From contig JAJRZK010000001.1 in the NCBI GenBank assembly GCA_024275315.1, positions 1 to 64,000 on the forward strand: a stretch of 64,000 nucleotides of DNA, in the 5' to 3' direction. Position 1 is the stretch's first letter, and each line of letters opens with the position of its first letter. This DNA is from Nitrospirota bacterium. Its GTDB lineage: Bacteria > Nitrospinota_A > UBA7883. Below the pieces are notes generated by a model. That model searched no databases, was not told where the DNA came from, and worked only from the letters and a program-made list of their open reading frames with translations. Both the position numbers and the translations under genes were made by a program. Of this stretch, positions 1 to 64,000 are shown piece after piece.

Positions 1-252
1 CTTCTGCTGACACACCCGAAACCATGGAAACCACATCCGACGCGCCTGCGTCACAGGACGATATCGACGCACTGCTATCCGCGAACGCTTCTTCTGCTGA
101 CACACCCGAAACCATGGAAACCACATCCGACGCGCCTGCGTCACAGGACGATATCGACGCACTGCTATCCGCGAACGCTTCTTCTGCTGACACACCCGAA
201 ACCATGGAAACCACATCCGACGCACCTGCGTCACAGGACGATATCGACGCGC
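1..252 (+). repeat. 90-bp in-frame coding tandem repeat, at least 2.8 copies
   Basis: Positions 1-90 and 91-180 are identical. The third copy (from 181) differs at one base over its first 70 bases (near 214) and diverges after about 250. The period of 90 bases is exactly 30 codons, so the array adds whole 30-residue units without breaking the reading frame. The window begins inside the array, so the true copy number is unknown. The near identity of copies at DNA level, including third codon positions, points to recent duplication rather than old repeats held by protein selection. Confidence 0.97.
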
Positions 253-1457
253 TGTTGGCCGATAGCAGGCCATCGGAAGAAAAATCGACTGTCCCTGATG
301 TCATAAGCCAGGCTGATGGTGAATCAAGCAAGCCGACTGAAGAGGGCGATATTGATGAAAGTAGCGACAACCTTGCTCCCGGCCAGGATGAAACCGAGAT
401 TATTTCGCAGGATGATATCGACGCTCTGCTTGTCAGCGCAGATATGGAAGATGAACCAGACGAAGACGAGGCGTCACCGGATGAAACCACGATCATTCGC
501 AAGGAAGCTGAACCGGAGCAGGCCGAAGAGGAAGATACCAGCGAAGACGAGCTCGATAGCCTGTTAGATGGCGAAGACGAAGACATGGGAGAGGATATTT
601 TTGTCGATGAGACGTCAGACGATGACTCCATCAGTGAAGAGCCCACCCTGGACGATATTATATCTGAAGAGGAAGCCACATCGGAATTCCCCCGCGAAGA
701 TGATCATGACGAAAGCATGGACGAGGAGATTCTTGGTATCCCCTCCACATCACATTCCGACAGCGCAGACGAAGAGCTTGATGACTTTCATATGCCAGAG
801 GATGAGGTCGAAAGCAAAAAGGGTATCGGCGCTTTGTTGTCAGGGCTGCTTTTCGGGCTGATAAAGCCGATCCGTCAGGTTGCAGGCAAAATACCACTGC
901 CCCCATTGATGCGGGGTAAAGTGTTTTCATCGAAGTTCAGTGTTATTGCGACGGGCGCCGCAGGCGTCATGCTGATGGCGTTATTAGGCGGCGGATACTG
1001 GTTTTTTTATGGAGGAGTCCAGCCGGAGCTGGCGTCCCAGGCCGCGCAACCTGCAAAAGATGAGGCTAAGGATGAAGGGAAATCCGACGAAACCAAAGCC
1101 GAGGAAGAGCTTCTGGTGGACGATCTTACGACAGACACCACAGAAGCGAAGGTTCCAGAGATAAATATCGAAGTGTTTTTACCGGTGGAGTTTGATTCGG
1201 AAGCGACCCGGATAATGAGTGTGACGGTTAGCCTGCTTTTCGAATCCGCCGAGTTCAGGGACGACGCGTATGGCCGGGTTTTTTATTCCACGGTTACCGT
1301 GGAAAACGCCATCGAAGCTTTTTTCAAGGAGAAGTTTTATTCCGATACCGTGTTTGTGCAGGACAAGCTCGAGGAGTTCCTGATGCAAAGTCTTAAGTCG
1401 TCCAAAGAGATAATCGGCGTAAAGGCGGTTCGATTGGAAAACCTCACCTTTGAATAG
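3..1457 (+). CDS. Membrane protein with repeated FliM-type CheY-docking motifs (5' partial)
   Basis: The frame is open from the window edge, so the true start lies upstream; an internal ATG at 24 is just the repeat unit's methionine. Counting from that ATG, residues 1-265 are very acidic and low in complexity. They carry SQDDIDALL at about 10-18, 40-48, 70-78 and 128-136, plus weaker relatives such as EDELDSLL. This peptide closely matches the N-terminus of FliM in this window (LSQEEVDALL), the segment that binds phosphorylated CheY in known FliM proteins. A basic stretch follows, then one membrane segment at about 307-330. The last 100 residues resemble the FliL periplasmic domain in length and pattern, but only weakly. 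I infer a cytoplasmic multivalent docking tail tethered to the inner membrane, perhaps near the motor. The next gene, gatB, is unrelated. Reading frame and motifs are certain; the function is not. Confidence 0.8.
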   Translation, partial: SADTPETMETTSDAPASQDDIDALLSANASSADTPETMETTSDAPASQDDIDALLSANASSADTPETMETTSDAPASQDDIDALLADSRPSEEKSTVPDVISQADGESSKPTEEGDIDESSDNLAPGQDETEIISQDDIDALLVSADMEDEPDEDEASPDETTIIRKEAEPEQAEEEDTSEDELDSLLDGEDEDMGEDIFVDETSDDDSISEEPTLDDIISEEEATSEFPREDDHDESMDEEILGIPSTSHSDSADEELDDFHMPEDEVESKKGIGALLSGLLFGLIKPIRQVAGKIPLPPLMRGKVFSSKFSVIATGAAGVMLMALLGGGYWFFYGGVQPELASQAAQPAKDEAKDEGKSDETKAEEELLVDDLTTDTTEAKVPEINIEVFLPVEFDSEATRIMSVTVSLLFESAEFRDDAYGRVFYSTVTVENAIEAFFKEKFYSDTVFVQDKLEEFLMQSLKSSKEIIGVKAVRLENLTFE

Positions 1458-1668
1458 TCTGCTGGTGAAGATGTCCAATGGTCACCTCGCCCTGTGACGC
1501 GGCGTTAATCCATTTTTTTGTGATATTGAAGCCTGGGTAGTTTCCGCCCGAGATTTTCCCGCAAGGATTGTGAAAAACAGCCGGAAGAAGTGTATTATTG
1601 AATCCTGTATACTTTTCGCTTGCCCGGCGTCTGGAACCATTTTAATCAACTGGTGGTAGAAACAGAAT

Positions 1669-3108
1669 ATGGAATATGAAGTTGTAATCGGGCTGGAAGT
1701 GCACACTCAGCTTTCCACGAAGTCCAAGATATTTTGCGGTTGCAGCGCCCGGTTCGGCGCAAATCCGAATGAGAACACATGCCCGGTCTGCCTCGGTATG
1801 CCCGGATCTTTGCCATTGCTGAATTCAGAGGTGGTCAACCGCGCGATAAAAGCGGGGCTTGCGACCAATTGCACGATAGCGTCCAAAACCAAGTTTGACA
1901 GGAAAAACTATTTCTATCCCGACCTCCCAAAAGGATACCAGATTTCACAGTACGACATGCCAATCGCCATCAATGGCAGGATTGATATCCATGTTAACGG
2001 CGTAAAGAAGAGTATCGGGGTTACCAGAATCCATATGGAGGAGGACGCGGGTAAGCTTATACATGGAGAAAACCTGGGCGACCAGAGCTCGAGTTATGTC
2101 GACCTGAACAGGGCCGGTGTGCCGCTACTGGAGATCGTGTCGGAACCGGATATCAGATCGTCCGAGGAGGCCAAAAAATACCTGGGCAAAATCAAGGCGA
2201 TCCTGGAATACCTGGATGTGTCGGATTGCAACATGGAAGAAGGGTCTCTAAGGTGCGACGCGAACATATCGCTCCGGCCCGTGGGGCGTAAAGAGTTTGG
2301 CACACGGACCGAGGTAAAAAACATGAACTCGTTTCGTTTCCTCAAAAGAGCCATAGACTACGAGGTGGAGCGCCAGCGGCAGATACTGGAAGATGGCGGC
2401 GCAATCATCCAGGAGACGAGATTGTACGATTCTGACCGGGATATGACGATGTCGATGAGGAGCAAGGAAGAAGCCCATGACTACCGGTATTTCCCAGAGC
2501 CTGACTTAGAGCCGCTGGTGATCGACAGTGCGTGGATTGAAAAGGTCAGGGCTTCGCTTCCGGAGTTGCCGGACGCGAAATTTGAACGGTTCGTAGAGCA
2601 ATATGACCTGCCGGAGTATGACGCGGAAGTGCTGACCGCTTCGCGGCAGATCGCAGATTATTACGAAACAGCGGTCAAGGACGCCAAGAATCCGAAAACG
2701 GTTTCCAACTGGGTGATGGGCGAGGTGTTGAGGATCGTTAAGGAACAGAACATATCACCGGAGCAGTGCGCCGTAACTCCAGCCATGCTAAACGATATGA
2801 TCGGCCTGATAGACACAGGCGTTATCAGTGGCAAGATAGCGAAGACAGTGTTTGAAGAGATGGCCAAAACCGGCGCGGACCCCAAAACCATAGTAGAGCA
2901 AAAGGGTCTTGTGCAGATTACAGACACATCCTTTATAGAAGAGGAGGTTGGCAAGGTCATATCCGCCAATCCCGAACAGGTGGCGCAGTACAAGGCTGGT
3001 AAAACCAAGCTGATCGGATATTTTGTCGGGCAGGTTATGCGTGCGACCAAGGGGAAGGCAAGCCCGGAGTCTGTCAACCGTATCCTCAGGCAGAAGCTGG
3101 ATCAGTAG
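1669..3108 (+). CDS. gatB: Aspartyl/glutamyl-tRNA amidotransferase subunit B
   Basis: GatB works in the GatCAB complex, which amidates misacylated Glu-tRNA(Gln) or Asp-tRNA(Asn) using ammonia from GatA. The 479-residue protein has the usual family length. Its N-terminus has the hallmark IGLEVHTQL, followed by a cysteine-rich segment (CGC and CPVCLGMPG), and [13 protein letters not shown] follows. The C-terminal third is the helical tRNA-binding part with a YqeY-like tail. The genes gatA and gatC are not in the window. A tRNA-Gln gene is present at 31.3 kb, consistent with use of the indirect route, but no glutaminyl-tRNA synthetase could be looked for outside this window. Confidence 0.97.
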
Positions 3109-3175
3109 ATAAACGCATCCATGGCCCCCGGCGCTGTCAGGCAAGGTTATCAAACTCGAGTTTTTCTGTAAACAT

Positions 3176-4075
3176 ATGCCGGACCAGGAAAAAACAGGCC
3201 GTTTAATCGCCCATCATGGTTTGAAAGTGCTGATATCCACACCTGAAGGCGTGGTCGAGTGGAAACCTCCCCGAAGACAAACCTGGGTTGTGGGGGATAT
3301 CGTTCGGTTTGTGGGTGACCGTCCGAAATCCATAGAACCCAGACGCAACGAGTTGGCCAGGACGAGCGACCACCGGGGGGCGAGGCAGGTGCTGGCGGCG
3401 AACCTGGATTGCATGGCGATCGTCACGGCTTGCGGCGACCTGTTCAAGCCGGGGTTGATAGATCGTTTTGCCGTGGCGGCCAGCCACGCCGGGATCAAGG
3501 CCATAATTGTTGTCAACAAGATTGATATTCCGGATTCGGGCAAGTTCATCCGCGCCGCACAGGAGTATGAACCCCTTGGATACGATGTGCTCCCTGTGTC
3601 CGCGATCAGCGGGGCCGGAATCGAGCGTTTGGAAAAATCGCTAGGCGGCCTGATATCCACCATGGTGGGGCACTCTGGAGTTGGCAAGTCGTCACTGATA
3701 AACAGGCTGGTCCCCGGGGCGGACAGGCTGGTCGCCAAAGAATTGGGAGAAATAAGCAAAGGACGGCATACAACCACGTCGGCGCTGATGATAGACATGC
3801 CGGGGGGCGGAGCGATAATCGATTCTCCGGGCATACGCCTGTTTTCACCGACCGGTGTTTCGCCCGCGGATGTGGCGTCACACTTTCCGGGTTTTTCAGC
3901 GTACAGCGGAGGATGCAGATTTCGCGACTGCCTCCATGTCGAGGAGCCGGGTTGCTCTATTCGCGATGGGGTTGAAACCGGCCGGATAGACAAGGGCAGG
4001 TACGCAAGCTATATTCGTATCCTTCAATCCGCGAAGGAAGGCGATATCCCGGCGTGGCGACAGCCCGGCCCGTGA
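3176..4075 (+). CDS. rsgA: Ribosome small-subunit biogenesis GTPase RsgA
   Basis: RsgA is a circularly permuted GTPase that checks late assembly of the 30S ribosomal subunit. The 299-residue protein shows the permuted order of GTP-binding motifs: NKID (G4) comes before the P-loop GHSGVGKSSL (G1), which is followed by DSPGI (G3). A zinc-binding knuckle at the C-terminus contains CRFRDCLHVEEPGC. An N-terminal OB-fold part precedes the GTPase domain. The gene lies 67 bases after gatB on the same strand and ends 40 bases from the convergent radical SAM gene. Confidence 0.95.
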   Translation: MPDQEKTGRLIAHHGLKVLISTPEGVVEWKPPRRQTWVVGDIVRFVGDRPKSIEPRRNELARTSDHRGARQVLAANLDCMAIVTACGDLFKPGLIDRFAVAASHAGIKAIIVVNKIDIPDSGKFIRAAQEYEPLGYDVLPVSAISGAGIERLEKSLGGLISTMVGHSGVGKSSLINRLVPGADRLVAKELGEISKGRHTTTSALMIDMPGGGAIIDSPGIRLFSPTGVSPADVASHFPGFSAYSGGCRFRDCLHVEEPGCSIRDGVETGRIDKGRYASYIRILQSAKEGDIPAWRQPGP

Positions 4076-4115
4076 CGCCACCATCACACGGCAGGAGGCG
4101 CGGGTATTGTGGTTT

Positions 4116-5213
4116 CTACCGGTATAGCCTGGTTTTTTTGTAAAAGAAGGGCTTTAAAAGGCCGAGCCCGCCGATACCCAGAACCGGTTTTATGAGCCAG
4201 GACAGGAACGTCTTGCCGCCAAGGCATCGTTTGCAGTATGGTTTTACCAGGCGAAATCTGCGAAACCCCGCCATTATCCGGCCAAGCTCATCAGATGACA
4301 GAATCTCCTCGATTGTAGATTCGTTCAGGTTGCCGATGGCGGTTTTGCCCTTGAAATCGATACAGCACAAGGTAACGTCTCCGTTTTGCGTGATCGCAAA
4401 ATGATCTTTCATTCCGAAACAATATCCCGCCCATGCGTCATATACTTTCCCCTCGTGGAAAGCGTTGCCCCAGTCTTCGAGTATGTATGTTTCGAAAAAA
4501 ACATTAGGCAGGATTTCCACAACATTCCATTTGTGGCAGACAAGGCTCTCAAGCCGCCTTATCGCTTCTGAAGTTTGCTCCGGTTCGATAGAGAGCCGTT
4601 CATAAACCGCCCTGACCCATCGCGCGAAAGTGTCCCGGAGCTCACGGTTGCTCGACATGACATCTATCCGTCCATGCCTTTTTTCCATCGATTTCACTCT
4701 GAACCGGGTATTCAGAAAACGGAATTTGAAAATGGTCTCCGGCCACCTTGCCCTGTGGGCGGTAAAAAAATCGAGTATTCCGGATAGATAATCGTCAAAC
4801 GTGACCTTGCCGGCTCCACGCAGGACAAAAGACGCCTCGTCGGGCGTCTGGAACGACACATCAATCTGGTGAAGGGGATAATCAAGCAATCGAGAGCCCA
4901 CATCGCCACCGAGATTGCGGCCATTGGTTGTCAGGCCGACGTTCACTTTTTCCAACGCGGCGTGGTCGAGAAACTTGAAAAACTCCGGATGAAGCGTCGG
5001 CTCGCCCATGACGTGAAATGTAATCTTCTCCGCCAGTCCATGCTTCGCTATTTGGGAAATGACGCGCTTGCCCAGCTTAAGATCCATGAATCCATATGGC
5101 CTGTCCATGATAGGTTTGGGGCAGAAACTGCAATCAAATTCGCAAGCGTTGGTAAGTTCTATGTGGATACGCTTGAAAGGTATCTCCACATGGCCGAATC
5201 GTTTTTGGGGCAT
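4116..5213 (-). CDS. Radical SAM protein with SPASM-like C-terminal cysteines
   Basis: Near the N-terminus is CEFDCSFC, the CxxxCxxC cluster that ligates the [4Fe-4S] centre and S-adenosylmethionine. HVMGEPTLHP and TTNGR follow as in radical SAM barrels. The C-terminal part has further cysteines (YCFGMK, LCCIDFKG, YCKRCLGG) arranged as in SPASM auxiliary cluster domains. I chose the ATG at 5213 because the longer frame only adds 15 residues from a TTG with no good ribosome site. The substrate cannot be read from the sequence; no peptide precursor or partner gene lies beside it, as its neighbours are rsgA and a porin. The family is certain, the reaction unknown. Confidence 0.88.
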   Translation of the reverse strand: MPQKRFGHVEIPFKRIHIELTNACEFDCSFCPKPIMDRPYGFMDLKLGKRVISQIAKHGLAEKITFHVMGEPTLHPEFFKFLDHAALEKVNVGLTTNGRNLGGDVGSRLLDYPLHQIDVSFQTPDEASFVLRGAGKVTFDDYLSGILDFFTAHRARWPETIFKFRFLNTRFRVKSMEKRHGRIDVMSSNRELRDTFARWVRAVYERLSIEPEQTSEAIRRLESLVCHKWNVVEILPNVFFETYILEDWGNAFHEGKVYDAWAGYCFGMKDHFAITQNGDVTLCCIDFKGKTAIGNLNESTIEEILSSDELGRIMAGFRRFRLVKPYCKRCLGGKTFLSWLIKPVLGIGGLGLLKPFFYKKTRLYR

Positions 5214-5360
5214 TAATGTCTTTTCCCGAATATTGTCATGATCGTGATAAATCCGCAAACCGGCAACAACCAGCGGAAAGGGTGGACGCTTTATTTCGCC
5301 AACTGATTATAGGGTAAAAGCGATGTCCGGAGGGCAGTAAATATATCGTAAAGGCTATCC

Positions 5361-5408
5361 AAAAAAAAACGCCACCGGCGAAGAGCCCGGAGGCTCGCCG
5401 CCAGTGGC
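5361..5408 (-). terminator. Rho-independent terminator of the porin gene
   Basis: Just after the porin stop codon, read on the minus strand, a long GC-rich hairpin forms. The outer arms start GCCACTGGCG and end CGCCGGTGGC; the inner arms are GAGCC and GGCTC around a TCCG loop. It is followed directly by a run of nine T (seen as A at 5361-5369 on the plus strand). This is a textbook intrinsic terminator. Confidence 0.88.
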
Positions 5409-5421
5409 AAAAATAATTGTC

Positions 5422-6705
5422 CTAGAAATTGAAGATCGTCATGAGGTAGCTCCAGTTCGATGTGTCGCTATTATCGCTGGAGCGCTCCTTGGCGGCTTCA
5501 CCAGGCTGGAAGATGGAGTATCCAAAAACCAGCTTCAGGTTTTTAAGAGCTTTGTAGACCACCGTCAGATCGATTTCAGTACCCGCGTCGGTGCTGTCTT
5601 TACCTGCGACGGCGGACTTGAAGGCCTTCGTGCCAACCACGTTTAACCAATCATCGTTACCGTTATCCAGTGTGAAAATGTGGTAGTCGAGCTTGACGAC
5701 CACTTTTTCCATGGGCTTGGTTTTCAGATTGATCTGGATATCGTTCATGTTGCCCCAGGAAAAATAATCCATGTAACCATACTTACCGTGGTTTGTATGG
5801 TAGGGAAACACGAAAGTCTTGTGCTCGTTGTCAGATGGATCGTCGTCACCGGAACCGTGATCGTACTCAACGCCTATCCGGGTGCCGCCCAGGACATTGA
5901 GCTTATACCCGACCCTGACCGCGAACGCGTTGGCCGACTGCGTCACGCCTTCGGCCCAGTCGCCAGACTGGAAGACCGCTTCGGCTGTGCCGTCAAAACC
6001 ACCCATGACCGCCTTGAACCTGGCTCCGTAGGTCATGATGTTGTGACCCTTGGCCGCGTTCCCGTCCGCGTCGGTGCTGGCGGTTTTCCAGTTAAGGAGA
6101 TAAATATCAAGCTGAACCTTTTCAGCCAGCTTGGTCATGGCGTATACACCCATCAGATCGGCGTCGTTCTTTTCGTCGGATGGCTTGCCGCTCTCATCTT
6201 CTTTGGAGGCGATCAAATCGATCCTGGTTTTGCCCAGGTCTACGATAACTTTCAGGGCGTCATGCGTACGCGCCTGATCTTTCCATCCGAGATGACCGAG
6301 CAATCTCTGGTCACCATAAACAAGGGTCTGGCGTCCGGCCTTGATCCCGATGGGGGAACCTCCGATTTTGTTGACCTGGAAATATCCTTCAAAAATGTCC
6401 ACAGCCTGAACGTCGGTACCTTCCATGCTGGTGTTGACGTTGCCCTCTTGACCCCATTGCCTTACATCCTGCAATGTGATCTTGGCGAAAACATCTTCGG
6501 CCACGGTGGCCTTAACCGTGAAGCGCGCACGGCTCCCTATGAATCCCTGCTTGTCGTCGCTACCACTGTTAAAGTCGGAGTTGTCCCGCATTTCCGGGCG
6601 GAACCGCAATTGCCCGCTGAAATCGAAAGTGGTTTCAGCGAAAGCCTGGCCGGTGAGCGCGATTGCGCACACCATGACCATCGTGAGAAATAAACTTTTT
6701 TTCAT
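5422..6705 (-). CDS. Outer-membrane beta-barrel porin, alginate-export-like
   Basis: The 427-residue protein starts with a clear signal peptide (MKKSLFLTMVMVCAIALTG, cleavage after AFA). Its mature part has alternating hydrophobic strands and aromatic girdles and ends in phenylalanine, as outer-membrane barrels do. The start of the mature chain (FSGQLRFRPEMRDN, then GFIGSRARFTVKA) resembles the alginate-export/AlgE-like porin family. A strong ribosome site (GAGGGGG) lies 5 bases before the ATG. It stands alone, with a terminator behind it and a 400-base upstream region rich in inverted repeats. The substrate is not known; a general or anion-type channel is as likely as a sugar polymer exporter. 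Confidence 0.85.
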   Translation of the reverse strand: MKKSLFLTMVMVCAIALTGQAFAETTFDFSGQLRFRPEMRDNSDFNSGSDDKQGFIGSRARFTVKATVAEDVFAKITLQDVRQWGQEGNVNTSMEGTDVQAVDIFEGYFQVNKIGGSPIGIKAGRQTLVYGDQRLLGHLGWKDQARTHDALKVIVDLGKTRIDLIASKEDESGKPSDEKNDADLMGVYAMTKLAEKVQLDIYLLNWKTASTDADGNAAKGHNIMTYGARFKAVMGGFDGTAEAVFQSGDWAEGVTQSANAFAVRVGYKLNVLGGTRIGVEYDHGSGDDDPSDNEHKTFVFPYHTNHGKYGYMDYFSWGNMNDIQINLKTKPMEKVVVKLDYHIFTLDNGNDDWLNVVGTKAFKSAVAGKDSTDAGTEIDLTVVYKALKNLKLVFGYSIFQPGEAAKERSSDNSDTSNWSYLMTIFNF

Positions 6706-6791
6706 AATGCCCCCTCAATAAATAAAAATATAGAATCGCCAGCCAAGTCCATATCACTGAGGATATGCAACTTCTTTAACACAAACTGGCG

Positions 6792-6869
6792 AAGCGCTTT
6801 AAACAAGGACCCTTGTGCATAAATCCGTTCCGGATTTGAAAGTAGCTGGCAAAGGGTCTAGTAAGCGCT
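6792..6869. promoter_or_regulatory. Nested inverted repeats upstream of the porin
   Basis: The 406-base gap 6706-7111 has no convincing gene. At its heart, AAATCCG (6821-6827) and CGGATTT (6831-6837) form a perfect dyad around TTC. Outside it, GACCCTT (6808-6814) pairs with AAGGGTC (6852-6858), and AAGCGCT occurs at 6792-6798 and 6863-6869. A further dyad, CAAGG/CCTTG, lies at 6804-6815. It lies 87-164 bases before the porin ATG and could be an operator or a structured 5' leader of the porin message. Confidence 0.5.
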
Positions 6870-6955
6870 GGAATTAGTCTAGAGCCTATTCTTTGGATTG
6901 GTTATGATAAAAGTCATAAAATATCGTTGATTATAACTACAATCTTTTATATATC

Positions 6956-6982
6956 AATAGTTTCACGATTGAATGCCGATTT
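6956..6982 (+). promoter_or_regulatory. Possible sigma-28 promoter with no annotated gene behind it
   Basis: AATAGTTT, 11 bases, then GCCGATTT matches the FliA consensus TAAAGTTT-N11-GCCGATAA at 12 of 16 positions with exact spacing. It points rightward, away from the porin. Downstream there is only a 35-codon open frame (ATG at about 6999, TGA near 7106) with no good ribosome site, then the tRNA-Val gene on the other strand. It may drive a small RNA, or it may be chance in an AT-rich stretch. Confidence 0.3.
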
Positions 6983-7111
6983 TTCCCATACCTGTGATAT
7001 GGAAAAAAGTGTTTGTGCGGAAGCCCGGTTGATGGAAAATCATCTTCTATATATTATGGTCAGCGATAGCAGAACCGGGATTTGCGGAACAGTTTCACAC
7101 AGATGAAAATA

Positions 7112-7186
7112 TGGTGGGCGGTACTGGATTCGAACCAGTGACTTCCACCGTGTGAGGATGGCACTCTCCCGCTGAGTTAACCGCCC
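7112..7186 (-). tRNA. tRNA-Val (anticodon CAC)
   Basis: Read on the minus strand, the acceptor arm GGGCGGT pairs with ACCGCCC. The anticodon loop is CTCACAC on a CCATC/GGTGG stem, giving anticodon CAC, which reads GUG. The T arm contains GGTTCGAATCC, and the CCA end is encoded (7112-7114). All arms are intact. Confidence 0.97.
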
Positions 7187-7209
7187 GGGTAGATTACGGA
7201 ATTAATGGG

Positions 7210-7238
7210 ATGATAACCCCTTTTGACCCCATTGTCAT
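7210..7238 (-). promoter_or_regulatory. Sigma-70 promoter of tRNA-Val
   Basis: On the minus strand ATGACA (7233-7238), 17 bases, then TATCAT (7210-7215): each box differs from consensus at one position. The -10 box ends 23 bases before the mature tRNA 5' end, as expected for a tRNA promoter. Confidence 0.6.
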
Positions 7239-7268
7239 TTCCAAAACAAAGCAAGATTGGCCAAACAT

Positions 7269-7457
7269 TCAGACAGCGTTGGCTTTTTGCTGTTTTTTAT
7301 TCATATCGGGTTTGGGAGTAGCTTCCGGATATATGCATGCCGGGCAAACGTGGCCGGATACTCGCCCGCATTGAAGACACCTGGCGTCTTCAAAACGATC
7401 TATCAATGTACCGCCACAATGGCGGCAGGTTTGGGCGGTGTTTATCTCCCTGGTCAT
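7269..7457 (-). CDS. Small zinc-ribbon protein
   Basis: This 62-residue protein has three CxxC pairs (CRHCGG, CLQCGR, CPAC), a pattern typical of zinc-ribbon folds. A very good ribosome site (AAGGAG, 7 bases before the ATG at 7457) supports translation. It lies 176 bases after polA on the same strand and before tRNA-Val. I do not recognise a named family. The C-terminus is short, polar and lysine-rich. It could bind nucleic acid or act as a metal-carrying partner, but nothing here shows which. Confidence 0.65.
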   Translation of the reverse strand: MTREINTAQTCRHCGGTLIDRFEDARCLQCGRVSGHVCPACIYPEATPKPDMNKKQQKANAV

Positions 7458-7633
7458 TGCACGCTCCTTGCTGATTTGAAAGCGAAATAGTTTACGATAT
7501 CCGGGGCGATAAAGTCAAATCCCCGCTGGATAATGGGTAACATCCTGAAATATCGTGGATTGTGTTGAGCCTGACCGCTCCCACAGGCCTTGCGCATGAT
7601 GGCGTTAGAACACCCTAGGTCGGTGCGTGCAGG

Positions 7634-10309
7634 TCAGTGCGCTTCGTCCCAATTGTCTCCGGCGTTGATTACGACAGCCAGGGGCACATCAAGCTCGGCG
7701 ACGTTTTCCATCTCTTCCCTGACAAGATGAGTCAATCGGTCGACTTCATCTTCGGGGGATTCGAACAGCAACTCGTCATGAACCTGAAGTATCATCCTCG
7801 ACGACAGTTTCTCCGTGGCGAGCCGACGGTCTATTGATATCATGGCAAGCTTGATCAGATCCGCGGCGCTCCCCTGTATGGGAGTGTTGATCGCGTTTCG
7901 TTCCGCAAACTCCCTGGCCTGTTTGTTGGACGAGTTTATTGCCGGCAGATAACGCCGCCGGCCCAGGAGCGTGACGGCATAACCATTTTTCCTGGTTTTT
8001 TCCAGCTCCCGACTGAAATATTTCCTGATCCCGGGATATCTGTCGAAATAGTTGTCTATATATCTTTGCGCCTCACCTCTTGGGATTTTAAGCTCGCGCG
8101 CAAGGCCGAAAGCGGTTTGGCCATAGATAATCCCGAAGTTCACCGTTTTGGCGACCCTGCGCATGTCCTCGGTAATCAAATCCGAATGAACGCCGAACAC
8201 TTCCGCGGCGGTCCTGGCGTGGATATCCTCGCCGTTATGAAAACTTTCCAGCAAAACTTTTTCAGAAGAAAAACAGGCGAGTAGCCTAAGCTCTATTTGC
8301 GAATAATCGGCGGAAACCAGCTTGTGTCCGGCAGGGGCGACAAAGGCTCTCCTGATCTCTCTGCCCAGCCCGGTGCGGACCGGTATGTTCTGAAGGTTCG
8401 GGTTGGACGAAGACAGCCTTCCGGTCGCTGTGACTGTTTGGTTGAAGGAGGTGTGAATTCGGCCGGTTGATGGATTGATCATTTTTGGCAAAGCGTCCAC
8501 ATAGGTGTTTTTCAGCTTCGCCAGACGCCTATACTCCACCACCAGCTCCGGCAACCGGTGCTTGGGCGCAAGGTTTTCCAGGGTGGCCTGATCGGTTGAA
8601 AAACCGGTTTTGGTTTTGCGTCCGTAAGGTAGTTTGAGCTTGTCGAAAAGAATCACGCCGAGTTGCTTGGGAGAGTTGATGTTAAACACCTCGTCAGCGG
8701 TTTCATATATTTTCTTCTCCATTTCGCCGATCCGGGTTCCCATGGACAAAGAAAGTTCCTTCAACACTCCGGCGTTCACCATCACGCCGTTTCGCTCCAT
8801 TTTGGCCAGAGTTACGGTCAAGGGTATCTCCACCTGTTCCAGGAGGTTCGCCAACAAGCTCTCGCTCCTGATTTTGCCGGCAAGCAACTTGGCGAGACGA
8901 TATGTCATATCCGCATCCTCGGCGGCGTATTCGGTGGCTTTGTCCACGGGGATCTTGTCGAAAGTGACACTCTTCGAGCCTGTGCCGCACACTTCGGAAT
9001 AGGGGATTGTTTTCTCGCCAAGGTACTCCCTCGACAGTGCGGACAACCCGTGCGACCTGGCGGGGTCGAGGAGGTATGAGGCGATCATCGTGTCGAAACC
9101 GACAGGATCAACGCCGATCCCCTCGGTATTGAGAACGATCATGTCGTATTTTATGTTCTGCCCATATTTCGGGATCGAGCCATCCTCGAGTAAACGCCTG
9201 ATTTCAGGATACACAACTTCCGGCGTCAGCTGGTCCGGGACGCCTTCATAATCATGCCGGAGCGGCAGATAATACGCCTTTCCCTCCTGGCACGAAAAGC
9301 TCACCCCCACGAGGCGCGCGTCCACGGGGTTCGGGGAGGTGGTCTCGGTATCCACAGCCAGCTCCCCGGAGCGGCGAATGTCTTTTATCATCGCCTGGAA
9401 AGTTTCGATATCGAGAACGGATATGTATTCACGCTCCACCGCCTGGCTGGAAGGCGCAAGGTCATCGATCATCGAGGTGAACTCAAGCTCGGTAAACAAC
9501 TCCCGCAGTTTTTTTGTGTCAGGTTCGCGCACTCTCCATTGATCCGGGTTAAAGTCAACCGGAGCGTCAAGACGGATAGTGGCGAGACGTCTGGATAACC
9601 TGGCCTGGTCGGCGAATTCAAGAAGGTTCTCGCGCAGTTTCTTCCTGGTCATGGTTTTCGCCGCTTCAAGCGCCGCCTCCATGCTTCCATATTCTTTCAT
9701 CAGGGCTATGGCCGTTTTCTCGCCCACGCCCGGCACGCCCGGGATATTGTCGGAAGAATCCCCCATTAGCCCCAGCACGTCAGCGACTTTTTCCGGAGCG
9801 ACCCCGAATTTTCGCTCCACCTCGTCCGGGCCAATACTTATATCCTTCATGGAATCGAGCATGTGTATGCCTGGTCTTATAAGTTGCATCATGTCTTTGT
9901 CGGAAGAGACTATAACCACGTCGTATCCCTTCGCCGCCGCCTTTACCGCCACAGTGCCGATGACATCGTCCGCCTCGTATCCGGGAATCCTGACCGTCGC
10001 AAGATTGTAGCAATCAGCCAGCCGGTTGATATATGGAAGCTGGGCTACAAGGTCTTCGGGCATGTCGGGCCGGTGCGCCTTGTATAAATCGTACATCTCG
10101 TGGCGGAACGTTTTTTCCTTGCTGTCAAAAGCGATCATGGCCAGATCCGGCGTTTTTTCTTTCAGAATTTTTTTAAGCATCAGCGCGAATCCATATACCG
10201 CGTTCGTGGGCACACCCCTGGAATTGGAAAGCAACTGTCTTATGGCGAAATAGGCGCGATAATAATATCCGGCGCCGTCGATCAGGTATAAAATAGGTTT
10301 TTTAGGCAT
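7634..10309 (-). CDS. polA: DNA polymerase I
   Basis: The 891-residue enzyme fills gaps and removes RNA primers during replication and repair. The order is a 5' nuclease (YLIDGAGYYYRAYFA at the N-terminus; GDSSDNIPGVPGVG in the helix-hairpin-helix), a 3'-5' exonuclease and a family A polymerase. The exonuclease keeps its metal residues (DTETT, the YGQNIKYD segment and YAAEDAD), so proofreading is probably active. Polymerase motifs A (DYSQIELRLL), B (around VNFGIIYG) and C (QVHDELLFE) are intact. It starts only 31 bases from the divergent RND adaptor gene. Confidence 0.98.
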   Translation of the reverse strand: MPKKPILYLIDGAGYYYRAYFAIRQLLSNSRGVPTNAVYGFALMLKKILKEKTPDLAMIAFDSKEKTFRHEMYDLYKAHRPDMPEDLVAQLPYINRLADCYNLATVRIPGYEADDVIGTVAVKAAAKGYDVVIVSSDKDMMQLIRPGIHMLDSMKDISIGPDEVERKFGVAPEKVADVLGLMGDSSDNIPGVPGVGEKTAIALMKEYGSMEAALEAAKTMTRKKLRENLLEFADQARLSRRLATIRLDAPVDFNPDQWRVREPDTKKLRELFTELEFTSMIDDLAPSSQAVEREYISVLDIETFQAMIKDIRRSGELAVDTETTSPNPVDARLVGVSFSCQEGKAYYLPLRHDYEGVPDQLTPEVVYPEIRRLLEDGSIPKYGQNIKYDMIVLNTEGIGVDPVGFDTMIASYLLDPARSHGLSALSREYLGEKTIPYSEVCGTGSKSVTFDKIPVDKATEYAAEDADMTYRLAKLLAGKIRSESLLANLLEQVEIPLTVTLAKMERNGVMVNAGVLKELSLSMGTRIGEMEKKIYETADEVFNINSPKQLGVILFDKLKLPYGRKTKTGFSTDQATLENLAPKHRLPELVVEYRRLAKLKNTYVDALPKMINPSTGRIHTSFNQTVTATGRLSSSNPNLQNIPVRTGLGREIRRAFVAPAGHKLVSADYSQIELRLLACFSSEKVLLESFHNGEDIHARTAAEVFGVHSDLITEDMRRVAKTVNFGIIYGQTAFGLARELKIPRGEAQRYIDNYFDRYPGIRKYFSRELEKTRKNGYAVTLLGRRRYLPAINSSNKQAREFAERNAINTPIQGSAADLIKLAMISIDRRLATEKLSSRMILQVHDELLFESPEDEVDRLTHLVREEMENVAELDVPLAVVINAGDNWDEAH

Positions 10310-10340
10310 GGTTCCACGATTATATGATTAAATAATTCCC

Positions 10341-11453
10341 ATGTTCAATCACTGTCAGCGCTGGCGCTTTACAGCTTCATCTGTGTTAGCAGGTTTTATG
10401 GTCGCCTGCATGTCCAACGGCGCCATCGCTGTCGCCCAAGGTAAAAAGCAGGGCCGCCCGCCCGCGTCTGTCGAGGTTGCGCAAGTAATTGAAAAAAACG
10501 TCTCCGCCTCGGTCGACATGGTGGGCTCTGTCAAGGCTCTTACCATGACCGTCGTCTCCGCTGAAGCTCCAGGCAGGATAACAGACTTTTCCAAAAAGGA
10601 GGGGGACGAGGTTTCGCTTGGTGAGACCGTTGTCGCCCTGGATGAAACCGTATACAAAATAAAAGTCCGTGAAGCGTTAGGTAGCCTGGATAGCGCGAGG
10701 GCTAACCTGAAAAAAACCGAGCTGGCCGCAAGACGGACCACGGAGCTTTATCGGCAAAAAATAGCGTCCCTGGAAAACAAGCAGAACGCGGATCTCGATG
10801 TGGACTCGGCGAAGGCGAACGTAAAGCTCAGGGAAGCCGAGCTCGACCTCGCCAGATATAACCTGTCCCGCCTCAGGGTAACGTCGCCTTTCAGCGGGTT
10901 TATCACCAGAAAATTTGTGGATGCGGGAGCCTGGGTGGAAAAGGGGGAAAATCTGTTTGAAGTTGTCGACACTCACAAGGTGGAGATCATCATCGAAATT
11001 CCGGAACACCTCATGTCCGCTGTCAACCCGTCCGGCGAGGTTTCGCTTATGTTCGACGCGTATCCGGGAAAAGATTTCACAGGAGAGATCGTGGCTGTAG
11101 TTCCCAAGGCCAATACGAATACCCGCACTTTCCCTGTCAGGATAGTAATGGAAAACCCGGGGTATCTGGCCAGGGACGGGATGTTCGTCCGTGTGAAAAT
11201 ACCGTTGGAACAGAAAAAAAAGGCGACGCTGATCCCCCGGGACGCAATAGTGTGGAGAGAGAGAAAGGCTCTTGTGTTCACCGTCGATGAAAATGGAACG
11301 GTAAGGTCGATCGTTGTTACGCTTGGTCGTCAATATGGAGAGCTGGTTGAGGCCGGGGGAGATATAACGCCGGGGCAAAAACTCGTTGTCACGGGCAACG
11401 AGATACTGCGCGACGGACAGCAGGTGATGGTCATAGGGCGCAAAGCGCCATAA
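10341..11453 (+). CDS. RND efflux periplasmic adaptor (membrane fusion protein)
   Basis: The 370-residue protein has an N-terminal export signal ending near AVAQG. A lipoyl/hairpin region follows (residues about 60-180: GRITDFSKKEGDEV, then the helical hairpin and SPFSGFITRKFVDAGAWVEKGE), then beta-barrel and membrane-proximal parts. Such adaptors bridge an inner-membrane RND pump to an outer-membrane tunnel. The pump gene follows after 74 bases, so they form an operon; no outer-membrane factor gene is present here. The ribosome site of the ATG at 10341 is weak. The substrate is unknown. Confidence 0.9.
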   Translation: MFNHCQRWRFTASSVLAGFMVACMSNGAIAVAQGKKQGRPPASVEVAQVIEKNVSASVDMVGSVKALTMTVVSAEAPGRITDFSKKEGDEVSLGETVVALDETVYKIKVREALGSLDSARANLKKTELAARRTTELYRQKIASLENKQNADLDVDSAKANVKLREAELDLARYNLSRLRVTSPFSGFITRKFVDAGAWVEKGENLFEVVDTHKVEIIIEIPEHLMSAVNPSGEVSLMFDAYPGKDFTGEIVAVVPKANTNTRTFPVRIVMENPGYLARDGMFVRVKIPLEQKKKATLIPRDAIVWRERKALVFTVDENGTVRSIVVTLGRQYGELVEAGGDITPGQKLVVTGNEILRDGQQVMVIGRKAP

Positions 11454-11527
11454 CCGCGGCTTAAAAAACATCCTTCCAAAATGAGATCCTTCCACGAAAA
11501 CGGCCCGAGCAAGGAGCTATTACACGC

Positions 11528-14500
11528 ATGTGGTTGATCCGGTTCTCGATACACAACCCGGTCACGGTGACCGTGGCCACCCTGCTTGTCGGGTTGTTCG
11601 GCGGTTTGTCGCTGGCGAATATCCCTATCCAGATGAAGCCGACGGTAGACAAGCCTGAGATAAGAATCACCACAAACTATCAGGGCGCCGCTCCCCAGGA
11701 GGTCGAGGAGCAGATCACCATCCCCATGGAGGAGAAACTTCAGGCCGTCGAAGGCCTAAAACGGATCACTTCGACCTCCAGGGAGGGCTCCTCGAACGTG
11801 GAGCTGGAGTTTGAATGGGGGGTGAACAAGGATATAACGGTTGTCGATATCATCAAACGGCTGGCGAGAATCGGAGATTTTCCTGAAGGAGCGGACGAAC
11901 CCATCATCTTCGCCGGCACCAGCTCCGAACTCAGACCCATATACTGGGCCACGATGAGAGGCTCCATGCCGGTGAATAAAATGCGGCAGGTGGCCGAGGA
12001 TTTTATCGCCCCGAGGTTCGAGCGAATCGAGGGCGTCGGTGAAATACGTGTTTATGGAGGTGAAGAACGCGAGATCCTGGTTGTGGTGGATTTCAAGGCG
12101 CTATCCGCCAGGGGCCTTGTCATCTCCGACGTTTTCGACGCCCTGCGACGCGAGAACATGAATGTCCGCGGCGGGCATATCGACCAGGGGAAACGCAGAT
12201 ACCTGGTGCGCACGGTCGGTTTGTTCAGGAACATACGTGATATCGAGTCGGTAATCATCAGGAAAGACAGGAACTCCGCGCCGGTGTATATGCGGGATAT
12301 CAGCAAGGTATACGACACTTTCAAGGAGCGATCCTCCATGGTGAGGATCATGGGCCAGCCGGCGGTTGCGTTCGGGATAGTGAAAAAGACCGGGGCGAAC
12401 ACGATTCAGGTCATCAACGAAATAGAGAAAACCATAAAAAAACTTAACTATGAACTGCGATCGAAATCTGTGGCGATATACGAAAGCTACGATTCCAGCG
12501 ATTATATCTGGGAATCCATCAGATTCGTATCCTCCAACCTCGCTTATGGCGCCTTTCTGGCCGTGGCGGTGCTGATACTTTTCCTTAAATCTTTCAGAAG
12601 CACCCTGGTCATAGGCGTTTCCATCCCAATAGTGGTCGTATCCGGATTTATACTTCTGGGCGTTTTCGGCAGGTCGATAAACATAATCTCAATGGCGGGC
12701 ATGGCGTTTGCCGTTGGCATGGTTGTCGACAACGCCATCGTAGTCCTGGAAAACATATACCGCCACCTGCAAATGGGTAAAGACAGGATGGAAGCCGCTC
12801 TCGACGGCACGGTAGAGGTTTGGGGGGCGGTTCTCGCCTCCACTCTGACGACCCTGGCCGTGTTCATACCAATCATGTTTGTCAAGGAGGAGGCGGGGCT
12901 CCTTTTCAAGGATATCGCCATCGCCATCTCATGCTCGGTCTTTGTCTCTCTGATAGTGTCGGTGACGGTAATACCCATGCTTGCGGCCAGGTTCATGGTG
13001 GCTGGAAAAAGTCTTGAGGGGAGCGTCGGGCGGGTGGTAAGCAGGATTTTGTCGCTGGATTCCGTCGGCCTGGCCGTCAGCCGGTTGTTTACGGGTATCG
13101 TACAAAAACTTTCAGGGGCGGGGCTCGCTATCAAGTTCGCCATAGTGATCGTTATCGTAACCCTGGCCGGGTCCACTATCCCCCTGGCGCCGAAGATGGA
13201 GTACCTGCCCAAAGGCAACAGAAACCTGATATTCGTTATCTTCAAGCCCTTTGTCGGATCCAACATGGAGACCATGCAAAAACATTCAGACAAGATCGCG
13301 GAAAAAATCATGGCTGTTCCCGATGTCAAATACATATTTCACGTCATATCCGCCAGGTTCAGCGGTATCGGTATAAGGGTCAGGGAGGAAAGCAGGCTCA
13401 AGATGGGGGAAGTGGCGGCGAAAATAAATAAAGTCATAGCCGGGTCCCCGGGATTCAAACATGTGGCCGCCTTTCAGACTCCCCTGTTTTCCAGGCTGCT
13501 GGGGTCGGATATGGAAATAGAGGTACGCGGTCTGGAAATGGACAGGATAGCCACCATAGCGGGACAGATTCAAAAGAAAATTTACGGGACCCAAGGGGTT
13601 CTGTTTGTCCGCTCGAACCTGGAGACAGGGGCGCCTGAATACCAGGTGCGTATAGACCGGGAGCGGGCGGCGGACTTGGGGCTGTCAGTCAGCGACATAG
13701 CCGAGGTTGTGGAAACGCTGGTCGCCGGCAAGAAGGCGACGCTGTTCAAGACCGGCGGCGAGGAGTACGATATCACTGTCAAGGGCGCCGAAGAGGCGTT
13801 TACCAACCGTCATTCCCTGGAAGATATCATGATCTACGGCAAAGATGGTGTCGCAATCCGGCTCGATTCGGTGGCGAAAGTGGTGGAGACCTCTGGCCCG
13901 AGCCAGATCAACCATATAGAGATGGACCGGGCAGTCTCCCTGTCTGTGACGCAAAACCCGAAAATCGCGTTGCAGACCATGGTCGAGTCGATAAACAAAA
14001 ATGTCCTCGACCCGATCCGTCAAAGTCTGGAGTATGGCTATTCGATTTCCATTTCCGGCTCTGCCAGCGACCTTGAACAGACCGCAAAAGCGCTGTCCGG
14101 GTCGTTCATTTTGGCCGTTGTAATCGTATATCTGCTGATGTCGGCTCTGTTCGAGTCGTTCATATATCCGTTACTGATAATGTTCTCCGTGCCATTGGCG
14201 GCTTCCGGAGCGATTCTGGGCCTGTGGGCGACAGGGTCGAAGCTTGACGTGTTGACCATGCTTGGTTTTATCATCCTGACAGGAATAGTCGTCAACAACG
14301 CCATCCTGCTGATTCACCAGACGGTGCGAAACCATCAATACGCAAAAATGAAGAGGAAAACAGCCCTGCTCGAAGCGGTCAAATCCCGAATCAGGCCGAT
14401 TTTCATGAGTTCGGTGACCACCGTGTTCGGCATGCTCCCTCTCGTGATTCGCGGAGGGGCCGGGTCGGAGCTCTATTCCGGGCTGGCGGCGGCGATTGTG

Positions 14501-14593
14501 GGAGGGTTGACGGTTTCCACCCTGTTCACCCTTGCTTTGATACCCGTGCTGTATCTTATACTCGTAGACATCCAGGCCAGGGCAGGGGCGTAG
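11528..14593 (+). CDS. RND-family efflux pump, inner-membrane subunit (AcrB/HAE1 type)
   Basis: The 1021-residue protein has the RND layout: one membrane helix at the N-terminus, a large periplasmic porter domain, helices 2-6 near residues 335-500, a second porter domain, and helices 8-12 near the C-terminus. The N-terminus WLIRFSIHNPVTVTVATLL and the segment ITTNYQGAAPQEVEEQIT are typical. Membrane helix 4 keeps the proton-relay aspartate (GMAFAVGMVVDNAIVVLENI). It is powered by proton import and works with the adaptor encoded just upstream. Drugs, lipids or other hydrophobic substrates are possible; sequence alone does not decide. Confidence 0.95.
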   Translation: MWLIRFSIHNPVTVTVATLLVGLFGGLSLANIPIQMKPTVDKPEIRITTNYQGAAPQEVEEQITIPMEEKLQAVEGLKRITSTSREGSSNVELEFEWGVNKDITVVDIIKRLARIGDFPEGADEPIIFAGTSSELRPIYWATMRGSMPVNKMRQVAEDFIAPRFERIEGVGEIRVYGGEEREILVVVDFKALSARGLVISDVFDALRRENMNVRGGHIDQGKRRYLVRTVGLFRNIRDIESVIIRKDRNSAPVYMRDISKVYDTFKERSSMVRIMGQPAVAFGIVKKTGANTIQVINEIEKTIKKLNYELRSKSVAIYESYDSSDYIWESIRFVSSNLAYGAFLAVAVLILFLKSFRSTLVIGVSIPIVVVSGFILLGVFGRSINIISMAGMAFAVGMVVDNAIVVLENIYRHLQMGKDRMEAALDGTVEVWGAVLASTLTTLAVFIPIMFVKEEAGLLFKDIAIAISCSVFVSLIVSVTVIPMLAARFMVAGKSLEGSVGRVVSRILSLDSVGLAVSRLFTGIVQKLSGAGLAIKFAIVIVIVTLAGSTIPLAPKMEYLPKGNRNLIFVIFKPFVGSNMETMQKHSDKIAEKIMAVPDVKYIFHVISARFSGIGIRVREESRLKMGEVAAKINKVIAGSPGFKHVAAFQTPLFSRLLGSDMEIEVRGLEMDRIATIAGQIQKKIYGTQGVLFVRSNLETGAPEYQVRIDRERAADLGLSVSDIAEVVETLVAGKKATLFKTGGEEYDITVKGAEEAFTNRHSLEDIMIYGKDGVAIRLDSVAKVVETSGPSQINHIEMDRAVSLSVTQNPKIALQTMVESINKNVLDPIRQSLEYGYSISISGSASDLEQTAKALSGSFILAVVIVYLLMSALFESFIYPLLIMFSVPLAASGAILGLWATGSKLDVLTMLGFIILTGIVVNNAILLIHQTVRNHQYAKMKRKTALLEAVKSRIRPIFMSSVTTVFGMLPLVIRGGAGSELYSGLAAAIVGGLTVSTLFTLALIPVLYLILVDIQARAGA

Positions 14594-14607
14594 GACAGCC
14601 CCTTTTT
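14584..14607 (+). terminator. Terminator of the RND operon
   Basis: AGGGGC (14584-14589) and GCCCCT (14598-14603) pair around an 8-base loop that contains the stop codon, followed by five T. It is compact and well placed before coaBC. Confidence 0.6.
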
Positions 14608-14663
14608 CATGTCCGGCGATCCGTCGCGTGTATAATATCAATATTGGAAAATAAATTTTACAG

Positions 14664-15893
14664 ATGATGTCAAAAACCAAAATAGTACTCGCTGTGACCG
14701 GCAGTGTGGCCGCGTACAAATCCGCGGAGATTGCCAGAAGGCTTATGGACGAAAGCCTGAGCGTCCACGTGGCCATGACCGCCAACGCGGAAAAATTTAT
14801 CACCCCCCTGACGTTCGCGGCGTTGACGGGAAACCATGTTTTGCGTCACGGTTATCCGGCTCCGGGCGATGATCCCATGCCCCACATCACGTTTCAACGC
14901 GGCGCGAGCCTGATCCTGATCGCCCCGGCCACAGCCAATATCATCGGCAAGCTGGCCAACGGTATCGCCGATGACATGTTATCCTCCATGCTGATGGCGT
15001 CCGACGCGCCTGTGCTTGTGGCTCCGGCCATGAACGCAAATATGTATAATCATCCATCCGTCCGGAAAAATATAGAAACGCTAAAACAGCTCGGCGCCGG
15101 TTTCATAGGCCCGGCGACGGGAGAGCTGGCGTGCGGCGAAACGGGCGAGGGGAAAATGGAGCGGGTGGAAAACATAGTAAGCCAGGTCCTGGACAGGCTT
15201 GATCTTGGCCGTGATTTGCTGGGCAGGAAAATTCTGGTAACCGCCGGCGGGGCCAGAGAGCCGATAGACCCGGTCCGGTTTATCGGCAACAGGTCATCCG
15301 GTAAAATGGGTGTGGCGATCGCGCAAGCGGCCGCAAGACGCGGGGCGGATGTTACACTGGTCGCCGGAGCGATGGAAATCCCCGTTCCCGAAGATATAGA
15401 GACAATTTACGCCCCGACCGCTCTGGAAATGATGAGGACGGTACAAGAGAGGTTCACCGATTCGGATGTTCTTGTTATGGCCGCCGCGGTTGGCGATTAT
15501 CGGGCTAGAAGTGTAGCTTCCGGCAAGATCAAGGAAAAAGAGAGCTGGGACCTTTCGCTGGTGAGGAATCCGGACATCATCGCAAAAATGTGCGCGTTGA
15601 GGAACAAGCAGATCGTGGTTGGTTTCGCCGCGGAGACTGACAATGCGGAGAAGAGCGGACGTGAAAAACTGCTCAGGAAAAACATGGATATGATAGTTGT
15701 AAACGACGTGTCCCGCGATGACATAGGGTTCGGGTCCGACTATAACGAAGTGGTTATCATCACCAGGTCGGGGGAGACCATCAAACCTCAGAAAATGTCG
15801 AAAAGAGAAATTGGGGAAATAATCCTTGACCGGATCGCCGGCATGTTGACCGGCGGATACGGCGACCGCGGCTTGGTTGGAGGGCGGACGTGA
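14664..15893 (+). CDS. coaBC: Bifunctional phosphopantothenoylcysteine decarboxylase/synthetase
   Basis: This 409-residue enzyme makes 4'-phosphopantetheine precursors for coenzyme A. The N-terminal CoaC flavoprotein half shows the start VLAVTGSVAAYKSAEIAR, the active-site histidine in PHITF, the PAMNANMY motif and the redox cysteine in ACGETGEGKM. The C-terminal CoaB half begins near residue 190 (ILVTAGGAREPIDPVR, then NRSSGKMG) and binds CTP. A TATAAT box lies 28 bases upstream of the ATG. Its stop overlaps the next start by 4 bases (GTGA), so it is co-translated with the glycosylase gene. Confidence 0.96.
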   Translation: MMSKTKIVLAVTGSVAAYKSAEIARRLMDESLSVHVAMTANAEKFITPLTFAALTGNHVLRHGYPAPGDDPMPHITFQRGASLILIAPATANIIGKLANGIADDMLSSMLMASDAPVLVAPAMNANMYNHPSVRKNIETLKQLGAGFIGPATGELACGETGEGKMERVENIVSQVLDRLDLGRDLLGRKILVTAGGAREPIDPVRFIGNRSSGKMGVAIAQAAARRGADVTLVAGAMEIPVPEDIETIYAPTALEMMRTVQERFTDSDVLVMAAAVGDYRARSVASGKIKEKESWDLSLVRNPDIIAKMCALRNKQIVVGFAAETDNAEKSGREKLLRKNMDMIVVNDVSRDDIGFGSDYNEVVIITRSGETIKPQKMSKREIGEIILDRIAGMLTGGYGDRGLVGGRT

Positions 15894-16684
15894 GCGAGAA
15901 CGAGGAGATACTGGCCAAGCTTGCCGAGCTGAAGCTGAACCTGGAGACGCTTCAGTTGCATGGCCATGATCTGATCGACGGCTCCACCCGGAGCGACTGG
16001 ATCTCCGCGCTCAGGGAGATGGCCGAGGGAGGATCCGCCCAAGAGGCGCGTCGTATATTCGGGCAGGAGAGTGAACCGCCTGAAAAACAACCATCCACAG
16101 ATTCGGCTCAAAAGTTTTTTGCGATGGGAAACCTGGCCGGGATCGCCGGTGAAACTGCAAAGTGTGAGTTGTGCGCCCTGTCGAAAACACGAACTAAGGT
16201 GGTGTTCGGCTCGGGCGACCCGAACGCCAGGTTGATGTTCATAGGCGAGGCTCCCGGCGCCGAAGAGGACAAGCAAGGAGCGCCTTTTGTGGGCAGGGCG
16301 GGTAAACTGCTGACAGACATGATAACCGCGATGGGGCTGGATCGGGGCTCTGTTTATATCGCCAACATATTGAAGTGCAGACCGCCGGGCAATCGCGACC
16401 CGAAGCCGGAGGAGGTCAAAGCGTGCGAACCCTATCTTAAACGGCAGATCGCATCCATCGGGCCGGAGGTCATATGCGCGCTGGGAGCGGTTTCGGCAAA
16501 AACACTTCTTGACACCCAAACACCCATATCAAGATTGCGGGGGGAATTTCATACGTACCAGGGCATTCCGTTGGCGCCCACGTATCATCCCGCCTACCTG
16601 TTGCGCAATCCGGGGGCGAAATCCGAGGCGTGGAAAGATCTCCAGATGATAATGGAAAGGCTTGGCCTGCCAGGGTCCGGATGA
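15890..16684 (+). CDS. Type-4 uracil-DNA glycosylase (Fe-S)
   Basis: This 264-residue protein removes uracil from DNA. A variable acidic N-terminal 85 residues is followed by the family-4 core. Two cysteines in [14 protein letters not shown] and two flanking [13 protein letters not shown] (ILKC before, AC after) are the expected [4Fe-4S] ligands. The active-site segment [20 protein letters not shown] and the histidine motif [10 protein letters not shown] are intact. It starts at GTG, overlapping the coaBC stop by 4 bases. The N-terminal extension resembles the region related to phage DNA polymerase fusions in this family. Confidence 0.93.
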
Positions 16685-16703
16685 GTGAACCGGGGAATTT
16701 GCG

Positions 16704-19136
16704 ATGAAACCGGTCAGAAGAAAAAGACCGCAGGTAAAGCCGCAAACAGGGCGGCTCCGAAGGCGGAAAAAACATAATTACGTAAGGACGTTTTTCGCGT
16801 TTTTTTCCATCCTTTTCCTGTTGACCCTGGTGGCGGGAGCCGGGGCGGGCTGGTATGTCTACCGTCAATTTTCCAGTGATCTTCCGGATGTGTCCCTGTT
16901 GCGCGACTACAAGCCCAGCCTGGTGACGAGGATCTACGACAACAGCGACTCGCTCATAGCCGAATATTATGTCCAGAAGCGGATATTGACTCCTCTGGAG
17001 AACATTCCCCACATGTTGCGACTCGCCACGATAGCCGTTGAGGACTCCTCCTTTTATGAGCACCACGGCCTCAACCTGGAAGGTATTTTGCGCGCGTTCA
17101 TCGCGAACATGAAAGCCGGCAGGGTTGTCCAGGGTGGAAGCTCGATCACCCAGCAGGTGGCCAAGACGCTGTTGCTCACTCCGGAGCGTACGCTGGAAAG
17201 AAAAATCCGTGAGGCCATATTGTCCATCGAGATCGACAGGAGATACACAAAAAACGAGATACTGGAAATATATCTTAACCACATATATTACGGCCATGGC
17301 GCCTATGGAGTCGAAGCGGCCGCGCAGACTTATTTCGGCAAGCATGTCCATGAGCTTACCTTGGCTGAGATGACCATGATATCGGGACTTCCCAAAGCTC
17401 CCAACAACTACTCCCCGTACCACGACCCGGAACGCGCGAAAGAGCGCAGAGAGCACGCGTTAAACCGCCTGGTCGCCATAAAGGCCATTACCGAGGCCCA
17501 GAAAAACGAAGCCGCCAACGAGCCTTTTAATCTGGTGGGGCTGAAAAAGCCGACAAACAACGCCCCCTGGTTCGCAGAGCACGTAAGGAGGTATTTGGAG
17601 AAAAAGTATGGCGCCGACATGTTGTACAACGGAGGCCTGACCGTGCGAACCACCCTGGACCTGAAGTTGCAACGATTCGCCAACGAGGCTGTGCGGTTCG
17701 GTCTGGAAAAGACAGACAAGCGCCTGGGGTACAGGGGGCCTGTGTCGACCGTGAATCTGGAAAAGGGAGAACAGCCCGACTGGGCCCGGCTCAACCCCAG
17801 ACACAAAGCCGACATGGACGACTATTATAAGCCCGGCAGGGTTTTGCGCGGATTGGTCCTTGAAGTCGGCAGGAAAAACGTGTCGATAGGTTTTGAGGAC
17901 GCCAAGGGTTATATCGCCCTGAAAAACATGGATTGGGCCAACAAGGTCAACCCGTCCCAGAACGCTCTGTGGAGGGGCAAGCTCAAAGACGCCAGAAAAG
18001 CGCTTGATAAGGGTGATATCGTCGATGTGAAAATCCTGGAAGGGGAGCCGGACGACGGTGGACGCCTGCCGCTCGCTCTGGAGCAGACACCGGCGGTCCA
18101 GGGCGCCTTGATGGCCGTGGACCCGCGCACAGGATATATCCTTGCGATGGTAGGCGGATATGACCCGGCAGTGACGAAATTCAACAGAGCGATCCAGGCG
18201 TTGCGCCAGCCGGGGTCCTCTTTCAAGCCGATCATATATACCGCCGCGATGTACAAGGGGTTTACACCCGCTTCTATTATCATTGATTCGCCCATTATCT
18301 TTAACCGGGCGGCGACGGAGTTTAAGGGCTGGAAACCAGTGAATTTTGAAAAGAAGTTTTTTGGCCCGACAACACTCCGCACAGCCGTCACCCATTCGCG
18401 CAATGTGGTCACCATAAAGCTTCTCGAAAAAATAGGTGTGTCCTATGCGGTCGGTTTTGCCCGCAGGTTCGGAATTACCAGCCCGATAGACCCCAACCTG
18501 ACATTGGCGCTGGGGTCGTCTCCGGTGACTCTAAAGGAGATGGTGTACGCATACAGCTCGCTCGCCAATGGCGGGAAGCTGATGAAGAGCATGTTTATAA
18601 AATCGATCGAGAACAGAGAAGGAGCGGTTCTGGAAAAAAATGTCCCCGAGGGGCGACAGGTCATCTCACCTTCCATTGCCTTTTTGATGGTAAATATAAT
18701 GAAAAACGTTGTAAAAGAGGGGACCGCGCGTACCATAGGAAGAAAAATGAAACGGCCCGTAGCCGGCAAAACCGGAACGACGAACAGTTATATCGACGCC
18801 TGGTTCAACGGGTACACACCGGACATGGCGTGCGCCGTGTGGGTAGGCAAGGACAACAACGAGCCGATGGGAAAAAAGGAGACCGGCTCGCGGGTGGCCA
18901 TTCCCATATGGCTCAAATTCATGGAAAAAGCTCTCAGGGATGTCCCTGTGACGGACTTTACGCCTCCCGCCGACATCGTGTTCGCGCGGATAAACAAGAA
19001 AACCGGGAAGCTTACACGTTCCACCGGAGATAACGCCATCTTTGAATCTTTCATAGATGGAACCCAGCCTGACAGTTTCACGTCCGGGACGTCCGACGAA
19101 GCCGCCCACTCCAAAAATATCAGAAAAGGACTATAG
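16704..19136 (+). CDS. mrcA: Penicillin-binding protein 1A
   Basis: The 810-residue enzyme builds and crosslinks peptidoglycan. A basic cytoplasmic N-terminus is followed by a membrane helix at about residues 30-55. The glycosyltransferase domain has EDSSFYEHHG with the catalytic glutamate and GGSSITQQVAK. An OB-like insert lies between the domains. The transpeptidase shows SSFK (active serine in RQPGSSFKP), SRN and KTGT. The C-terminal tail is short and polar. It follows the glycosylase gene by 19 bases, so it may be in the same transcript as coaBC. Confidence 0.97.
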   Translation: MKPVRRKRPQVKPQTGRLRRRKKHNYVRTFFAFFSILFLLTLVAGAGAGWYVYRQFSSDLPDVSLLRDYKPSLVTRIYDNSDSLIAEYYVQKRILTPLENIPHMLRLATIAVEDSSFYEHHGLNLEGILRAFIANMKAGRVVQGGSSITQQVAKTLLLTPERTLERKIREAILSIEIDRRYTKNEILEIYLNHIYYGHGAYGVEAAAQTYFGKHVHELTLAEMTMISGLPKAPNNYSPYHDPERAKERREHALNRLVAIKAITEAQKNEAANEPFNLVGLKKPTNNAPWFAEHVRRYLEKKYGADMLYNGGLTVRTTLDLKLQRFANEAVRFGLEKTDKRLGYRGPVSTVNLEKGEQPDWARLNPRHKADMDDYYKPGRVLRGLVLEVGRKNVSIGFEDAKGYIALKNMDWANKVNPSQNALWRGKLKDARKALDKGDIVDVKILEGEPDDGGRLPLALEQTPAVQGALMAVDPRTGYILAMVGGYDPAVTKFNRAIQALRQPGSSFKPIIYTAAMYKGFTPASIIIDSPIIFNRAATEFKGWKPVNFEKKFFGPTTLRTAVTHSRNVVTIKLLEKIGVSYAVGFARRFGITSPIDPNLTLALGSSPVTLKEMVYAYSSLANGGKLMKSMFIKSIENREGAVLEKNVPEGRQVISPSIAFLMVNIMKNVVKEGTARTIGRKMKRPVAGKTGTTNSYIDAWFNGYTPDMACAVWVGKDNNEPMGKKETGSRVAIPIWLKFMEKALRDVPVTDFTPPADIVFARINKKTGKLTRSTGDNAIFESFIDGTQPDSFTSGTSDEAAHSKNIRKGL

Positions 19137-19288
19137 CGCCCAGTCCGTCCATTGGCCCATGCCCCCGCGCTGTTCAGTTTTCCTCGTTTTCTTTGATTTT
19201 TACAAGCCCGAAACGGTTCCGCTGAAATTAAAAATTCTGTCGCCCCACCTTTGCTACAATAAGCCTGCACTTTAACATCAGGTTGCTA

Positions 19289-20311
19289 ATGATCAAAGAA
19301 GCGCTTATCCGCACAGTTAACCTTACCAGGGAGTTTAAAATCCCTGAAAGCAAAGAGGGGTTGCTGGGCTCGATTTACAATCTTTTTTCCCGGAAAAGCA
19401 GTGTGAAGCGGGCGGTGGATAATGTTACTTTCGATATAGGCGTGGGGGAGTTTGTGGGATATGTCGGAGAAAACGGCGCAGGCAAATCGACCACGATAAA
19501 GATGTTAACGGGGATCCTCACCCCGACATCCGGGCAGGTGTTGGTCAATGGTATCGCTCCTTATGAAAACCGGGTGCAAAACGCATTTAACATCGGTGTG
19601 GTGTTCGGCCAAAGAACGCAGTTGTGGTGGGACCTGCCCGTGCGTGACTCGTTCGACCTGCTAAAGTCCATATACCGGATTCCCGATGACAAGTTCAAAC
19701 GCACCTACCATGACCTTGCCGATACCCTGGATCTGGATCCGCTGACGAAAGTCCCTGTCCGGAAACTTTCGCTGGGGCAAAGGATGCGATGCGACCTGGC
19801 CGCCGCGATGCTGCACAATCCGAAAATACTGTTTCTCGACGAGCCGACCATCGGGCTTGATATTATCGCCAAGGACAACGTCCGGCGGTTTCTTGCACGT
19901 ATAAACAAAACCAGCGAAGTAACCATCATCCTGACCACCCACGATATGGACGACATAGAGACCCTTTGTGACAGGATCATCATTATCGAGGAGGGCAAAA
20001 TCGCCTACGACGGCGCCACGGAGCTGCTTAAGCGGGATTATGTCCGGTACAAAATCCTGGAGATAGAGTTCCACGATCATAACCCGGAGTTCAAATTGTC
20101 GCCCATGCTCGAAGTTGTCAAGACCGAGGCGAACAAGAAATGGCTCCATTTTCACCAAGGCGATCGTTCCATCCATGATGTGATTTCAGCTCTGTTCAGG
20201 GACTATCGTATAAAAGATATATCGATTCATGAACCGAAAGTGGGAGATATAGTGAAAACCATATATGAAAACCGGACACAACGCCGCAGGGTAACCGCCA
20301 AAGATGCCTGA
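19289..20311 (+). CDS. ABC-2 exporter, ATPase subunit
   Basis: The 340-residue ATPase has Walker A (GENGAGKST), a signature motif of the form LSLGQRMR, Walker B (ILFLDEPTIGLD) and the switch histidine in TTHDMDD. A long N-terminal segment before Walker A matches the COG4586-type subfamily paired with the two permeases that follow. I start at ATG 19289 with AGG 7 bases upstream rather than at the TTG two codons earlier. Its end overlaps the first permease by 8 bases. The cargo is unknown. Confidence 0.92.
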   Translation: MIKEALIRTVNLTREFKIPESKEGLLGSIYNLFSRKSSVKRAVDNVTFDIGVGEFVGYVGENGAGKSTTIKMLTGILTPTSGQVLVNGIAPYENRVQNAFNIGVVFGQRTQLWWDLPVRDSFDLLKSIYRIPDDKFKRTYHDLADTLDLDPLTKVPVRKLSLGQRMRCDLAAAMLHNPKILFLDEPTIGLDIIAKDNVRRFLARINKTSEVTIILTTHDMDDIETLCDRIIIIEEGKIAYDGATELLKRDYVRYKILEIEFHDHNPEFKLSPMLEVVKTEANKKWLHFHQGDRSIHDVISALFRDYRIKDISIHEPKVGDIVKTIYENRTQRRRVTAKDA

Positions 20312-21173
20312 AAGCGTAATTCGGACGTTTGACAAGGCGGGCCGCCGCGCAAGCGTGGTCGGCGCCGTCAGGATGTCCGCGGGGGTTTATATCAATTTCG
20401 CCAAGAAATCTTTCGAGCGCCAGCTTGCTTACAAATTCGAATATTTTATGGGTGTCTTCAACGGGTTGCTGTTCATTTTCATATTCACATCGCTTTGGGA
20501 ATCTATATATTCCAACCCCGCCGCCGCGGCTGTCAGTTCGTTTGATCGCAGGAGCATTATTTCCTACGCGGTTTTCGCAATGATAATCCGGATATCGATG
20601 ACCATGGAGGATTCCTATACGGTGATAAAGGTCCGCACCGGAGCGATAAGCATGGACATGATCAAGCCGGTGAACTATTTCGCCATGTGCTTTTCTGAAA
20701 TGATCGGGTTGTCTATGTACCACTGGTTCACCAGGGCTCTTCCTCTGGTGGCGGTTTCCCTGGCCCTGTTTGATGTGACTATGCCGGGACGACTGTCAAA
20801 CTACGCCCTTGCGTTCGTGGCGTGGATTCTCGGATACCTGATAATGTTCATGATTAACTTTTTGTTCGGCTTGCTGGCTTTTTGGGTGATAGAGGTGTTC
20901 AGCTTTCAGCTTATGAAATACGGAATGTTCACCCTGTTTTCGGGTGGCATCCTTCCTGTTGATTTTTTCCCGGACTGGGCGCGTCCGCTGATCGACTTCA
21001 TACCGTTCCAGTATGTTCTTTATGTTCCCACCTCACTTTTTATAGGCCACGTGGAGGGAAGTCAGGCCCTGCGCCTGATAGGTCTGCAGATCGTATGGGT
21101 GGCGGCGCTATCCGTGGGATGCTGGTGGATGTGGACTGCGGCGCATAAGAAGCTGGTGGTGCAGGGGGGGTAG
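20304..21173 (+). CDS. ABC-2 exporter, permease subunit 1
   Basis: This 289-residue protein has about six membrane segments, beginning around residue 40 (FEYFMGVFNGLLFIFIFTSLW), and resembles the COG4587-type permeases of ABC-2 exporters. It overlaps the ATPase gene by 8 bases and ends one base before the second permease, so the three are one operon. No substrate-binding protein is encoded, consistent with export rather than import. Confidence 0.85.
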   Translation: MPESVIRTFDKAGRRASVVGAVRMSAGVYINFAKKSFERQLAYKFEYFMGVFNGLLFIFIFTSLWESIYSNPAAAAVSSFDRRSIISYAVFAMIIRISMTMEDSYTVIKVRTGAISMDMIKPVNYFAMCFSEMIGLSMYHWFTRALPLVAVSLALFDVTMPGRLSNYALAFVAWILGYLIMFMINFLFGLLAFWVIEVFSFQLMKYGMFTLFSGGILPVDFFPDWARPLIDFIPFQYVLYVPTSLFIGHVEGSQALRLIGLQIVWVAALSVGCWWMWTAAHKKLVVQGG

Positions 21174-21174
21174 A

Positions 21175-21978
21175 ATGTCCGAGTTCGGTATATACCTTAA
21201 AATGATCGTAACCTCGATCAGGGCGAAGATGGAATACCGGTTGACCTTTGTCTTCACTTTTTTCGCTCTGGTGGTTTTTTACCTGGGTCAGCTTGGCGTG
21301 ATCCTGATCATGCTTTCAAAATTCAAGAGTATCGCCGGGTGGACCATCGGCGAGATAATGTTCCTGTACGGGCTGATGGTGTTCAGCCAGGGTCTTACCA
21401 CGGTTTTTTTCGCGTCGCTAAATGATTTCGAATCGCTGATAATCAACGGTGATTTCGACAGGTTTCTGGTGCGTCCCCTCGATCCGCTGACGCAGATACT
21501 CTCCAGCCGGTTTGAGATCACGTCCATGGCCCACTTTTTTATAGGCTCCACGGCGCTCTATTTCGGCTCCACCTACGCCGAAGTGGAGTGGACGTTTTTC
21601 AAGGTGATGTTTTTTCCCCTTGCGCTGTTGGGCGCGGTGCTGATACAGGGCGGAATCCGTCTTGCGGTATCGGCCGTGGCGTTTTGGACGCTCCGGAACA
21701 GGGCGCTGGTGCATACGGCGGTGTACAGCTCCAAGGAGATGATATATTACCCCATATCCATTTACAAACTGTGGGTGCAATATTTTCTTACGTTCCTGTT
21801 TCCCCTGGCGTTCGTAAATTTCTATCCCAGCCACTACTTCTTGAACCGTGGCTCGTCTGACCTTCTGTTTCATCCCGTTATCCAGTTTATGACTCCCGTC
21901 ATGGGCTTGATGGTGTTTGCAGCGGCGTATGCTTTCTGGAAAGCCGGGATCAGAAACTATCAGAGCGCGGGGCATTGA
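21175..21978 (+). CDS. ABC-2 exporter, permease subunit 2
   Basis: This 267-residue protein has about six hydrophobic segments and resembles COG3694-type permeases, the usual partner of the preceding gene. The segment DFESLIINGDFDRFLVRPLD is characteristic of this group. With the ATPase it should form a heterodimeric exporter in the inner membrane. The next gene, hisA, starts 90 bases later and is functionally unrelated. Confidence 0.87.
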   Translation: MSEFGIYLKMIVTSIRAKMEYRLTFVFTFFALVVFYLGQLGVILIMLSKFKSIAGWTIGEIMFLYGLMVFSQGLTTVFFASLNDFESLIINGDFDRFLVRPLDPLTQILSSRFEITSMAHFFIGSTALYFGSTYAEVEWTFFKVMFFPLALLGAVLIQGGIRLAVSAVAFWTLRNRALVHTAVYSSKEMIYYPISIYKLWVQYFLTFLFPLAFVNFYPSHYFLNRGSSDLLFHPVIQFMTPVMGLMVFAAAYAFWKAGIRNYQSAGH

Positions 21979-22067
21979 GCAGGGTGTAAATCCGGATGTT
22001 GGCGCTGGATTTATGGGGGATGGTCGTCTATCATTCCTATTTTGCGACTTTCGGGAGATAAAATGAC

Positions 22068-22793
22068 ATGAGGATTTTGCCGGCTATAGACCTGCTCGAT
22101 GGAAAATGTGTGCGGTTGCGCCAGGGCAGGTTCGATGATGTGACCGTATATTCCGGAGATCCGGCTGGAATGGCGGCGAAATGGCGGGACATGGGGGCCG
22201 AAGGGTTGCACCTTGTCGACCTGGACGGCGCCCGCGAAGGGAGGCCGGTGAACAGAGAGGCGATAAAGGCCATTGTAGATACGGCGGAAATACCCATCGA
22301 GATAGGCGGAGGCGTTCGGTCTGTGCAGGTGGCGTCGGAATACCTGGACCTGGGGGCTTCACAAGTTATCCTGGGTACCGCCGCGATAGAAAATCCGGAT
22401 CTGGTGATGGCCGCGGCGGACCTGTTCCCGGACAGGATCCTCGTCGGGCTTGATGTGAAAAACGGTAAACCAGCCACCAGAGGGTGGCTGGAGACGGCGT
22501 CTTGCGACCCGATCGAGCTGGCCCGCAAGTTCGCGAATATGGGCGCCGCAGGAATTATCTATACGGATATTTCCCGCGACGGCATGCTCGAAGGGGCGAA
22601 TATAGACGGCTTGAGACATTTTGCCGAACAGCTGGACATACCTGTAACCGCTTCCGGTGGCGTCACATCTGTCGATGATGTGCTAGCGATCGCTTCGCTG
22701 GAGCCTGTTGGTGTAAACTCGATAATAATAGGCAAGGCTTTATACGACGGAGCGCTCGACCTCAAAGAGGCTCTCCGGGCTGTCAAGGGTTGA
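22068..22793 (+). CDS. hisA: ProFAR isomerase, histidine biosynthesis
   Basis: The 241-residue TIM barrel isomerises ProFAR to PRFAR in histidine synthesis. It begins [15 protein letters not shown], with the catalytic aspartate in AIDL, and has the second half-barrel signature [12 protein letters not shown] with the other aspartate. Both phosphate loops (GGGVRS and ASGGVTS) are present. It is followed after 3 bases by hisF, which takes its product. hisH is not in the window. Confidence 0.97.
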
Positions 22794-22796
22794 AAG

Positions 22797-23573
22797 ATGG
22801 CTCTTCGGCGCAGGATCATACCATGTCTCGACGTCAAGGAAGGGCGTGTGGTTAAAGGTGTGAAATTCGTCAATCTTCGGGACGCGGGCGACCCGGTGGA
22901 GATAGCCAGGGAGTACGACGCCCAGGGAGCCGACGAGCTTACCTTTCTGGATATAACCGCCTCTCATGAAAAAAGGGATATAATTCTCGATGTGGTGGCC
23001 AGTACCGCCGAGCAGGTGTTCATGCCTCTCACGGTGGGGGGGGGTGTCCGGGTTCTCGAGGACATACACAGGCTTTTACGGGCCGGAGCGGACAAGGTGG
23101 GTATAAACACCGCCGCCGTCAAGCGTCCGGAGTTTGTACGGGACGCGGCGCAGAGATTCGGAGCGCAGTGCATCGTAGTCGCCATAGACGCCAAAAGGAG
23201 GAAAACTTCCGGATGGGAGGTTTACACCCATGGAGGAAGGGAGCCGACGGGACTGGACGCCGTGCAGTGGGCGGAGAGGATGGAAAGCTATGGCGCTGGC
23301 GAAATCCTTTTGACATCCATGGACTCGGACGGCACAAAGTCGGGATACGACATTGATTTGACCAGGACCATCAGCCGCGCCACAGGGATACCGGTGATAG
23401 CGTCCGGGGGGGTGGGGACCCTGGAGCATATTTACGAGGGGCTGGTGGATGGGGAGGCCGACGCGGCTCTGGCGGCTTCGATTTTCCATTTTCGCGAATA
23501 CACCGTGGCCGACGCCAAAAAATTCCTGCGTGACAAAGGCGTATGCGTGCGTGACGCCACGGAACAGGCTTAG
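22797..23573 (+). CDS. hisF: Imidazole glycerol phosphate synthase, cyclase subunit
   Basis: HisF works with the glutaminase HisH to turn PRFAR and ammonia into imidazole glycerol phosphate and AICAR. The 258-residue protein begins [18 protein letters not shown], carrying the catalytic aspartate in CLDV; the second is in [18 protein letters not shown] made here is consumed by PurH, encoded at 27.3 kb. Spacing of 3 bases to hisA shows co-transcription. Confidence 0.97.
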
Positions 23574-23617
23574 CGGCGGATATATTAGATTTTCACCAAA
23601 ACTCGGGCTGGTTTATC

Positions 23618-24103
23618 ATGGCTGGGAAAAAGGCCGCTTCAAAAACAGGCGGCAAAGGCGGACATCCTGTTATCATCAATCGTAAGGCCAGGCATGATTA
23701 TCACATACTCGAATCGATGGAAGCGGGGTTGGCGCTGAAAGGATCGGAGGTAAAATCGATTCGCGAGGGGAAAATCTCCCTTAAAGACTCCTATGCCAGG
23801 ATCGAAAAAGGCGAAGCCTGGCTGGTCGGATGTCATATTTCGGCATACACGAACCAGAACACGTTCGAGCCATACAACCCGACCAGAACCCGCAAACTGC
23901 TACTGCACAAAAAACAGCTTTTAAAACTTCACGCCACGGTTAAAGAAAAAGGTTTCACCCTCTTGCCGCTTAAAATCTATTTCAAGCATGGAATAGCGAA
24001 GCTTGAACTGGGGATCGGGAAAGGCAAGAAACTGTACGACAAACGTGAGGACCTGAAGAAAAAAGAAGCCGACCGGCAGATCGAACGCGCCATGAAGGGG
24101 TAA
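23618..24103 (+). CDS. smpB: SsrA-binding protein SmpB
   Basis: SmpB binds tmRNA and brings it to stalled ribosomes. The 161-residue protein has the usual length, with NRKARHDYHILE near residue 22, the core GLALKGSEVKSIREGK, and the basic C-terminal tail (LYDKREDLKKKEADR) that enters the decoding centre. It lies 44 bases after hisF. I searched the flanks for a tmRNA gene and saw none. Confidence 0.97.
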   Translation: MAGKKAASKTGGKGGHPVIINRKARHDYHILESMEAGLALKGSEVKSIREGKISLKDSYARIEKGEAWLVGCHISAYTNQNTFEPYNPTRTRKLLLHKKQLLKLHATVKEKGFTLLPLKIYFKHGIAKLELGIGKGKKLYDKREDLKKKEADRQIERAMKG

Positions 24104-24128
24104 ACCCCGGTCAGCGCTTCACGTGTAT

Positions 24129-24157
24129 TTGCCTGATTATGAAAAGCATTGTATAAT
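24129..24157 (+). promoter_or_regulatory. Sigma-70 promoter of the orphan fliN-like gene
   Basis: TTGCCT (24129-24134), 17 bases, then TATAAT (24152-24157). The -10 box is perfect and the spacing ideal. The start of transcription would be near 24164, about 70 bases before the ATG. This gives the orphan FliN a housekeeping promoter of its own. Confidence 0.65.
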
Positions 24158-24232
24158 AATAAGATATACGTATGCGTCTGCATGCGGGGTTTGCCGTTTG
24201 AAACAACTGTCGGGGCTTTAAGATAGTGTCAT

Positions 24233-24559
24233 ATGAATGAGACCGTAAAAAACGGGAAAGTCGAGAGTACCGCCGCCGAAACCACTCTGGCGAGAATCTT
24301 TGACGAACTCGACGGGATACTCGATATCCCGCTGACTGTAAGCGTCGAGCTGGGTTTTGCGGAAATGACCGTGCGCGACGTTCTGGAGTTGCAGGCTGGT
24401 TCTGTTATAGAGCTTAACAAGCTTGTAGGTGAGCCTATGGAGATTCTCATCAACAATCTGCTGACCGCCCGGGGCGAGGTCGTGGTGGTAAATGACCGGT
24501 TCGGGATCAGGGTCACCGACGTTATCGACCCGCTGGAAATTATCCGCTCTTCTGTGTAA
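24233..24559 (+). CDS. FliN-like protein, orphan paralogue
   Basis: This 108-residue protein is a complete FliN/SpoA domain with a short N-terminus. It shares long identical stretches with the FliN of the flagellar cluster: ILDIPL, SVELG, GSVIEL, KLVGEP and ARGEVVVVN, then FGIR. FliN forms the lower ring of the flagellar switch and helps dock the export machinery. This copy lacks the long acidic extension of the cluster FliN and lies between smpB and a secreted protein gene, with its own promoter. It may be an alternative switch subunit or an export-dock variant. Confidence 0.88.
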   Translation: MNETVKNGKVESTAAETTLARIFDELDGILDIPLTVSVELGFAEMTVRDVLELQAGSVIELNKLVGEPMEILINNLLTARGEVVVVNDRFGIRVTDVIDPLEIIRSSV

Positions 24560-24564
24560 CCACA

Positions 24565-24595
24565 CGCCCGCAGGGGCTTTCCCCGTGTGCGGGCG
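24565..24595. terminator. Hairpin between convergent genes
   Basis: CGCCCGCA and TGCGGGCG form an 8-base-pair stem, with an inner GGGG/CCCC stem around CTTT. It lies 6 bases after the fliN-like stop and before the end of the leftward gene at 24625. There is no long T run on either strand, so a strong intrinsic terminator is not proved. Confidence 0.45.
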
Positions 24596-24624
24596 CTGGA
24601 TTACTATTTCAACTCAGCCGTTTA

Positions 24625-25071
24625 TTAGTTGTGGCCAGAGTGCCCGTTTAGATATTTTTTCTTGAAAACTTCCGCGATTTCGCTGGGGGTCTTGTTGGCC
24701 TGTGTCATCTTCATGGCGACGACAGCCTCACTCATACATGTCCCGCACATGGAAGCGTGATTATCGGTATAACAGGTAAGCAGGCTTTTGTGCTTGAATT
24801 TCGGGTTCATCGAGCAATAGCAATAGCAAAACAGCTTGTCCAGAACCTGCGGAATCTCGTTTGCTATCTCATACGTTCTTGCGATATACGGTTTCGACGC
24901 GAAAATATCGGGGCTGAGAATCTCGCGGGTCTCCTGCATCTCCTTTGTTTCGAGCAGATGTTGCTGGATCATCTCCGCCGCCAGCTTTTTGGACTGGGCC
25001 AGCGCCGCGACGGTTGAAAAAGCGGTGACGAGGATAAAGGCTACGATAAATGTTTTTCTGTAATGGAGCAT
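24625..25071 (-). CDS. Secreted protein with CYCYC motif
   Basis: This 148-residue protein has a signal peptide (YRKTFIVAFILVTAFSTVAA, cleavage after ALA). The mature part contains FCYCYCSMNP, then CYTDNHASMCGTCMSEA, seven cysteines in all with a conserved layout resembling the PCYCGC-motif family of exported proteins. The role of that family is not settled; a metal or redox function is plausible. A ribosome site (GAGGT, 9 bases before ATG) supports the start. The gene follows a BFD-like iron-sulphur gene on the same strand. Confidence 0.7.
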   Translation of the reverse strand: MLHYRKTFIVAFILVTAFSTVAALAQSKKLAAEMIQQHLLETKEMQETREILSPDIFASKPYIARTYEIANEIPQVLDKLFCYCYCSMNPKFKHKSLLTCYTDNHASMCGTCMSEAVVAMKMTQANKTPSEIAEVFKKKYLNGHSGHN

Positions 25072-25243
25072 CGTCAGGTACCTCTAATTAACCAATTCAA
25101 TCAATAATCCAATAACTGGAAGTAAACTCACCATTTGTTCAATTATATCCATTTCCGGGGCTAATGCAAAAACACAGGGCCGGACACGGCGTACCTGCCG
25201 GTTTCAACCTCCCGAAAATCCCGACAATCAACGATCCCTGCGC

Positions 25244-25441
25244 TTACTCCTCTAGCATCTTCTCAAGCCTTGGTCCGCAACGTTTGCCTTTGCACTGGCC
25301 CGCGCCCGCGCCTGTAATCCTGCTGATTTCGTTGAGATCGGTAACTCCGCTTTCGATTAATTTTTTGAAAGCCCCTTTTTTTATATTCCGGCACTGGCAC
25401 ACGACTTTTATATTGTCGATAACCTGTTCTTTAGGAGTCAT
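25244..25441 (-). CDS. BFD-like [2Fe-2S]-binding protein
   Basis: The 65-residue protein has four cysteines placed as in the bacterioferritin-associated ferredoxin fold: CQC near residue 15, and CKGKRC near residue 50 after GAGAGQ. The segment GVTDLNEISRITGAGAGQ is typical of BFD-like domains fused to oxidoreductases, but here it stands alone. It sits 39 bases downstream of the M3 peptidase on the same strand. The ribosome site is weak. It likely carries electrons or an iron-sulphur centre for a partner not identifiable here. Confidence 0.78.
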   Translation of the reverse strand: MTPKEQVIDNIKVVCQCRNIKKGAFKKLIESGVTDLNEISRITGAGAGQCKGKRCGPRLEKMLEE

Positions 25442-25480
25442 TGGCGTAAGATGGAAATCATGTTTCGCAGGTCCCCGGCC

Positions 25481-27193
25481 CTACAGACCCAGTTCTTCTT
25501 TGATCATATCCATCAGCTCTCCCAGGAGTTTCGCCGAAAAATCGAACCTGATGCCGGCGGCTTCGAATAGCTCCCTTACATTACCACTCCCGCCAAGAGC
25601 CAAAGCGTCAAGATATTTTTCCATCGCCTTGTCCGCGTCACGCTGGTAATTACGGTAAATCTGCAAAGCTCCCAACTGCGCTATGGCGTATTCTATGTAA
25701 TAAAAAGGAACCTCGAATATATGAAGCTGCTTGTGCCACTGGGTTTGCTGAGCCTTAGGTGGCGCCTCGGACCAGTCAACCCCGTATCCAAACCGCCCGG
25801 ATAACTCAAGCCAGGCGCTGGCGCGGCTGGCGGGATCGTTTCCCGGGTTTGTATATATCCAGTGCTGGAACGCGTCCACCTGCGCCACCCACCCGAACAG
25901 GCCAACCACTCCTTTGAGATGATCCAAACGAGCCCGGTCGCGGTCCTGCTGACTTTTATAGAACGGCTCGAGCCTGCGCCCGCCCAATAGTTCCTGGGTC
26001 ATGGACGCGACTTCGGAAAACTCCATGGCGCAGTGGCGGTCCCATATTAGGGGTTGGGACCGGCTCTGGAGCGTATGAAAAGCGTGCCCCCCCTCGTGAA
26101 GGAGGGTGTTTACATCTCCATGAGATCCAACGGCGTTTGTGAATATGAAAGGTATGCGCGCCTCTTCTAGCGTGGCCTGATATCCGCCAGGGGCTTTGCC
26201 TTTTCTGCTGTCGAGATCCATGGAAAACCGGATCGACTCGAACCGCTCGCCAAGCCTCTTGTCCACAGACATGAAAACCTGAGCAACACCATCTACAAGC
26301 TCGTCGGCGCTGGTAAACGGTTTTAGTGGCGGGCGCCCCTTCTCGTCGCATTCCGTGTCCCAGGGGGCAAGCCTGGTCAGGTCCATTTCCTTTTTCCGGT
26401 TTTCAAAGATCAATCTTGCCAGGGGCAGGGCGGATTGCTCTATGGCTTCGTGGAACTGTAAACAGTCTTCGGGCGTATAGTCCCGCAGTTTGCTTTTAAA
26501 GCAATAGTCGCGGTAGTTATCGAGGTTAAGGTTTTCGGCGAAGGTGGCCCGGTGCGTGAGCATGGAATCGAACAGCTCCTCAACCCTGTCGGCGTCCTCC
26601 AGACGCCTGGACGTGGATTTAAGGAACGCTCTTTTCCGCAAATCCGGGTCCGGCTCCCGCAGGTACGCCGCCATCTGGGGCATTGTCTTTTCCTCACCAT
26701 CGAAAGTTACGGTCATGGCGCCCATGATCTGCTGGTACTTTTGCGACAGCTCGGAGAGCTTTACCCGGACAGGTATGTTTTTTGGCGTAAACAACTCTAT
26801 CGAAACCTGGATTTTGCGGTCCAGTTGGGTGTGTTTCCCCCGGGCGAGATCGGCCCTGAAAGGTGATTGCGAAAATCGTTGGTTCAACACGTTTTCACGC
26901 TCCGCCGATTTGGGCTCGAATTGGCGCACACAATAGAGAAACGCCTCTTTTTTGTCTTCGTCATCGGTGTGGCACGTCATGTCCGTATAGCGCCTGGTGA
27001 CAAATTCGTCGGCGACGCTTTTGAGCTCGGACCAGTCCGACAGCCATTTCTCCATATCCGCAGGTGACTCGATCGGCCTCGATTCGAGCTGGTCGTAATA
27101 GGGTTCTATATCATCCCAGCTTGTGATCCGCAGTTCTTTTGCCACGAACCGCCTGGGATATGGCTCAAGCCATGGAGCTTTGGACGAGGTCAT
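25481..27193 (-). CDS. M3-family oligoendopeptidase (PepF-like)
   Basis: The 570-residue metallopeptidase has the zinc motif HEGGH in LLHEGGHAFHTLQSR, with a following glutamate in MEFSEVAS as the third ligand. Overall length and the N-terminal helical lid match the M3B oligoendopeptidase F group, which degrades short peptides in the cytoplasm. I start at the ATG at 27193; the longer frame begins with a Lys/Arg-rich stretch that does not fit the family. It is followed by the BFD-like gene and is divergent from purH. Confidence 0.93.
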   Translation of the reverse strand: MTSSKAPWLEPYPRRFVAKELRITSWDDIEPYYDQLESRPIESPADMEKWLSDWSELKSVADEFVTRRYTDMTCHTDDEDKKEAFLYCVRQFEPKSAERENVLNQRFSQSPFRADLARGKHTQLDRKIQVSIELFTPKNIPVRVKLSELSQKYQQIMGAMTVTFDGEEKTMPQMAAYLREPDPDLRKRAFLKSTSRRLEDADRVEELFDSMLTHRATFAENLNLDNYRDYCFKSKLRDYTPEDCLQFHEAIEQSALPLARLIFENRKKEMDLTRLAPWDTECDEKGRPPLKPFTSADELVDGVAQVFMSVDKRLGERFESIRFSMDLDSRKGKAPGGYQATLEEARIPFIFTNAVGSHGDVNTLLHEGGHAFHTLQSRSQPLIWDRHCAMEFSEVASMTQELLGGRRLEPFYKSQQDRDRARLDHLKGVVGLFGWVAQVDAFQHWIYTNPGNDPASRASAWLELSGRFGYGVDWSEAPPKAQQTQWHKQLHIFEVPFYYIEYAIAQLGALQIYRNYQRDADKAMEKYLDALALGGSGNVRELFEAAGIRFDFSAKLLGELMDMIKEELGL

Positions 27194-27333
27194 GTGGTCA
27201 TTTCCCGGATTATTGTTGTGTGCCGCTCTAACCTCTTGACGCAAAGCGAGGCAACGAATACCATTCCTCAATCGCCAAGGCGTTTTAATATGCAAGCGAC
27301 AACTTTTTTAGCAAAGAAGGATTATAATAAAAT

Positions 27334-28881
27334 ATGTCTGTTATTAAAAGAGCGCTGATAAGCGTGTCCGACAAGACCGGCCTGATCGAGTTCGCACGCT
27401 CCTTACGCAAATGGGAAATCGAGATCCTGTCCACAGGCGGCACAGCCAGCGCGCTGAGGGAGGCGGGGCTGGAAGTTAGAGATGTCGGCGACTATACGGG
27501 ATTTCCGGAAATGATGGACGGCAGGGTGAAGACCCTGCACCCGAAAGTGCATGGCGCGATCCTCGGCAGACGCGATCTTGAAAGCCATATGGAGCAGATG
27601 CGCGAGAACGGCATCGAACCTGTCGATATGGTTGTCGTCAACCTGTATCCGTTCGAGGCGACCATAGCCAAGCCTGATGTTTCCCTGGAGGAGGCGATTG
27701 AGAATATAGATATCGGGGGTCCCGCCATGATAAGGTCCGCCGCGAAAAACTCGAGAGATGTGGCTGTGGTTGTCAGCCCGGAGGATTATTCCGGGATAAT
27801 AGCGCAGATGGAGGATAATGACGGCTCCCTGTCGCCCGGGACCAGGATGGAGCTGGCCACGAAAGCTTATGCCCATACGGCCTGGTATGACGGCCGGATA
27901 GCGCAATACCTGGCTGACCGCTCCGGGACCGGGGATAAGTTTCCAGAAAAAAAGATCATCCAGCTTCAGAAAAAGCTCCCCATGCGATACGGGGAGAACC
28001 CGCACCAGCAAGCGGCGTTCTATGCTATAGCCGGCTCCGGGCAAACCGGTGTGGCCGGGGTCAGGCAGTTTCATGGAAAGGAACTCTCCTTTAACAATAT
28101 TGTGGACATGGCCGCCGCCTACGAGCTGGCCTGCGAGTTTTCCGATCCGGCTTGCGCCATTATCAAGCATACAAACCCGTGCGGTGTGGCCAGGGACGAC
28201 TCCCTGGTCAGGGCCTTCGTTACGGCGCGGGATACGGACCCGGTGTCAGCTTTTGGCGGAGTGATAGCCATAAACAGGGAACTGGACGCCCCGGTGGCAA
28301 AAGAGATTTCACAGATGTTTGTGGAAGTTGTCATCGCCCCCGGTTTCGGCGAGGAGGCGGTGGAAATACTGACAGCCAAAAAAAACGTGCGTCTTGTTCA
28401 GGCCCCGTCGCCAACCAGCGATGGCGAAATGGTGATGAAATTCGTTCCCGGTGGTGTGCTGGTTCAGGATAGCGATTCGATCACCCATGACGAGGCCACA
28501 CTGAAAGTTGTCACCCGCCGCAATCCTACGGAAGAGGAGATGGAGGCGCTCAAGTTCGCCTGGACCGTCGCAAAGCATGTCAAGTCCAACGCCATAGTCT
28601 ATGCCGACGCCAACTCCACGATAGGTGTCGGAGCGGGCCAGATGAGCCGCGTGGACAGCGCCAGGGTCGCGGTGGAAAAAGCCCAAAGACCCGTGGAAGG
28701 TTCTGTCATGGCGTCGGACGCGTTTTTCCCGTTTCGCGACGGGATCGACGCCGCGGGGAAGGTCGGTGTCAGGGCTGTAATCCAGCCGGGCGGTTCCGTG
28801 CGTGACGAGGAAGTGATCGCCGCCGCCGACGAATACGATATGGCGATGGTTTTCACCGGCATTCGCCATTTCAGGCATTAG
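27334..28881 (+). CDS. purH: AICAR formyltransferase / IMP cyclohydrolase
   Basis: PurH carries out the last two steps to IMP. The 515-residue protein starts with the cyclohydrolase domain ([16 protein letters not shown], then [18 protein letters not shown]). The formyltransferase domain follows, with the catalytic lysine-histidine segment [10 protein letters not shown] and the C-terminal [13 protein letters not shown]. It recycles the AICAR released by HisF encoded upstream. It stands alone and converges on relA. Confidence 0.98.
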
Positions 28882-28907
28882 GGACGAACCCATGCGGTGG
28901 AAGCCGG

Positions 28908-28932
28908 GCCGGATTTATCGCTCCAATCCGGC
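28908..28932. terminator. Hairpin between purH and relA
   Basis: GCCGGATT (28908-28915) and AATCCGGC (28925-28932) form a perfect 8-base-pair stem with a 9-base loop. It lies between the stops of two convergent genes. A short T run (GGTTTT) follows 7 bases later on the plus strand. It may end purH transcription. Confidence 0.45.
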
Positions 28933-28943
28933 GATCGCGGTTT

Positions 28944-31148
28944 TCAGGCTTTTTTTGATACGTTGGCCGCTTTAAAAGCGAGCCTGTCCTTGATGCGCTC
29001 CACGCTGACCACGTCCGGAAGCTTCATGATGGAGTTCATCAACCCCTGAAGCTGTTTGAGATCGTAGACTTCCATGGTCAGGTAGATCGACCCGGTGTTA
29101 TCCTCGTTGGTCCTGACGGTCGCTTCGGTGATGTTGGACTCGAACTCTGCAATGGCCCCTGTGATGCGGGAGAGCATCCCGGGTTTGTCCCTGGACTTGA
29201 CCGCGATCATGACAAGGTGTTTCTCTTTTTCCTTTATATCCCATTCCACGTCCACGCTCCGGTCGGAATCCGCTCCGAGTCCAAGCGTGTTGGGGCAATC
29301 GGCGGAGTGGACCACAAGCCCCCTGCCTCTGGAGATAAAACCCCGGATATCATCGCCCGGCACAGGGTTGCAGCATTGCGCGAAACGGATGAGCATATCG
29401 TCCATTCCCTGGATACGCACCCCGTAGGATGGAGCGTTTTTGGCGGGCCTGCTTATGAACTTTTTGATGGCGCTGGCGATGGTGGTTTTCTTCTTGTAAG
29501 CAAGCTCCATTTCCCTGGGCGCAAGCTTCGCCAGGATATGCGATATTTTGAGCTTGCCCAGCCCCAGGGCCACAAAGAAACTGTCCAGGGACATGTAACC
29601 CGCCGCCTGTGCGTGAGGCAGGAGCTTGTTGTCGGCCATGGTCTGTTTTACATCCACGCCGAGTTTGGCCAACTCTTTTTCCAGGTATTCCCGTCCCAGG
29701 GCCAGCGCCCGTTTTTTCTCGGCCTGTCGCACAAAAGAACCGATCTTTGTTCTCGCTTTGGAGGTTTTGACGAACTTCAGCCAATCCCGGCTGGGATGCT
29801 GGTTCTGGCTGGACAGGACTTCCACGATATCGCCGTTTTTCAGCTCCTGTCGCAGCGAGGCGAGCTTCCCGTTGATCTTGGCGCCGACGCAATGGTCGCC
29901 CAGGTCTGTATGGATGGCGTAAGCGAAATCGATCGGTGTGGCGCCTCTTTGAAACGCTTTTACCTCCTGTTGCGGAGTGAACACGTATACTTCATCAGGG
30001 AACAGGTCTATTTTTACAAACTCTAGAAATTCGCGGGGATCCTTGACATCCTTCTGCCAGTCCAAAAGCCGCCTGAGCCAGACGATCTGTTCATCCCCCT
30101 TCCCTTCCTTGGATACCCCCTCCTTGTATCGCCAGTGCGCCGCGATCCCCTCCTCGTTGATAAGATGCATCGCCTGCGATCGTATCTGAAACTCCACCGG
30201 CTTGCCGTTGGGGCCGACAATAGTTGTATGGAGGCTCTGGTACATGTTCGCCTTGGGAAGCGCGATATAGTCATCCAGGTTGCCTGGTATCGGCTTGTAC
30301 ATGCTGTGAACCAGGCCCAGCACGGTGTAGCATTCCTGCTTGGAATTTGTAATTATGCGAACGCCCATCAAGTCGAACACCTCGTCAAAACCGATACCCT
30401 GGCGGCGCATCTTCGAGAAGATGGAGTAATAATGCTTGGGCCTTCCGTGCACCTCCACGTTCAGCCCCTCTTTTTTCAGGGTCTGGTCCACCTTTTCGAC
30501 TATCTCATTCAGGTATTTTTCCCTTTTGGCCTCCACCGCCTCGACCTGCTTTTTGATGTCATAATATTCTTTGGGCCAAAGGTATTTGAAAACGTTGTTC
30601 TCAAGCTCTGTTTTTATCCAGCCGATCCCAAGCCTGTTGGCGAGAGGGGCGTATATATCCAGGGTTTCTCTGGCGATGCTTTTTTGCTTTGCCGGCTTGA
30701 GATAATGCAAAGTGCGCATGTTATGGATCCGGTCGGCCAGTTTTATCAGAATAACGCGGATGTCCTTGCTCATGGCCAGGATCATTTTGCGAACGTTTTC
30801 CGCTTGTTGCTCCTCTTTGCTGGAAAACTTCAACAAGGATATCTTGGTCACACCACCGACAAGGTGGCTCGCCTCCTCGCCGAAAAGATCCGTTATATCT
30901 TCAATGGTGGTGTCCCCGTCTTCAACAGTGTCGTGGAGCAGGCCGACAGATATAGAGATGTATCCAAGCTTCATCTGGGTGAGAATATGCGCGACTTCCA
31001 GCGGGTGGCTCAGGTACGGCTCTCCGGAGACCCTTTTTTGGCCCTTGTGGCAACGGGCGGCGAAGGCGTACGCTTTCCATACCATGTCGAAATCCGCGTC
31101 AGGCATGTACTTGCGCAATTCTTCTATAATAAATTCCGGCCTAATCAT
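28944..31148 (-). CDS. relA: (p)ppGpp synthetase/hydrolase, RelA/SpoT family
   Basis: The 734-residue protein makes and degrades the stringent-response alarmone. The N-terminal HD hydrolase domain has RCHKGQKRVSGEPYLSHP and the HDTVED motif, so hydrolysis should be active. The synthetase domain shows KMRRQGIGFDEVFDLMGVR and the PKANMYQSLHTT segment. A TGS domain (VYVFTPQQEVKAFQRGATPI) and a C-terminal ACT domain follow. It therefore looks bifunctional. I prefer the ATG at 31148, with AGGTG 6 bases upstream, over the GTG two codons earlier. Confidence 0.96.
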   Translation of the reverse strand: MIRPEFIIEELRKYMPDADFDMVWKAYAFAARCHKGQKRVSGEPYLSHPLEVAHILTQMKLGYISISVGLLHDTVEDGDTTIEDITDLFGEEASHLVGGVTKISLLKFSSKEEQQAENVRKMILAMSKDIRVILIKLADRIHNMRTLHYLKPAKQKSIARETLDIYAPLANRLGIGWIKTELENNVFKYLWPKEYYDIKKQVEAVEAKREKYLNEIVEKVDQTLKKEGLNVEVHGRPKHYYSIFSKMRRQGIGFDEVFDLMGVRIITNSKQECYTVLGLVHSMYKPIPGNLDDYIALPKANMYQSLHTTIVGPNGKPVEFQIRSQAMHLINEEGIAAHWRYKEGVSKEGKGDEQIVWLRRLLDWQKDVKDPREFLEFVKIDLFPDEVYVFTPQQEVKAFQRGATPIDFAYAIHTDLGDHCVGAKINGKLASLRQELKNGDIVEVLSSQNQHPSRDWLKFVKTSKARTKIGSFVRQAEKKRALALGREYLEKELAKLGVDVKQTMADNKLLPHAQAAGYMSLDSFFVALGLGKLKISHILAKLAPREMELAYKKKTTIASAIKKFISRPAKNAPSYGVRIQGMDDMLIRFAQCCNPVPGDDIRGFISRGRGLVVHSADCPNTLGLGADSDRSVDVEWDIKEKEKHLVMIAVKSRDKPGMLSRITGAIAEFESNITEATVRTNEDNTGSIYLTMEVYDLKQLQGLMNSIMKLPDVVSVERIKDRLAFKAANVSKKA

Positions 31149-31275
31149 GATCACCTAAGCGCTTCACCTATAATTACTTGATTATTCTAACATGGTATAG
31201 AGTGGTATAGAACATCTCCGCTTTCATAAGTGGATGAAATAACGCACTTGCCGGCCGGACAATTAATTATTCGGC

Positions 31276-31305
31276 TTGAGCAGGATGAATGGTTTTATGT
31301 AGAAT
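31276..31305 (+). promoter_or_regulatory. Sigma-70 promoter of tRNA-Gln
   Basis: TTGAGC (31276-31281), 18 bases, then TAGAAT (31300-31305). The -10 box ends 23 bases before the tRNA 5' end, the same geometry as at tRNA-Val. Confidence 0.6.
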
Positions 31306-31328
31306 GTATCCAGCCGTCGAATGACTGC

Positions 31329-31402
31329 TGGCCCCTCGTCTAACGGTAGGACAGTAGATTCTGGATCTATATGTCGAGGTTCGATTCCTCGGGGGCCAGC
31401 CA
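31329..31402 (+). tRNA. tRNA-Gln (anticodon CTG)
   Basis: TGGCCCC pairs with GGGGCCA as the acceptor arm. The anticodon loop TTCTGGA on stem GTAGA/TCTAT gives anticodon CTG, reading CAG. The T arm has GAGGTTCGATTCCTC. The CCA end is encoded (31400-31402). It fits with GatCAB-type amidation if Glu is first loaded on this tRNA. Confidence 0.96.
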
Positions 31403-31521
31403 TTGCTATCGATGTCACCTTTTTTATCCATACGGTTAACACCTATGCTTACACGCAATCCGCGCATGACGCTCACGCCGCACATGACGTTCATGTATGA
31501 AAGCTCGGGAGAAAAAGCGCC

Positions 31522-32379
31522 GTGATTAAACCCGCGTGGCTGAGAAAATCCGCCGTAAAGTTTTCCGACACGCTTGGCGTACGGGGGGTGATCCGGGGCG
31601 CCAGCCTGAACACGGTGTGCAAATCCGCCCGCTGTCCCAACATGGGAGAGTGTTACGCCGGCGGGGTGGCGACATTTATGATCCTGGGGGACAGATGCTC
31701 CAGGAATTGCGGTTTTTGCAACGTGCCCCAAGGTCCCGACAAACATTATGTCGACCCGCTGGAACCGGCGAACGTGGCCAAGGCGGCTGTGGAACTGGGG
31801 TTGAAACATATCGTCATCACATCGGTCACCCGCGATGACCTGCCGGACGGTGGCGCGGACCACTTCTCCAGAACGATTGGAAAATGCAGAGAGCTTTGCA
31901 AATCCGCGACGATGGAGGTGTTGATCCCCGATTTCTCCGGCAGGGAAAGGTCGATCGACACGGTGATAAAAGCCGGGCCGGACGTGTTCAACCACAATAT
32001 CGAAACCGTACCGGAGTTGTACGCGAAAGTCCGCCCTTCGGCCGATTATGCCAGATCCTTAAGGTTGCTGGAGAAAGCCGGGCGGAGCGGAGAGCCGATG
32101 GTTGTAAAAAGCGGATTGATGCTCGGCCTGGGGGAGACTATGGACCAGGTCAGGCGGGTCATGATTGATCTTAAAGACGCGGGATGCGATGTGCTTACCA
32201 TCGGTCAATATCTTCAGCCCTCCCGCAACAACCTGCCGGTTGTCGAATATGTGAAGCCGGAGATTTTTAATGAACTGGCCGAGGCTGGAGAAGCCCTGGG
32301 CATAAGAAAAGTCTTCGCCGGCCCATTCATCCGTTCGTCATATCACGCCGCCCAGGTGTTTCGATCGGCGAGGGTATAG
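31522..32379 (+). CDS. lipA: Lipoyl synthase
   Basis: LipA inserts two sulphurs into octanoyl groups on lipoyl-domain proteins. The 285-residue radical SAM enzyme has the auxiliary cluster cysteines ([12 protein letters not shown]) and the SAM cluster CSRNCGFC, in family order, and ends with the usual RSSYHAAQ segment containing the serine ligand. It starts at GTG with GGAGA upstream. lipB is not in the window. Confidence 0.97.
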
Positions 32380-32399
32380 CCGCCGATCCTTTCTGTTTT
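32363..32399 (+). terminator. Terminator at the lipA stop codon
   Basis: GATCGGCG (32363-32370) and CGCCGATC (32381-32388) pair perfectly; the 10-base loop contains the lipA stop. A pyrimidine-rich tail with T clusters (CTTTCTGTTTT) follows. Confidence 0.55.
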
Positions 32400-32497
32400 C
32401 TCCTTCCGCAAAGGTATGTCATTGCAAACGTCTTGAAAAACCAATTAAAATACAAAATTATCCTGAATATCAAGCAGGTTGGATTAAATCTACCACA

Positions 32498-33688
32498 ATG
32501 AACAAGCTGAAACAAAAACGCAAGTTTTCGCGCATAGAAAGGCTTCCTCCATACGTTCTGGCGGAGGTGACAAACCTGAAGATCAACGCCAGGCGGGCGG
32601 GGGACGATATCATCGATTTTGGCATGGGCAACCCGGACCTGCCGACACCGGAACATATAGTCGAAAAACTTGTCGAAGCGGCCCGAAAACCGCATAACCA
32701 CAGGTATTCCGCCAGTAGAGGGATAACAAAGCTGCGTCTTGCCATTTGCAACTGGTACAAACGCAAGTTCGATGTTGATATCGACTACGAGAACGAAGCC
32801 ATCGTCACAATAGGATCAAAAGAAGGCATAAGCCACCTGATGCTGGCCATAACCAGCCCCGGTGATTCGGTGCTGGTACCGTCTCCGACATACCCGATAC
32901 ATACATACGCGGCGGTGATCGCAAATGGTGATGTGATAAACGTGCCGCTAGCCAACGACGCCGATTTTTTTGAAAACCTGAAGCAGGCGTTCAAAAGGAC
33001 ATGGCCCCATCCAAAAGCGATGATGCTTAATTTCCCGCATAACCCGACAGCGATTTGCGCGGATTTGGATTTTTTCGAAAAGGTTATCGAGTTCGCCAAA
33101 GAACACGACATCATGGTGATTCACGATCTGGCCTATTCCGAGCTTGTTTTCGACGGCTACAAGGCTCCCTCCATACTCCAGGTACCTGGCGCGATGGATG
33201 TGGCGGTGGAAGTGTCCACTCTGTCAAAATCGTACAACATGCCAGGTTGGCGGGTCGGTTTTTGCGTTGGAAACCACGAGATGGTTTACGCTCTGCAACG
33301 TATCAAGGGCTATCTCGACTATGGCATGTTCCAGCCCATACAGATCGCCAGCATTATTGCGCTTAACGGTCCGCAGGAATGCGTTGAGGAGACGCGCAGG
33401 GTTTACGAGTCACGCCGCAACACTCTTGTCGATGGGCTTAACAGGATCGGCTGGAGCGTGGAAAAACCGAAGGCGACCATGTTCGTGTGGGCGGAAATAC
33501 CGGACATGTACAAGGAAATGGGGTCCGTCGAGTTTTCCAAAAAGCTCCTTGCCGAGGCGAAGGTGGCGGTGTCTCCAGGGTTGGGTTTTGGCGACGGTGG
33601 AGACAGTCACGTCCGGTTTTCCCTGGTGGAAAACGAGCACAGGACAAGACAGGCGGTGCGGGGGATCAGGGAGGCTCTGAAACTTTAA
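32498..33688 (+). CDS. alaC: Alanine-type aminotransferase (class I/II)
   Basis: The 396-residue PLP enzyme has the fold-type I lysine in [16 protein letters not shown] and the substrate-binding arginine near the C-terminus ([10 protein letters not shown]). NFPHNPT and [13 protein letters not shown] match the AlaC group, glutamate-pyruvate transaminases. It lies directly before hom-apgM-lysC, and this pairing with homoserine dehydrogenase is common in deltaproteobacteria-like genomes. It could also act on other 2-oxo acids. Confidence is high for the family, moderate for the exact substrate. Confidence 0.9.
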
Positions 33689-33781
33689 ACAAATGATAAG
33701 CGACGGAATCAGGCGATACAGAACACGCCTGCCACGGTTTCGACACGATATTAAACGGGATATTCAGCTTTACGTATAACA

Positions 33782-35089
33782 ATGGACTCAATAAAAATAG
33801 GTATGATCGGATTCGGCACAGTGGGAGCCGGTGTTGTGAATCTGCTCCAGGATCGGGGGGACAGCCTCGCCGAGAGGGTCGGGGTGAAACTGGAGTTGGT
33901 CCGGGTCTCGGTGCGGGATATCAACGCGAAGCGTGACGCCAGGGTGGACCCGCTTATGCTGACCACAGACCCCTATGAAATAGCCAACTCCGACAATGTC
34001 GATATAGTCATAGAAGTTATGGGCGGGGAAGAACCGGCGATCGGGCTTGCCCTGCAATCATTGAAAAACGGAAAACACCTCGTCACTGCCAACAAGCTTT
34101 TGCTGGCGATGCGTGGTGAGCAGGTCTACCAAGCTGCGGAAGACGCTGGCGTGGAGCTGGGGTTTGAAGGCGCCGTGGCGGGGGCCATTCCCATAATCCG
34201 ATCGATCAAAAACGCCTTTGCCGCCGACCGGATCAGCCAGGTACAGGGAATAGTCAACGGCACCGGCAACTATATCCTTTCCAGAATGACCGATGAGGGG
34301 AAGGCTTTCGACGAGATTCTAAAGGACGCCCAGGCTTTGGGGTATGCCGAGGCGGACCCGACATTCGATGTGGAGGGCATTGATTCGGCCCACAAGATAG
34401 CGATCCTGGGGTCGCTCGGGTTTGAAACGCCGATAGATTTCGGTGATGTCTATACAGAGGGAATCAGCGCGATAACGCCGGAAGACATAGACATGGCCCG
34501 TGAATTCGGCTATCGAATAAAGCTTCTGGCCATCGCCAAAAGAAACACGGATTCCATAGACGTAAGGGTTCATCCCGCGATGATACCCGCGGATAATCTG
34601 ATCGCCAACGTAAACGGAGCGTTAAACTCGGTTGAGGTCGTCTGCGACGTCTCGGGAACCAGTATGCTGGTGGGGCCTGGCGCGGGCTCCGGGCCGACGG
34701 CGTCCGCTGTCATGGGGGACGTTGTGGATATTTCCAGAAAAATTATCAATGGCGCCGCCGGGAAAACTCCGCCTTTGAGCGTGCCCTGCAAATCGCGGAC
34801 AAAGATCCCGGTGCGGCCCATGGATGAGGTCATGTCGGAGTACTATCTGCGGTTTACGGTTCCGGACAGGACTGGCGTGTTGTCCATGATAGCCTCGGCC
34901 CTTGGTCGGCACAAGATATCAATCTCTTCTATGATACAGCGCGGCAGAATGGAGAACGAGCCTGTCAGCGTTGTGTTGACGACACATATGGCCAAAGAGG
35001 CGAATCTCAAAAAAGCGCTGGGCGAGATAGATGATATGAACGTGTGCGCGGCGGAGACGATGGCCATACGGATGGTGGGCGCAGGTTGA
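33782..35089 (+). CDS. hom: Homoserine dehydrogenase
   Basis: This 435-residue enzyme reduces aspartate semialdehyde to homoserine, on the way to threonine and methionine. The N-terminus has the nucleotide-binding GFGTVGAGVV. The catalytic segment has VNGTGNYILSRM and GYAEADPTFDVEGIDSAHK with the active-site residues. A C-terminal ACT domain (VPDRTGVLSMIASALG) suggests feedback control by threonine. It heads the group hom-apgM-lysC-cimA. Confidence 0.97.
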   Translation: MDSIKIGMIGFGTVGAGVVNLLQDRGDSLAERVGVKLELVRVSVRDINAKRDARVDPLMLTTDPYEIANSDNVDIVIEVMGGEEPAIGLALQSLKNGKHLVTANKLLLAMRGEQVYQAAEDAGVELGFEGAVAGAIPIIRSIKNAFAADRISQVQGIVNGTGNYILSRMTDEGKAFDEILKDAQALGYAEADPTFDVEGIDSAHKIAILGSLGFETPIDFGDVYTEGISAITPEDIDMAREFGYRIKLLAIAKRNTDSIDVRVHPAMIPADNLIANVNGALNSVEVVCDVSGTSMLVGPGAGSGPTASAVMGDVVDISRKIINGAAGKTPPLSVPCKSRTKIPVRPMDEVMSEYYLRFTVPDRTGVLSMIASALGRHKISISSMIQRGRMENEPVSVVLTTHMAKEANLKKALGEIDDMNVCAAETMAIRMVGAG

Positions 35090-35127
35090 AAAGAGGGTCC
35101 GGAGCTTGATTGATATGCGAGGTTGTC

Positions 35128-36339
35128 ATGCGGAAAAATAAATATGTGATACTGCTCGGCGACGGAATGCCCGACAGGCCCCTGGATGAGCGTGGCGGGA
35201 AAACCCCGCTTATGCTGGCAAAAACGCCGAACCTGGACGCGCTCGCCAGGGAGGGATCGGCAGGTTTCGTGTACACCACCCCGGCGGGTTTCGAGCCCGG
35301 GTCTGACGTTACCAACATGGGAATACTTGGCTATGATCCGGTCCTCTATTACACGGGCCGGGCTCCTTTGGAAGCGGCGGCCATGGGAATAAAGCTGGGG
35401 CCGGACGACGTGGCGTACCGTTGCAACCTGGTCAGCCTGCGCGCCGTGGCGGATGGCGTGGTCATGGATGATTTTTCCGCGGGTCATATAGAGACGGAAG
35501 ATGCGGCGGAACTGATTAATGATATGAACTCGCAACTGGGAGGAGACGATTTCTCGTTTTATCCCGGGGTGTCGTATCGTCACTTGATGGTATGGAAAGG
35601 TGGCCCCGCGGGAGCGAAACTGACCCCTCCGCATGACATATCGGACCAGAATATACGGGACTATATGCCCGAGGGAGCCGGGTCGGATTTTTTGACCCGA
35701 TTGATGGGCGAGACGCAGATATTCCTGAAGCATCACAAGGTCAACTCTCGCCGGAGAGCCATGGGGAAAAAAGAGGCGAACAGCGTATGGTTCTGGGGTC
35801 AGGGACGGGCTCCCTCCATGCCCCCGTTAAAAGAGCTTCGCGGTCTTGACGGCGCCATGATCAGCGCGGTTGATCTTATGCGCGGCATAGCGGTCAACGC
35901 CGGGATGAATGTCATAGACGTTCCGGGCGCGACGGGCTGGATCGACACCAACTATGAGGGGAAGGCCGCCGCGTGCCTCGACGCTCTTGAAAAAGTCGAT
36001 CTTGTATATCTGCACGTGGAGTCGCCCGACGAGTCGGGACACTCGGGCTCGCTGGATCACAAAATACAGTCGATAACCGATTTCGACGCTAAAGTTGTCG
36101 GGCCTGTCGTGGAGGGATTGAAGCCGGTGGGCGATTTCAGGATAATCGCCCTGTCGGACCATCCCACGCCATTGGAAATTAAAACCCACAGCACGGACCC
36201 CGTGCCTTTTGCGATATATCCCGCTTTTGAGGCTGCGGGGGCGGACAGGTTCGACGAGCGAATAGTGAAAAACTCCAGCCTGGAGTTCGGCTCCGCCGTG
36301 GAGCTTTTTGAATATTTCATTGAAGGCGGGCCCGGATAG
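35128..36339 (+). CDS. apgM: Cofactor-independent phosphoglycerate mutase, ApgM type
   Basis: The 403-residue protein belongs to the alkaline-phosphatase superfamily. It has metal sites in LLGDGMPDRPLDE near the start, VTNMGILGYDP with the active serine/threonine region, HVESPDESGHSG and LSDHPTPLEIKTH. It interconverts 2- and 3-phosphoglycerate. In many genomes a homologue sits between hom and lysC and has been discussed as a possible homoserine kinase substitute; I see no thrB here. The start is the ATG at 35128 with GAGG 6 bases upstream. Confidence 0.93.
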   Translation: MRKNKYVILLGDGMPDRPLDERGGKTPLMLAKTPNLDALAREGSAGFVYTTPAGFEPGSDVTNMGILGYDPVLYYTGRAPLEAAAMGIKLGPDDVAYRCNLVSLRAVADGVVMDDFSAGHIETEDAAELINDMNSQLGGDDFSFYPGVSYRHLMVWKGGPAGAKLTPPHDISDQNIRDYMPEGAGSDFLTRLMGETQIFLKHHKVNSRRRAMGKKEANSVWFWGQGRAPSMPPLKELRGLDGAMISAVDLMRGIAVNAGMNVIDVPGATGWIDTNYEGKAAACLDALEKVDLVYLHVESPDESGHSGSLDHKIQSITDFDAKVVGPVVEGLKPVGDFRIIALSDHPTPLEIKTHSTDPVPFAIYPAFEAAGADRFDERIVKNSSLEFGSAVELFEYFIEGGPG

Positions 36340-36345
36340 GTCGTC

Positions 36346-37599
36346 ATGGCTCTTATAGTGCAAAAATATGGTGGCACGTCGGTCGGGTCGCTGGAGAGAA
36401 TCCGGCATGTGGCCCGGAAGGTGTCGGCTGCGGCAAAAAACGGAGACAGCCTGATTGTGGTGGTGTCGGCCATGTCCGGTGAAACCGACCGGCTGATAGA
36501 AATGGCGCAAGAACTGTGCGCCAACCCGCCTGAACGGGAGATGGATCTTCTCATGAGCTCCGGCGAACGGGTGTCGGCCGCGCTTTTGTCCGTGGCCCTG
36601 AACAGCATGGGAGCCCCGGCGATTTCGTTCACGGGCCGGCAGATAGGGATGCTAACCGACGCCGTTCACATGAAAGCCAGGATACGCAGAATCACCGGAG
36701 AAAAGCTTCGCGAAGCACTGGACGGGGGAAAAGTGGCGGTGGTGGCTGGCTTTCAGGGCATAGACGAATCCACAGGAAATGTGACCACGCTTGGTCGCGG
36801 TGGATCGGACACTTCTGCAGTGGCGATCGCTGTGGCCATGGGGGCGGACCTGTGCGAGATATACACCGACGTGGACGGGGTTTACACTACCGATCCGAAT
36901 ATAGTCCCAAACGCCAGGAAAATAGAATCACTATCTTTCGACGAGATGCTGGAGATGGCCAGCCTTGGCGCAAAGGTATTGCAGGTCCGCTCCGTGGAGT
37001 TCGGAAAAAAATACAACATGCCGATCAGGGTAAAATCGACATTCTCAAACGAAGAGGGTACGCTAGTGACATCAGAAAGGAAAGAAATGGAAGAGGTTGT
37101 GGTTTCCGCTGTCGCGTACGCCCGGGACCAGGCCAAGGTTACGGTGGTTGGTGTCCCGGACAGACCGGGTATTGCGGCCAGAATATTTACCAGTGTGGCC
37201 AGCGACGAAATAAACGTGGACATGATAATCCAGAACACCTCCGCCGGAGGATTGACCGACCTTTCGTTTACCATCCCGAAAACGGAATCGGCCAAAACCA
37301 TGCAATTGCTCGAATCGGTGGTCAAGGAAATCGGGGCCAGGGAGGCCATCGTGGACGGGGAGATAGGTAAAGTGTCCATAATCGGAGTTGGCATGAGGAG
37401 CCATACGGGTGTTGCGGCGAGGGCGTTCAAGGCCCTGGCGGATGGTGGAATAAACATCATGATGATATCCACGTCGGAGATAAAGGTCTCCTGCGTGGTG
37501 TCGTCCGGGGAGATTGACCGGTCTGTGCGGATATTGCATGACGCGTTCGAGCTGGCCCTGCCCGTGGAGGAGAGATCATTTCAGGAAAACAGGAAATGA
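36346..37599 (+). CDS. lysC: Aspartokinase
   Basis: LysC phosphorylates aspartate, the first step to lysine, threonine and methionine. The 417-residue protein begins with KYGGTSVGS and has [11 protein letters not shown] and [11 protein letters not shown] in the kinase domain. Two ACT domains follow from about residue 265 ([15 protein letters not shown], then [17 protein letters not shown]) and allow feedback inhibition. Its stop overlaps the cimA start (ATGA). Confidence 0.98.
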
Positions 37600-39215
37600 G
37601 CGGCGGGAAAATCACGCTGTACGACACCACCTTGCGTGACGGCGCCCAGGCGGAGGAGGTGAGCTTCTCGCTGGACGACAAACTGCGCATCACCGAGGCC
37701 CTGGACGATTTCGGTATGAGCTACGTGGAAGGCGGGTGGCCCGGGTCTAATCCCAAGGACAAGGCGTATTTTAAAGAAGTGGCCAAACTGCGTCTTAAAA
37801 CCTCGAAAATCGCGGCGTTCGGATCGACACACCACCCCGGCGCCACTCCGGCGAAAGATAAAAACGTAAAGCTCCTGCTTCAGGCGGGGACACCTTGCGT
37901 CACCGTGGTGGGAAAAAGCTGGGATATGCACGCCAAGGTGGCTCTGGGCATATCTCCGGGGCGTAATCTTGACCTGATCCACGATACGATATCATACTTA
38001 AACAGGCGCGTTGACGAGGTGATGTTCGACGCCGAGCATTTCTTCGACGGATATGCGGCCGATTCCGAATATGCGTTGCAGACGCTTTCGGCCGCGCTGG
38101 ACGCGGGGGCGAGCTGGCTGGTGTTGTGCGAGACCAATGGCGGAGCGCTGGCGTTTGATGTGGAAAAAATCGTGGCGGAGGTGTCCCGCCGGTTTCCCCG
38201 GGCGAAGCTTGGTATTCATTGCCACAACGATTCGGATAGCGCCGTGGCCAACACGCTGGTGGCGGTAAAATCCGGAGCAAAGCAGGTCCAGGGGACGGTA
38301 AATGGAATAGGGGAAAGGTGCGGCAACGCGAATCTTTGCTCTGTGATTTCCAATTTACAGATGAAAATGGGGTACAAATGCGCGCCCAAAAACAAGTTGT
38401 CGAAGCTGATGGATCTTTCACAGCTTGTTTTCGAGCTGGCCAACATGGCCCAGCGCCCCCATCAGCCGTATGTCGGCAGATCGGCCTTCGCCCACAAAGG
38501 TGGTATACATGTCGCCGCGGTGAAGAAAAACTCCACTACGTACGAGCATATAGACCCTTCGCTGGTCGGCAACCGGCGCAGGGTTTTAGTGTCGGACCTT
38601 TCGGGCAAATGGAACGTTCTTCACAAGGCGCAGGAGTTTGGTATCGAGCTTGACGGCAAGGACCTGGTCACAACGAACATACTTGACGAATTAAAAGCCC
38701 TGGAAGCGAGAGGGTTTCAGTTCGAGGGGGCCGACGCCTCGTTCGAGCTTCTCATGCGAAAGGCGCTGGGCCAGTGGAAGAAAAAATTCGAGGTGGTGAG
38801 GGCCAGGGTTGTGTCCAACTTTTCAGACGCGAAAGGGGACAACTGGGCCGAGGCGGTCATAAAGATAAAGCTTCCGGACGGAACAATGACCCACGCCGTG
38901 GCGGAGGGCAACGGGCCGGTAAACGCGCTCGACAAAGCCGTTCGGGTAGCGCTGGTCGATTATTATCCGGAGCTTTCCGATGTGGAGCTTCATGATTTCA
39001 AGGTGCGGTTGCTGGACGAGTCATCCAAGACGGCGGCCATGACCCGTGTCCTGATAGAATCTGGCGATGGGCAAAGCAGGTGGAGCACGGTAGGGGTTTC
39101 GGCCAACGTGATAGAGGCGAGCTGGCAGGCGCTTGTCGACAGTCTTGAATTCAAACTTCAAAAACGCTCCAGCGCCAAACGGACCGGCAAAAAGAAAACC
39201 GGCGCATCCAGGTAA
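37596..39215 (+). CDS. cimA: Citramalate synthase
   Basis: CimA joins acetyl-CoA and pyruvate to make citramalate, feeding isoleucine synthesis without threonine deaminase. The 539-residue protein starts with the metal-binding [15 protein letters not shown] and has [14 protein letters not shown] in the barrel. A C-terminal LeuA-like regulatory domain (from about residue 400) matches the long CimA form, not homocitrate synthase. It overlaps lysC by 4 bases, so the aspartate-family and isoleucine genes are co-expressed. Confidence 0.95.
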
Positions 39216-39260
39216 CCACCGATTTGAAGCAGGACACGCCGGATTTTTCCATGACAGGTT

Positions 39261-39974
39261 ATGAGAGCCACTGACACGAAAGCAAAAGCTGTCGAATCGA
39301 TGTTTTCCTCGATCGCCGGCTGGTATGATTTTTTGAATCACCTTCTGTCTCTGGGGCTGGATATTTCGTGGCGAAAAAAAACCGCGGCGTGTTTTGATGA
39401 TCTAGAGGGGAAGCATATCCTGGACTTGGCCTGCGGAACAGGCGACCTCGCCATTACAATAGCCACGGCGGGCGGTGGATCCACCAGGGTGACGGGAGGC
39501 GATTTTTCCCGTAAGATGATTGACGTTGGCGTTGCCAAGGTGAGGAAGCTCGGCCTTTCCGACCAGGTGGATCTTGTGTTTGCAGACGCCCTTAATCTCC
39601 AGTACGGTGACGCGGTCTTCGATGGAGTTACATGCGCGTTCGGTGTGCGAAACTTCGCCGACCTGGACCGTGGCCTCGAGGAAATGTCCCGCGTGCTGGC
39701 GCCGGGAGGGCGCATGGTGATTCTGGAATTTACGACACCTTCCAACCGGCTGTTCGCGGCTTTGTACAGATTCTATTTCACCCGTGTGCTTCCCTTTGTC
39801 GGCGGGATCATTTCCGGCAACAGGTCTGCGTACAAGTATCTTCCAGATTCCGTCTACAAGTTTCCCACCCCACACGAGTTGGAGAAAAAGCTGTGCGGGG
39901 TAGGGATGGATCAGGTAAGGACGATTCCTCTTTCGTTCGGCATTTGCTCTATCCATACAGGCATAAAAAAATGA
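39261..39974 (+). CDS. ubiE: Quinone-biosynthesis C-methyltransferase
   Basis: The 237-residue SAM-dependent enzyme methylates the ring of demethylmenaquinone or the ubiquinone precursor. It has FSSIAGWYDFLNHLLSLG, the SAM-binding DLACGTGDLA and GDFSRKMI, and the family's C-terminal SVYKFPTPHEL. Sequence does not say which quinone is made. Its stop overlaps the next gene's start (ATGA). Confidence 0.95.
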   Translation: MRATDTKAKAVESMFSSIAGWYDFLNHLLSLGLDISWRKKTAACFDDLEGKHILDLACGTGDLAITIATAGGGSTRVTGGDFSRKMIDVGVAKVRKLGLSDQVDLVFADALNLQYGDAVFDGVTCAFGVRNFADLDRGLEEMSRVLAPGGRMVILEFTTPSNRLFAALYRFYFTRVLPFVGGIISGNRSAYKYLPDSVYKFPTPHELEKKLCGVGMDQVRTIPLSFGICSIHTGIKK

Positions 39975-41137
39975 AGTACACGACAAGATGGTTCCTGCTC
40001 GGGTGCGTGGCCGGTTTTGTGGTGGCTCTGTTTTTCTTTGGGACGGGAGCCTATCAAGGCGCAGGAGCGGGCGGCGCGGGCCAGCGACGGGCCGGTGTCA
40101 GTGGCTCGTTTGTGGAAGTGGCCAGGAGCATAGCTCCGAGCGTTGTGCGTGTAAACGCGCTGACGCTGGTATGGAACGATCAAAGCGATCGTGGGGGCGA
40201 TAGCGCCCTGTTTGGCCCGGGCTCCTCCGGGAGTCGCACAAAACAGCCGCCCGGATTGATGGGTCGTCTGAAGAAATTGTTAATGCGCTCTTACGACCGG
40301 ACTTATAGAGTTGAATCTTCCGGCTCCGGAGTGGTCATCAACAAGAGGGGCTATATACTTACCAACAACCATGTGGTGGATGGGGCGGATCTGGTGACAG
40401 TCGAGGGAATCGGCTTTAAAGGAGAGGCCAAAATCGTGGGAAAGGACGCGATGACCGACCTGGCCCTGCTGAAAATACCGCTGGGGCATGACCTTACGCC
40501 AGCCGTGTTTGGGGACTCGTCCAGGCTTACCCCGGGCCAATGGGTGTCGGCTTATGGGAACCCGTACAATTTTGACCGCAGCTTCACGGTTGGCGTGATC
40601 AGCGCACTAAAACGCCGGGGTCTGGGTCTTGTCGACCTGGAGGACTTTATCCAAACGGATGTGAAAATATTTCCCGGCAACAGCGGGGGCCCGTTATTGG
40701 ATTTGTCGGGTAAGGTTATCGGCATCAACACCGCTGTATTCAGTCCCGGGTCCTGTGTCGGGTTCGCTATTCCGTCGAAACTTGCAAAAAGGGTCGCCAT
40801 GGAGTTGATCCGTTCCGGCTTCGTGCAAAGGGGCAGGATAGGTTTGAAAGTAAGCGTTATCACCCGGGACCTTGCTAAAGCCTTCAACGCCTCGAAAGGC
40901 CAGAAAGGCGCACTGATCGTGGAGACCATGCCGGATTCCCCCGCCCGCGCCGCCGGTTTGGCCAGGGGAGACATCATAATATCCTACGACAACACCATGG
41001 TCACCGATCCGGACACGTTAAGAACACTTGTTTTGAAAAGCAGGGCAGGAGAGACGGTGACTGTGAAAGTTCTTCGTGATGGAAAGCCAATATCAGTATC
41101 AGTAACAGTGACCATAGGCGGCTATCCGTCCGGCTAG
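39971..41137 (+). CDS. HtrA/DegP-like serine protease with one PDZ domain
   Basis: The 388-residue protein has an N-terminal membrane anchor (residues about 8-25) and a trypsin-like domain. The catalytic triad is visible: histidine in TNNHVV, aspartate in MTDLALLK and serine in PGNSGGPLLD. A single PDZ domain (GALIVETMPDSPARAAGL) closes the protein. It is probably a periplasmic quality-control or signalling protease of DegS type, given one PDZ and an uncut anchor. I chose ATG 39971, which overlaps ubiE by 4 bases; the longer open frame from 39632 is antiparallel to sense of ubiE coding and lacks an export signal. Confidence 0.93.
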   Translation: MKYTTRWFLLGCVAGFVVALFFFGTGAYQGAGAGGAGQRRAGVSGSFVEVARSIAPSVVRVNALTLVWNDQSDRGGDSALFGPGSSGSRTKQPPGLMGRLKKLLMRSYDRTYRVESSGSGVVINKRGYILTNNHVVDGADLVTVEGIGFKGEAKIVGKDAMTDLALLKIPLGHDLTPAVFGDSSRLTPGQWVSAYGNPYNFDRSFTVGVISALKRRGLGLVDLEDFIQTDVKIFPGNSGGPLLDLSGKVIGINTAVFSPGSCVGFAIPSKLAKRVAMELIRSGFVQRGRIGLKVSVITRDLAKAFNASKGQKGALIVETMPDSPARAAGLARGDIIISYDNTMVTDPDTLRTLVLKSRAGETVTVKVLRDGKPISVSVTVTIGGYPSG

Positions 41138-41201
41138 CGGAGTCAAACGATTCGGCGTTATCTAATCTTTTAAAATATCAGGACCAAAAGTAAGGCGTTT
41201 C

Positions 41202-43784
41202 ATGGCCCCTTGCAGAACTGTTGAAATAAAGAATATCCTGGCTGAAAAACGCTCGGCGCTACAGAAGGAGCACGAGGCGGGAGCCAGCGGCCTGGAGATA
41301 TGCAAAAAGCTGTGCGAAACAGTGGACAGTGTGATAATCGACCTGGTGGAAAAAGAGATGGGCGAGTATAACGGCGCGGTGGTGGCGCTCGGGGGATATG
41401 GGCGGGGATTGCTGAATCCCTATTCTGATATTGACCTTCTTTTCCTGCTGGCAAATTCCATTGGCGGCAAAACCCACCGCCCTCCCGATAGGCTTCTGGC
41501 GCGGCTGTGGGACCTTGGCCTGAAGGTCGGGCACAGCTCCCGCACCATCTCCGACGCGATCAGCATCGGATTGTCGGACCTGTATTCCAGGACCTCCATG
41601 ATGGAAAGCCGAATGCTGGCTGGTGACATGGAATTGTATGACCGGTTCTGCAAAAAATATCTGCGGGAAGTGGTCCACCGTAAACCGGGGGCTTTCATCA
41701 AATCCAAAATAGAGGAGATGAACAAACGCCACGCCGCCAACGGGCTGGTGGTTCACCTGACCGAGCCGAACGTGAAGGAGAGCAAGGGCGGGTTGCGTGA
41801 TTTTCATACAGCGATGTGGATCATCAGGGCGCGGGAGGATGTCTACACCATAGAACAGCTGGCGTCGAGGGGAATGACAGACAAGCTGAAAGTCGGACTG
41901 GTGAACAGCGCCCATTCGTTCCTGCTCAGGGTTCGCAACAGCATGCACTGGTGCGCCGGCGTCCCGGCGGACACGCTTTCTCACGCCCTCCAGCCAGACA
42001 TAGCCAGGCTGGAGCGGTTGACAGGCTCTGACAACCAGGCCTCGGCCCAGCTTATGAAAAAATATTATCAGGCCGCAGAGGTGATAGACCATTACGTATC
42101 CGAGCTGGTGGCCTTGGCCGCGGCCTACAAGTCCGGCTGGCGGAGATGGGGTCGATCTTTGCGCGTGGACAAGGATGGGCTGTTTTCGGATAAACGGTAT
42201 CTGCACGCCAGGTCGTTTCCTCCGGACAACCTGGACGGAGGGCCGCGCATATTGCTTCGGATCGCACAACGTCTTTCCGGCGAGAACCTGGAACCGGCTC
42301 CGAACCTTATGCGGGGACTTGGCAAGATCGCCGACACAGCGCCAGCCGACTGGTTCGCCGGGCCCGACGCGGGCCAGTTTCTTGTTTCAATCCTGGCCCT
42401 TGAAAATTCCGCTTGCGCGATCAAGGCTTTCCACAGGTCGGGGATTATCGCCCGGTTCATCCCGGAGATCAGGGCCATCACCAACCTGTCACAGTTTGAC
42501 ATGTTTCACAAATATACTGTTGACGAGCATATCCTGGCCACTCTCGACAACCTGGAAAGCATCCCCCGTGGAGCTCCGGTCTGCCCGGAGCTTGTGACTA
42601 TTTATAACTCCCAGCCAGACCTGGAGACCATAAAACTGGCGTTGCTCCTGCACGACCTGGGGAAATCCGCGGAAGATCATCACGCCACTGAAACCGATAA
42701 CAGGACACCTGCGATTTTGCGAAGACTGGGGCTCGAGCGGATGATTGAACCGATAGGTATGCTGGTCAAGGATCACCTGTTGATGAGCAACACCGCCCAA
42801 AGGCTCGATTTTACGGAGCGGGACACGTTGCGCGGGTTCTGCTACAAGGTCAAGGACAGAATCAATCTCAAGCGGTTGTACATCCTCACTTACGCTGACA
42901 TCGCCTCGGTTGGGCCGGATATATGGAACGGGTGGAAAGATAATATACTCAGGGATCTATATGAGGCGGCGGATAAATATTTTATCGAAGGTGACGCCAT
43001 GTTCGCCACCGAGCGGGAAATGCGCCGAACTTTGGCTCTGCGGTCGGCCGAGGTGGACTCGGACTTTTCCGAAGATGAAATCACGCAATTTCTCTCAAAA
43101 GCCTCACTGCGCTATCTTTCCACCATAAAACCCTCCGAAGTGGTAGAGCATATGGCCCTGGTGGAGCGCTTGCCCGATATAAAAGTTGCGACGCTTTTCA
43201 AACCCGGACCGGCGCAAGACACGGGAGTGATCACATTGGTGTCCAAAGCCAAAACAGGATTTTTCTCCATAGTCGCCGGAGTTCTCGCCGCGAAGGACAT
43301 AAGCATAATAGACGCCCAGATCCACACTTTTTCGGATGGTCTGGCGATCGACGCGTTTACTGTCAGGGGCGCGAGCTTGAGCCTGCTTTCCCACCCGGAA
43401 TCGCTGGCCAAGTTTGAAAATGAATTGAGCGGACTTGTGGGCGATGAAAAGACAGTTGCCGGCATGGTGGCCCGACGGGTAAAATATATTCGCAAAACCA
43501 AAGAACTTGACAGGCTCGCCCAGCCACCGCAAGCCTTGATAATGAACCACCTTTCCGAGTCGAGCACCGTTGTGGAATTATGGGCGAGGGACCGCATCGG
43601 CCTTCTTTATGATATTACAAAGATCATGGCCGAGCTCGAGCTTGATATAATCTCCGCGAAAATCAACACTGAAGGTAATATCGCCATAAATGTTTTTTAC
43701 ATTATGGACAGGATGGGTGGCAGGATAGAAAATGAAGAGCGCAAAGAGCGAATCAGACAATCACTGCTTGCGGTTATAACATGA
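41202..43784 (+). CDS. glnD: PII uridylyltransferase / uridylyl-removing enzyme
   Basis: GlnD senses glutamine and modifies PII proteins. The 860-residue protein has the nucleotidyltransferase motif GGYGRGLLNPYSDIDLL near residue 65, an HD domain (LALLLHDLGKSAEDHH) in the middle, and two C-terminal ACT domains (ITLVSKAKTGFFS, then VELWARDRIGLLYDI). Length and order match the family. The first motif has GGYGRG where most members have GSYGRGE, a mild difference. No glnB or glnA is in the window. Confidence 0.94.
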   Translation: MAPCRTVEIKNILAEKRSALQKEHEAGASGLEICKKLCETVDSVIIDLVEKEMGEYNGAVVALGGYGRGLLNPYSDIDLLFLLANSIGGKTHRPPDRLLARLWDLGLKVGHSSRTISDAISIGLSDLYSRTSMMESRMLAGDMELYDRFCKKYLREVVHRKPGAFIKSKIEEMNKRHAANGLVVHLTEPNVKESKGGLRDFHTAMWIIRAREDVYTIEQLASRGMTDKLKVGLVNSAHSFLLRVRNSMHWCAGVPADTLSHALQPDIARLERLTGSDNQASAQLMKKYYQAAEVIDHYVSELVALAAAYKSGWRRWGRSLRVDKDGLFSDKRYLHARSFPPDNLDGGPRILLRIAQRLSGENLEPAPNLMRGLGKIADTAPADWFAGPDAGQFLVSILALENSACAIKAFHRSGIIARFIPEIRAITNLSQFDMFHKYTVDEHILATLDNLESIPRGAPVCPELVTIYNSQPDLETIKLALLLHDLGKSAEDHHATETDNRTPAILRRLGLERMIEPIGMLVKDHLLMSNTAQRLDFTERDTLRGFCYKVKDRINLKRLYILTYADIASVGPDIWNGWKDNILRDLYEAADKYFIEGDAMFATEREMRRTLALRSAEVDSDFSEDEITQFLSKASLRYLSTIKPSEVVEHMALVERLPDIKVATLFKPGPAQDTGVITLVSKAKTGFFSIVAGVLAAKDISIIDAQIHTFSDGLAIDAFTVRGASLSLLSHPESLAKFENELSGLVGDEKTVAGMVARRVKYIRKTKELDRLAQPPQALIMNHLSESSTVVELWARDRIGLLYDITKIMAELELDIISAKINTEGNIAINVFYIMDRMGGRIENEERKERIRQSLLAVIT

Positions 43785-43919
43785 CGGGGATGTTTTTTCT
43801 CCTGCGCTCATTGGCGATGGGGCGGCTGATGGCGGCAGGCGCCTTGACGCGCGAGCCGCCGCGGGGCGTGATAAATATTCTGAAGAAATCTTAATGGTTG
43901 GCTGACGGAGATCTGACAG

Positions 43920-44579
43920 ATGAAAAAAATATGCGCGGTCATCGGATTGGGAAGATTCGGGTTTCACCTGACGAAAAGTCTTTATGAAAGAGGTAACGAG
44001 GTGCTGGCGATTGACCGGAGCAAAGACGTGGTGCAAAAGGTGAAGGACCATTGCTCCAAGGCGGTCATGGCCGACGCCACAGACCGTGAAACCATGGAAG
44101 CGCTTAACATATTCGATGTCGATTTTGCGGTTGTGGGTCTTGGCTCCCCCCTGGACCATTCGGTGCTGGTTACACTCCATCTCCGGGAGATGGGGATCAA
44201 GGAAATTATCGTAAAAGCCATATCAGAAGAGCACGGCAAGATATTACAAATGCTCGGCGCGTCGGAGGTTGTCTATCCGGAAAAGGATATGGCGATGAAG
44301 CTGGCCGCATCTCTTTCGTCGCCCAACCTGCTGGACCACCTGCCGCTGATGCCCGGATTTTCCATAGTGGAGCTTGCGTGCCCGAACAGTTTCGTGGGCA
44401 AGACCATAAAGGAGCTGCAACTGCGTAACAATTACGGGATCCAGATTATCGCCATTAAAGAGCTGGTTCCGGAGCGGATTTCATCCATGCCCACCCCGGA
44501 CTTCACACTGAAAGACTCCGACATCCTCGTGATAATGGGATCCGACGAAAGCCTGGAAAAAATCAGCGCGATAAACTAG
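43920..44579 (+). CDS. trkA: TrkA/KtrA-type potassium uptake regulator
   Basis: The 219-residue protein has an N-terminal RCK nucleotide-binding fold (VIGLGRFGFHLTKSL with the glycine motif, and AIDRS for the ribose) and a C-terminal TrkA-C domain from about residue 135. It gates a potassium channel subunit in response to ATP/ADP or NAD(H). The channel gene is not next to it on this side, so the partner must lie elsewhere. Length fits KtrA rather than the double-domain TrkA. Confidence 0.92.
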   Translation: MKKICAVIGLGRFGFHLTKSLYERGNEVLAIDRSKDVVQKVKDHCSKAVMADATDRETMEALNIFDVDFAVVGLGSPLDHSVLVTLHLREMGIKEIIVKAISEEHGKILQMLGASEVVYPEKDMAMKLAASLSSPNLLDHLPLMPGFSIVELACPNSFVGKTIKELQLRNNYGIQIIAIKELVPERISSMPTPDFTLKDSDILVIMGSDESLEKISAIN

Positions 44580-44659
44580 GGCAAACCGGCGCAAACAACC
44601 AGTATGACCGGTACCCTGGCAGGTTTCGCCGTGGAGTAATAGCCCCCTGTTTTGTCCAG

Positions 44660-45997
44660 CTATTTGCGCCTCCCCTTGCGCAGTTCTCGCATCCTGTCGG
44701 CGATGGCCGCTTCACGTCCCAGGTTTGTCGGCTCGTAATATTTTCTGTCCATAAGCATTTCCGGCAGATAGCCCTGCTCGACGAAATGGCCGGGATAATC
44801 GTGCGGGTACCTATACCCCTTGCCGTACCCGAACTTTTTGGCGTCTTTGTAATGTGTGTCCTTCAGGTGATCGGGGACGGGAAGGCTTTGGCCCTCCTTT
44901 TAGATATTGTCCATCGCCCTTTTAATGGCGACATAAGCGGAGTTGCTTTTTGGCGCGGTGGCTATGTGCAGCGTGGCGTGGGCGAGAGGTATCCGCCCTT
45001 CGGGAAGGCCGATACGCTCCACAGCCTCTGCGGCTGCCACCGCCACCATCAACGCCGCCGGATCGGCAAGTCCCACGTCCTCAGACGCGGTTACGATCAG
45101 CCTTCGCGCGATAAACCTGGGGTCCTCGCCGCCTGCAAGCATCTTGGCCAGCCAGTATATGGCGGCGTCCGGGTCAGACCCGCGCAACGATTTTTGGAAA
45201 GCCGACGCATGATCGAAATGCTCCTGTCCGAGTTTGTCATATAAAATCGAGCTGTCCTTTGCAAGATCGTTGATATTTTCCATCCCGATCCGTCTGCCGT
45301 TTTCACTCTTGTCAGACGCATGCGCCACCGCTTCAAGAAGGTTAAGAGCCACCCTGGCGTCCCCGCCGGATATTTCGGCTATACGTTCGAGAACGCCTTT
45401 GTCCGGTTTTATTTCGTAGTCGCCGAGCCCACGCTCCCTGTCCGAAACGGCTCTTTTAAGCAACCGGAGCACGTTGTCAAACCCCAGCGCCTCCAGGCGG
45501 AATATCCGGCACCGGGACCTTAGCGCCGGGATGACTTCGAACGATGGATTTTCAGTTGTAGATCCAATAATCGTCACAGTCCCGTCCTCCACCCTGGGCA
45601 GGATAGCGTCCTGCTGGACCTTGCTGAATCTGTGAATCTCGTCTATGAACAAAACAGTCCGACGCCCGGCGGATTTCCATTCGGCTCTGGCCATCTCAAT
45701 CGCCTTGCGAAGGTCGGCCACCCCGGCGGCAACGGCGGATATTTCCAGGAAAACGCTCTTTTGTGACGACGCGATCAGCCTGGCCATGGTGGTTTTTCCG
45801 GAACCTGGCGGACCCCAGAAAATCACCGAAGGGACTTTCCCGGCGTCTATAAGCTTTCGAAATGGCTTACCCGGCGATATGAACTGTTCCTGCCCAACCA
45901 ACTCATCAAAAGTGACAGGCCGCATCATGTCCGCCAGCGGCCTTGGCCCGCCCTGGTTCCCGCCTGGTAAGTGATTGTCGAAAAGGTTTAATCTCAT
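44660..45997 (-). pseudogene. rarA: Replication-associated AAA+ ATPase RarA, interrupted by an in-frame TAA
   Basis: RarA/MgsA acts at stalled replication forks. The 5' part (45997 to 44900, 365 residues) has Walker A (GPPGSGKTT), Walker B (LFIDEIHRF) and the family's helical region. A TAA at 44900-44902 stops it after AMDNI. Without any frame change, translation past the TAA runs through the expected C-terminus (LPVPDHLKDTHYKDAKKF, then GYGKGYRYPHDYPGHF and VEQGYLP) to a TAG at 44660-44662, giving the normal family length of about 445. One base therefore separates it from an intact gene: recent nonsense mutation, sequence error or readthrough. Confidence 0.88.
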
Positions 45998-46192
45998 CAA
46001 TAGGACCCATATCAAGTGGTGATGGCCAAATGCTTTGGCGTAAGTATTTTAACATTACCATGACACATTGAGGCGACAGCCGAATTTTCAGAGACTGTAG
46101 CCGCCAATGGGGCCGGAAAATCAATGTGGAAAAGTGTCATCCAACCGGTATTTCACCATAAATGCTCCAGGGGGATTCACGCCAGCTTTGAC

Positions 46193-46221
46193 TTTACAGC
46201 AAAGCTTAAACCATTTAGAAT
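46193..46221 (+). promoter_or_regulatory. Sigma-70 promoter of fliA
   Basis: TTTACA (46193-46198), 17 bases, then TAGAAT (46216-46221), 33 bases before the fliA ATG. Both boxes are one base from consensus. This suggests the sigma-28 gene is driven by housekeeping sigma factor. Confidence 0.55.
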
Positions 46222-46254
46222 TTAAGAGTTTATATTCTCAGACAACGATGGGCC

Positions 46255-47046
46255 ATGATCAAAAAGTATTATTCCGAACCACCTTCAGAAGGTGTGAAGC
46301 TGGGCACGCCGGAAGCTGACCGGCTGATAATTGAATATTCGCCCCTGATAAAATTCATAGCCCACAGGCTGGCCATCCGTTTGCCGGCCAACATAGAGCT
46401 CGACGATCTTATAAGCGCAGGCGTGATCGGGCTTATAGACGCCATCGAAAAATTCAACGCGAAAAAAGAAACCCAGTTCAAAACATATGCGGAAATACGA
46501 ATCCGCGGGGCCATGCTTGATGAACTGCGTTCCCAGGATTGGGTCCCCAGGTCCGTCCGGCAGAAAGCTTCTGCGGTTTCCGCGGCCTACGCCAACCTTG
46601 AGCAACAGCTCGGCAGGCCGGCCGAAGATGATGAAATCGCCGATGCGATGGGGCTTTCGATAGAGGAGTTTCACAACCTTCTGCAACAGTCGGCAGGTCA
46701 GCCTATTCTGGCCATAGAAGACCTGGGAGGGGTCAGCAAGGATGGTGAGAAACGTGACCTCATGGAAGTGCTGGCTGGCACCAAGGAGACCGATCCGGAA
46801 ACCCTGGCCAGGCTCGAGGAGATCAGAACCATAATTGCCCGGGCGATAGATATGCTTCCTGAAAAGGAGCGGCTGGTGGTTTCCCTCTATTACTACGAGG
46901 AGCTTACCATGAAGGAAATCGGGGAGGTGCTGGGAATCACCGAATCAAGGATTTCACAGATTCATACGAAGAGCGTGTTCCGGCTTCGGGCGAAGCTTCG
47001 CAAGTTCATCCACAGCGACGACGATCTGGATTTAGAAGACGATTAA
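46255..47046 (+). CDS. fliA: Flagellar sigma factor sigma-28
   Basis: The 263-residue sigma factor directs late flagellar and chemotaxis genes. Region 2 has IELDDLISAGVIGLIDAIEKF and the TYAEIRIRGAMLDELR helix that are typical of FliA. Region 3 begins WVPRSVRQKA. Region 4 ends with the helix-turn-helix MKEIGEVLGITESRISQIH. It is separated from the main flagellar cluster by three leftward genes. An anti-sigma gene (flgM) is not in the window. Confidence 0.97.
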   Translation: MIKKYYSEPPSEGVKLGTPEADRLIIEYSPLIKFIAHRLAIRLPANIELDDLISAGVIGLIDAIEKFNAKKETQFKTYAEIRIRGAMLDELRSQDWVPRSVRQKASAVSAAYANLEQQLGRPAEDDEIADAMGLSIEEFHNLLQQSAGQPILAIEDLGGVSKDGEKRDLMEVLAGTKETDPETLARLEEIRTIIARAIDMLPEKERLVVSLYYYEELTMKEIGEVLGITESRISQIHTKSVFRLRAKLRKFIHSDDDLDLEDD

Positions 47047-47089
47047 AAGAAAGCGCCTGACGATCCCCGACATAATTCGATCGATCAGA

Positions 47090-47809
47090 TCATAGAACTA
47101 CAACCTTGTCAATTCCGGGCGCTGTCGTCAATCTCGATTTTAGAAGGGCGGTTTTTCGCCGGCTCACACCTTCTTTTCCACGCTTTCCATTATTTGTGAT
47201 GGCCGTTCTGAAGCCGGCCCAGTCCGGAGAAATCGCCGCCAGGGTTTCGATTTCATCAGCCCCCAAAGACCCCGCCAGCGCAGTCATCAAGCCATATCCG
47301 CGCCCATTTTCAACATGGGCTCGCAGTACGCGGGGCGCCATGAAATCAAACAACGTTCTACCATCTTTTGTGTTTGTGTCGACCAGGATGCCGTCTATAC
47401 CAGCTTGCCGCGCCGTGTGAGGCAGGGCCGATACCGGGAACAAACCCAGCTCCCCCGCGTCGGCGTACGCCGCGGCGACCACCATGGTTTGCTGCGGCAA
47501 GGATTTTTTCAGCCTGATCAGCGCCGTGATGGCGTCGGGCGGCGTTATGTCGCCAAGCCCGGCCTTAACCACGTTCACGCCAGCGTTGACCATCTGGTGC
47601 GCAAGATCAACCGTGCGCAAGCCGTCGAGGTCTCCCACGGTGGCCGAAAGTAGCATGTCGGCGTTGATATGTGATCGGACACTGGTTACCGTGGAGAGCT
47701 CCGGAGCCCCAAGCGCTCCGATCGATGGATTTTTGACATCGATAAGGTCGGCTATGTCCGCTATGCAGACCGCCTCCCTCGCCGATACAACGCTGGCGAG
47801 TAACCGCAT
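47090..47809 (-). CDS. mfnB: (5-formylfuran-3-yl)methyl phosphate synthase-like protein
   Basis: The 239-residue TIM barrel begins RLLASVVSAREAVCIADIADLIDVKNPSIGALGA (split here: RLLASVVSA, then IDVKNPSIGALGA), the signature of the DUF556/MfnB family with the catalytic lysine in DVKNP. KAGLGD and VVAAAYAD follow as in the family. MfnB makes the furan precursor of methanofuran from two glyceraldehyde-3-phosphates in methanogens and has homologues in methylotrophic bacteria. No other C1-carrier genes are here. It lies 6 bases after fabI on the same strand. The fold and family are likely; the physiological role is not shown. Confidence 0.8.
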   Translation of the reverse strand: MRLLASVVSAREAVCIADIADLIDVKNPSIGALGAPELSTVTSVRSHINADMLLSATVGDLDGLRTVDLAHQMVNAGVNVVKAGLGDITPPDAITALIRLKKSLPQQTMVVAAAYADAGELGLFPVSALPHTARQAGIDGILVDTNTKDGRTLFDFMAPRVLRAHVENGRGYGLMTALAGSLGADEIETLAAISPDWAGFRTAITNNGKRGKEGVSRRKTALLKSRLTTAPGIDKVVVL

Positions 47810-47815
47810 TCGTTA

Positions 47816-48601
47816 TCAGTCGCTACCGCGACCGGATACAGCGGTGGCCTGGTAACCTGCGTCGACAAAAAGTATCTCCCCCGTGGTGGCGGTGGAAAGG
47901 TCTGAGAGAAGAAAAACACCAGCGTTGCCAACCTCGTCCTGTGTCACGTTTCTGCCGAGTGGGGATCCTGTGGAGCTAATGTGCAGCATTTGCTTGAAAT
48001 TGGAGATACCGGCCGAAGCCAGCGTTTTCACCGCTCCAGCCGAAACGGCGTTTACGCGGATATTTTTCGGTCCCAAATCGGCCGCCAAATATCTTACGGA
48101 GGATTCAAGCGCGGCTTTAGCCACACCCATCGCGTTATAGTTTGGCACGGCTTTTTGTCCACCATAAAAAGTGAGCGTCAGCATCGCCCCGCCGTTTGGC
48201 ATGATCTTTTCCGCCCGCGCGGCCAGCGCTGTGAATGAATAAACGGAAACATCCATGGTGTTCAGAAAATTAGCCCTGGATGTTTCATAATACGGACCCT
48301 TCAATTCCGACTTGTCTGAATAGGCTACGCCGTGGACGAGAAAATCCATGTCCCCCACGCGTTCCCTGTACAAGTCGAAGACCTTGTCCATCTGGCTATC
48401 ATCAGTAACATCCATTTCTTCAACGAAAGTTGAGCCCATCGATTCGGCCAGCGGCCTGACTCTTTTGCCAAGCTGCTCTCCGGCGTATGTAAAAGCGACC
48501 ACGGCTCCCTCCCTGCCAAGAGCCTTGGCGACGCCCCATGAAAGGCTTCTTTCATTAGCCACACCTACCACCAGGCCTTTTTTCCCATCCATCAATCCCA
48601 T
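47816..48601 (-). CDS. fabI: Enoyl-ACP reductase, FabI type
   Basis: FabI performs the last reduction in fatty-acid elongation. The 261-residue short-chain reductase has the divergent nucleotide motif VVGVANERSLSWGVAKAL and the catalytic YNAMGVAK (Tyr-x6-Lys). At the position of the other conserved tyrosine (LTLSY in E. coli) this protein reads LTLTF, with the tyrosine shifted one residue along. I start at ATG 48601 with GGGAG 8 bases upstream; the longer frame uses a TTG. It is followed by mfnB after 6 bases. Confidence 0.94.
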   Translation of the reverse strand: MGLMDGKKGLVVGVANERSLSWGVAKALGREGAVVAFTYAGEQLGKRVRPLAESMGSTFVEEMDVTDDSQMDKVFDLYRERVGDMDFLVHGVAYSDKSELKGPYYETSRANFLNTMDVSVYSFTALAARAEKIMPNGGAMLTLTFYGGQKAVPNYNAMGVAKAALESSVRYLAADLGPKNIRVNAVSAGAVKTLASAGISNFKQMLHISSTGSPLGRNVTQDEVGNAGVFLLSDLSTATTGEILFVDAGYQATAVSGRGSD

Positions 48602-48672
48602 AAAATCCGCTCCCAATCATGCGTTTTCTAAAAGCCCGCGAACCGCGTAGCTTCAAACCTTACCAGACCACG

Positions 48673-49245
48673 CTACAAAAGGCCCAGTTTCTCCTTGACC
48701 AGGTTTATGGTCTCCATGGTAAGAATTTTATTATAAACCAGGTAATTTTCCAGATTGTTTATGTTCTGCTCCGCAAGGGCGTCGTCCAGCGATTCCTTGC
48801 CGAGTTTCTTGTTTTCAACAAGCCATTCGCCAAGCCTTAACGTGCTGGTGTTGTTCCAGAAGAATTTCGTAAAGCTTTCCTTGGTCATTATACCCTGCTC
48901 TTCAATGACAGAAACCACGTTCACGCTGGACCTGTCATCGTTCATGATGCTGTTGTATTGCTCCGTTTGCAAAAACCCCTGCTTTAACAGCTGGTCGCAA
49001 AACTTGAGATAAAACTTGTTGTTTTCGGTGAAAAAATCGTTGAGAGTCTCCTTGGAAACAAGTCCCCGGTCCACAAGTATGTTTCCAAGATAGCGTTTTC
49101 CCTTGTCGTCGAATTCTTTTCTGAGCTGGATAAACTGTTCGAACTGCTCCTTGGAGAGTTTGTTTTTTTCGATCAGGACCTTGGCGAGTTTTTTCTCGTT
49201 TTCGGTGATTGCGCCCATGTTTGCAGTGGAACGCTTTTTGACCAT
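48673..49245 (-). CDS. Standalone helical-hairpin repeat protein (MshEN-like)
   Basis: After a short basic start (VKKRSTANMG), the 190 residues are about six copies of a 25-40-residue unit. Each runs roughly LG..LV..G.L.KE.L...L..Q; examples are YLGNILVDRGLVSKETL and RLGEWLVENKKLGKESL. This is the helical hairpin of GspE/PilB N-terminal (MshEN) domains, some of which bind cyclic di-GMP, but no ATPase is attached. I start at ATG 49245 with AAAGAGAA upstream. It is divergent from motA, so a motility role is possible; binding residues are partly degenerate. Confidence 0.72.
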   Translation of the reverse strand: MVKKRSTANMGAITENEKKLAKVLIEKNKLSKEQFEQFIQLRKEFDDKGKRYLGNILVDRGLVSKETLNDFFTENNKFYLKFCDQLLKQGFLQTEQYNSIMNDDRSSVNVVSVIEEQGIMTKESFTKFFWNNTSTLRLGEWLVENKKLGKESLDDALAEQNINNLENYLVYNKILTMETINLVKEKLGLL

Positions 49246-49508
49246 AACTAAAATTCTCTTTATGTTTTTAGGATTGATGTTGAATTTTATTTGCTTTAAG
49301 GCGGGAAAACAAGAAATATCGCTATAATCAGCCAAAGCGGATTATCCAACAGATACCCAGGAGTCGTAACCGGGCGATACGCAAAAACTTTTCCTGCAAG
49401 TTATGGTTAACGTTGTTTATTTGCCCGAACTGGGGCTACAATCAAAAATCCGGAGCTGATCCAGTAGAGGCCCGTCAACAAGTTGACGATTTTGGGGATA
49501 TGGCAAGT

Positions 49509-49524
49509 TGGTATTAATATTGCT
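49509..49524 (+). promoter_or_regulatory. Possible sigma-54 promoter of motA
   Basis: TGG (49509-49511), 8 bases, then TTGC (49520-49523) has exact -24/-12 geometry, although the usual CA after TGG is missing. It lies about 47 bases before the motA ATG. The 325-base gap 49246-49570 between the divergent hairpin-repeat gene and motA holds no gene. A weaker site of the same kind (AGG-N8-TTGC) faces the other way near 49381-49395. Confidence 0.45.
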
Positions 49525-49570
49525 CTAAATCAGTGATTGTATAACTGCATAAGGGAAGAAGCGCGCAAAC

Positions 49571-50332
49571 ATGGATCTGGCCACAATAATCGGTATAATT
49601 GCCGGGCTTGGAGTTATCGCCTCTGCGATAGGCGTCGAGAATCTGACAATTTTCATAAGCATACCATCATTTTTGATTGTAGTCGGCGGCACTGTTTGCG
49701 CCATCATGGTCAACTATCCCTTGGCGGATTTGGGGACTATGATCAACGTCATAAAAAAAACCTTGTTTTATAGTGTACCGAACCCTCGAGACATTATTCC
49801 GATGCTGGTGGATTTCGGATCCAAGGCCCGCCGTGATGGCATACTCGTGCTCCAGTCTGTCACAAAGGATATTGACGACCCCTTCGTGGGCCAGGGCATC
49901 CAGCTTGCCATAGATGGCGCGGAGCCGCAGATGATCCTGAAGATACTTGAAACCGAGGTGGAATACGTCAAGGAGCGGCACAAGCTGGGAGCGCAAATGG
50001 CGGAAGCCATTGGAACTTTCATGCCGGCGTTCGGTATGGTGGGCACCCTGGTTGGCCTGGTGCTGATGTTGCAATCTCTCGACGATCCTTCCACGATCGG
50101 ACCTTCGATGGCCATAGCGCTGATAACCACATTTTACGGAGCGCTGATGGCGAACCTCATTTTTCTGCCTATGGCTGGCAAGCTGAAAAAGCGTAGCGCC
50201 GATGAGGTCCTGGTAAAAGAGCTTATCATAGAAGGAATAGTCTCAATCGCCTCGGGTGATAACCCGAGAATCATGGAACAAAAGTTGCATGCGTTCCTTT
50301 TGCCCAAACTAAGACAGAGCCAGTTCGACTAA
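49571..50332 (+). CDS. motA: Flagellar stator subunit MotA
   Basis: MotA and MotB form the ion channel that powers flagellar rotation. The 253-residue protein has four membrane segments (near residues 4-25, 30-50, 150-170 and 180-205). The loop contains the helix with KARRDGILVLQ seen in family members that contact the switch. The C-terminal membrane part has PAFGMVGTLVGLVLML. Its stop overlaps the next gene's start (TAATG), so translation is coupled. Sequence does not show whether protons or sodium are used. Confidence 0.95.
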   Translation: MDLATIIGIIAGLGVIASAIGVENLTIFISIPSFLIVVGGTVCAIMVNYPLADLGTMINVIKKTLFYSVPNPRDIIPMLVDFGSKARRDGILVLQSVTKDIDDPFVGQGIQLAIDGAEPQMILKILETEVEYVKERHKLGAQMAEAIGTFMPAFGMVGTLVGLVLMLQSLDDPSTIGPSMAIALITTFYGALMANLIFLPMAGKLKKRSADEVLVKELIIEGIVSIASGDNPRIMEQKLHAFLLPKLRQSQFD

Positions 50333-51039
50333 TGAGAAACATCGCGCCACGCCCGGCAGGCAACCGCAGGGGCGACCTTCTCAATAAAATGAACGTCACG
50401 CTCATGATGATTCTTCTGGCGTTTTTCATCGTGCTCAACTCACTTGCTGTTCCTGCGCCGAGCAAGAAAAAAATAGCGCTCGGGTCGTTGATCGGGTCGC
50501 TGGGGATATTGCCTGGGGGGCCGTCTCCAATAGTCGCAAAACGAAAAACACTGACCCGGGCACAGGCGCCCATCCTGCCGAAGCCGGACTCCCCGGCCCA
50601 GTTGATGGGGGAGTTCGAGGAGTATGTCATCAGGAAAAAAATCGCCGAGGATGTGGCTACCGTCGTGACAAACAACGGACTTGAACTGACAATCAACGCC
50701 AGCATGATTTTCAAGCGCAACTCAATAGAGATCAGACCGGTGATTTACCCTGTGCTTGACAGGTTAAGTCATCTGCTCAAACGGGTAAACGGTCCTTTTG
50801 TCATAGAGTGCCATTCGGATAATAAAAAATTCAAATCAGCCAGGTACGCAACTTCCATTGATTTTTCCATTGCCCGCGCTGGCGCTGTCGCCAGGTATTT
50901 TATGGATAAAGGCGGTGTGGAGCACTCTAATGTATCCATCTCGGGTTACGGTCCCCTTTTGCCTCTTTTTCCCAACGACACAGCGGAACACAGGAAGAAG
51001 AACAACAGGGTGCGTATTGTTTACAGGCGTGCGGTTTGA
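50332..51039 (+). CDS. MotB paralogue lacking the ion-binding aspartate
   Basis: This 235-residue protein has one membrane helix near residues 20-38 (NVTLMMILLAFFIVL) and a C-terminal OmpA/MotB peptidoglycan-binding domain. The plug region is replaced by a longer linker. Aligned on AFF, the position of the essential aspartate (AYAD in E. coli MotB) is threonine, and no acidic residue lies in the helix. In the OmpA domain, GHTD has become CHSD, but NNRVRI is kept. It cannot be a normal channel subunit; it may tune or replace a stator part. It overlaps motA by one base. Confidence 0.85.
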   Translation: MRNIAPRPAGNRRGDLLNKMNVTLMMILLAFFIVLNSLAVPAPSKKKIALGSLIGSLGILPGGPSPIVAKRKTLTRAQAPILPKPDSPAQLMGEFEEYVIRKKIAEDVATVVTNNGLELTINASMIFKRNSIEIRPVIYPVLDRLSHLLKRVNGPFVIECHSDNKKFKSARYATSIDFSIARAGAVARYFMDKGGVEHSNVSISGYGPLLPLFPNDTAEHRKKNNRVRIVYRRAV

Positions 51040-51052
51040 CGAGGCGGCTTTT

Positions 51053-51820
51053 ATGAGTATATCCACTGCACAGAAAAAAAAGAGAAGCAAACAGGAAGAG
51101 GAAGGATTCGACGCTGAATTCTGGATGGTTACGTTCGGCGATCTTCTGTCGCTATTGATAACGTTTTTTGTGATGTTGTTTGCAATGTCGTCACTCGACG
51201 ATCAGATTTTATAAGAGATGTTTATTTCAACGTTTTCCGGCGGCGCCGGAGCGTTGTCGTTTGGAATAGGCGGCGAAATTCACCCGCCCACCATGGAGAG
51301 TATCGCCACCCAGCGACAATTGGGGATGCAAAAGCTGTACGATTTTCTACTGAACAAAGACAAACAGATAACAAAGGAGATAATGACCTCGCTCAAGGGG
51401 TTGACTGAAAGCATGCTGGCGATGGATGTGGTGATCAGGAAGCGCGGGCCGAATTTCAGCCTGGTGTTTCCCAGCGAAAAAATGTTCCCGCCCGGATCGG
51501 CGCAGATCAGCGAACCAGTCAAACAGATCCTGAAAAACCTTGGTGATGTCATGAGATTTTCCACAAGCGTAATATCGATCGAGGGGCATACGGACAGCTT
51601 GCCGTTGCATGGCGGCAAGTTCCCTTCAAACTGGGAGCTATCGGCGACCAGGGCGGCCAATGTTATGAAATTTCTGGTTGATCAGACCCCTGTTGAGGCG
51701 AATCGAATACGGGCCATAGGTTTTGCGAATACGAAGCCTGTGGTCAAGGAGGTAAATGAAGATATGCGGGCGCGCAACCGGCGAATAGAGATAATGGTGC
51801 GCCAGGCGCCCGAAAGTTAA
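51053..51820 (+). pseudogene. motB: Canonical MotB interrupted by an in-frame TAA
   Basis: The 5' piece (51053-51214, 53 residues) has a charged cytoplasmic start and the channel helix FGDLLSLLITFFVMLF with the essential aspartate. A TAA at 51212-51214 ends it after SLDDQIL. The same frame continues GAG ATG with the plug region (FISTFSGGAGALSFGIGGE) and a full OmpA domain (EGHTDSLPLHGGKF, ATRAANV, RARNRRIEI) to a TAA at 51818-51820. Together they equal one normal MotB with a single changed codon. The 3' part might be reinitiated at ATG 51218 but would lack the membrane helix. Confidence 0.92.
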
Positions 51821-51848
51821 ACAGAATAAGGATTAGGAGAGATACATC

Positions 51849-52343
51849 ATGGCTGATGACGAAGCGGCGGAGGGAGCCTCTTCTGGAGGCAGTAAACTTC
51901 TTATCATAATTCTCGCTATTGTTCTGGTCCTGCTTATAGGCGGTGGGGCGGCTGTGTATTTTGTTGTATTGCCAAAAATACAGCAAACGGAGGGAAAAAC
52001 CATTGAAACGGCTGAAAAAGAGAAAGCGGCGCCGGCGGTATCGCTGGGGAGCACTATTGAGCTTCAGCCTTTTATCGTAAACTTGTCCGGCGGCGGCGGA
52101 CGATACCTCAAAACCACAATGGTTCTTCAGCTATCCACCCCCGACGTGGCCAAGGAAATTACGAACCGGGCTCCACAGATCAAGGACGCGGTGATTACGA
52201 TTTTGTCGAGTAAGACAGCGGATGAAATCATGTCCGTCCAGGGTAAATATGATCTTAAGACGGAGATTATGAGAAGGGTGAATACATTCCTTTCGACAGG
52301 GGTCGTCCGGGAGTTATTTTTTGTAGAGTTCGTGGTACAATAA
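51849..52343 (+). CDS. fliL: Flagellar basal-body protein FliL
   Basis: The 164-residue protein has a short cytoplasmic start, one membrane helix near residues 17-40 (LLIIILAIVLVLLIGGGAAV) and a periplasmic domain. The family patterns are LQPFIVNL, the KDAVITILSSKTADE helix and the C-terminal FFVEFVVQ. FliL surrounds stators and stabilises them. It sits between motB and fliM. Its last domain is the yardstick by which the first protein in the window looks FliL-like. Confidence 0.94.
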   Translation: MADDEAAEGASSGGSKLLIIILAIVLVLLIGGGAAVYFVVLPKIQQTEGKTIETAEKEKAAPAVSLGSTIELQPFIVNLSGGGGRYLKTTMVLQLSTPDVAKEITNRAPQIKDAVITILSSKTADEIMSVQGKYDLKTEIMRRVNTFLSTGVVRELFFVEFVVQ

Positions 52344-52385
52344 CAGTTCAGGCATGATTGTTCAACTGTATAGGCTGGCGTATAA

Positions 52386-53411
52386 ATGAGCCAGGTTCTT
52401 TCACAAGAGGAAGTCGACGCCCTGTTGCGGGGTGTTACCGACGGCGAGATTGAAACCGAAGTCGAAGATATCGCCGACGAGTCGGGCATAGTCCCCTATG
52501 ACCTTACAAGCCAGGAACGGATCATCCGTGGAAGGATGCCGACTCTTGACATCATCAACCAGAGGTTTTCGAGGTTGTTTCGCAACTCCCTCTCCTCCTC
52601 GCTTCGCAAAGCGCTTGACATTTCCGCGGTATCCACCGACACCGTCAAGTTCGGCGAGTTTGTAAAATCATTACCCGTGCCCGCGTCTTTGCACATTTTC
52701 AAGATAGACCCCCTGCGCGGCTTTGCGCTTCTGGTGGCCGAATCGAAGCTGGTTTTCGCCCTTGTGGACACTTTTTTCGGCGGAACCGGCGAGGGCAAGA
52801 TGAAAATCGAGGGGCGTGACTTTACGATAATCGAGCAACGCATGATCAAAAAGGTGATCCTGATGGTGCTCGAGGACATGGAATCGGCGTGGAAACCTGT
52901 TCATACCGTGAAAATGAGCTTTGTCCGCTCTGAGGTGAACCCCCAGTTCGCCGCGATTGTTCCGCCCACCGACGTGGTGGTCGTAATAATGTTCGAGGTG
53001 GAGCTGGACCAGGTGAGCGGGACGCTCACAGTGTGCCTGCCTTATTCCACCATAGAACCGATTATCGGCAAGCTCCGGGCCGGGTTTCAAAGTGATCAGC
53101 TTGAGGTGGACCAGGCCTGGATCAAGAGGCTGAAGGACAGGCTGAAAGAATCGAGTGTGAATGTTAATGTCGAGCTGGGATCGGCGGTCGTGTCTGGAAG
53201 AAAGTTCATGGAGTTCAAGGTTGGTGATGTCATCACCCTGGATAATGACGCAGATGCGGAAATGAACGTGATGATAGAAGGAATTGTGAAATACAAAGGT
53301 AAACCTGGCGTTGTCAAGGGTAGTACAGCTATTCAGCTTACCAAGGTCATTCCCAGGTCTGGCGCGGGGGAGCGTGACCTCAACCAGGATGGCCAAACAA
53401 AAACAGGATAG
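52386..53411 (+). CDS. fliM: Flagellar motor switch protein FliM
   Basis: FliM receives CheY-phosphate and sets rotation sense. The 341-residue protein begins with the CheY-binding peptide LSQEEVDALLRG, followed by an acidic linker. The middle domain starts near residue 45 and has FFGGTGEG and ERQ-like helices. A SpoA domain (residues about 255-325) pairs with FliN. All parts look intact. The first motif is the same as that repeated in the protein at 3-1457. Confidence 0.97.
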   Translation: MSQVLSQEEVDALLRGVTDGEIETEVEDIADESGIVPYDLTSQERIIRGRMPTLDIINQRFSRLFRNSLSSSLRKALDISAVSTDTVKFGEFVKSLPVPASLHIFKIDPLRGFALLVAESKLVFALVDTFFGGTGEGKMKIEGRDFTIIEQRMIKKVILMVLEDMESAWKPVHTVKMSFVRSEVNPQFAAIVPPTDVVVVIMFEVELDQVSGTLTVCLPYSTIEPIIGKLRAGFQSDQLEVDQAWIKRLKDRLKESSVNVNVELGSAVVSGRKFMEFKVGDVITLDNDADAEMNVMIEGIVKYKGKPGVVKGSTAIQLTKVIPRSGAGERDLNQDGQTKTG

Positions 53412-53420
53412 GTAATTTTT

Positions 53421-53894
53421 ATGATGAGTGACGAAGAAACCAGCGCCGAAAACGAGGAAGACCTTTGGGCCGCCGCGGCGGACGACCTGGCCCAGCAAAG
53501 GGAAATGCTTCGGGACGCCGCTGACACTGGCGAGGCTGAACCAAATGACACCCCGGCAGAGGAGGGTGTGGCCACGGCTGTGGCTCCCTCGGCGGAGACG
53601 GCTCCCGCTGGTGAACAATTATCGGATGCGACCAAAAGCGATGTGGACAGGATTCTTGATATTCCACTTAAAATCTCGGTGGAGCTGGGCAAGACAAAAA
53701 TGTTGATCAACGATCTTCTGCAACTTGGCCAGGGATCGGTTATCGAGCTTACAAAGCTTGTCGGTGAGCCCCTCGAGGTCATGGTGAACAACCGGCTTGT
53801 CGCGCGAGGCGAGGTTGTGGTTGTAAACGAAAAGTTCGGAATTCGTCTGACGGAAATATCCTCGCCCAAGGAAAGGATTGAAAAAATGGGCTGA
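53421..53894 (+). CDS. fliN: Flagellar motor switch protein FliN
   Basis: The 157-residue protein has an acidic, alanine-rich N-terminal extension of about 75 residues and a SpoA domain (ILDIPLKISVELGKTK, GSVIELTKLVGEPLEVMVNN, ARGEVVVVNEKFGIRLTEI). It forms the C-ring base and helps load export substrates. It follows fliM after 9 bases. The extension is longer than in many FliN proteins and is absent from the orphan copy at 24.2 kb. Confidence 0.96.
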   Translation: MMSDEETSAENEEDLWAAAADDLAQQREMLRDAADTGEAEPNDTPAEEGVATAVAPSAETAPAGEQLSDATKSDVDRILDIPLKISVELGKTKMLINDLLQLGQGSVIELTKLVGEPLEVMVNNRLVARGEVVVVNEKFGIRLTEISSPKERIEKMG

Positions 53895-54000
53895 GCTGTT
53901 TCCGATTTTTCTTTTCGGCGCGCCCCGACCCTATCTGACGGATCGCCTCCCGGCGGTTTCGTGGTTAATCATTTCTCTCGTCAAATTACTGCCATTAATA

Positions 54001-54017
54001 TTGGCATATCCCTTGCT
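54001..54017 (+). promoter_or_regulatory. Sigma-54 promoter of fliO
   Basis: TTGGCAT (54001-54007), 5 bases, then TTGCT (54013-54017). It matches the -24/-12 consensus at all highly conserved positions (TGGCA and TTGC) with exact spacing. It lies in the 205-base gap after fliN and about 85 bases before the chosen fliO start. It implies that export-gate genes are under RpoN and an enhancer-binding activator. Confidence 0.65.
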
Positions 54018-54099
54018 ACTTGCTGTGTGTGTGGTTGAATCTGACAAAGATATGGCGCTTAGCGTCCTGCGCAAAACGGAAAGCGAGGGTAGTGGAATA

Positions 54100-55380
54100 A
54101 TGAAACGAGCCATCCTTATACTGGCGTTTATATGGCTGGTCGCGCCGCAAATAGCTTATGCCAAGGCGGACCTGTCAGGATTTAACCGTCTTGATGGCGT
54201 TTCCGTCTATTCAGACAAAGGTGAAGTGCGAGTTGTTATCAGGTTCGCCAGGGACAGGAATCAAAAGCCGGAACCGGTGTTTTTCGAAAAATCTGTCCAG
54301 TTTGAATTTGAGAACACATATATAAACCCCTCCAAACGTGACTTCCGCTTCGATGACTCTCTGGCCGTTTCCGCCACGGCGTACCAGTACTCCAGAGACT
54401 CGGTACGCTTGCGGCTTTTCCTGAACGAGGACCCCAGGTCCTACAAGGACAAGTGGGGTTTAAAGATTAACGGAGACCTGCTGATATTTACGATAGAAAA
54501 AAAGGCGCCACCCGCCCCTGTGGATAAACAGTCGATAGAAAAGCCGGCGGATCCTGTCGTCCAGGCCGAGCCTGCGGCTCAACCGGTGGCCGCACCCGCA
54601 GATCAGGCGGGACAAACCTGGGGCAAGGCGTTTTCGGTTACGGATCAGAAGGTGGCGGGTAAAAGCGATGACACCAATTCACCACTTTTGCTGGAATCGG
54701 CGCCGGAGAAAAAGGGTAACGGTTTTTTAAAATATGAAGAACCTGTAGCCCCGGCGACACCGAGCCTCGGCAAAATGTTTATCAAAATGATCGCCTCACT
54801 TTGCATAGTAGTGGCGCTTGTCCTGACGCTGGCATGGGTGGGCAGAAAGTATCTGGGCAAGATAAACGCATTACCCGCAGGTGACGTGGTCAATGTTTTG
54901 GCCACCGGTTCCATAGGAGCGAAGCAACAGGTGTCGGTCATAGACGTCGCCGGCGAGGTGCTGGTGATAGGCGTGGCGGGAGAGAATATGACGTTACTGG
55001 CCAGCCTGGATGACAAAGAGACGATAAACCGGCTTCGCCGCAAAGTGGGCGGGGCGATTCGACCTTCCAAAGCCAGGTTAAAAAACAACAGTTCCCGAGT
55101 TGCAAGCGAAGGTCAGGTGGTCACTCAACTTATCAGAAAAGCCGTTGGCGCTTTTCGGATCGGGAGACACAAAACCTCGCATAAAAACGATCACGCCCTT
55201 TTCGACCAGGCCGATCCGGACACTTTCGCAGGCCAGTTCAAGGCCGCGGAATCGGCTGGGCGACAACCCCGCCAGGATGGTAAAACCGAAGCCGTCCGGG
55301 AGTCTTTGAGCCGTGACGACCTGATGAAAAGGGTTACCAGCGCCATAAAGGCCCGCAACGGCAACTTAAGGATAGCGTAG
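54100..55380 (+). CDS. fliO: FliO with an AMIN-like periplasmic extension
   Basis: FliO helps assemble the FliP ring of the export gate. This 426-residue version begins with a signal peptide (KRAILILAFIWLVAPQIAYA) and a beta-rich domain of about 110 residues (GVSVYSDKGEVRVVIRF to LLIFTIEKK) that resembles AMIN domains, which bind cell-wall material. A Pro/Ala linker follows. The FliO core starts near residue 226 with a membrane helix (IASLCIVVALVLTLAWVG) and VVNVLATGSIGAKQQVSVI. Ordinary FliO proteins are 100-150 residues. I start at ATG 54100, behind the sigma-54 site, not at the TTG at 53878. The stop is one base before fliP. Confidence 0.85.
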   Translation: MKRAILILAFIWLVAPQIAYAKADLSGFNRLDGVSVYSDKGEVRVVIRFARDRNQKPEPVFFEKSVQFEFENTYINPSKRDFRFDDSLAVSATAYQYSRDSVRLRLFLNEDPRSYKDKWGLKINGDLLIFTIEKKAPPAPVDKQSIEKPADPVVQAEPAAQPVAAPADQAGQTWGKAFSVTDQKVAGKSDDTNSPLLLESAPEKKGNGFLKYEEPVAPATPSLGKMFIKMIASLCIVVALVLTLAWVGRKYLGKINALPAGDVVNVLATGSIGAKQQVSVIDVAGEVLVIGVAGENMTLLASLDDKETINRLRRKVGGAIRPSKARLKNNSSRVASEGQVVTQLIRKAVGAFRIGRHKTSHKNDHALFDQADPDTFAGQFKAAESAGRQPRQDGKTEAVRESLSRDDLMKRVTSAIKARNGNLRIA

Positions 55381-55381
55381 C

Positions 55382-56140
55382 ATGTCTGTGCGCAGGATTA
55401 TTTTTGCGGTCGTCATCGTGGCGCTGGCGATATCCGCTGTTCCCGCCGAAGCCGCGGCCGGCTCCGCGCCCGCCATCAGCATAAGCATAGACGGGGCCAC
55501 GGAAGGAGGCAAGATAGCCACCGGCTTGAAAATAATGATTTTGCTGACGGTGCTTTCGCTGGCTCCGTCCATATTCATTTCGCTGACGTCGTTCGTGCGT
55601 ATAGTCGTTGTGTTTCATTTTCTAAGGCAGGCCATGGGCACGCAGACGATGCCGCCCAACCAGGTGTTGGCGGCGATGGCCATGTTCATGACATTTTTTA
55701 TCATGTCGCCGGTGTTTTCAAAAATTTACGATGAAGCCTTCGTGCCCATGAGCAAAGAACAGATAACCGCCCAGGAGGCGTATGATAAAGCCATCGTACC
55801 TCTGCGAAAATTCATGCTCTCGCAAACCAGGGAGAAGGATCTCTCGCTGTTTGTGGGGCTGTCAGAGATGAAAGAACCCGAGACGTTCGATGACATACCG
55901 ACATATGTGATTATTCCGTCGTTTCTTATTTCCGAGATGCGGACATCGTTTACAATCGGGTTTCTTATCTACATACCCTTTCTGGTGCTCGACATGGTGA
56001 TCGCCTCTGTGCTGATGTCCATGGGCATGATGATGCTCCCCCCGATCATGATATCTCTTCCGTTCAAGATAATGCTGTTTGTGCTGGTGGATGGCTGGTA
56101 CCTGATCGTGGGGTCGATGATGAGAAGCTTTGCGATGTGA
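55382..56140 (+). CDS. fliP: Flagellar export gate protein FliP
   Basis: FliP forms the pentameric core of the type III export gate with FliQ and FliR. The 252-residue protein has a cleaved signal peptide, then membrane segments. Family motifs include SLAPSIFISLTSFVRIVVVF, MPPNQVLAAMAMFMTFFIM and the C-terminal LVDGWYLIVGSM. It starts one base after the fliO stop. Confidence 0.97.
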   Translation: MSVRRIIFAVVIVALAISAVPAEAAAGSAPAISISIDGATEGGKIATGLKIMILLTVLSLAPSIFISLTSFVRIVVVFHFLRQAMGTQTMPPNQVLAAMAMFMTFFIMSPVFSKIYDEAFVPMSKEQITAQEAYDKAIVPLRKFMLSQTREKDLSLFVGLSEMKEPETFDDIPTYVIIPSFLISEMRTSFTIGFLIYIPFLVLDMVIASVLMSMGMMMLPPIMISLPFKIMLFVLVDGWYLIVGSMMRSFAM

Positions 56141-56158
56141 TGAAAGCGCATATGTAAT

Positions 56159-56431
56159 ATGGTAACCCCCGATTTTGTCACAAACTTCGCCGCCGAGGGC
56201 CTTTGGATGTATTTGCTTATCGCTGGCCCCATGCTGGGATTCGGCCTTGTGGTGGGTGTGGCTGTCTCGATATTTCAGGCTGTAACCTCCATTCAGGAAA
56301 TGACGCTTACGTTTATTCCCAAAATACTCGCCGTCATGATATCCATCCTGATTTTTTTCCCCTGGATGATAGAGATGATGCTCAGCTACACGGCGAAAAT
56401 CATCATCAATATCCCAATGTACATCAAATGA
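56159..56431 (+). CDS. fliQ: Flagellar export gate protein FliQ
   Basis: The 90-residue protein has two membrane helices (residues about 18-38 and 55-75) and the family segment FQAVTSIQEMTLTFIPKI. Length is standard. It lies 18 bases after fliP and 10 before fliR. Confidence 0.96.
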   Translation: MVTPDFVTNFAAEGLWMYLLIAGPMLGFGLVVGVAVSIFQAVTSIQEMTLTFIPKILAVMISILIFFPWMIEMMLSYTAKIIINIPMYIK

Positions 56432-56441
56432 AGGCTGGAAA

Positions 56442-57224
56442 ATGCCTGATGTTTTCCCGGTAGACATAAACACGCTCCAGGCGTTTCTGCTCGTGCTCAC
56501 CAGGGTGACGTCCGCGCTTGCGTTCATACCGGTCACTGGTGGCATGGCGGCGCCCAAACAGGTGAGGGCCGCCCTGTCGATATTCGTGGCGATTGTCGTG
56601 TTCCCGCTTGTCGATATCAGCCACATCAACGTGAATGTGGATGTGTTTTCCATCGGATTGACGATAGTGGGCGAATTCATGATAGGCGCGCTGACGGCGC
56701 TGTTCGTCGGCCTTGTCTTTGCGGGGGTACAGCTTGCGGGAGCCGTGATCGGTTTTCAGGTAGGGTTTGGTATCGTCAACGTTGTCGATCCGGTCACCAG
56801 CGCCCAGATATCCATCACCAGCCAGTTCATGAACCTGGTGAGCATGTTGCTGTTTCTTGCGTTAAACATCCATCTGGTGCTGATAGGGGCGATTGCGAAC
56901 AGTTTTAACATAATCCCGCTGGGCGGTTTCGCTTCCCACCAGAGTTTGCTGGAAACGATGGTTCGCGCGATGGGGGCGGTATTTATCACCGGAGCGCAAT
57001 TGGCCGCTCCACTTACAGTCATGTTGCTGTTAAAACAGGCCGCCATGGGCCTGATCGCCCGTTCGGTGCCCCAGATGAACATTTTCGTTGTAGGGTTTCC
57101 CATAACGATAGCCATGGGGCTGTTCAGCATGGGCGTAGCCATGCCGGCGTTCGGCATGTATATCACAAAGCTTTTTTCCCGGATGACCTCCCAGATAGAA
57201 CTTGCGTTCCATCTGATGGGTTGA
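56442..57224 (+). CDS. fliR: Flagellar export gate protein FliR
   Basis: The 260-residue membrane protein has about six hydrophobic segments and the family features LVLTRVTSALAFIPV near the N-terminus and GAVIGFQVGFGIVNVVDP in the middle. It completes the FliPQR gate. It ends 31 bases before flhB. Confidence 0.96.
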   Translation: MPDVFPVDINTLQAFLLVLTRVTSALAFIPVTGGMAAPKQVRAALSIFVAIVVFPLVDISHINVNVDVFSIGLTIVGEFMIGALTALFVGLVFAGVQLAGAVIGFQVGFGIVNVVDPVTSAQISITSQFMNLVSMLLFLALNIHLVLIGAIANSFNIIPLGGFASHQSLLETMVRAMGAVFITGAQLAAPLTVMLLLKQAAMGLIARSVPQMNIFVVGFPITIAMGLFSMGVAMPAFGMYITKLFSRMTSQIELAFHLMG

Positions 57225-57237
57225 TCTGGCTGGGAAG

Positions 57238-57258
57238 GAAAGGAGGTGAGGAGGATTG
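57238..57258 (+). promoter_or_regulatory. Near-perfect ribosome site before the flhB TTG start
   Basis: AAAGGAGGTGA (57239-57249) is fully complementary to the 16S rRNA 3' end and sits 6 bases before a TTG codon at 57256. No ATG lies in the frame nearby. The strong site explains initiation at TTG and fixes the start of FlhB. Confidence 0.7.
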
Positions 57259-58323
57259 GCTGACGACAAGGAATCAAAAACCGAGGAACCGACAGCAAAA
57301 AAGCTGGAGGACACCAGGAAAAAAGGGCGCACCGCCAAAAGCCAGGAGATAAACACTGTACTGGTATTGCTGGTTTCGGTTGTATTTTTTATGTTTCTCG
57401 GGATGCATACGATCAGGAATCTGTTGATGCTTTGGCATGACTATTTCTCCATCTCCTCAGAATTCCATCTGACCAGTGAATCGACCCAATTTCTCCTGAA
57501 AAACACGTTTGCCCAACTGTTTTTTGTCACGATGCCTTTTATGGGTGTATTGGCCCTGGTCGGTGTGGCTTCCAATTACTGGCAGAACGACGGATGGCTG
57601 TTTTCCTGGGACCCCATATCCCCCAAGTTCAACAAGCTCAATCCACTGCAGGGGTTCAAGAAATTTCTGGGCAAGGAGGGCGCCATGAACCTTCTGAAAT
57701 CCCTTGGCAAACTGTCGCTTATCGGAACCGCGGTCTATCTTGCGTTCGATGATGAAATGGAGCTGATACCGGTGTTGCTGGAGTCGACAATAGTGCAGAT
57801 GCTACAGATTCTCGGCTGGGAGACTTTTGACCTGGTTATGAAAGTATTGCTGGTGATGACGATAATCGCGCTGATCGACTACATCTACCAGAAATACGCG
57901 TTCATGGAAAGCCTGAAAATGACCAAGCAGGAAGTCAAGGACGAAAGGAAAAACATCGACGGAGACCCGTTTATCAAATCACGTATAAAACAGAAACAGT
58001 TCGAGATGTTCCGCAACCGGATGATGGGCAAAGTGCCTGAAGCCGAGGTGATAATTACAAACCCCACCCACCTTTCAATCGCGTTGCGGTACAACCGGTT
58101 GACCGACCCCGCTCCCGTGGTCATCGCCAAGGGAGCCGGCTATGTGGCCCTGAAGATCCGGGAGATCGCCAAGGAGCACGATATACCTGTAGTGGAAGAT
58201 AAACCACTGGCACGCACTTTGTATAAATCTGTGGATATAGGAGATCTCGTCCCTGAAACACTGTATAAAGCGGTGGCGGAGACGTTGGCTTATGTATACA
58301 AGTTAAAAGGCAAGGCCCTTTAA
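57256..58323 (+). CDS. flhB: Flagellar export switch protein FlhB
   Basis: FlhB switches export from rod/hook to filament substrates. The 355-residue protein has a polar N-terminus (SKTEEPTAKKLEDTRKKG), four membrane segments and a cytoplasmic domain with the autocleavage motif NPTH in ITNPTHLSIALRYN. It begins at TTG behind an unusually strong ribosome site. The gap to flhA is 154 bases. Confidence 0.97.
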   Translation: MADDKESKTEEPTAKKLEDTRKKGRTAKSQEINTVLVLLVSVVFFMFLGMHTIRNLLMLWHDYFSISSEFHLTSESTQFLLKNTFAQLFFVTMPFMGVLALVGVASNYWQNDGWLFSWDPISPKFNKLNPLQGFKKFLGKEGAMNLLKSLGKLSLIGTAVYLAFDDEMELIPVLLESTIVQMLQILGWETFDLVMKVLLVMTIIALIDYIYQKYAFMESLKMTKQEVKDERKNIDGDPFIKSRIKQKQFEMFRNRMMGKVPEAEVIITNPTHLSIALRYNRLTDPAPVVIAKGAGYVALKIREIAKEHDIPVVEDKPLARTLYKSVDIGDLVPETLYKAVAETLAYVYKLKGKAL

Positions 58324-58394
58324 TACAAACAGCTATGTTGTAACCCGCGCGCTTTGAAAAGAGCAAGAGTTGCCAGATGCATGATGTTGATAAA

Positions 58395-58418
58395 TTGACG
58401 CGACAAAATTTTGACGCG
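58395..58418 (+). repeat. Short direct repeat in the flhB-flhA gap
   Basis: TTGACGCG occurs at 58395-58402 and again at 58411-58418, start to start 16 bases. They lie 60-83 bases before the flhA start and might be a protein-binding site. There is no clear promoter in the gap. Confidence 0.35.
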
Positions 58419-58477
58419 GATTGCGCCAGATCCATGACGGGATCCGTAGCCTGGCCTGTCCGGGGAAAGCGCTGAAC

Positions 58478-60553
58478 ATGGCTTCTGCGAAACTGGCGCA
58501 TGGCATAGTGTCCAAGGGAGCCGATGTCGGGCTTGCAGTTGGGATTATTCTCGTGCTTGGTGTCATGGTGCTTCCGGTGCCAGCTCAGCTCCTGGACCTG
58601 CTATTAGCCGCATCGATCACCATCGGGATGGTGATCCTGATGGTTTCAATTTATCTCCGGAACCCTGTGGATTTTTCCGTGTTTCCATCATTACTGCTGG
58701 TGGTGACCATATTCCGGCTTTCGTTAAACGTGGCGACCACCAGGCGTATCCTGTTGCATGGCTCTGAAGGAGCCGACGCCGCCGGAGCGGTGATTCAGTC
58801 ATTCGGCCAGTTTGTCGTTGGTGGAAATTATGTTGTCGGGGTTGTGGTGTTCGTGATTCTGGTCATTATCAACTTCAAGGTAATAACCCAGGGCGCCACC
58901 CGCACGGCGGAAGTGGCGGCGCGGTTTACTCTCGACGCCATGCCCGGCAAGCAAATGAGCATAGATGCGGATCTAAACGCCGGTATTGTCACGGAGCAGG
59001 AGGCCAAGGAAAGGCGTAAACAACTTGAGGACGAGGCCAGCTTTTACGGGGCGATGGACGGCGCCATCAAGTTTGTCCGTGGCGACGTGGTAGCGGGGAT
59101 CATTATCACGGTTGTAAATATAGCCGCAGGGTTCGCCATAGGCACGCTTCAGCAAGGGATGCCGCTGGCCGAGGCGGCGGAAATATACACGATATTGACC
59201 ATTGGCGACGGATTGGTGTCCCAGCTTCCCTCCCTGATTGTCTCCACGGCTTCAGGTATCGTGGTCACAAGAGCTGTCGGTGAAAGCAACCTGGGAAAAG
59301 AGATGGCCGAACAGTTGATGGTCAACCCAAGGGCTTTTGCGATTACCTCCGGATTTCTTATATTCATGTCCTTAGTTCCCGGCATGCCTTTCGTCGCTTT
59401 TATGGTTCTTGGCGGCACGGCTGGTATGCTTTCGTACATGATGGTCCAGGGCGAGAAACTGTCCCGGGCCGAGGCGGAAATGGAAATGGAGAGAGAGGCG
59501 TCCAAACCAGCCCCTGAACGGGTTGAGGCACTGTTGCCGCTGGACACCCTGGAGCTTGAGATCGGTTATGAGTTGATTCCCCTGGTCGACGCCCAGCAGG
59601 ACGGGGAGCTTCTTGAAAGGATCAAATCCGTTCGCAGACAGTTCGCTCTCGAGATGGGGCTTATCGTGCCGCCCATGCACATCAGGGACAACCTGCAACT
59701 CAAGTCCAACGCCTACTCGATACTGATCAAGGGCATCGAGGTCGCCAGTGGCGAGCTGTGGATGAACCATTACCTTGCCATAGACCCAGGCACGGGCGTG
59801 GAGAGGATACAGGGGCATGAGACCATAGAGCCCACATTCGGTCTGAAAGCGTACTGGGTGACCGAGGCAAACAAGGAAAAAGCGAAAACGGCCGGCTACA
59901 CGGTGGTGGACACGGCCACTGTCATCACCACGCACATAAAAGAGATCATACGCCAGCACTCGCACGAGTTGCTCGACAGGCAGGAGACAAGCAACCTGGT
60001 TGACAACCTGAAGGAGACCAACCCGAAAGTCGTCGAGGAGCTTATACCCTCCGTGCTGGCGCTGGGCCAGGTGCAAAAGGTTCTGGGCAACCTGCTTAAA
60101 GAGGGGATTTCCATACGTGACCTGAAAACCATTCTGGAAACGCTGGCGGACAGCTCCATGATTACCAAGGATACCGATAACCTGACGGAATATGTCCGCG
60201 CCGCCCTGTCCAGGTCCATAAGCAAGCAGATGCGTTCCGACGACGGATCGCTGAAAGTGATGACTCTCGATCCGGGCCTGGAGCAGTCTGTAAACAACTC
60301 TGTAAAAATAACGGAACACGGCGCCTACCTGGCGCTGGATCCCAACATCGCGCAGAAAATGATCGACAGCATTCGTGAACAGATCGACAAATTCAACGCA
60401 TTAAACACCAACCCGGTTCTGTTAACAGGGCCACAAGCCAGGATGCATTTGCGCAGGCTGACTGAAAGGTTTATCCCGAACCTGTCGGTGTTGTCCCACA
60501 ATGAAGTGACTCCGGACACGAAGGTCGAAAACATCGCCGTGGTCAAGGTTTGA
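58478..60553 (+). CDS. flhA: Flagellar export gate protein FlhA
   Basis: FlhA is the proton-driven export engine and docks chaperone-substrate pairs. The 691-residue protein has eight membrane segments in the first half. The FHIPEP-region signature is intact (FSVFPSLLLVVTIFRLSLNV, then TTRRIL), as are the conserved aspartate region DLNAGIV and GAMDGAIKFVRGD. The C-terminal cytoplasmic part begins near residue 350. I start at ATG 58478; the frame extends 19 residues further to a TTG, but those residues do not fit. Confidence 0.97.
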   Translation: MASAKLAHGIVSKGADVGLAVGIILVLGVMVLPVPAQLLDLLLAASITIGMVILMVSIYLRNPVDFSVFPSLLLVVTIFRLSLNVATTRRILLHGSEGADAAGAVIQSFGQFVVGGNYVVGVVVFVILVIINFKVITQGATRTAEVAARFTLDAMPGKQMSIDADLNAGIVTEQEAKERRKQLEDEASFYGAMDGAIKFVRGDVVAGIIITVVNIAAGFAIGTLQQGMPLAEAAEIYTILTIGDGLVSQLPSLIVSTASGIVVTRAVGESNLGKEMAEQLMVNPRAFAITSGFLIFMSLVPGMPFVAFMVLGGTAGMLSYMMVQGEKLSRAEAEMEMEREASKPAPERVEALLPLDTLELEIGYELIPLVDAQQDGELLERIKSVRRQFALEMGLIVPPMHIRDNLQLKSNAYSILIKGIEVASGELWMNHYLAIDPGTGVERIQGHETIEPTFGLKAYWVTEANKEKAKTAGYTVVDTATVITTHIKEIIRQHSHELLDRQETSNLVDNLKETNPKVVEELIPSVLALGQVQKVLGNLLKEGISIRDLKTILETLADSSMITKDTDNLTEYVRAALSRSISKQMRSDDGSLKVMTLDPGLEQSVNNSVKITEHGAYLALDPNIAQKMIDSIREQIDKFNALNTNPVLLTGPQARMHLRRLTERFIPNLSVLSHNEVTPDTKVENIAVVKV

Positions 60554-60569
60554 GGTTTAAGGAGCCTAC

Positions 60570-61838
60570 ATGCAGATAAAACGATATGAAGCGATCGACA
60601 TGAGTCAGGCGATAAAGCTGGTAAAAGAAGATCTCGGCTCCGAAGCGGTCATCCTGTCGTCGCGCAAGATAACGAAAGGAGCCGGGAAATTCGGAATGTT
60701 CGGCCGGCAGGTGATAGAAGTCACCGCGGCCGCGGAAACACCGGTGATTGTGGAAAACCCCCGGCAGAGACGATATCGTCCCCGGGAGTCGGGGAGTGAA
60801 AATAAAAGTCACGCGCAAAAAGCGCGCTCGAAAGCTGAATCGGCTCAGCAGGTGATGGTAATGATGGAGCCTGTGCTGGAGGGGTTGGACGAAATACGAA
60901 ACAGGTTGAGCGAGTTTCAGCCAGGTGATGACAAAACGGGGCCGGTGTCCGCAGGTTTTACCGATGATGTGCGGGAGCTCAAATCGATGATGGCCTATCT
61001 TGTGGACCAGGCGGTGGCCCAGAAAGGCGAAGGAGATCACAAGAACTACCAGTTTCTCGTCAAACGCCTGACAGAGCAGGGGGTGGCCCCAGAATACGCC
61101 CGCGCCATCGTGGATGAGATCAAGGAGACCGGTGGCTCCTCGGCCACGCCGGACCTTCGCACGCTGGTGTATGTCGCCGTCGCCAGGATGCGTGACACGG
61201 TGACCATGGATGGGTGGATCGACCCGGCCAATACAGGAGATGAACAGCGGGTAGTGGCCCTGACCGGGCCGACGGGGGTTGGCAAAACAACCACTGTAGC
61301 CAAGCTTGCCTCCAACCTTTCGATGAATGGTGTCAGCGTCGGTCTTATAACCATCGACACTTTCCGCATAGCCGCGGTGGAGCAACTGAAGATATATGCC
61401 AGGATCCTTGACGCGCCACTGGAGGTCGCTCTTTCCCCGGCGGAGCTGAAAAACTGCCTGCACTCTCTGCGGGATATGGATGTGGTGCTGATAGACACCG
61501 CCGGCAGGTCCCATCGCGACAAGGAGCATATGAACGATCTGGAAAAATATCTGGACGCTGCGCCGGAGATAGAGACCAGGCTGACTCTTTCCGCCACCGC
61601 GTCTGATAGGCAGTTAGAAGAGACTATAAGGAATTTTTCCAGGGTGCGTGTGGATGGGCTGATATTTACAAAGCTCGATGAAGCGGTCAGACTCGGCCCC
61701 ATTTTCAACCAGCAGGTACGCACGGGGCTACCCATTTCATACTTTACCACGGGCCAGAGCGTGCCGGAGGATATCGAGGAAGCCAGTGTTAAACGCCTTA
61801 TCGGTGGCATGTTCAAGCAGGATAAAGCAAACAAGTAA
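60570..61838 (+). CDS. flhF: Flagellar placement GTPase FlhF
   Basis: FlhF is an SRP-type GTPase that marks where flagella are built, usually at a pole. The 422-residue protein begins MQIKRYEAIDMSQAIKLVK, has a variable basic linker, a helical N domain and the G domain: P-loop GPTGVGKTTTVAKLA, then TIDTFRIAAVEQLK, DTAGRSHRD and TKLDEAVRLG. It follows flhA by 16 bases. Confidence 0.97.
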   Translation: MQIKRYEAIDMSQAIKLVKEDLGSEAVILSSRKITKGAGKFGMFGRQVIEVTAAAETPVIVENPRQRRYRPRESGSENKSHAQKARSKAESAQQVMVMMEPVLEGLDEIRNRLSEFQPGDDKTGPVSAGFTDDVRELKSMMAYLVDQAVAQKGEGDHKNYQFLVKRLTEQGVAPEYARAIVDEIKETGGSSATPDLRTLVYVAVARMRDTVTMDGWIDPANTGDEQRVVALTGPTGVGKTTTVAKLASNLSMNGVSVGLITIDTFRIAAVEQLKIYARILDAPLEVALSPAELKNCLHSLRDMDVVLIDTAGRSHRDKEHMNDLEKYLDAAPEIETRLTLSATASDRQLEETIRNFSRVRVDGLIFTKLDEAVRLGPIFNQQVRTGLPISYFTTGQSVPEDIEEASVKRLIGGMFKQDKANK

Positions 61839-61870
61839 CTATATCGGTAAATTAACTAAGGAGACCTATA

Positions 61871-62728
61871 ATGGATCAGGCGGTAACACTCAGGCGACTG
61901 TCACAGGGGACAAGTTTTTCTACGCCCCGAACGGCTAGTTCCAGCTCTATGTTGCGGGGCCTTGCGGTTGCCTCCGGCAAAGGAGGGGTGGGAAAAACCA
62001 ACACGGTGGCCAACCTGGGCTACGCTCTTAGCTCCATGGGCAAGCGGGTGCTTGTGTTGGACGCGGACATGGGGTTGGGTAACATCCACATACTTCTCGG
62101 GCTGGCGCCCAGATACACTTTACAGCATGTTATTTCAGGCGAGCGCGGTATCGAGGACATAATAATCAGGGGCCCTGGCGGGCTGGACATTCTTCCCGCG
62201 GCTTCCGGAACACGCAAGTTCAGCAATCTTACCGGAGAGGAGATGTTGACCCTGAAGACAGAGCTGGAGGTTTTAGAGTCCAACTACGATTTCATACTGT
62301 TCGACTTGGGAGCCGGTATCTCCAGCAACGTCACCTATTTCTGCTCCGCCGCGAAGGATGTGGCGGTGATAACCTCGTCGGAGCCCACATCGTTTGCAGA
62401 TGCGTACGCGTTCATGAAAGTCTTGTCCAGGGACTTTGACAAGCGGGATTTCAAGCTGATAGTCAACAGCGTAAAGAGCAAAAAGGAATCGCTGGATGTT
62501 TTTTCCAGGCTTTCGCAGGTTTCGGACCGGTTCGGGCTGGACATACGGATAGATTTGCTGGGCCACATTGTTCATGATCCGGTTGTTTCCACGGCTGTGC
62601 GCAGGCAGATGCTGTTTACAGAAAAATACCCCAACTCACCTGCGGCCATGTGTATTTATGACATAGCGGACAACCTTGTCCGTACATTGAGGCCGGCGGA
62701 AGTGCGGTGGGGCAAAATATTCTCATAG
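61871..62728 (+). CDS. flhG: Flagellar number regulator FlhG (MinD-like ATPase)
   Basis: The 285-residue ParA/MinD-type ATPase limits flagellar number by acting on FlhF. The N-terminus has the short DQAVTLRRL motif that stimulates FlhF GTPase in known pairs. The deviant Walker A SGKGGVGKTN, switch I/II (DADMGLGNIHILLG, FDLGAG) and a C-terminal membrane-targeting helix region follow. A strong AAGGAG ribosome site lies upstream. Confidence 0.97.
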   Translation: MDQAVTLRRLSQGTSFSTPRTASSSSMLRGLAVASGKGGVGKTNTVANLGYALSSMGKRVLVLDADMGLGNIHILLGLAPRYTLQHVISGERGIEDIIIRGPGGLDILPAASGTRKFSNLTGEEMLTLKTELEVLESNYDFILFDLGAGISSNVTYFCSAAKDVAVITSSEPTSFADAYAFMKVLSRDFDKRDFKLIVNSVKSKKESLDVFSRLSQVSDRFGLDIRIDLLGHIVHDPVVSTAVRRQMLFTEKYPNSPAAMCIYDIADNLVRTLRPAEVRWGKIFS

Positions 62729-62759
62729 CTTTTTATCGCAACGGGTTTGTTACCAGAAT

Positions 62760-63008
62760 ATGACAGATTACGCTGACAAATTTCCACTGGCGCTGGCTGT
62801 ATGCGCGTTCGGAGTGGCGGGATTTGTCTCCATGTATGTCGGCGCCGGAACATGGACAGCCATAGAACGTGGTCTTTTGGCCGGGTTTGCTTTTTATGTT
62901 TTCGGGAGAGCCCTGGCCTATGCCTTTTTTTATGATCCGGACAGCTTGCCCTCCGCTCTTTTAAAAGAGCAACCTTCGCCCCCCGCCGAGGGAGAAGATC
63001 AGGAATAA
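62760..63008 (+). CDS. Small two-helix membrane protein after flhG
   Basis: This 82-residue protein has two hydrophobic segments (residues about 9-27 and 38-57) and a short acidic Pro-rich tail. It starts 31 bases after flhG on the same strand. I do not recognise a named family. Position suggests co-expression with flhF-flhG, and a role in flagellar placement or envelope attachment is possible but unproved. Confidence 0.65.
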   Translation: MTDYADKFPLALAVCAFGVAGFVSMYVGAGTWTAIERGLLAGFAFYVFGRALAYAFFYDPDSLPSALLKEQPSPPAEGEDQE

Positions 63009-63180
63009 CAAAAATTCACACAATCTCCTGGCTCGACCGATTCGCAATTGCCCTACGGGCGTTCTGTTCCGTATTTAAAAGGGCGCGCGACATCAGATCC
63101 TGATGCAGTTTGATTAATTCACGACCTGGAATAAGGAAATGGAATGAACAAAAGCGACTTTTTTTTCGACCCGTATCGTC

Positions 63181-63211
63181 TTGACATCGCATCAGGAATT
63201 AGTGGTACAAT
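63181..63211 (+). promoter_or_regulatory. Possible sigma-70 promoter of phoH
   Basis: In the 368-base gap 63009-63376, TTGACA (63181-63186) and TACAAT (63206-63211) are near-consensus boxes, but 19 bases apart, slightly wide. Transcription would start about 160 bases before phoH. A weak hairpin (GCCC-TAC-GGGC near 63050) earlier in the gap may end the flagellar transcript. I see no convincing gene here. Confidence 0.5.
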
Positions 63212-63376
63212 TTTATTAATGATTAACAAGAAATTGGCCGTACACAGCCGTTTACACTCAAAGCTGTTTCAAAATCGCTTGAACCAGCCATTTCCCGTGA
63301 TTCCTAAGACCCCTTGGTCCGAATTCGGGAAAAACCTTCTATAAAGGCTTGAATTGCCCCACGATCCGGATATTTC

Positions 63377-64000
63377 ATGCACGAAATCAATCTAGACTAC
63401 AATCCAGGTTTTCAGGAACTGGCGGGGGTTAACGACAAGAACCTTCTAAACATAGAAAAAAGGTTCAATGTCAAGATTGTCGCCCGGGGCGGGAGCCTGC
63501 GCATCCGGGGCAACAAAGCGGATACCGAACTGACGAAAAAACTTATGGTTCAGCTTTTCGAGCTTTACGACTCCGGGCGCCAGATAAACAATGGCGCGAT
63601 GAAGTTCATGATCCACGCTTTTCATGATGACCCATCGATCCAGTTAAAGGAAATATTCAGCGATGATGTGCGCATATCGACCGGCAAACGAGAGGTAGCG
63701 CCCCGCTCTCTCGCTCAGAGGGAGTACGTGTTTGCCATAAGACGGTTTGACATCGTGATCTCCACAGGCCCCGCCGGAACAGGGAAGACATACCTGGCGA
63801 TGGCGTGCGCCGTCAACGAGTTGCTGCAAAAAAGAGTAAGCCGGATCATCCTGACCAGGCCGGCGGTGGAAGCGGGGGAGCGGCTGGGGTTTCTGCCGGG
63901 AGATCTATATGAAAAAATAAATCCGTATTTAAGACCGCTGTACGACGCCCTGTTCGACATGCTCGAGGCGGACCATGTAAACAGCCTCCTGGACCAGGGT
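63377..64000 (+). CDS. phoH: PhoH-family ATPase (3' partial)
   Basis: The frame opens at ATG 63377 and runs off the window after 208 codons. An N-terminal KH-like part (residues about 1-110) precedes the P-loop ATPase: STGPAGTGKTYLAMA near residue 135, then LTRPAVEAGERLGFLPGD. These match PhoH/YbeZ, a phosphate-starvation-linked ATPase often followed by the rRNA-maturation nuclease gene ybeY, which would lie outside the window. Nothing is wrong in the visible part. Confidence 0.95.
   Translation, partial: MHEINLDYNPGFQELAGVNDKNLLNIEKRFNVKIVARGGSLRIRGNKADTELTKKLMVQLFELYDSGRQINNGAMKFMIHAFHDDPSIQLKEIFSDDVRISTGKREVAPRSLAQREYVFAIRRFDIVISTGPAGTGKTYLAMACAVNELLQKRVSRIILTRPAVEAGERLGFLPGDLYEKINPYLRPLYDALFDMLEADHVNSLLDQG

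Follow-up and report, generated by a model that had tools for sequence, protein, structure and literature searches.

A zinc-ribbon membrane protein of flagellated Nitrospinota with repeated switch-protein tail motifs and a predicted FliL-like domain

The window analysed here is a stretch of 64,000 nucleotides from a Nitrospirota bacterium (assembly GCA_024275315.1), and its first base is also the first base of contig C10. The window opens inside the gene of a candidate flagellar scaffold protein (Table 1), so that the assembly has cut through a repeat array and the resulting open reading frame of 484 amino acids has an open 5' end. The gene lies ~45 kb away from the flagellar cluster. The terminal bases of contig C63 provide the second match to the repeat in the genome, and they encode the missing N-terminus: a zinc ribbon (MKIKCPNCQAAYKIDG...CLQCENIFF), after which come an acidic region and one or more further repeats. 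The ribbon is of the CxxC...CxxC form and exceeds the curated cut-off both for PF13717 (E 6e-10, 39.3 bits versus 30.3) and for the MJ0042-type model TIGR02098 (E 1e-7, 31.2 bits versus 20.9). The join between C63 and C10 is supported because relatives keep an uninterrupted gene order. In G007 (L118) one contig holds the transglycosylase, the zinc-ribbon part, the repeat part, gatB and rsgA in that order, and a frameshift is apparent there; L030 has the scaffold gene as a single unbroken reading frame with the same neighbours. Since the array is broken between the two contigs, the motif copies counted in the window are a partial count for the protein.

Table 1. Coordinates of the scaffold gene, its sequence elements and the genes compared with it (window positions unless a locus is given).
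Feature	Position	Strand	Remark
90-bp tandem repeat, 2.8 copies	1..254	+	98% match; one SQDDIDALL in each copy
Scaffold gene, 3' part (484 codons)	3..1457	+	5' part at end of contig C63
Scaffold gene, 5' part	L002:736-1656		end of C63; zinc ribbon, acidic region, at least one repeat
SQDDIDALL copy 1	51..77	+	FliM-tail motif
SQDDIDALL copy 2	141..167	+	FliM-tail motif
SQDDIDALL copy 3	231..257	+	FliM-tail motif
SQDDIDALL copy 4 (EIISQDDIDALL)	405..431	+	diverged flanks, outside tandem array
Weaker motif SEDELDSLL	540..566	+	read from sequence
Single membrane helix (FSVIATGAAGVMLMALLGGGYWF)	936..1004	+	hydropathy; starts at residue 312; sole such segment in window fragment
Predicted FliL-like (SPFH-type) periplasmic domain	1143..1454	+	AlphaFold2 model and Foldseek
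Ordinary fliL of the genome	51849..52343	+	comparator
fliM (MSQVLSQEEVDALLRGV...; LSQEEVDALL)	52386..53411	+	sole other gene in genome with motif pattern; comparator
flhG, MinD-type ATPase	61871..62728	+	candidate ligand; N-terminus MDQAVTLRRL carries DQAxxLR helix (motif definition PMC12826062)
Lytic transglycosylase (SLT) gene copies	L047:12619-13266; L113:6622-7383; L118:911-1540; L030:5375-6037; L036:8462-9163; L039:4895-5569; L159:6783-7454		

The window protein carries the FliM-tail motif SQDDIDALL at four sites. Three of them lie within the 90-bp tandem DNA repeat (repeat peptide ETMETTSDAPASQDDIDALLSANAS) and can therefore be ascribed to a single recent duplication. When a degenerate DNA pattern of the motif was run across the whole genome there were six matches, five in the scaffold gene and one at the N-terminus of FliM, while the reversed control pattern gave none. 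Shuffled proteins are expected to contain at most 0.0025 motifs each, against up to 11 observed, and in the homologous sequences the true pattern occurred 72 times, whereas permuted patterns averaged 0.13. Among 388 genomes, multiple matches to QDD[IFLM]D[AST] were confined to flagellated Nitrospinota; more than one match was found in none of the ~373 genomes outside the phylum. A search of the PDB with the repeat profile reached FliM only at E 1.4, ranked after a polyketide-synthase peptide (SQADLDALL), and the motif alone is therefore not decisive. A further candidate motif protein, with QDDIDSLL, on contig C19 (L154:912-2531, G000), was set aside as a type II secretion/pilus-type ATPase and a likely chance match.

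The conservation of the motif was compared with that of its surroundings among three congeneric species. In the motif cores 28 of 32 positions are invariant (87.5%), while the rest of the disordered region is invariant at 282 of 523 (54%); the corresponding figure for the folded C-terminal domain is 89 of 104 (86%). Because the cores are invariant so far above the disordered region around them, the comparison indicates that the FliM-tail motif is under selection within a region that is otherwise drifting.

The C-terminal part of the protein was modelled with AlphaFold2 from 11 sequences (pLDDT 86, pTM 0.78), giving the order E-E-H-H-H-E. When the model was compared with known structures using Foldseek, the Vibrio FliL ranked first among the PDB matches (E 9e-4), followed by the FliL structures from Helicobacter (TM up to 0.7) and Campylobacter, and the FliL matches were interspersed with stomatin SPFH domains. 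Sequence searches were less direct: the window protein has no Pfam match, PF03748 (FliL) included, and a profile of the C-terminal domain found nothing among PDB chains. Profile comparison with the FliL proteins of the same genomes gave a probability of 90% (E 1.7e-6) when helix and linker were part of the profile, 50% (P 1.6e-4) for the domain only with the outgroup added, and a non-significant 0.1% for the smallest set (A3 versus A2), all three aligning in the same register. Taken alone, the domain of L158, the outgroup orthologue, scores 24.7 bits against the FliL Pfam cut-off of 24.6, while the whole protein, at 18.1, falls below it. From the model and these comparisons we predict with good confidence that the C-terminal fold is FliL-like, and common descent with FliL is likely. 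As the genome encodes a separate, ordinary FliL, the scaffold protein is therefore a second FliL-like protein.

These results bear on the first-pass annotation of the locus, which had described four SQDDIDALL motifs matching the FliM tail, a single membrane helix and a possibly FliL-like periplasmic domain. All four motifs were recovered, hydropathy agreed on the helix, and the domain gained the backing of the AlphaFold2 model, the Foldseek matches to FliL, the domain-only profile comparison and the Pfam FliL match of the orthologue; the structural comparison of the C-terminal part with FliL had been proposed there. What that description missed was the zinc ribbon, as the window begins at the very edge of a contig.

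To place the protein in its phylum, 24 related Nitrospinota genomes were searched, several of them incomplete (18 FliM-positive and 6 FliM-negative). Homologues were found in 16 genomes, comprising 16 of the 18 FliM-positive and none of the six FliM-negative ones (one-sided hypergeometric P ~2e-4, ignoring relatedness). Both FliM-positive exceptions are cases of an unassembled locus: in G003 the contig stops inside the neighbouring gatB, and in G020 the neighbouring transglycosylase was likewise not found. A weak homologue match in G020 was judged false, the locus holding unrelated genes. Among the FliM-negative genomes, G004 (99% complete) keeps both flanks with ~650 bp where the scaffold gene would be, and G021 retains at the same locus the zinc ribbon, acidic region and helix while the periplasmic domain and the array are lost, leaving the remnant MDEDIDALLEE; G022 counts as uninformative for absence of the scaffold gene. 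CheA is kept in five of the six FliM-negative genomes, and the scaffold protein is therefore tied to the flagellum and not to chemosensory kinases at large. A family whose members lacked the motif or a link to motility, which the first-pass annotation had named as the outcome that would speak against it, is not what was found, the homologues being tied to flagellated genomes.

The architecture is shared across the family. Wherever the contig includes the N-terminus of a homologue, that N-terminus is a zinc ribbon, which in G007 (L032) and G019 (L038) lies in a separate, overlapping reading frame. The two parts in G007 (L032:5820-6713 and 6602-8086) may owe their separate frames to a true frameshift within the array or to an error of sequencing. 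Hydropathy gives one clear membrane helix in nearly every homologue; L033 and L036 fall just below the threshold, and L031 has a second hydrophobic stretch. Across three groups of the phylum the core motif is present in 1 to 11 copies per homologue (none in the contig-truncated L033), and the repeat period varies from ~20 to 30 residues, indicating that the arrays expanded separately. Copies that differ in flanks and period nevertheless retain a constant motif core across many species.

Outside the phylum, one FliM-positive genome (G290) encodes an orthologue of the scaffold protein beside the same divergent transglycosylase. It has the zinc ribbon, LDGLMDDIL repeats, four Pfam FliN_N matches (PF16973, E 9.7e-12) and the FliL domain. 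The strict FliM motif is absent from this orthologue, and the FliM of G290 itself retains SQSEVDALL. The FliN of G290 (L159:7728-8066) has no W motif of the FliN tail, while the scaffold orthologue (L158:1-2448) bears four FliN N-terminal domains, as if FliN and the scaffold had traded tail peptides; the FliN encoded in the window does have the W motif (DLWAAAA). In the deep-branching G023 two FliM-type motifs occur together with two FliN-type W motifs, one of which is a weak Pfam FliN_N match (L044, E 0.0014). The FliN tails in these two genomes therefore extend the interpretation from FliM alone to the tails of switch-complex proteins more broadly, and their presence in G290 instead of the strict FliM motif weakens CheY-P as the sole or universal ligand.

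Two kinds of neighbouring gene were observed. Next to the scaffold gene, and divergent from it, the intact loci that were examined carry a gene for a short membrane-anchored lytic transglycosylase, throughout the phylum as in the outgroup; this gene is also retained in the flagellum-less G004. The best NCBIfam match of the outgroup copy is a flagellar-assembly transglycosylase, below the cut-off. In two genomes a receiver-domain response regulator lies directly downstream of the scaffold gene (L039:10356-11021 and L043:10185-10847), and the L039 copy, the one scanned, contains a HisKA-like segment.

Several known systems resemble the scaffold protein in part. FliL (PF03748; Vibrio 6ahq, Helicobacter 7sgn) likewise has one helix, a cytoplasmic N-terminus and a periplasmic SPFH-type domain, but its cytoplasmic part comprises 2-28 residues (PMC10127578), whereas that of the scaffold protein runs to hundreds of residues with a zinc ribbon and tail arrays, and the scaffold gene stands outside any flagellar cluster. 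The CheY-binding tail of FliM and FliY (EIDALL) shares the core Q-x-[DE]-[IVL]-D-[AS]-[LI]-[LF], present in the scaffold protein as Q-x-[DE]-[IVL]-D-A-L-L; the scaffold motifs, in contrast, are internal and repeated with no FliM domains after them, and the FliM core domain PF02154 was not matched in searches of the scaffold protein. The N-terminal region of FliN is shared with the orthologue from G290 and, weakly, with L044, whereas the scaffold protein has no SpoA domain and most Nitrospinota members lack the FliN-type region. The polar landmark HubP/FimV also combines a long acidic repetitive cytoplasmic region with one helix and a periplasmic domain (PMC8789113), but the scaffold protein has no match to a periplasmic LysM or a cytoplasmic C-terminal TPR, its order across the membrane is opposite and its repeat motif is different. 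MJ0042-type zinc-ribbon membrane proteins (TIGR02098, PF13717) share the N-terminal CxxC...CxxC ribbon. A reading on the model of Myxococcus GltJ, in which a zinc ribbon binds MglA, was dropped, as there was no GYF domain match and no supporting paper was found. Known MJ0042-type members bear other C-terminal parts, such as DUF3426; the scaffold protein has no match to DUF3426, and a reading that combined the zinc ribbon with this domain was dropped too.

Taken together, the protein is very probably a flagellar scaffold that displays switch-protein tails. We infer that it sits at the motor, forms a ring, binds ligands and affects switching, arranged as follows. The zinc ribbon and the cytoplasmic region, which is long, acidic and probably disordered, would bear several copies of the FliM tail and, on deep branches, of the FliN tail as well. 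One helix would span the membrane, and the periplasmic FliL-like SPFH domain would probably seat the scaffold at the stator or motor, where it may form a ring, as FliL does; FliL rings fit round the stator (PMC6426602). Because they copy the peptide with which FliM captures its ligands, the tails would most likely dock FliM-tail ligands many at once beside the C-ring. The EIDALL motif of the FliM tail binds CheY-P (PMC9126983), and CheY-P docked on the scaffold tails would create a local reservoir or buffer that tunes switching. As a whole, such a motor-side scaffold docking FliM-tail ligands, CheY-P the likeliest of them, is a reading we hold tentatively, at somewhat under an even chance. We judge CheY-P likeliest on two grounds: the scaffold motif has the core of the CheY-binding peptide, and a receiver-domain gene adjoins in two genomes. 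That CheY-P is the ligand has close to an even chance, and the sink or relay for CheY-P that the first-pass annotation had proposed is plausible.

FlhG, which limits flagellar number and delivers FliM and FliN to the growing C-ring, is a close rival to CheY-P as the ligand, if in itself rather unlikely. Were the repeats to dock FlhG, the scaffold would be a HubP-like landmark or an assembly platform, which we regard as somewhat improbable. FlhG binds FliM through the FliM N-terminus (PMC12826062), and the window encodes an FlhG with the DQAxxLR helix. In favour of FlhG are the FliN tails, the HubP-like build and the transglycosylase neighbour: the tails of the orthologue suit a handler of FliM/FliN complexes better than CheY-P, HubP recruits FlhG (PMC8789113), and the transglycosylase is the divergent neighbour in the outgroup too. 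Against this, a FliL-like domain indicates the stator, not a polar landmark, the LysM and TPR domains are lacking, the topology is reversed with a cytoplasmic N-terminus, and the transglycosylase has outlasted the flagellum in G004.

The weight could also lie on the periplasmic side, with the protein acting as a second FliL that modulates the stator and with tails that bind the C-ring, or competitively block CheY-P or FlhG from FliM, so coupling stator to rotor. The FliL-like fold and the FliL rings that surround the stator (PMC6426602) are consistent with this, as is the restraint of the motor by the short cytoplasmic N-terminus of FliL (PMC10127578), and the presence of an ordinary fliL makes a divided role possible. 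The far greater length of the cytoplasmic part speaks against it, as does the lack of a known rotor partner that binds FliM tails in trans, and we consider this improbable. Still less probable is a chance origin of the motif, as an acidic amphipathic peptide multiplied by tandem duplication within a zinc-ribbon envelope protein that has no role in the motor. The three near-identical DNA repeats of the window could be explained in this way, and chance look-alikes do occur, as in the secretion/pilus-type ATPase and the polyketide peptide of the PDB. Yet the same core is retained in many species with different flanks and periods, its presence and loss track FliM, and the FliL-like fold together with the FliN tails of the orthologue would have to be coincidences.

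In a literature search of partial coverage, no paper was found that brings together zinc ribbon, FliL, FliM and FliN, and the sequences suggest that the family serves the flagellar motor as a docking platform not described before. A bolder proposal, possible though on balance doubtful, is that an SPFH (FliL-type) ring round the stator or motor carries cytoplasmic arms with dozens of FliM tails and, in some lineages, FliN tails, as an undescribed class of regulator that would keep CheY-P and/or FlhG tethered at the C-ring in a high-capacity pool, with repeat number setting motor sensitivity or motor number. Because the arrays are tandem DNA repeats, their copy number changes quickly, and the number of tails differs between species. 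The cytoplasmic side of FliL is tiny in the bacteria studied; here a FliL-like protein bears many times over the peptide with which the rotor captures CheY-P or FlhG. If the docking reading is true, these bacteria would have in the arrays a natural means of tuning motor sensitivity or flagellar number, and the protein would be a phylum-wide flagellar component of Nitrospinota, unnamed in current family libraries.

Two further observations concern the flagellar genes themselves. In G028 the N-terminus of fliM (L160, about 5900-6600) is apparently frameshifted (MSEVLSQGEVDAL, then out of frame), possibly an assembly error or a broken gene. In the window, two consecutive MotB-related reading frames (50332-51039 and 51218-51820) lie between motA and fliL; the second holds a MotB/MotD-like peptidoglycan-binding part, and motB may be split or frameshifted.

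Follow-up and report, generated by a model that had tools for sequence, protein, structure and literature searches.

Several bacteria, including Shewanella, Bacillus subtilis and Pseudomonas aeruginosa, carry multiple stator sets that serve a single flagellar system (reviewed in PMC9039648), and where more than one MotAB-type set is available, one of them can be lost. Aquifex aeolicus has a motA-motB1-motB2 operon in which the N-terminal/transmembrane regions of the two MotB proteins are 97% identical (PMC4525482). Stator genes can be inactivated by nonsense or frameshift mutations, the kind to which spontaneous motA mutants of Campylobacter jejuni 81-176 belong (PMC3928116).

Here we describe a motB gene with an in-frame stop codon in a 63-contig draft genome of a Nitrospirota bacterium (G000 below; GenBank assembly GCA_024275315.1). 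The window is the first 64,000 nucleotides (64 kb) of contig JAJRZK010000001.1. As in A. aeolicus, a single motA is followed by two tandem motB genes in the order motA-motB1-motB2 (Table 1), but, unlike in that bacterium, MotB1 lacks the channel aspartate whereas MotB2 has it. Similarly to the C. jejuni mutants, one stator gene appears to be inactivated while the rest of the flagellar system is complete; however, the C. jejuni variants arose in the laboratory, affect motA and have lost motility, whereas here the affected gene is motB2, the genome is an environmental draft and two spare stator sets are encoded. The difference from Shewanella, B. subtilis and P. aeruginosa is that G000 has three predicted stator sets, two of them with tandem motB genes.

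Table 1 Features of the operon stator set and the adjoining fliL gene (window coordinates)
Feature	Position	Strand	Observation
motA of operon stator set, intact	49571..50332	+	MotA_ExbB Pfam E 1.5e-27; full-length 62-76% identity to relatives
motB1, tandem MotB-like gene, Thr in place of channel aspartate, OmpA domain intact	50332..51039	+	OmpA E 9.3e-13; MotB_plug just 0.0045
motB2, interrupted MotB with channel Asp30	51053..51820	+	One in-frame TAA
motB2, first open part (53 aa): basic N-terminus plus a transmembrane helix carrying Asp30	51053..51214	+	MotB_plug E 2.6e-15
In-frame TAA, codon 54	51212..51214	+	Relatives: Lys n=5, Glu n=1
motB2, second open part (200 aa from ATG): plug end, linker, OmpA/peptidoglycan-binding domain	51218..51820	+	OmpA E 1.1e-18
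fliL, opening the conserved fliL-flhG cluster	51849..52343	+	FliL E 4e-24; order conserved

The interrupted motB2 frame

Translation of the motB2 frame, which begins with MSISTAQKKKRSKQEEEGFDAEFWMVTFGDLLSLLITFFVMLFAMSSLDDQIL, yields 53 residues, then the TAA, then 201 open codons up to the terminal TAA. The part upstream of the stop matches positions 2–45 of the 58 in the Pfam MotB_plug profile, and the downstream part matches the whole OmpA profile (PF00691, positions 1–98). Translation and profile matches thus bear out the coordinates of the original prediction and its description that a lone in-frame TAA falls just after the channel helix and that the same frame resumes with a normal C-terminal domain: the stop lies downstream of the aspartate-bearing helix, and the peptidoglycan-binding domain is intact. 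Read across the stop and aligned with six relatives, the frame contains the channel aspartate, Asp30, in WMVTFGDLLSLLITFFVML; this residue aligns with the ion-binding Asp32 of Escherichia coli MotB. The frame also has a motA nearby, with one intervening gene, and what it lacks is continuity between the channel helix and the OmpA domain. A disrupting change in a gene that is intact in relatives is one mark of a pseudogene, and motB2 carries such a change.

The comparison set consisted of 24 genomes of the phylum, G000 included. The tandem motB1-motB2 pair precedes fliL and fliM in 7 of these, G000 counted, with motA ahead wherever the contig extends that far. In all six other genomes, motB2 is uninterrupted and aligns end to end across the stop, such that the split is absent from every relative that has the gene. 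Comparison of codon 54 among relatives had been proposed as a check on the original prediction; the homologous codon encodes Lys in G008, G009, G010, G012 and G018, and Glu in G003, and a single-base difference is enough to separate TAA from a sense codon. The neighbors of motB2 are full length compared with their counterparts in relatives, in agreement with the earlier remark that the other flagellar genes look intact. A search of G000 for a second, intact copy of motB2 found none, the next best matches in the genome being at 30%. A scan of genome contigs yielded only distant MotB relatives (29–42% identity).

Origin and decoding of the stop codon

The most probable explanation, in our assessment, is that a dispensable stator gene has recently been hit by a nonsense point mutation, which is now either fixed or segregating. 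The main rival, which we consider unlikely but by no means negligible, is that the TAA was introduced in error during assembly or base calling, or stems from a minor variant that became the consensus, with motB2 being intact in the organism. The genome is a multi-contig draft, one base change suffices to create the stop, and the surrounding sequence is undamaged, with only one base off, as a sequencing error would predict. Against an error, the stop is located outside any homopolymer or repeat, and single-base consensus errors are rare at the usual short-read depth. We further searched the window in all six frames for stops that have a coding-like open frame on either side. Four such stops were found, of which two are the ordinary ends of neighboring genes, one is at 44902 on the minus strand and one is the motB2 TAA; the latter is the only confirmed single-stop gene split in the window, which also speaks against error. 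We infer that the TAA is genuine in the organism. The stop at 44902 separates a 371-codon frame from 79 more coding-like codons in the same frame and may be either a gene end or a second split.

A recent origin of the mutation fits the state of the sequence downstream of the stop. Across the six relatives, 31 residues of this part are invariant; G000 keeps 29 of them and has two altered, the same count as for G003. This conservation, together with 201 open codons free of frameshifts, is far from chance. With regard to relaxed selection after the disruption, the branch of the post-stop part is somewhat longer in G000 than in G003 (0.57 vs 0.38), and so is that of motB1 (0.47 vs 0.27), with motA, fliL, fliM and fliN about even between the two genomes. 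Lineage-specific changes in the post-stop part number 27 vs 17, which is not significant (p 0.17; against neighbors, p 0.35). Long-term decay of motB2 was accordingly not detectable, with nothing visible beyond the single stop base, as would be the case if the event was recent. Taken by themselves, however, the non-significant counts are compatible with a recent stop, an error or a remainder that is still in use, and favor none of these.

Continued use of the remainder could come about by termination at the TAA followed by reinitiation at the ATG three bases downstream, producing a split MotB of which both halves are made. The proximity of the ATG to the stop in TAAGAGATG and the lack of detectable decay in the downstream frame are what this scheme would call for, yet we regard it as very improbable. 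The ATG is not a new start but an inherited internal Met codon that five of the relatives share, none of the six shows the split, and the region upstream of the ATG at 51218 contains no Shine-Dalgarno-like purine run at the usual spacing. Moreover, the released 200 aa part has, on inspection, no evident signal or membrane helix, so that the anchor would be left in the cytoplasm.

Readthrough of the TAA, whether through a suppressor tRNA, recoding or an altered genetic code, would account for the resumption of the frame in register, but we find it scarcely credible. Among stop codons, UAA is as a rule the least leaky. In the same cluster, TAA terminates five genes, namely motA, fliL, flhB, flhF and motB2 itself. 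Among the 45 tRNA genes found in G000 with RF00005, all of which were typed, none has a UUA anticodon, and the sole stop-reading tRNA is the selenocysteine one, which reads UGA. Given the absence of a UUA-anticodon tRNA and the use of TAA as a normal stop, a suppressor or a changed code is rejected. The selenocysteine tRNA gene (contig 13, locus L089, 39–133) makes recoding of UGA likely in G000.

The operon stator set and the aspartate-less MotB1

The nonsense mutation, be it fixed in the strain that was sequenced or widespread in that strain's population, would inactivate motB2 as follows. The ribosome would halt after a 53-residue peptide consisting of N-terminus and channel helix, and the plug, linker and peptidoglycan anchor would remain unattached to this peptide, so that the operon set could not form an anchored ion channel. 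In the tandem partner, MotB1, the channel aspartate is replaced by Thr in all seven operon-bearing genomes, and by Ala in the corresponding tandem gene of a deeper relative (G023). MotB2 is thus, by its sequence, the sole aspartate-bearing, that is, ion-carrying, B subunit of the operon set, and its interruption should therefore silence the set, which is probably non-functional. The description of motB2 as canonical in the original prediction holds with regard to the channel aspartate and the OmpA domain, with the qualification that motB2 is preceded in tandem by another motB-like gene, which lacks the channel aspartate.

The conservation of an aspartate-less MotB1 beside MotB2 is more interesting than the broken motB2. 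We found no paper in the open-access literature on a MotB without the channel aspartate next to a normal MotB. Speculatively, MotB1 and MotB2 might combine into mixed pairs within a single MotA ring, and a conserved aspartate-less paralog ahead of a normal MotB makes the existence of such pairs a testable question. It is conceivable, although highly improbable, that the two proteins are normally paired in this manner and that, in G000, the 53-residue MotB2 fragment supplies the aspartate whereas MotB1 supplies the anchor; were this the case, the ion-binding helix and the cell-wall anchor of the stator would reside on separate chains.

Additional stator sets and dispensability of the operon set

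G000 encodes two further complete stator sets, motA-motB-motB' on contig 31 and motA-motB on contig 17, and all the MotB proteins of these sets contain the MotB_plug and OmpA domains and the channel aspartate. FliG and four flagellin-type genes are present as well. In the contig 31 set (locus L090, 2232–4697), one motA is accompanied by a tandem pair of motB genes, each of which encodes the aspartate. The second MotB is extended at its N-terminus by a stretch that contains CxxC-type motifs (CPHCSVRA and CPNCKTTI) and resembles a zinc ribbon.

Across the phylum, fliM was detected in 18 of the 24 genomes and the operon motB2 in just 7 (E 1e-40). The genome G007, which is 100% complete in four contigs, retains the fliL-flhG cluster but lacks motA-motB1-motB2, and has a single motA, adjoined by a MotB of the contig 17 type. 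G001, from the same family, combines the fliL-flhG cluster with the other two kinds of motA, again without the operon set. Given that the flagellar cluster is kept in relatives devoid of the operon set, this stator is dispensable for keeping the flagellar system, and, with two intact sets elsewhere in G000, the broken one is accessory. The two complete sets would be able to drive the same rotor, and it is probably for this reason that the loss of motB2 is tolerated.

The conclusion of the original prediction that, if the stop is real, the stator cannot be made in the usual way therefore stands for the operon set, one of three, and fails for the organism as a whole, given the two intact sets and the relatives that do without the operon. 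Judging from gene content, a rotating flagellum is still to be expected in G000, presumably driven by the other two sets. The broken motB2 is real as sequence and ordinary as biology, and serves mainly as a warning against inferring a paralyzed flagellum from one gene when spare sets exist; if the TAA is real, it also exemplifies the paring down of redundant stators in nature.

Two irregularities were observed in the fliM genes of other genomes. In G008 (locus L124, 2144–3135), fliM aligns in two frames, 1–256 and 258–331, which suggests a frameshift or a sequence error, and for the fliM match in G016, two internal TAA codons were reported.
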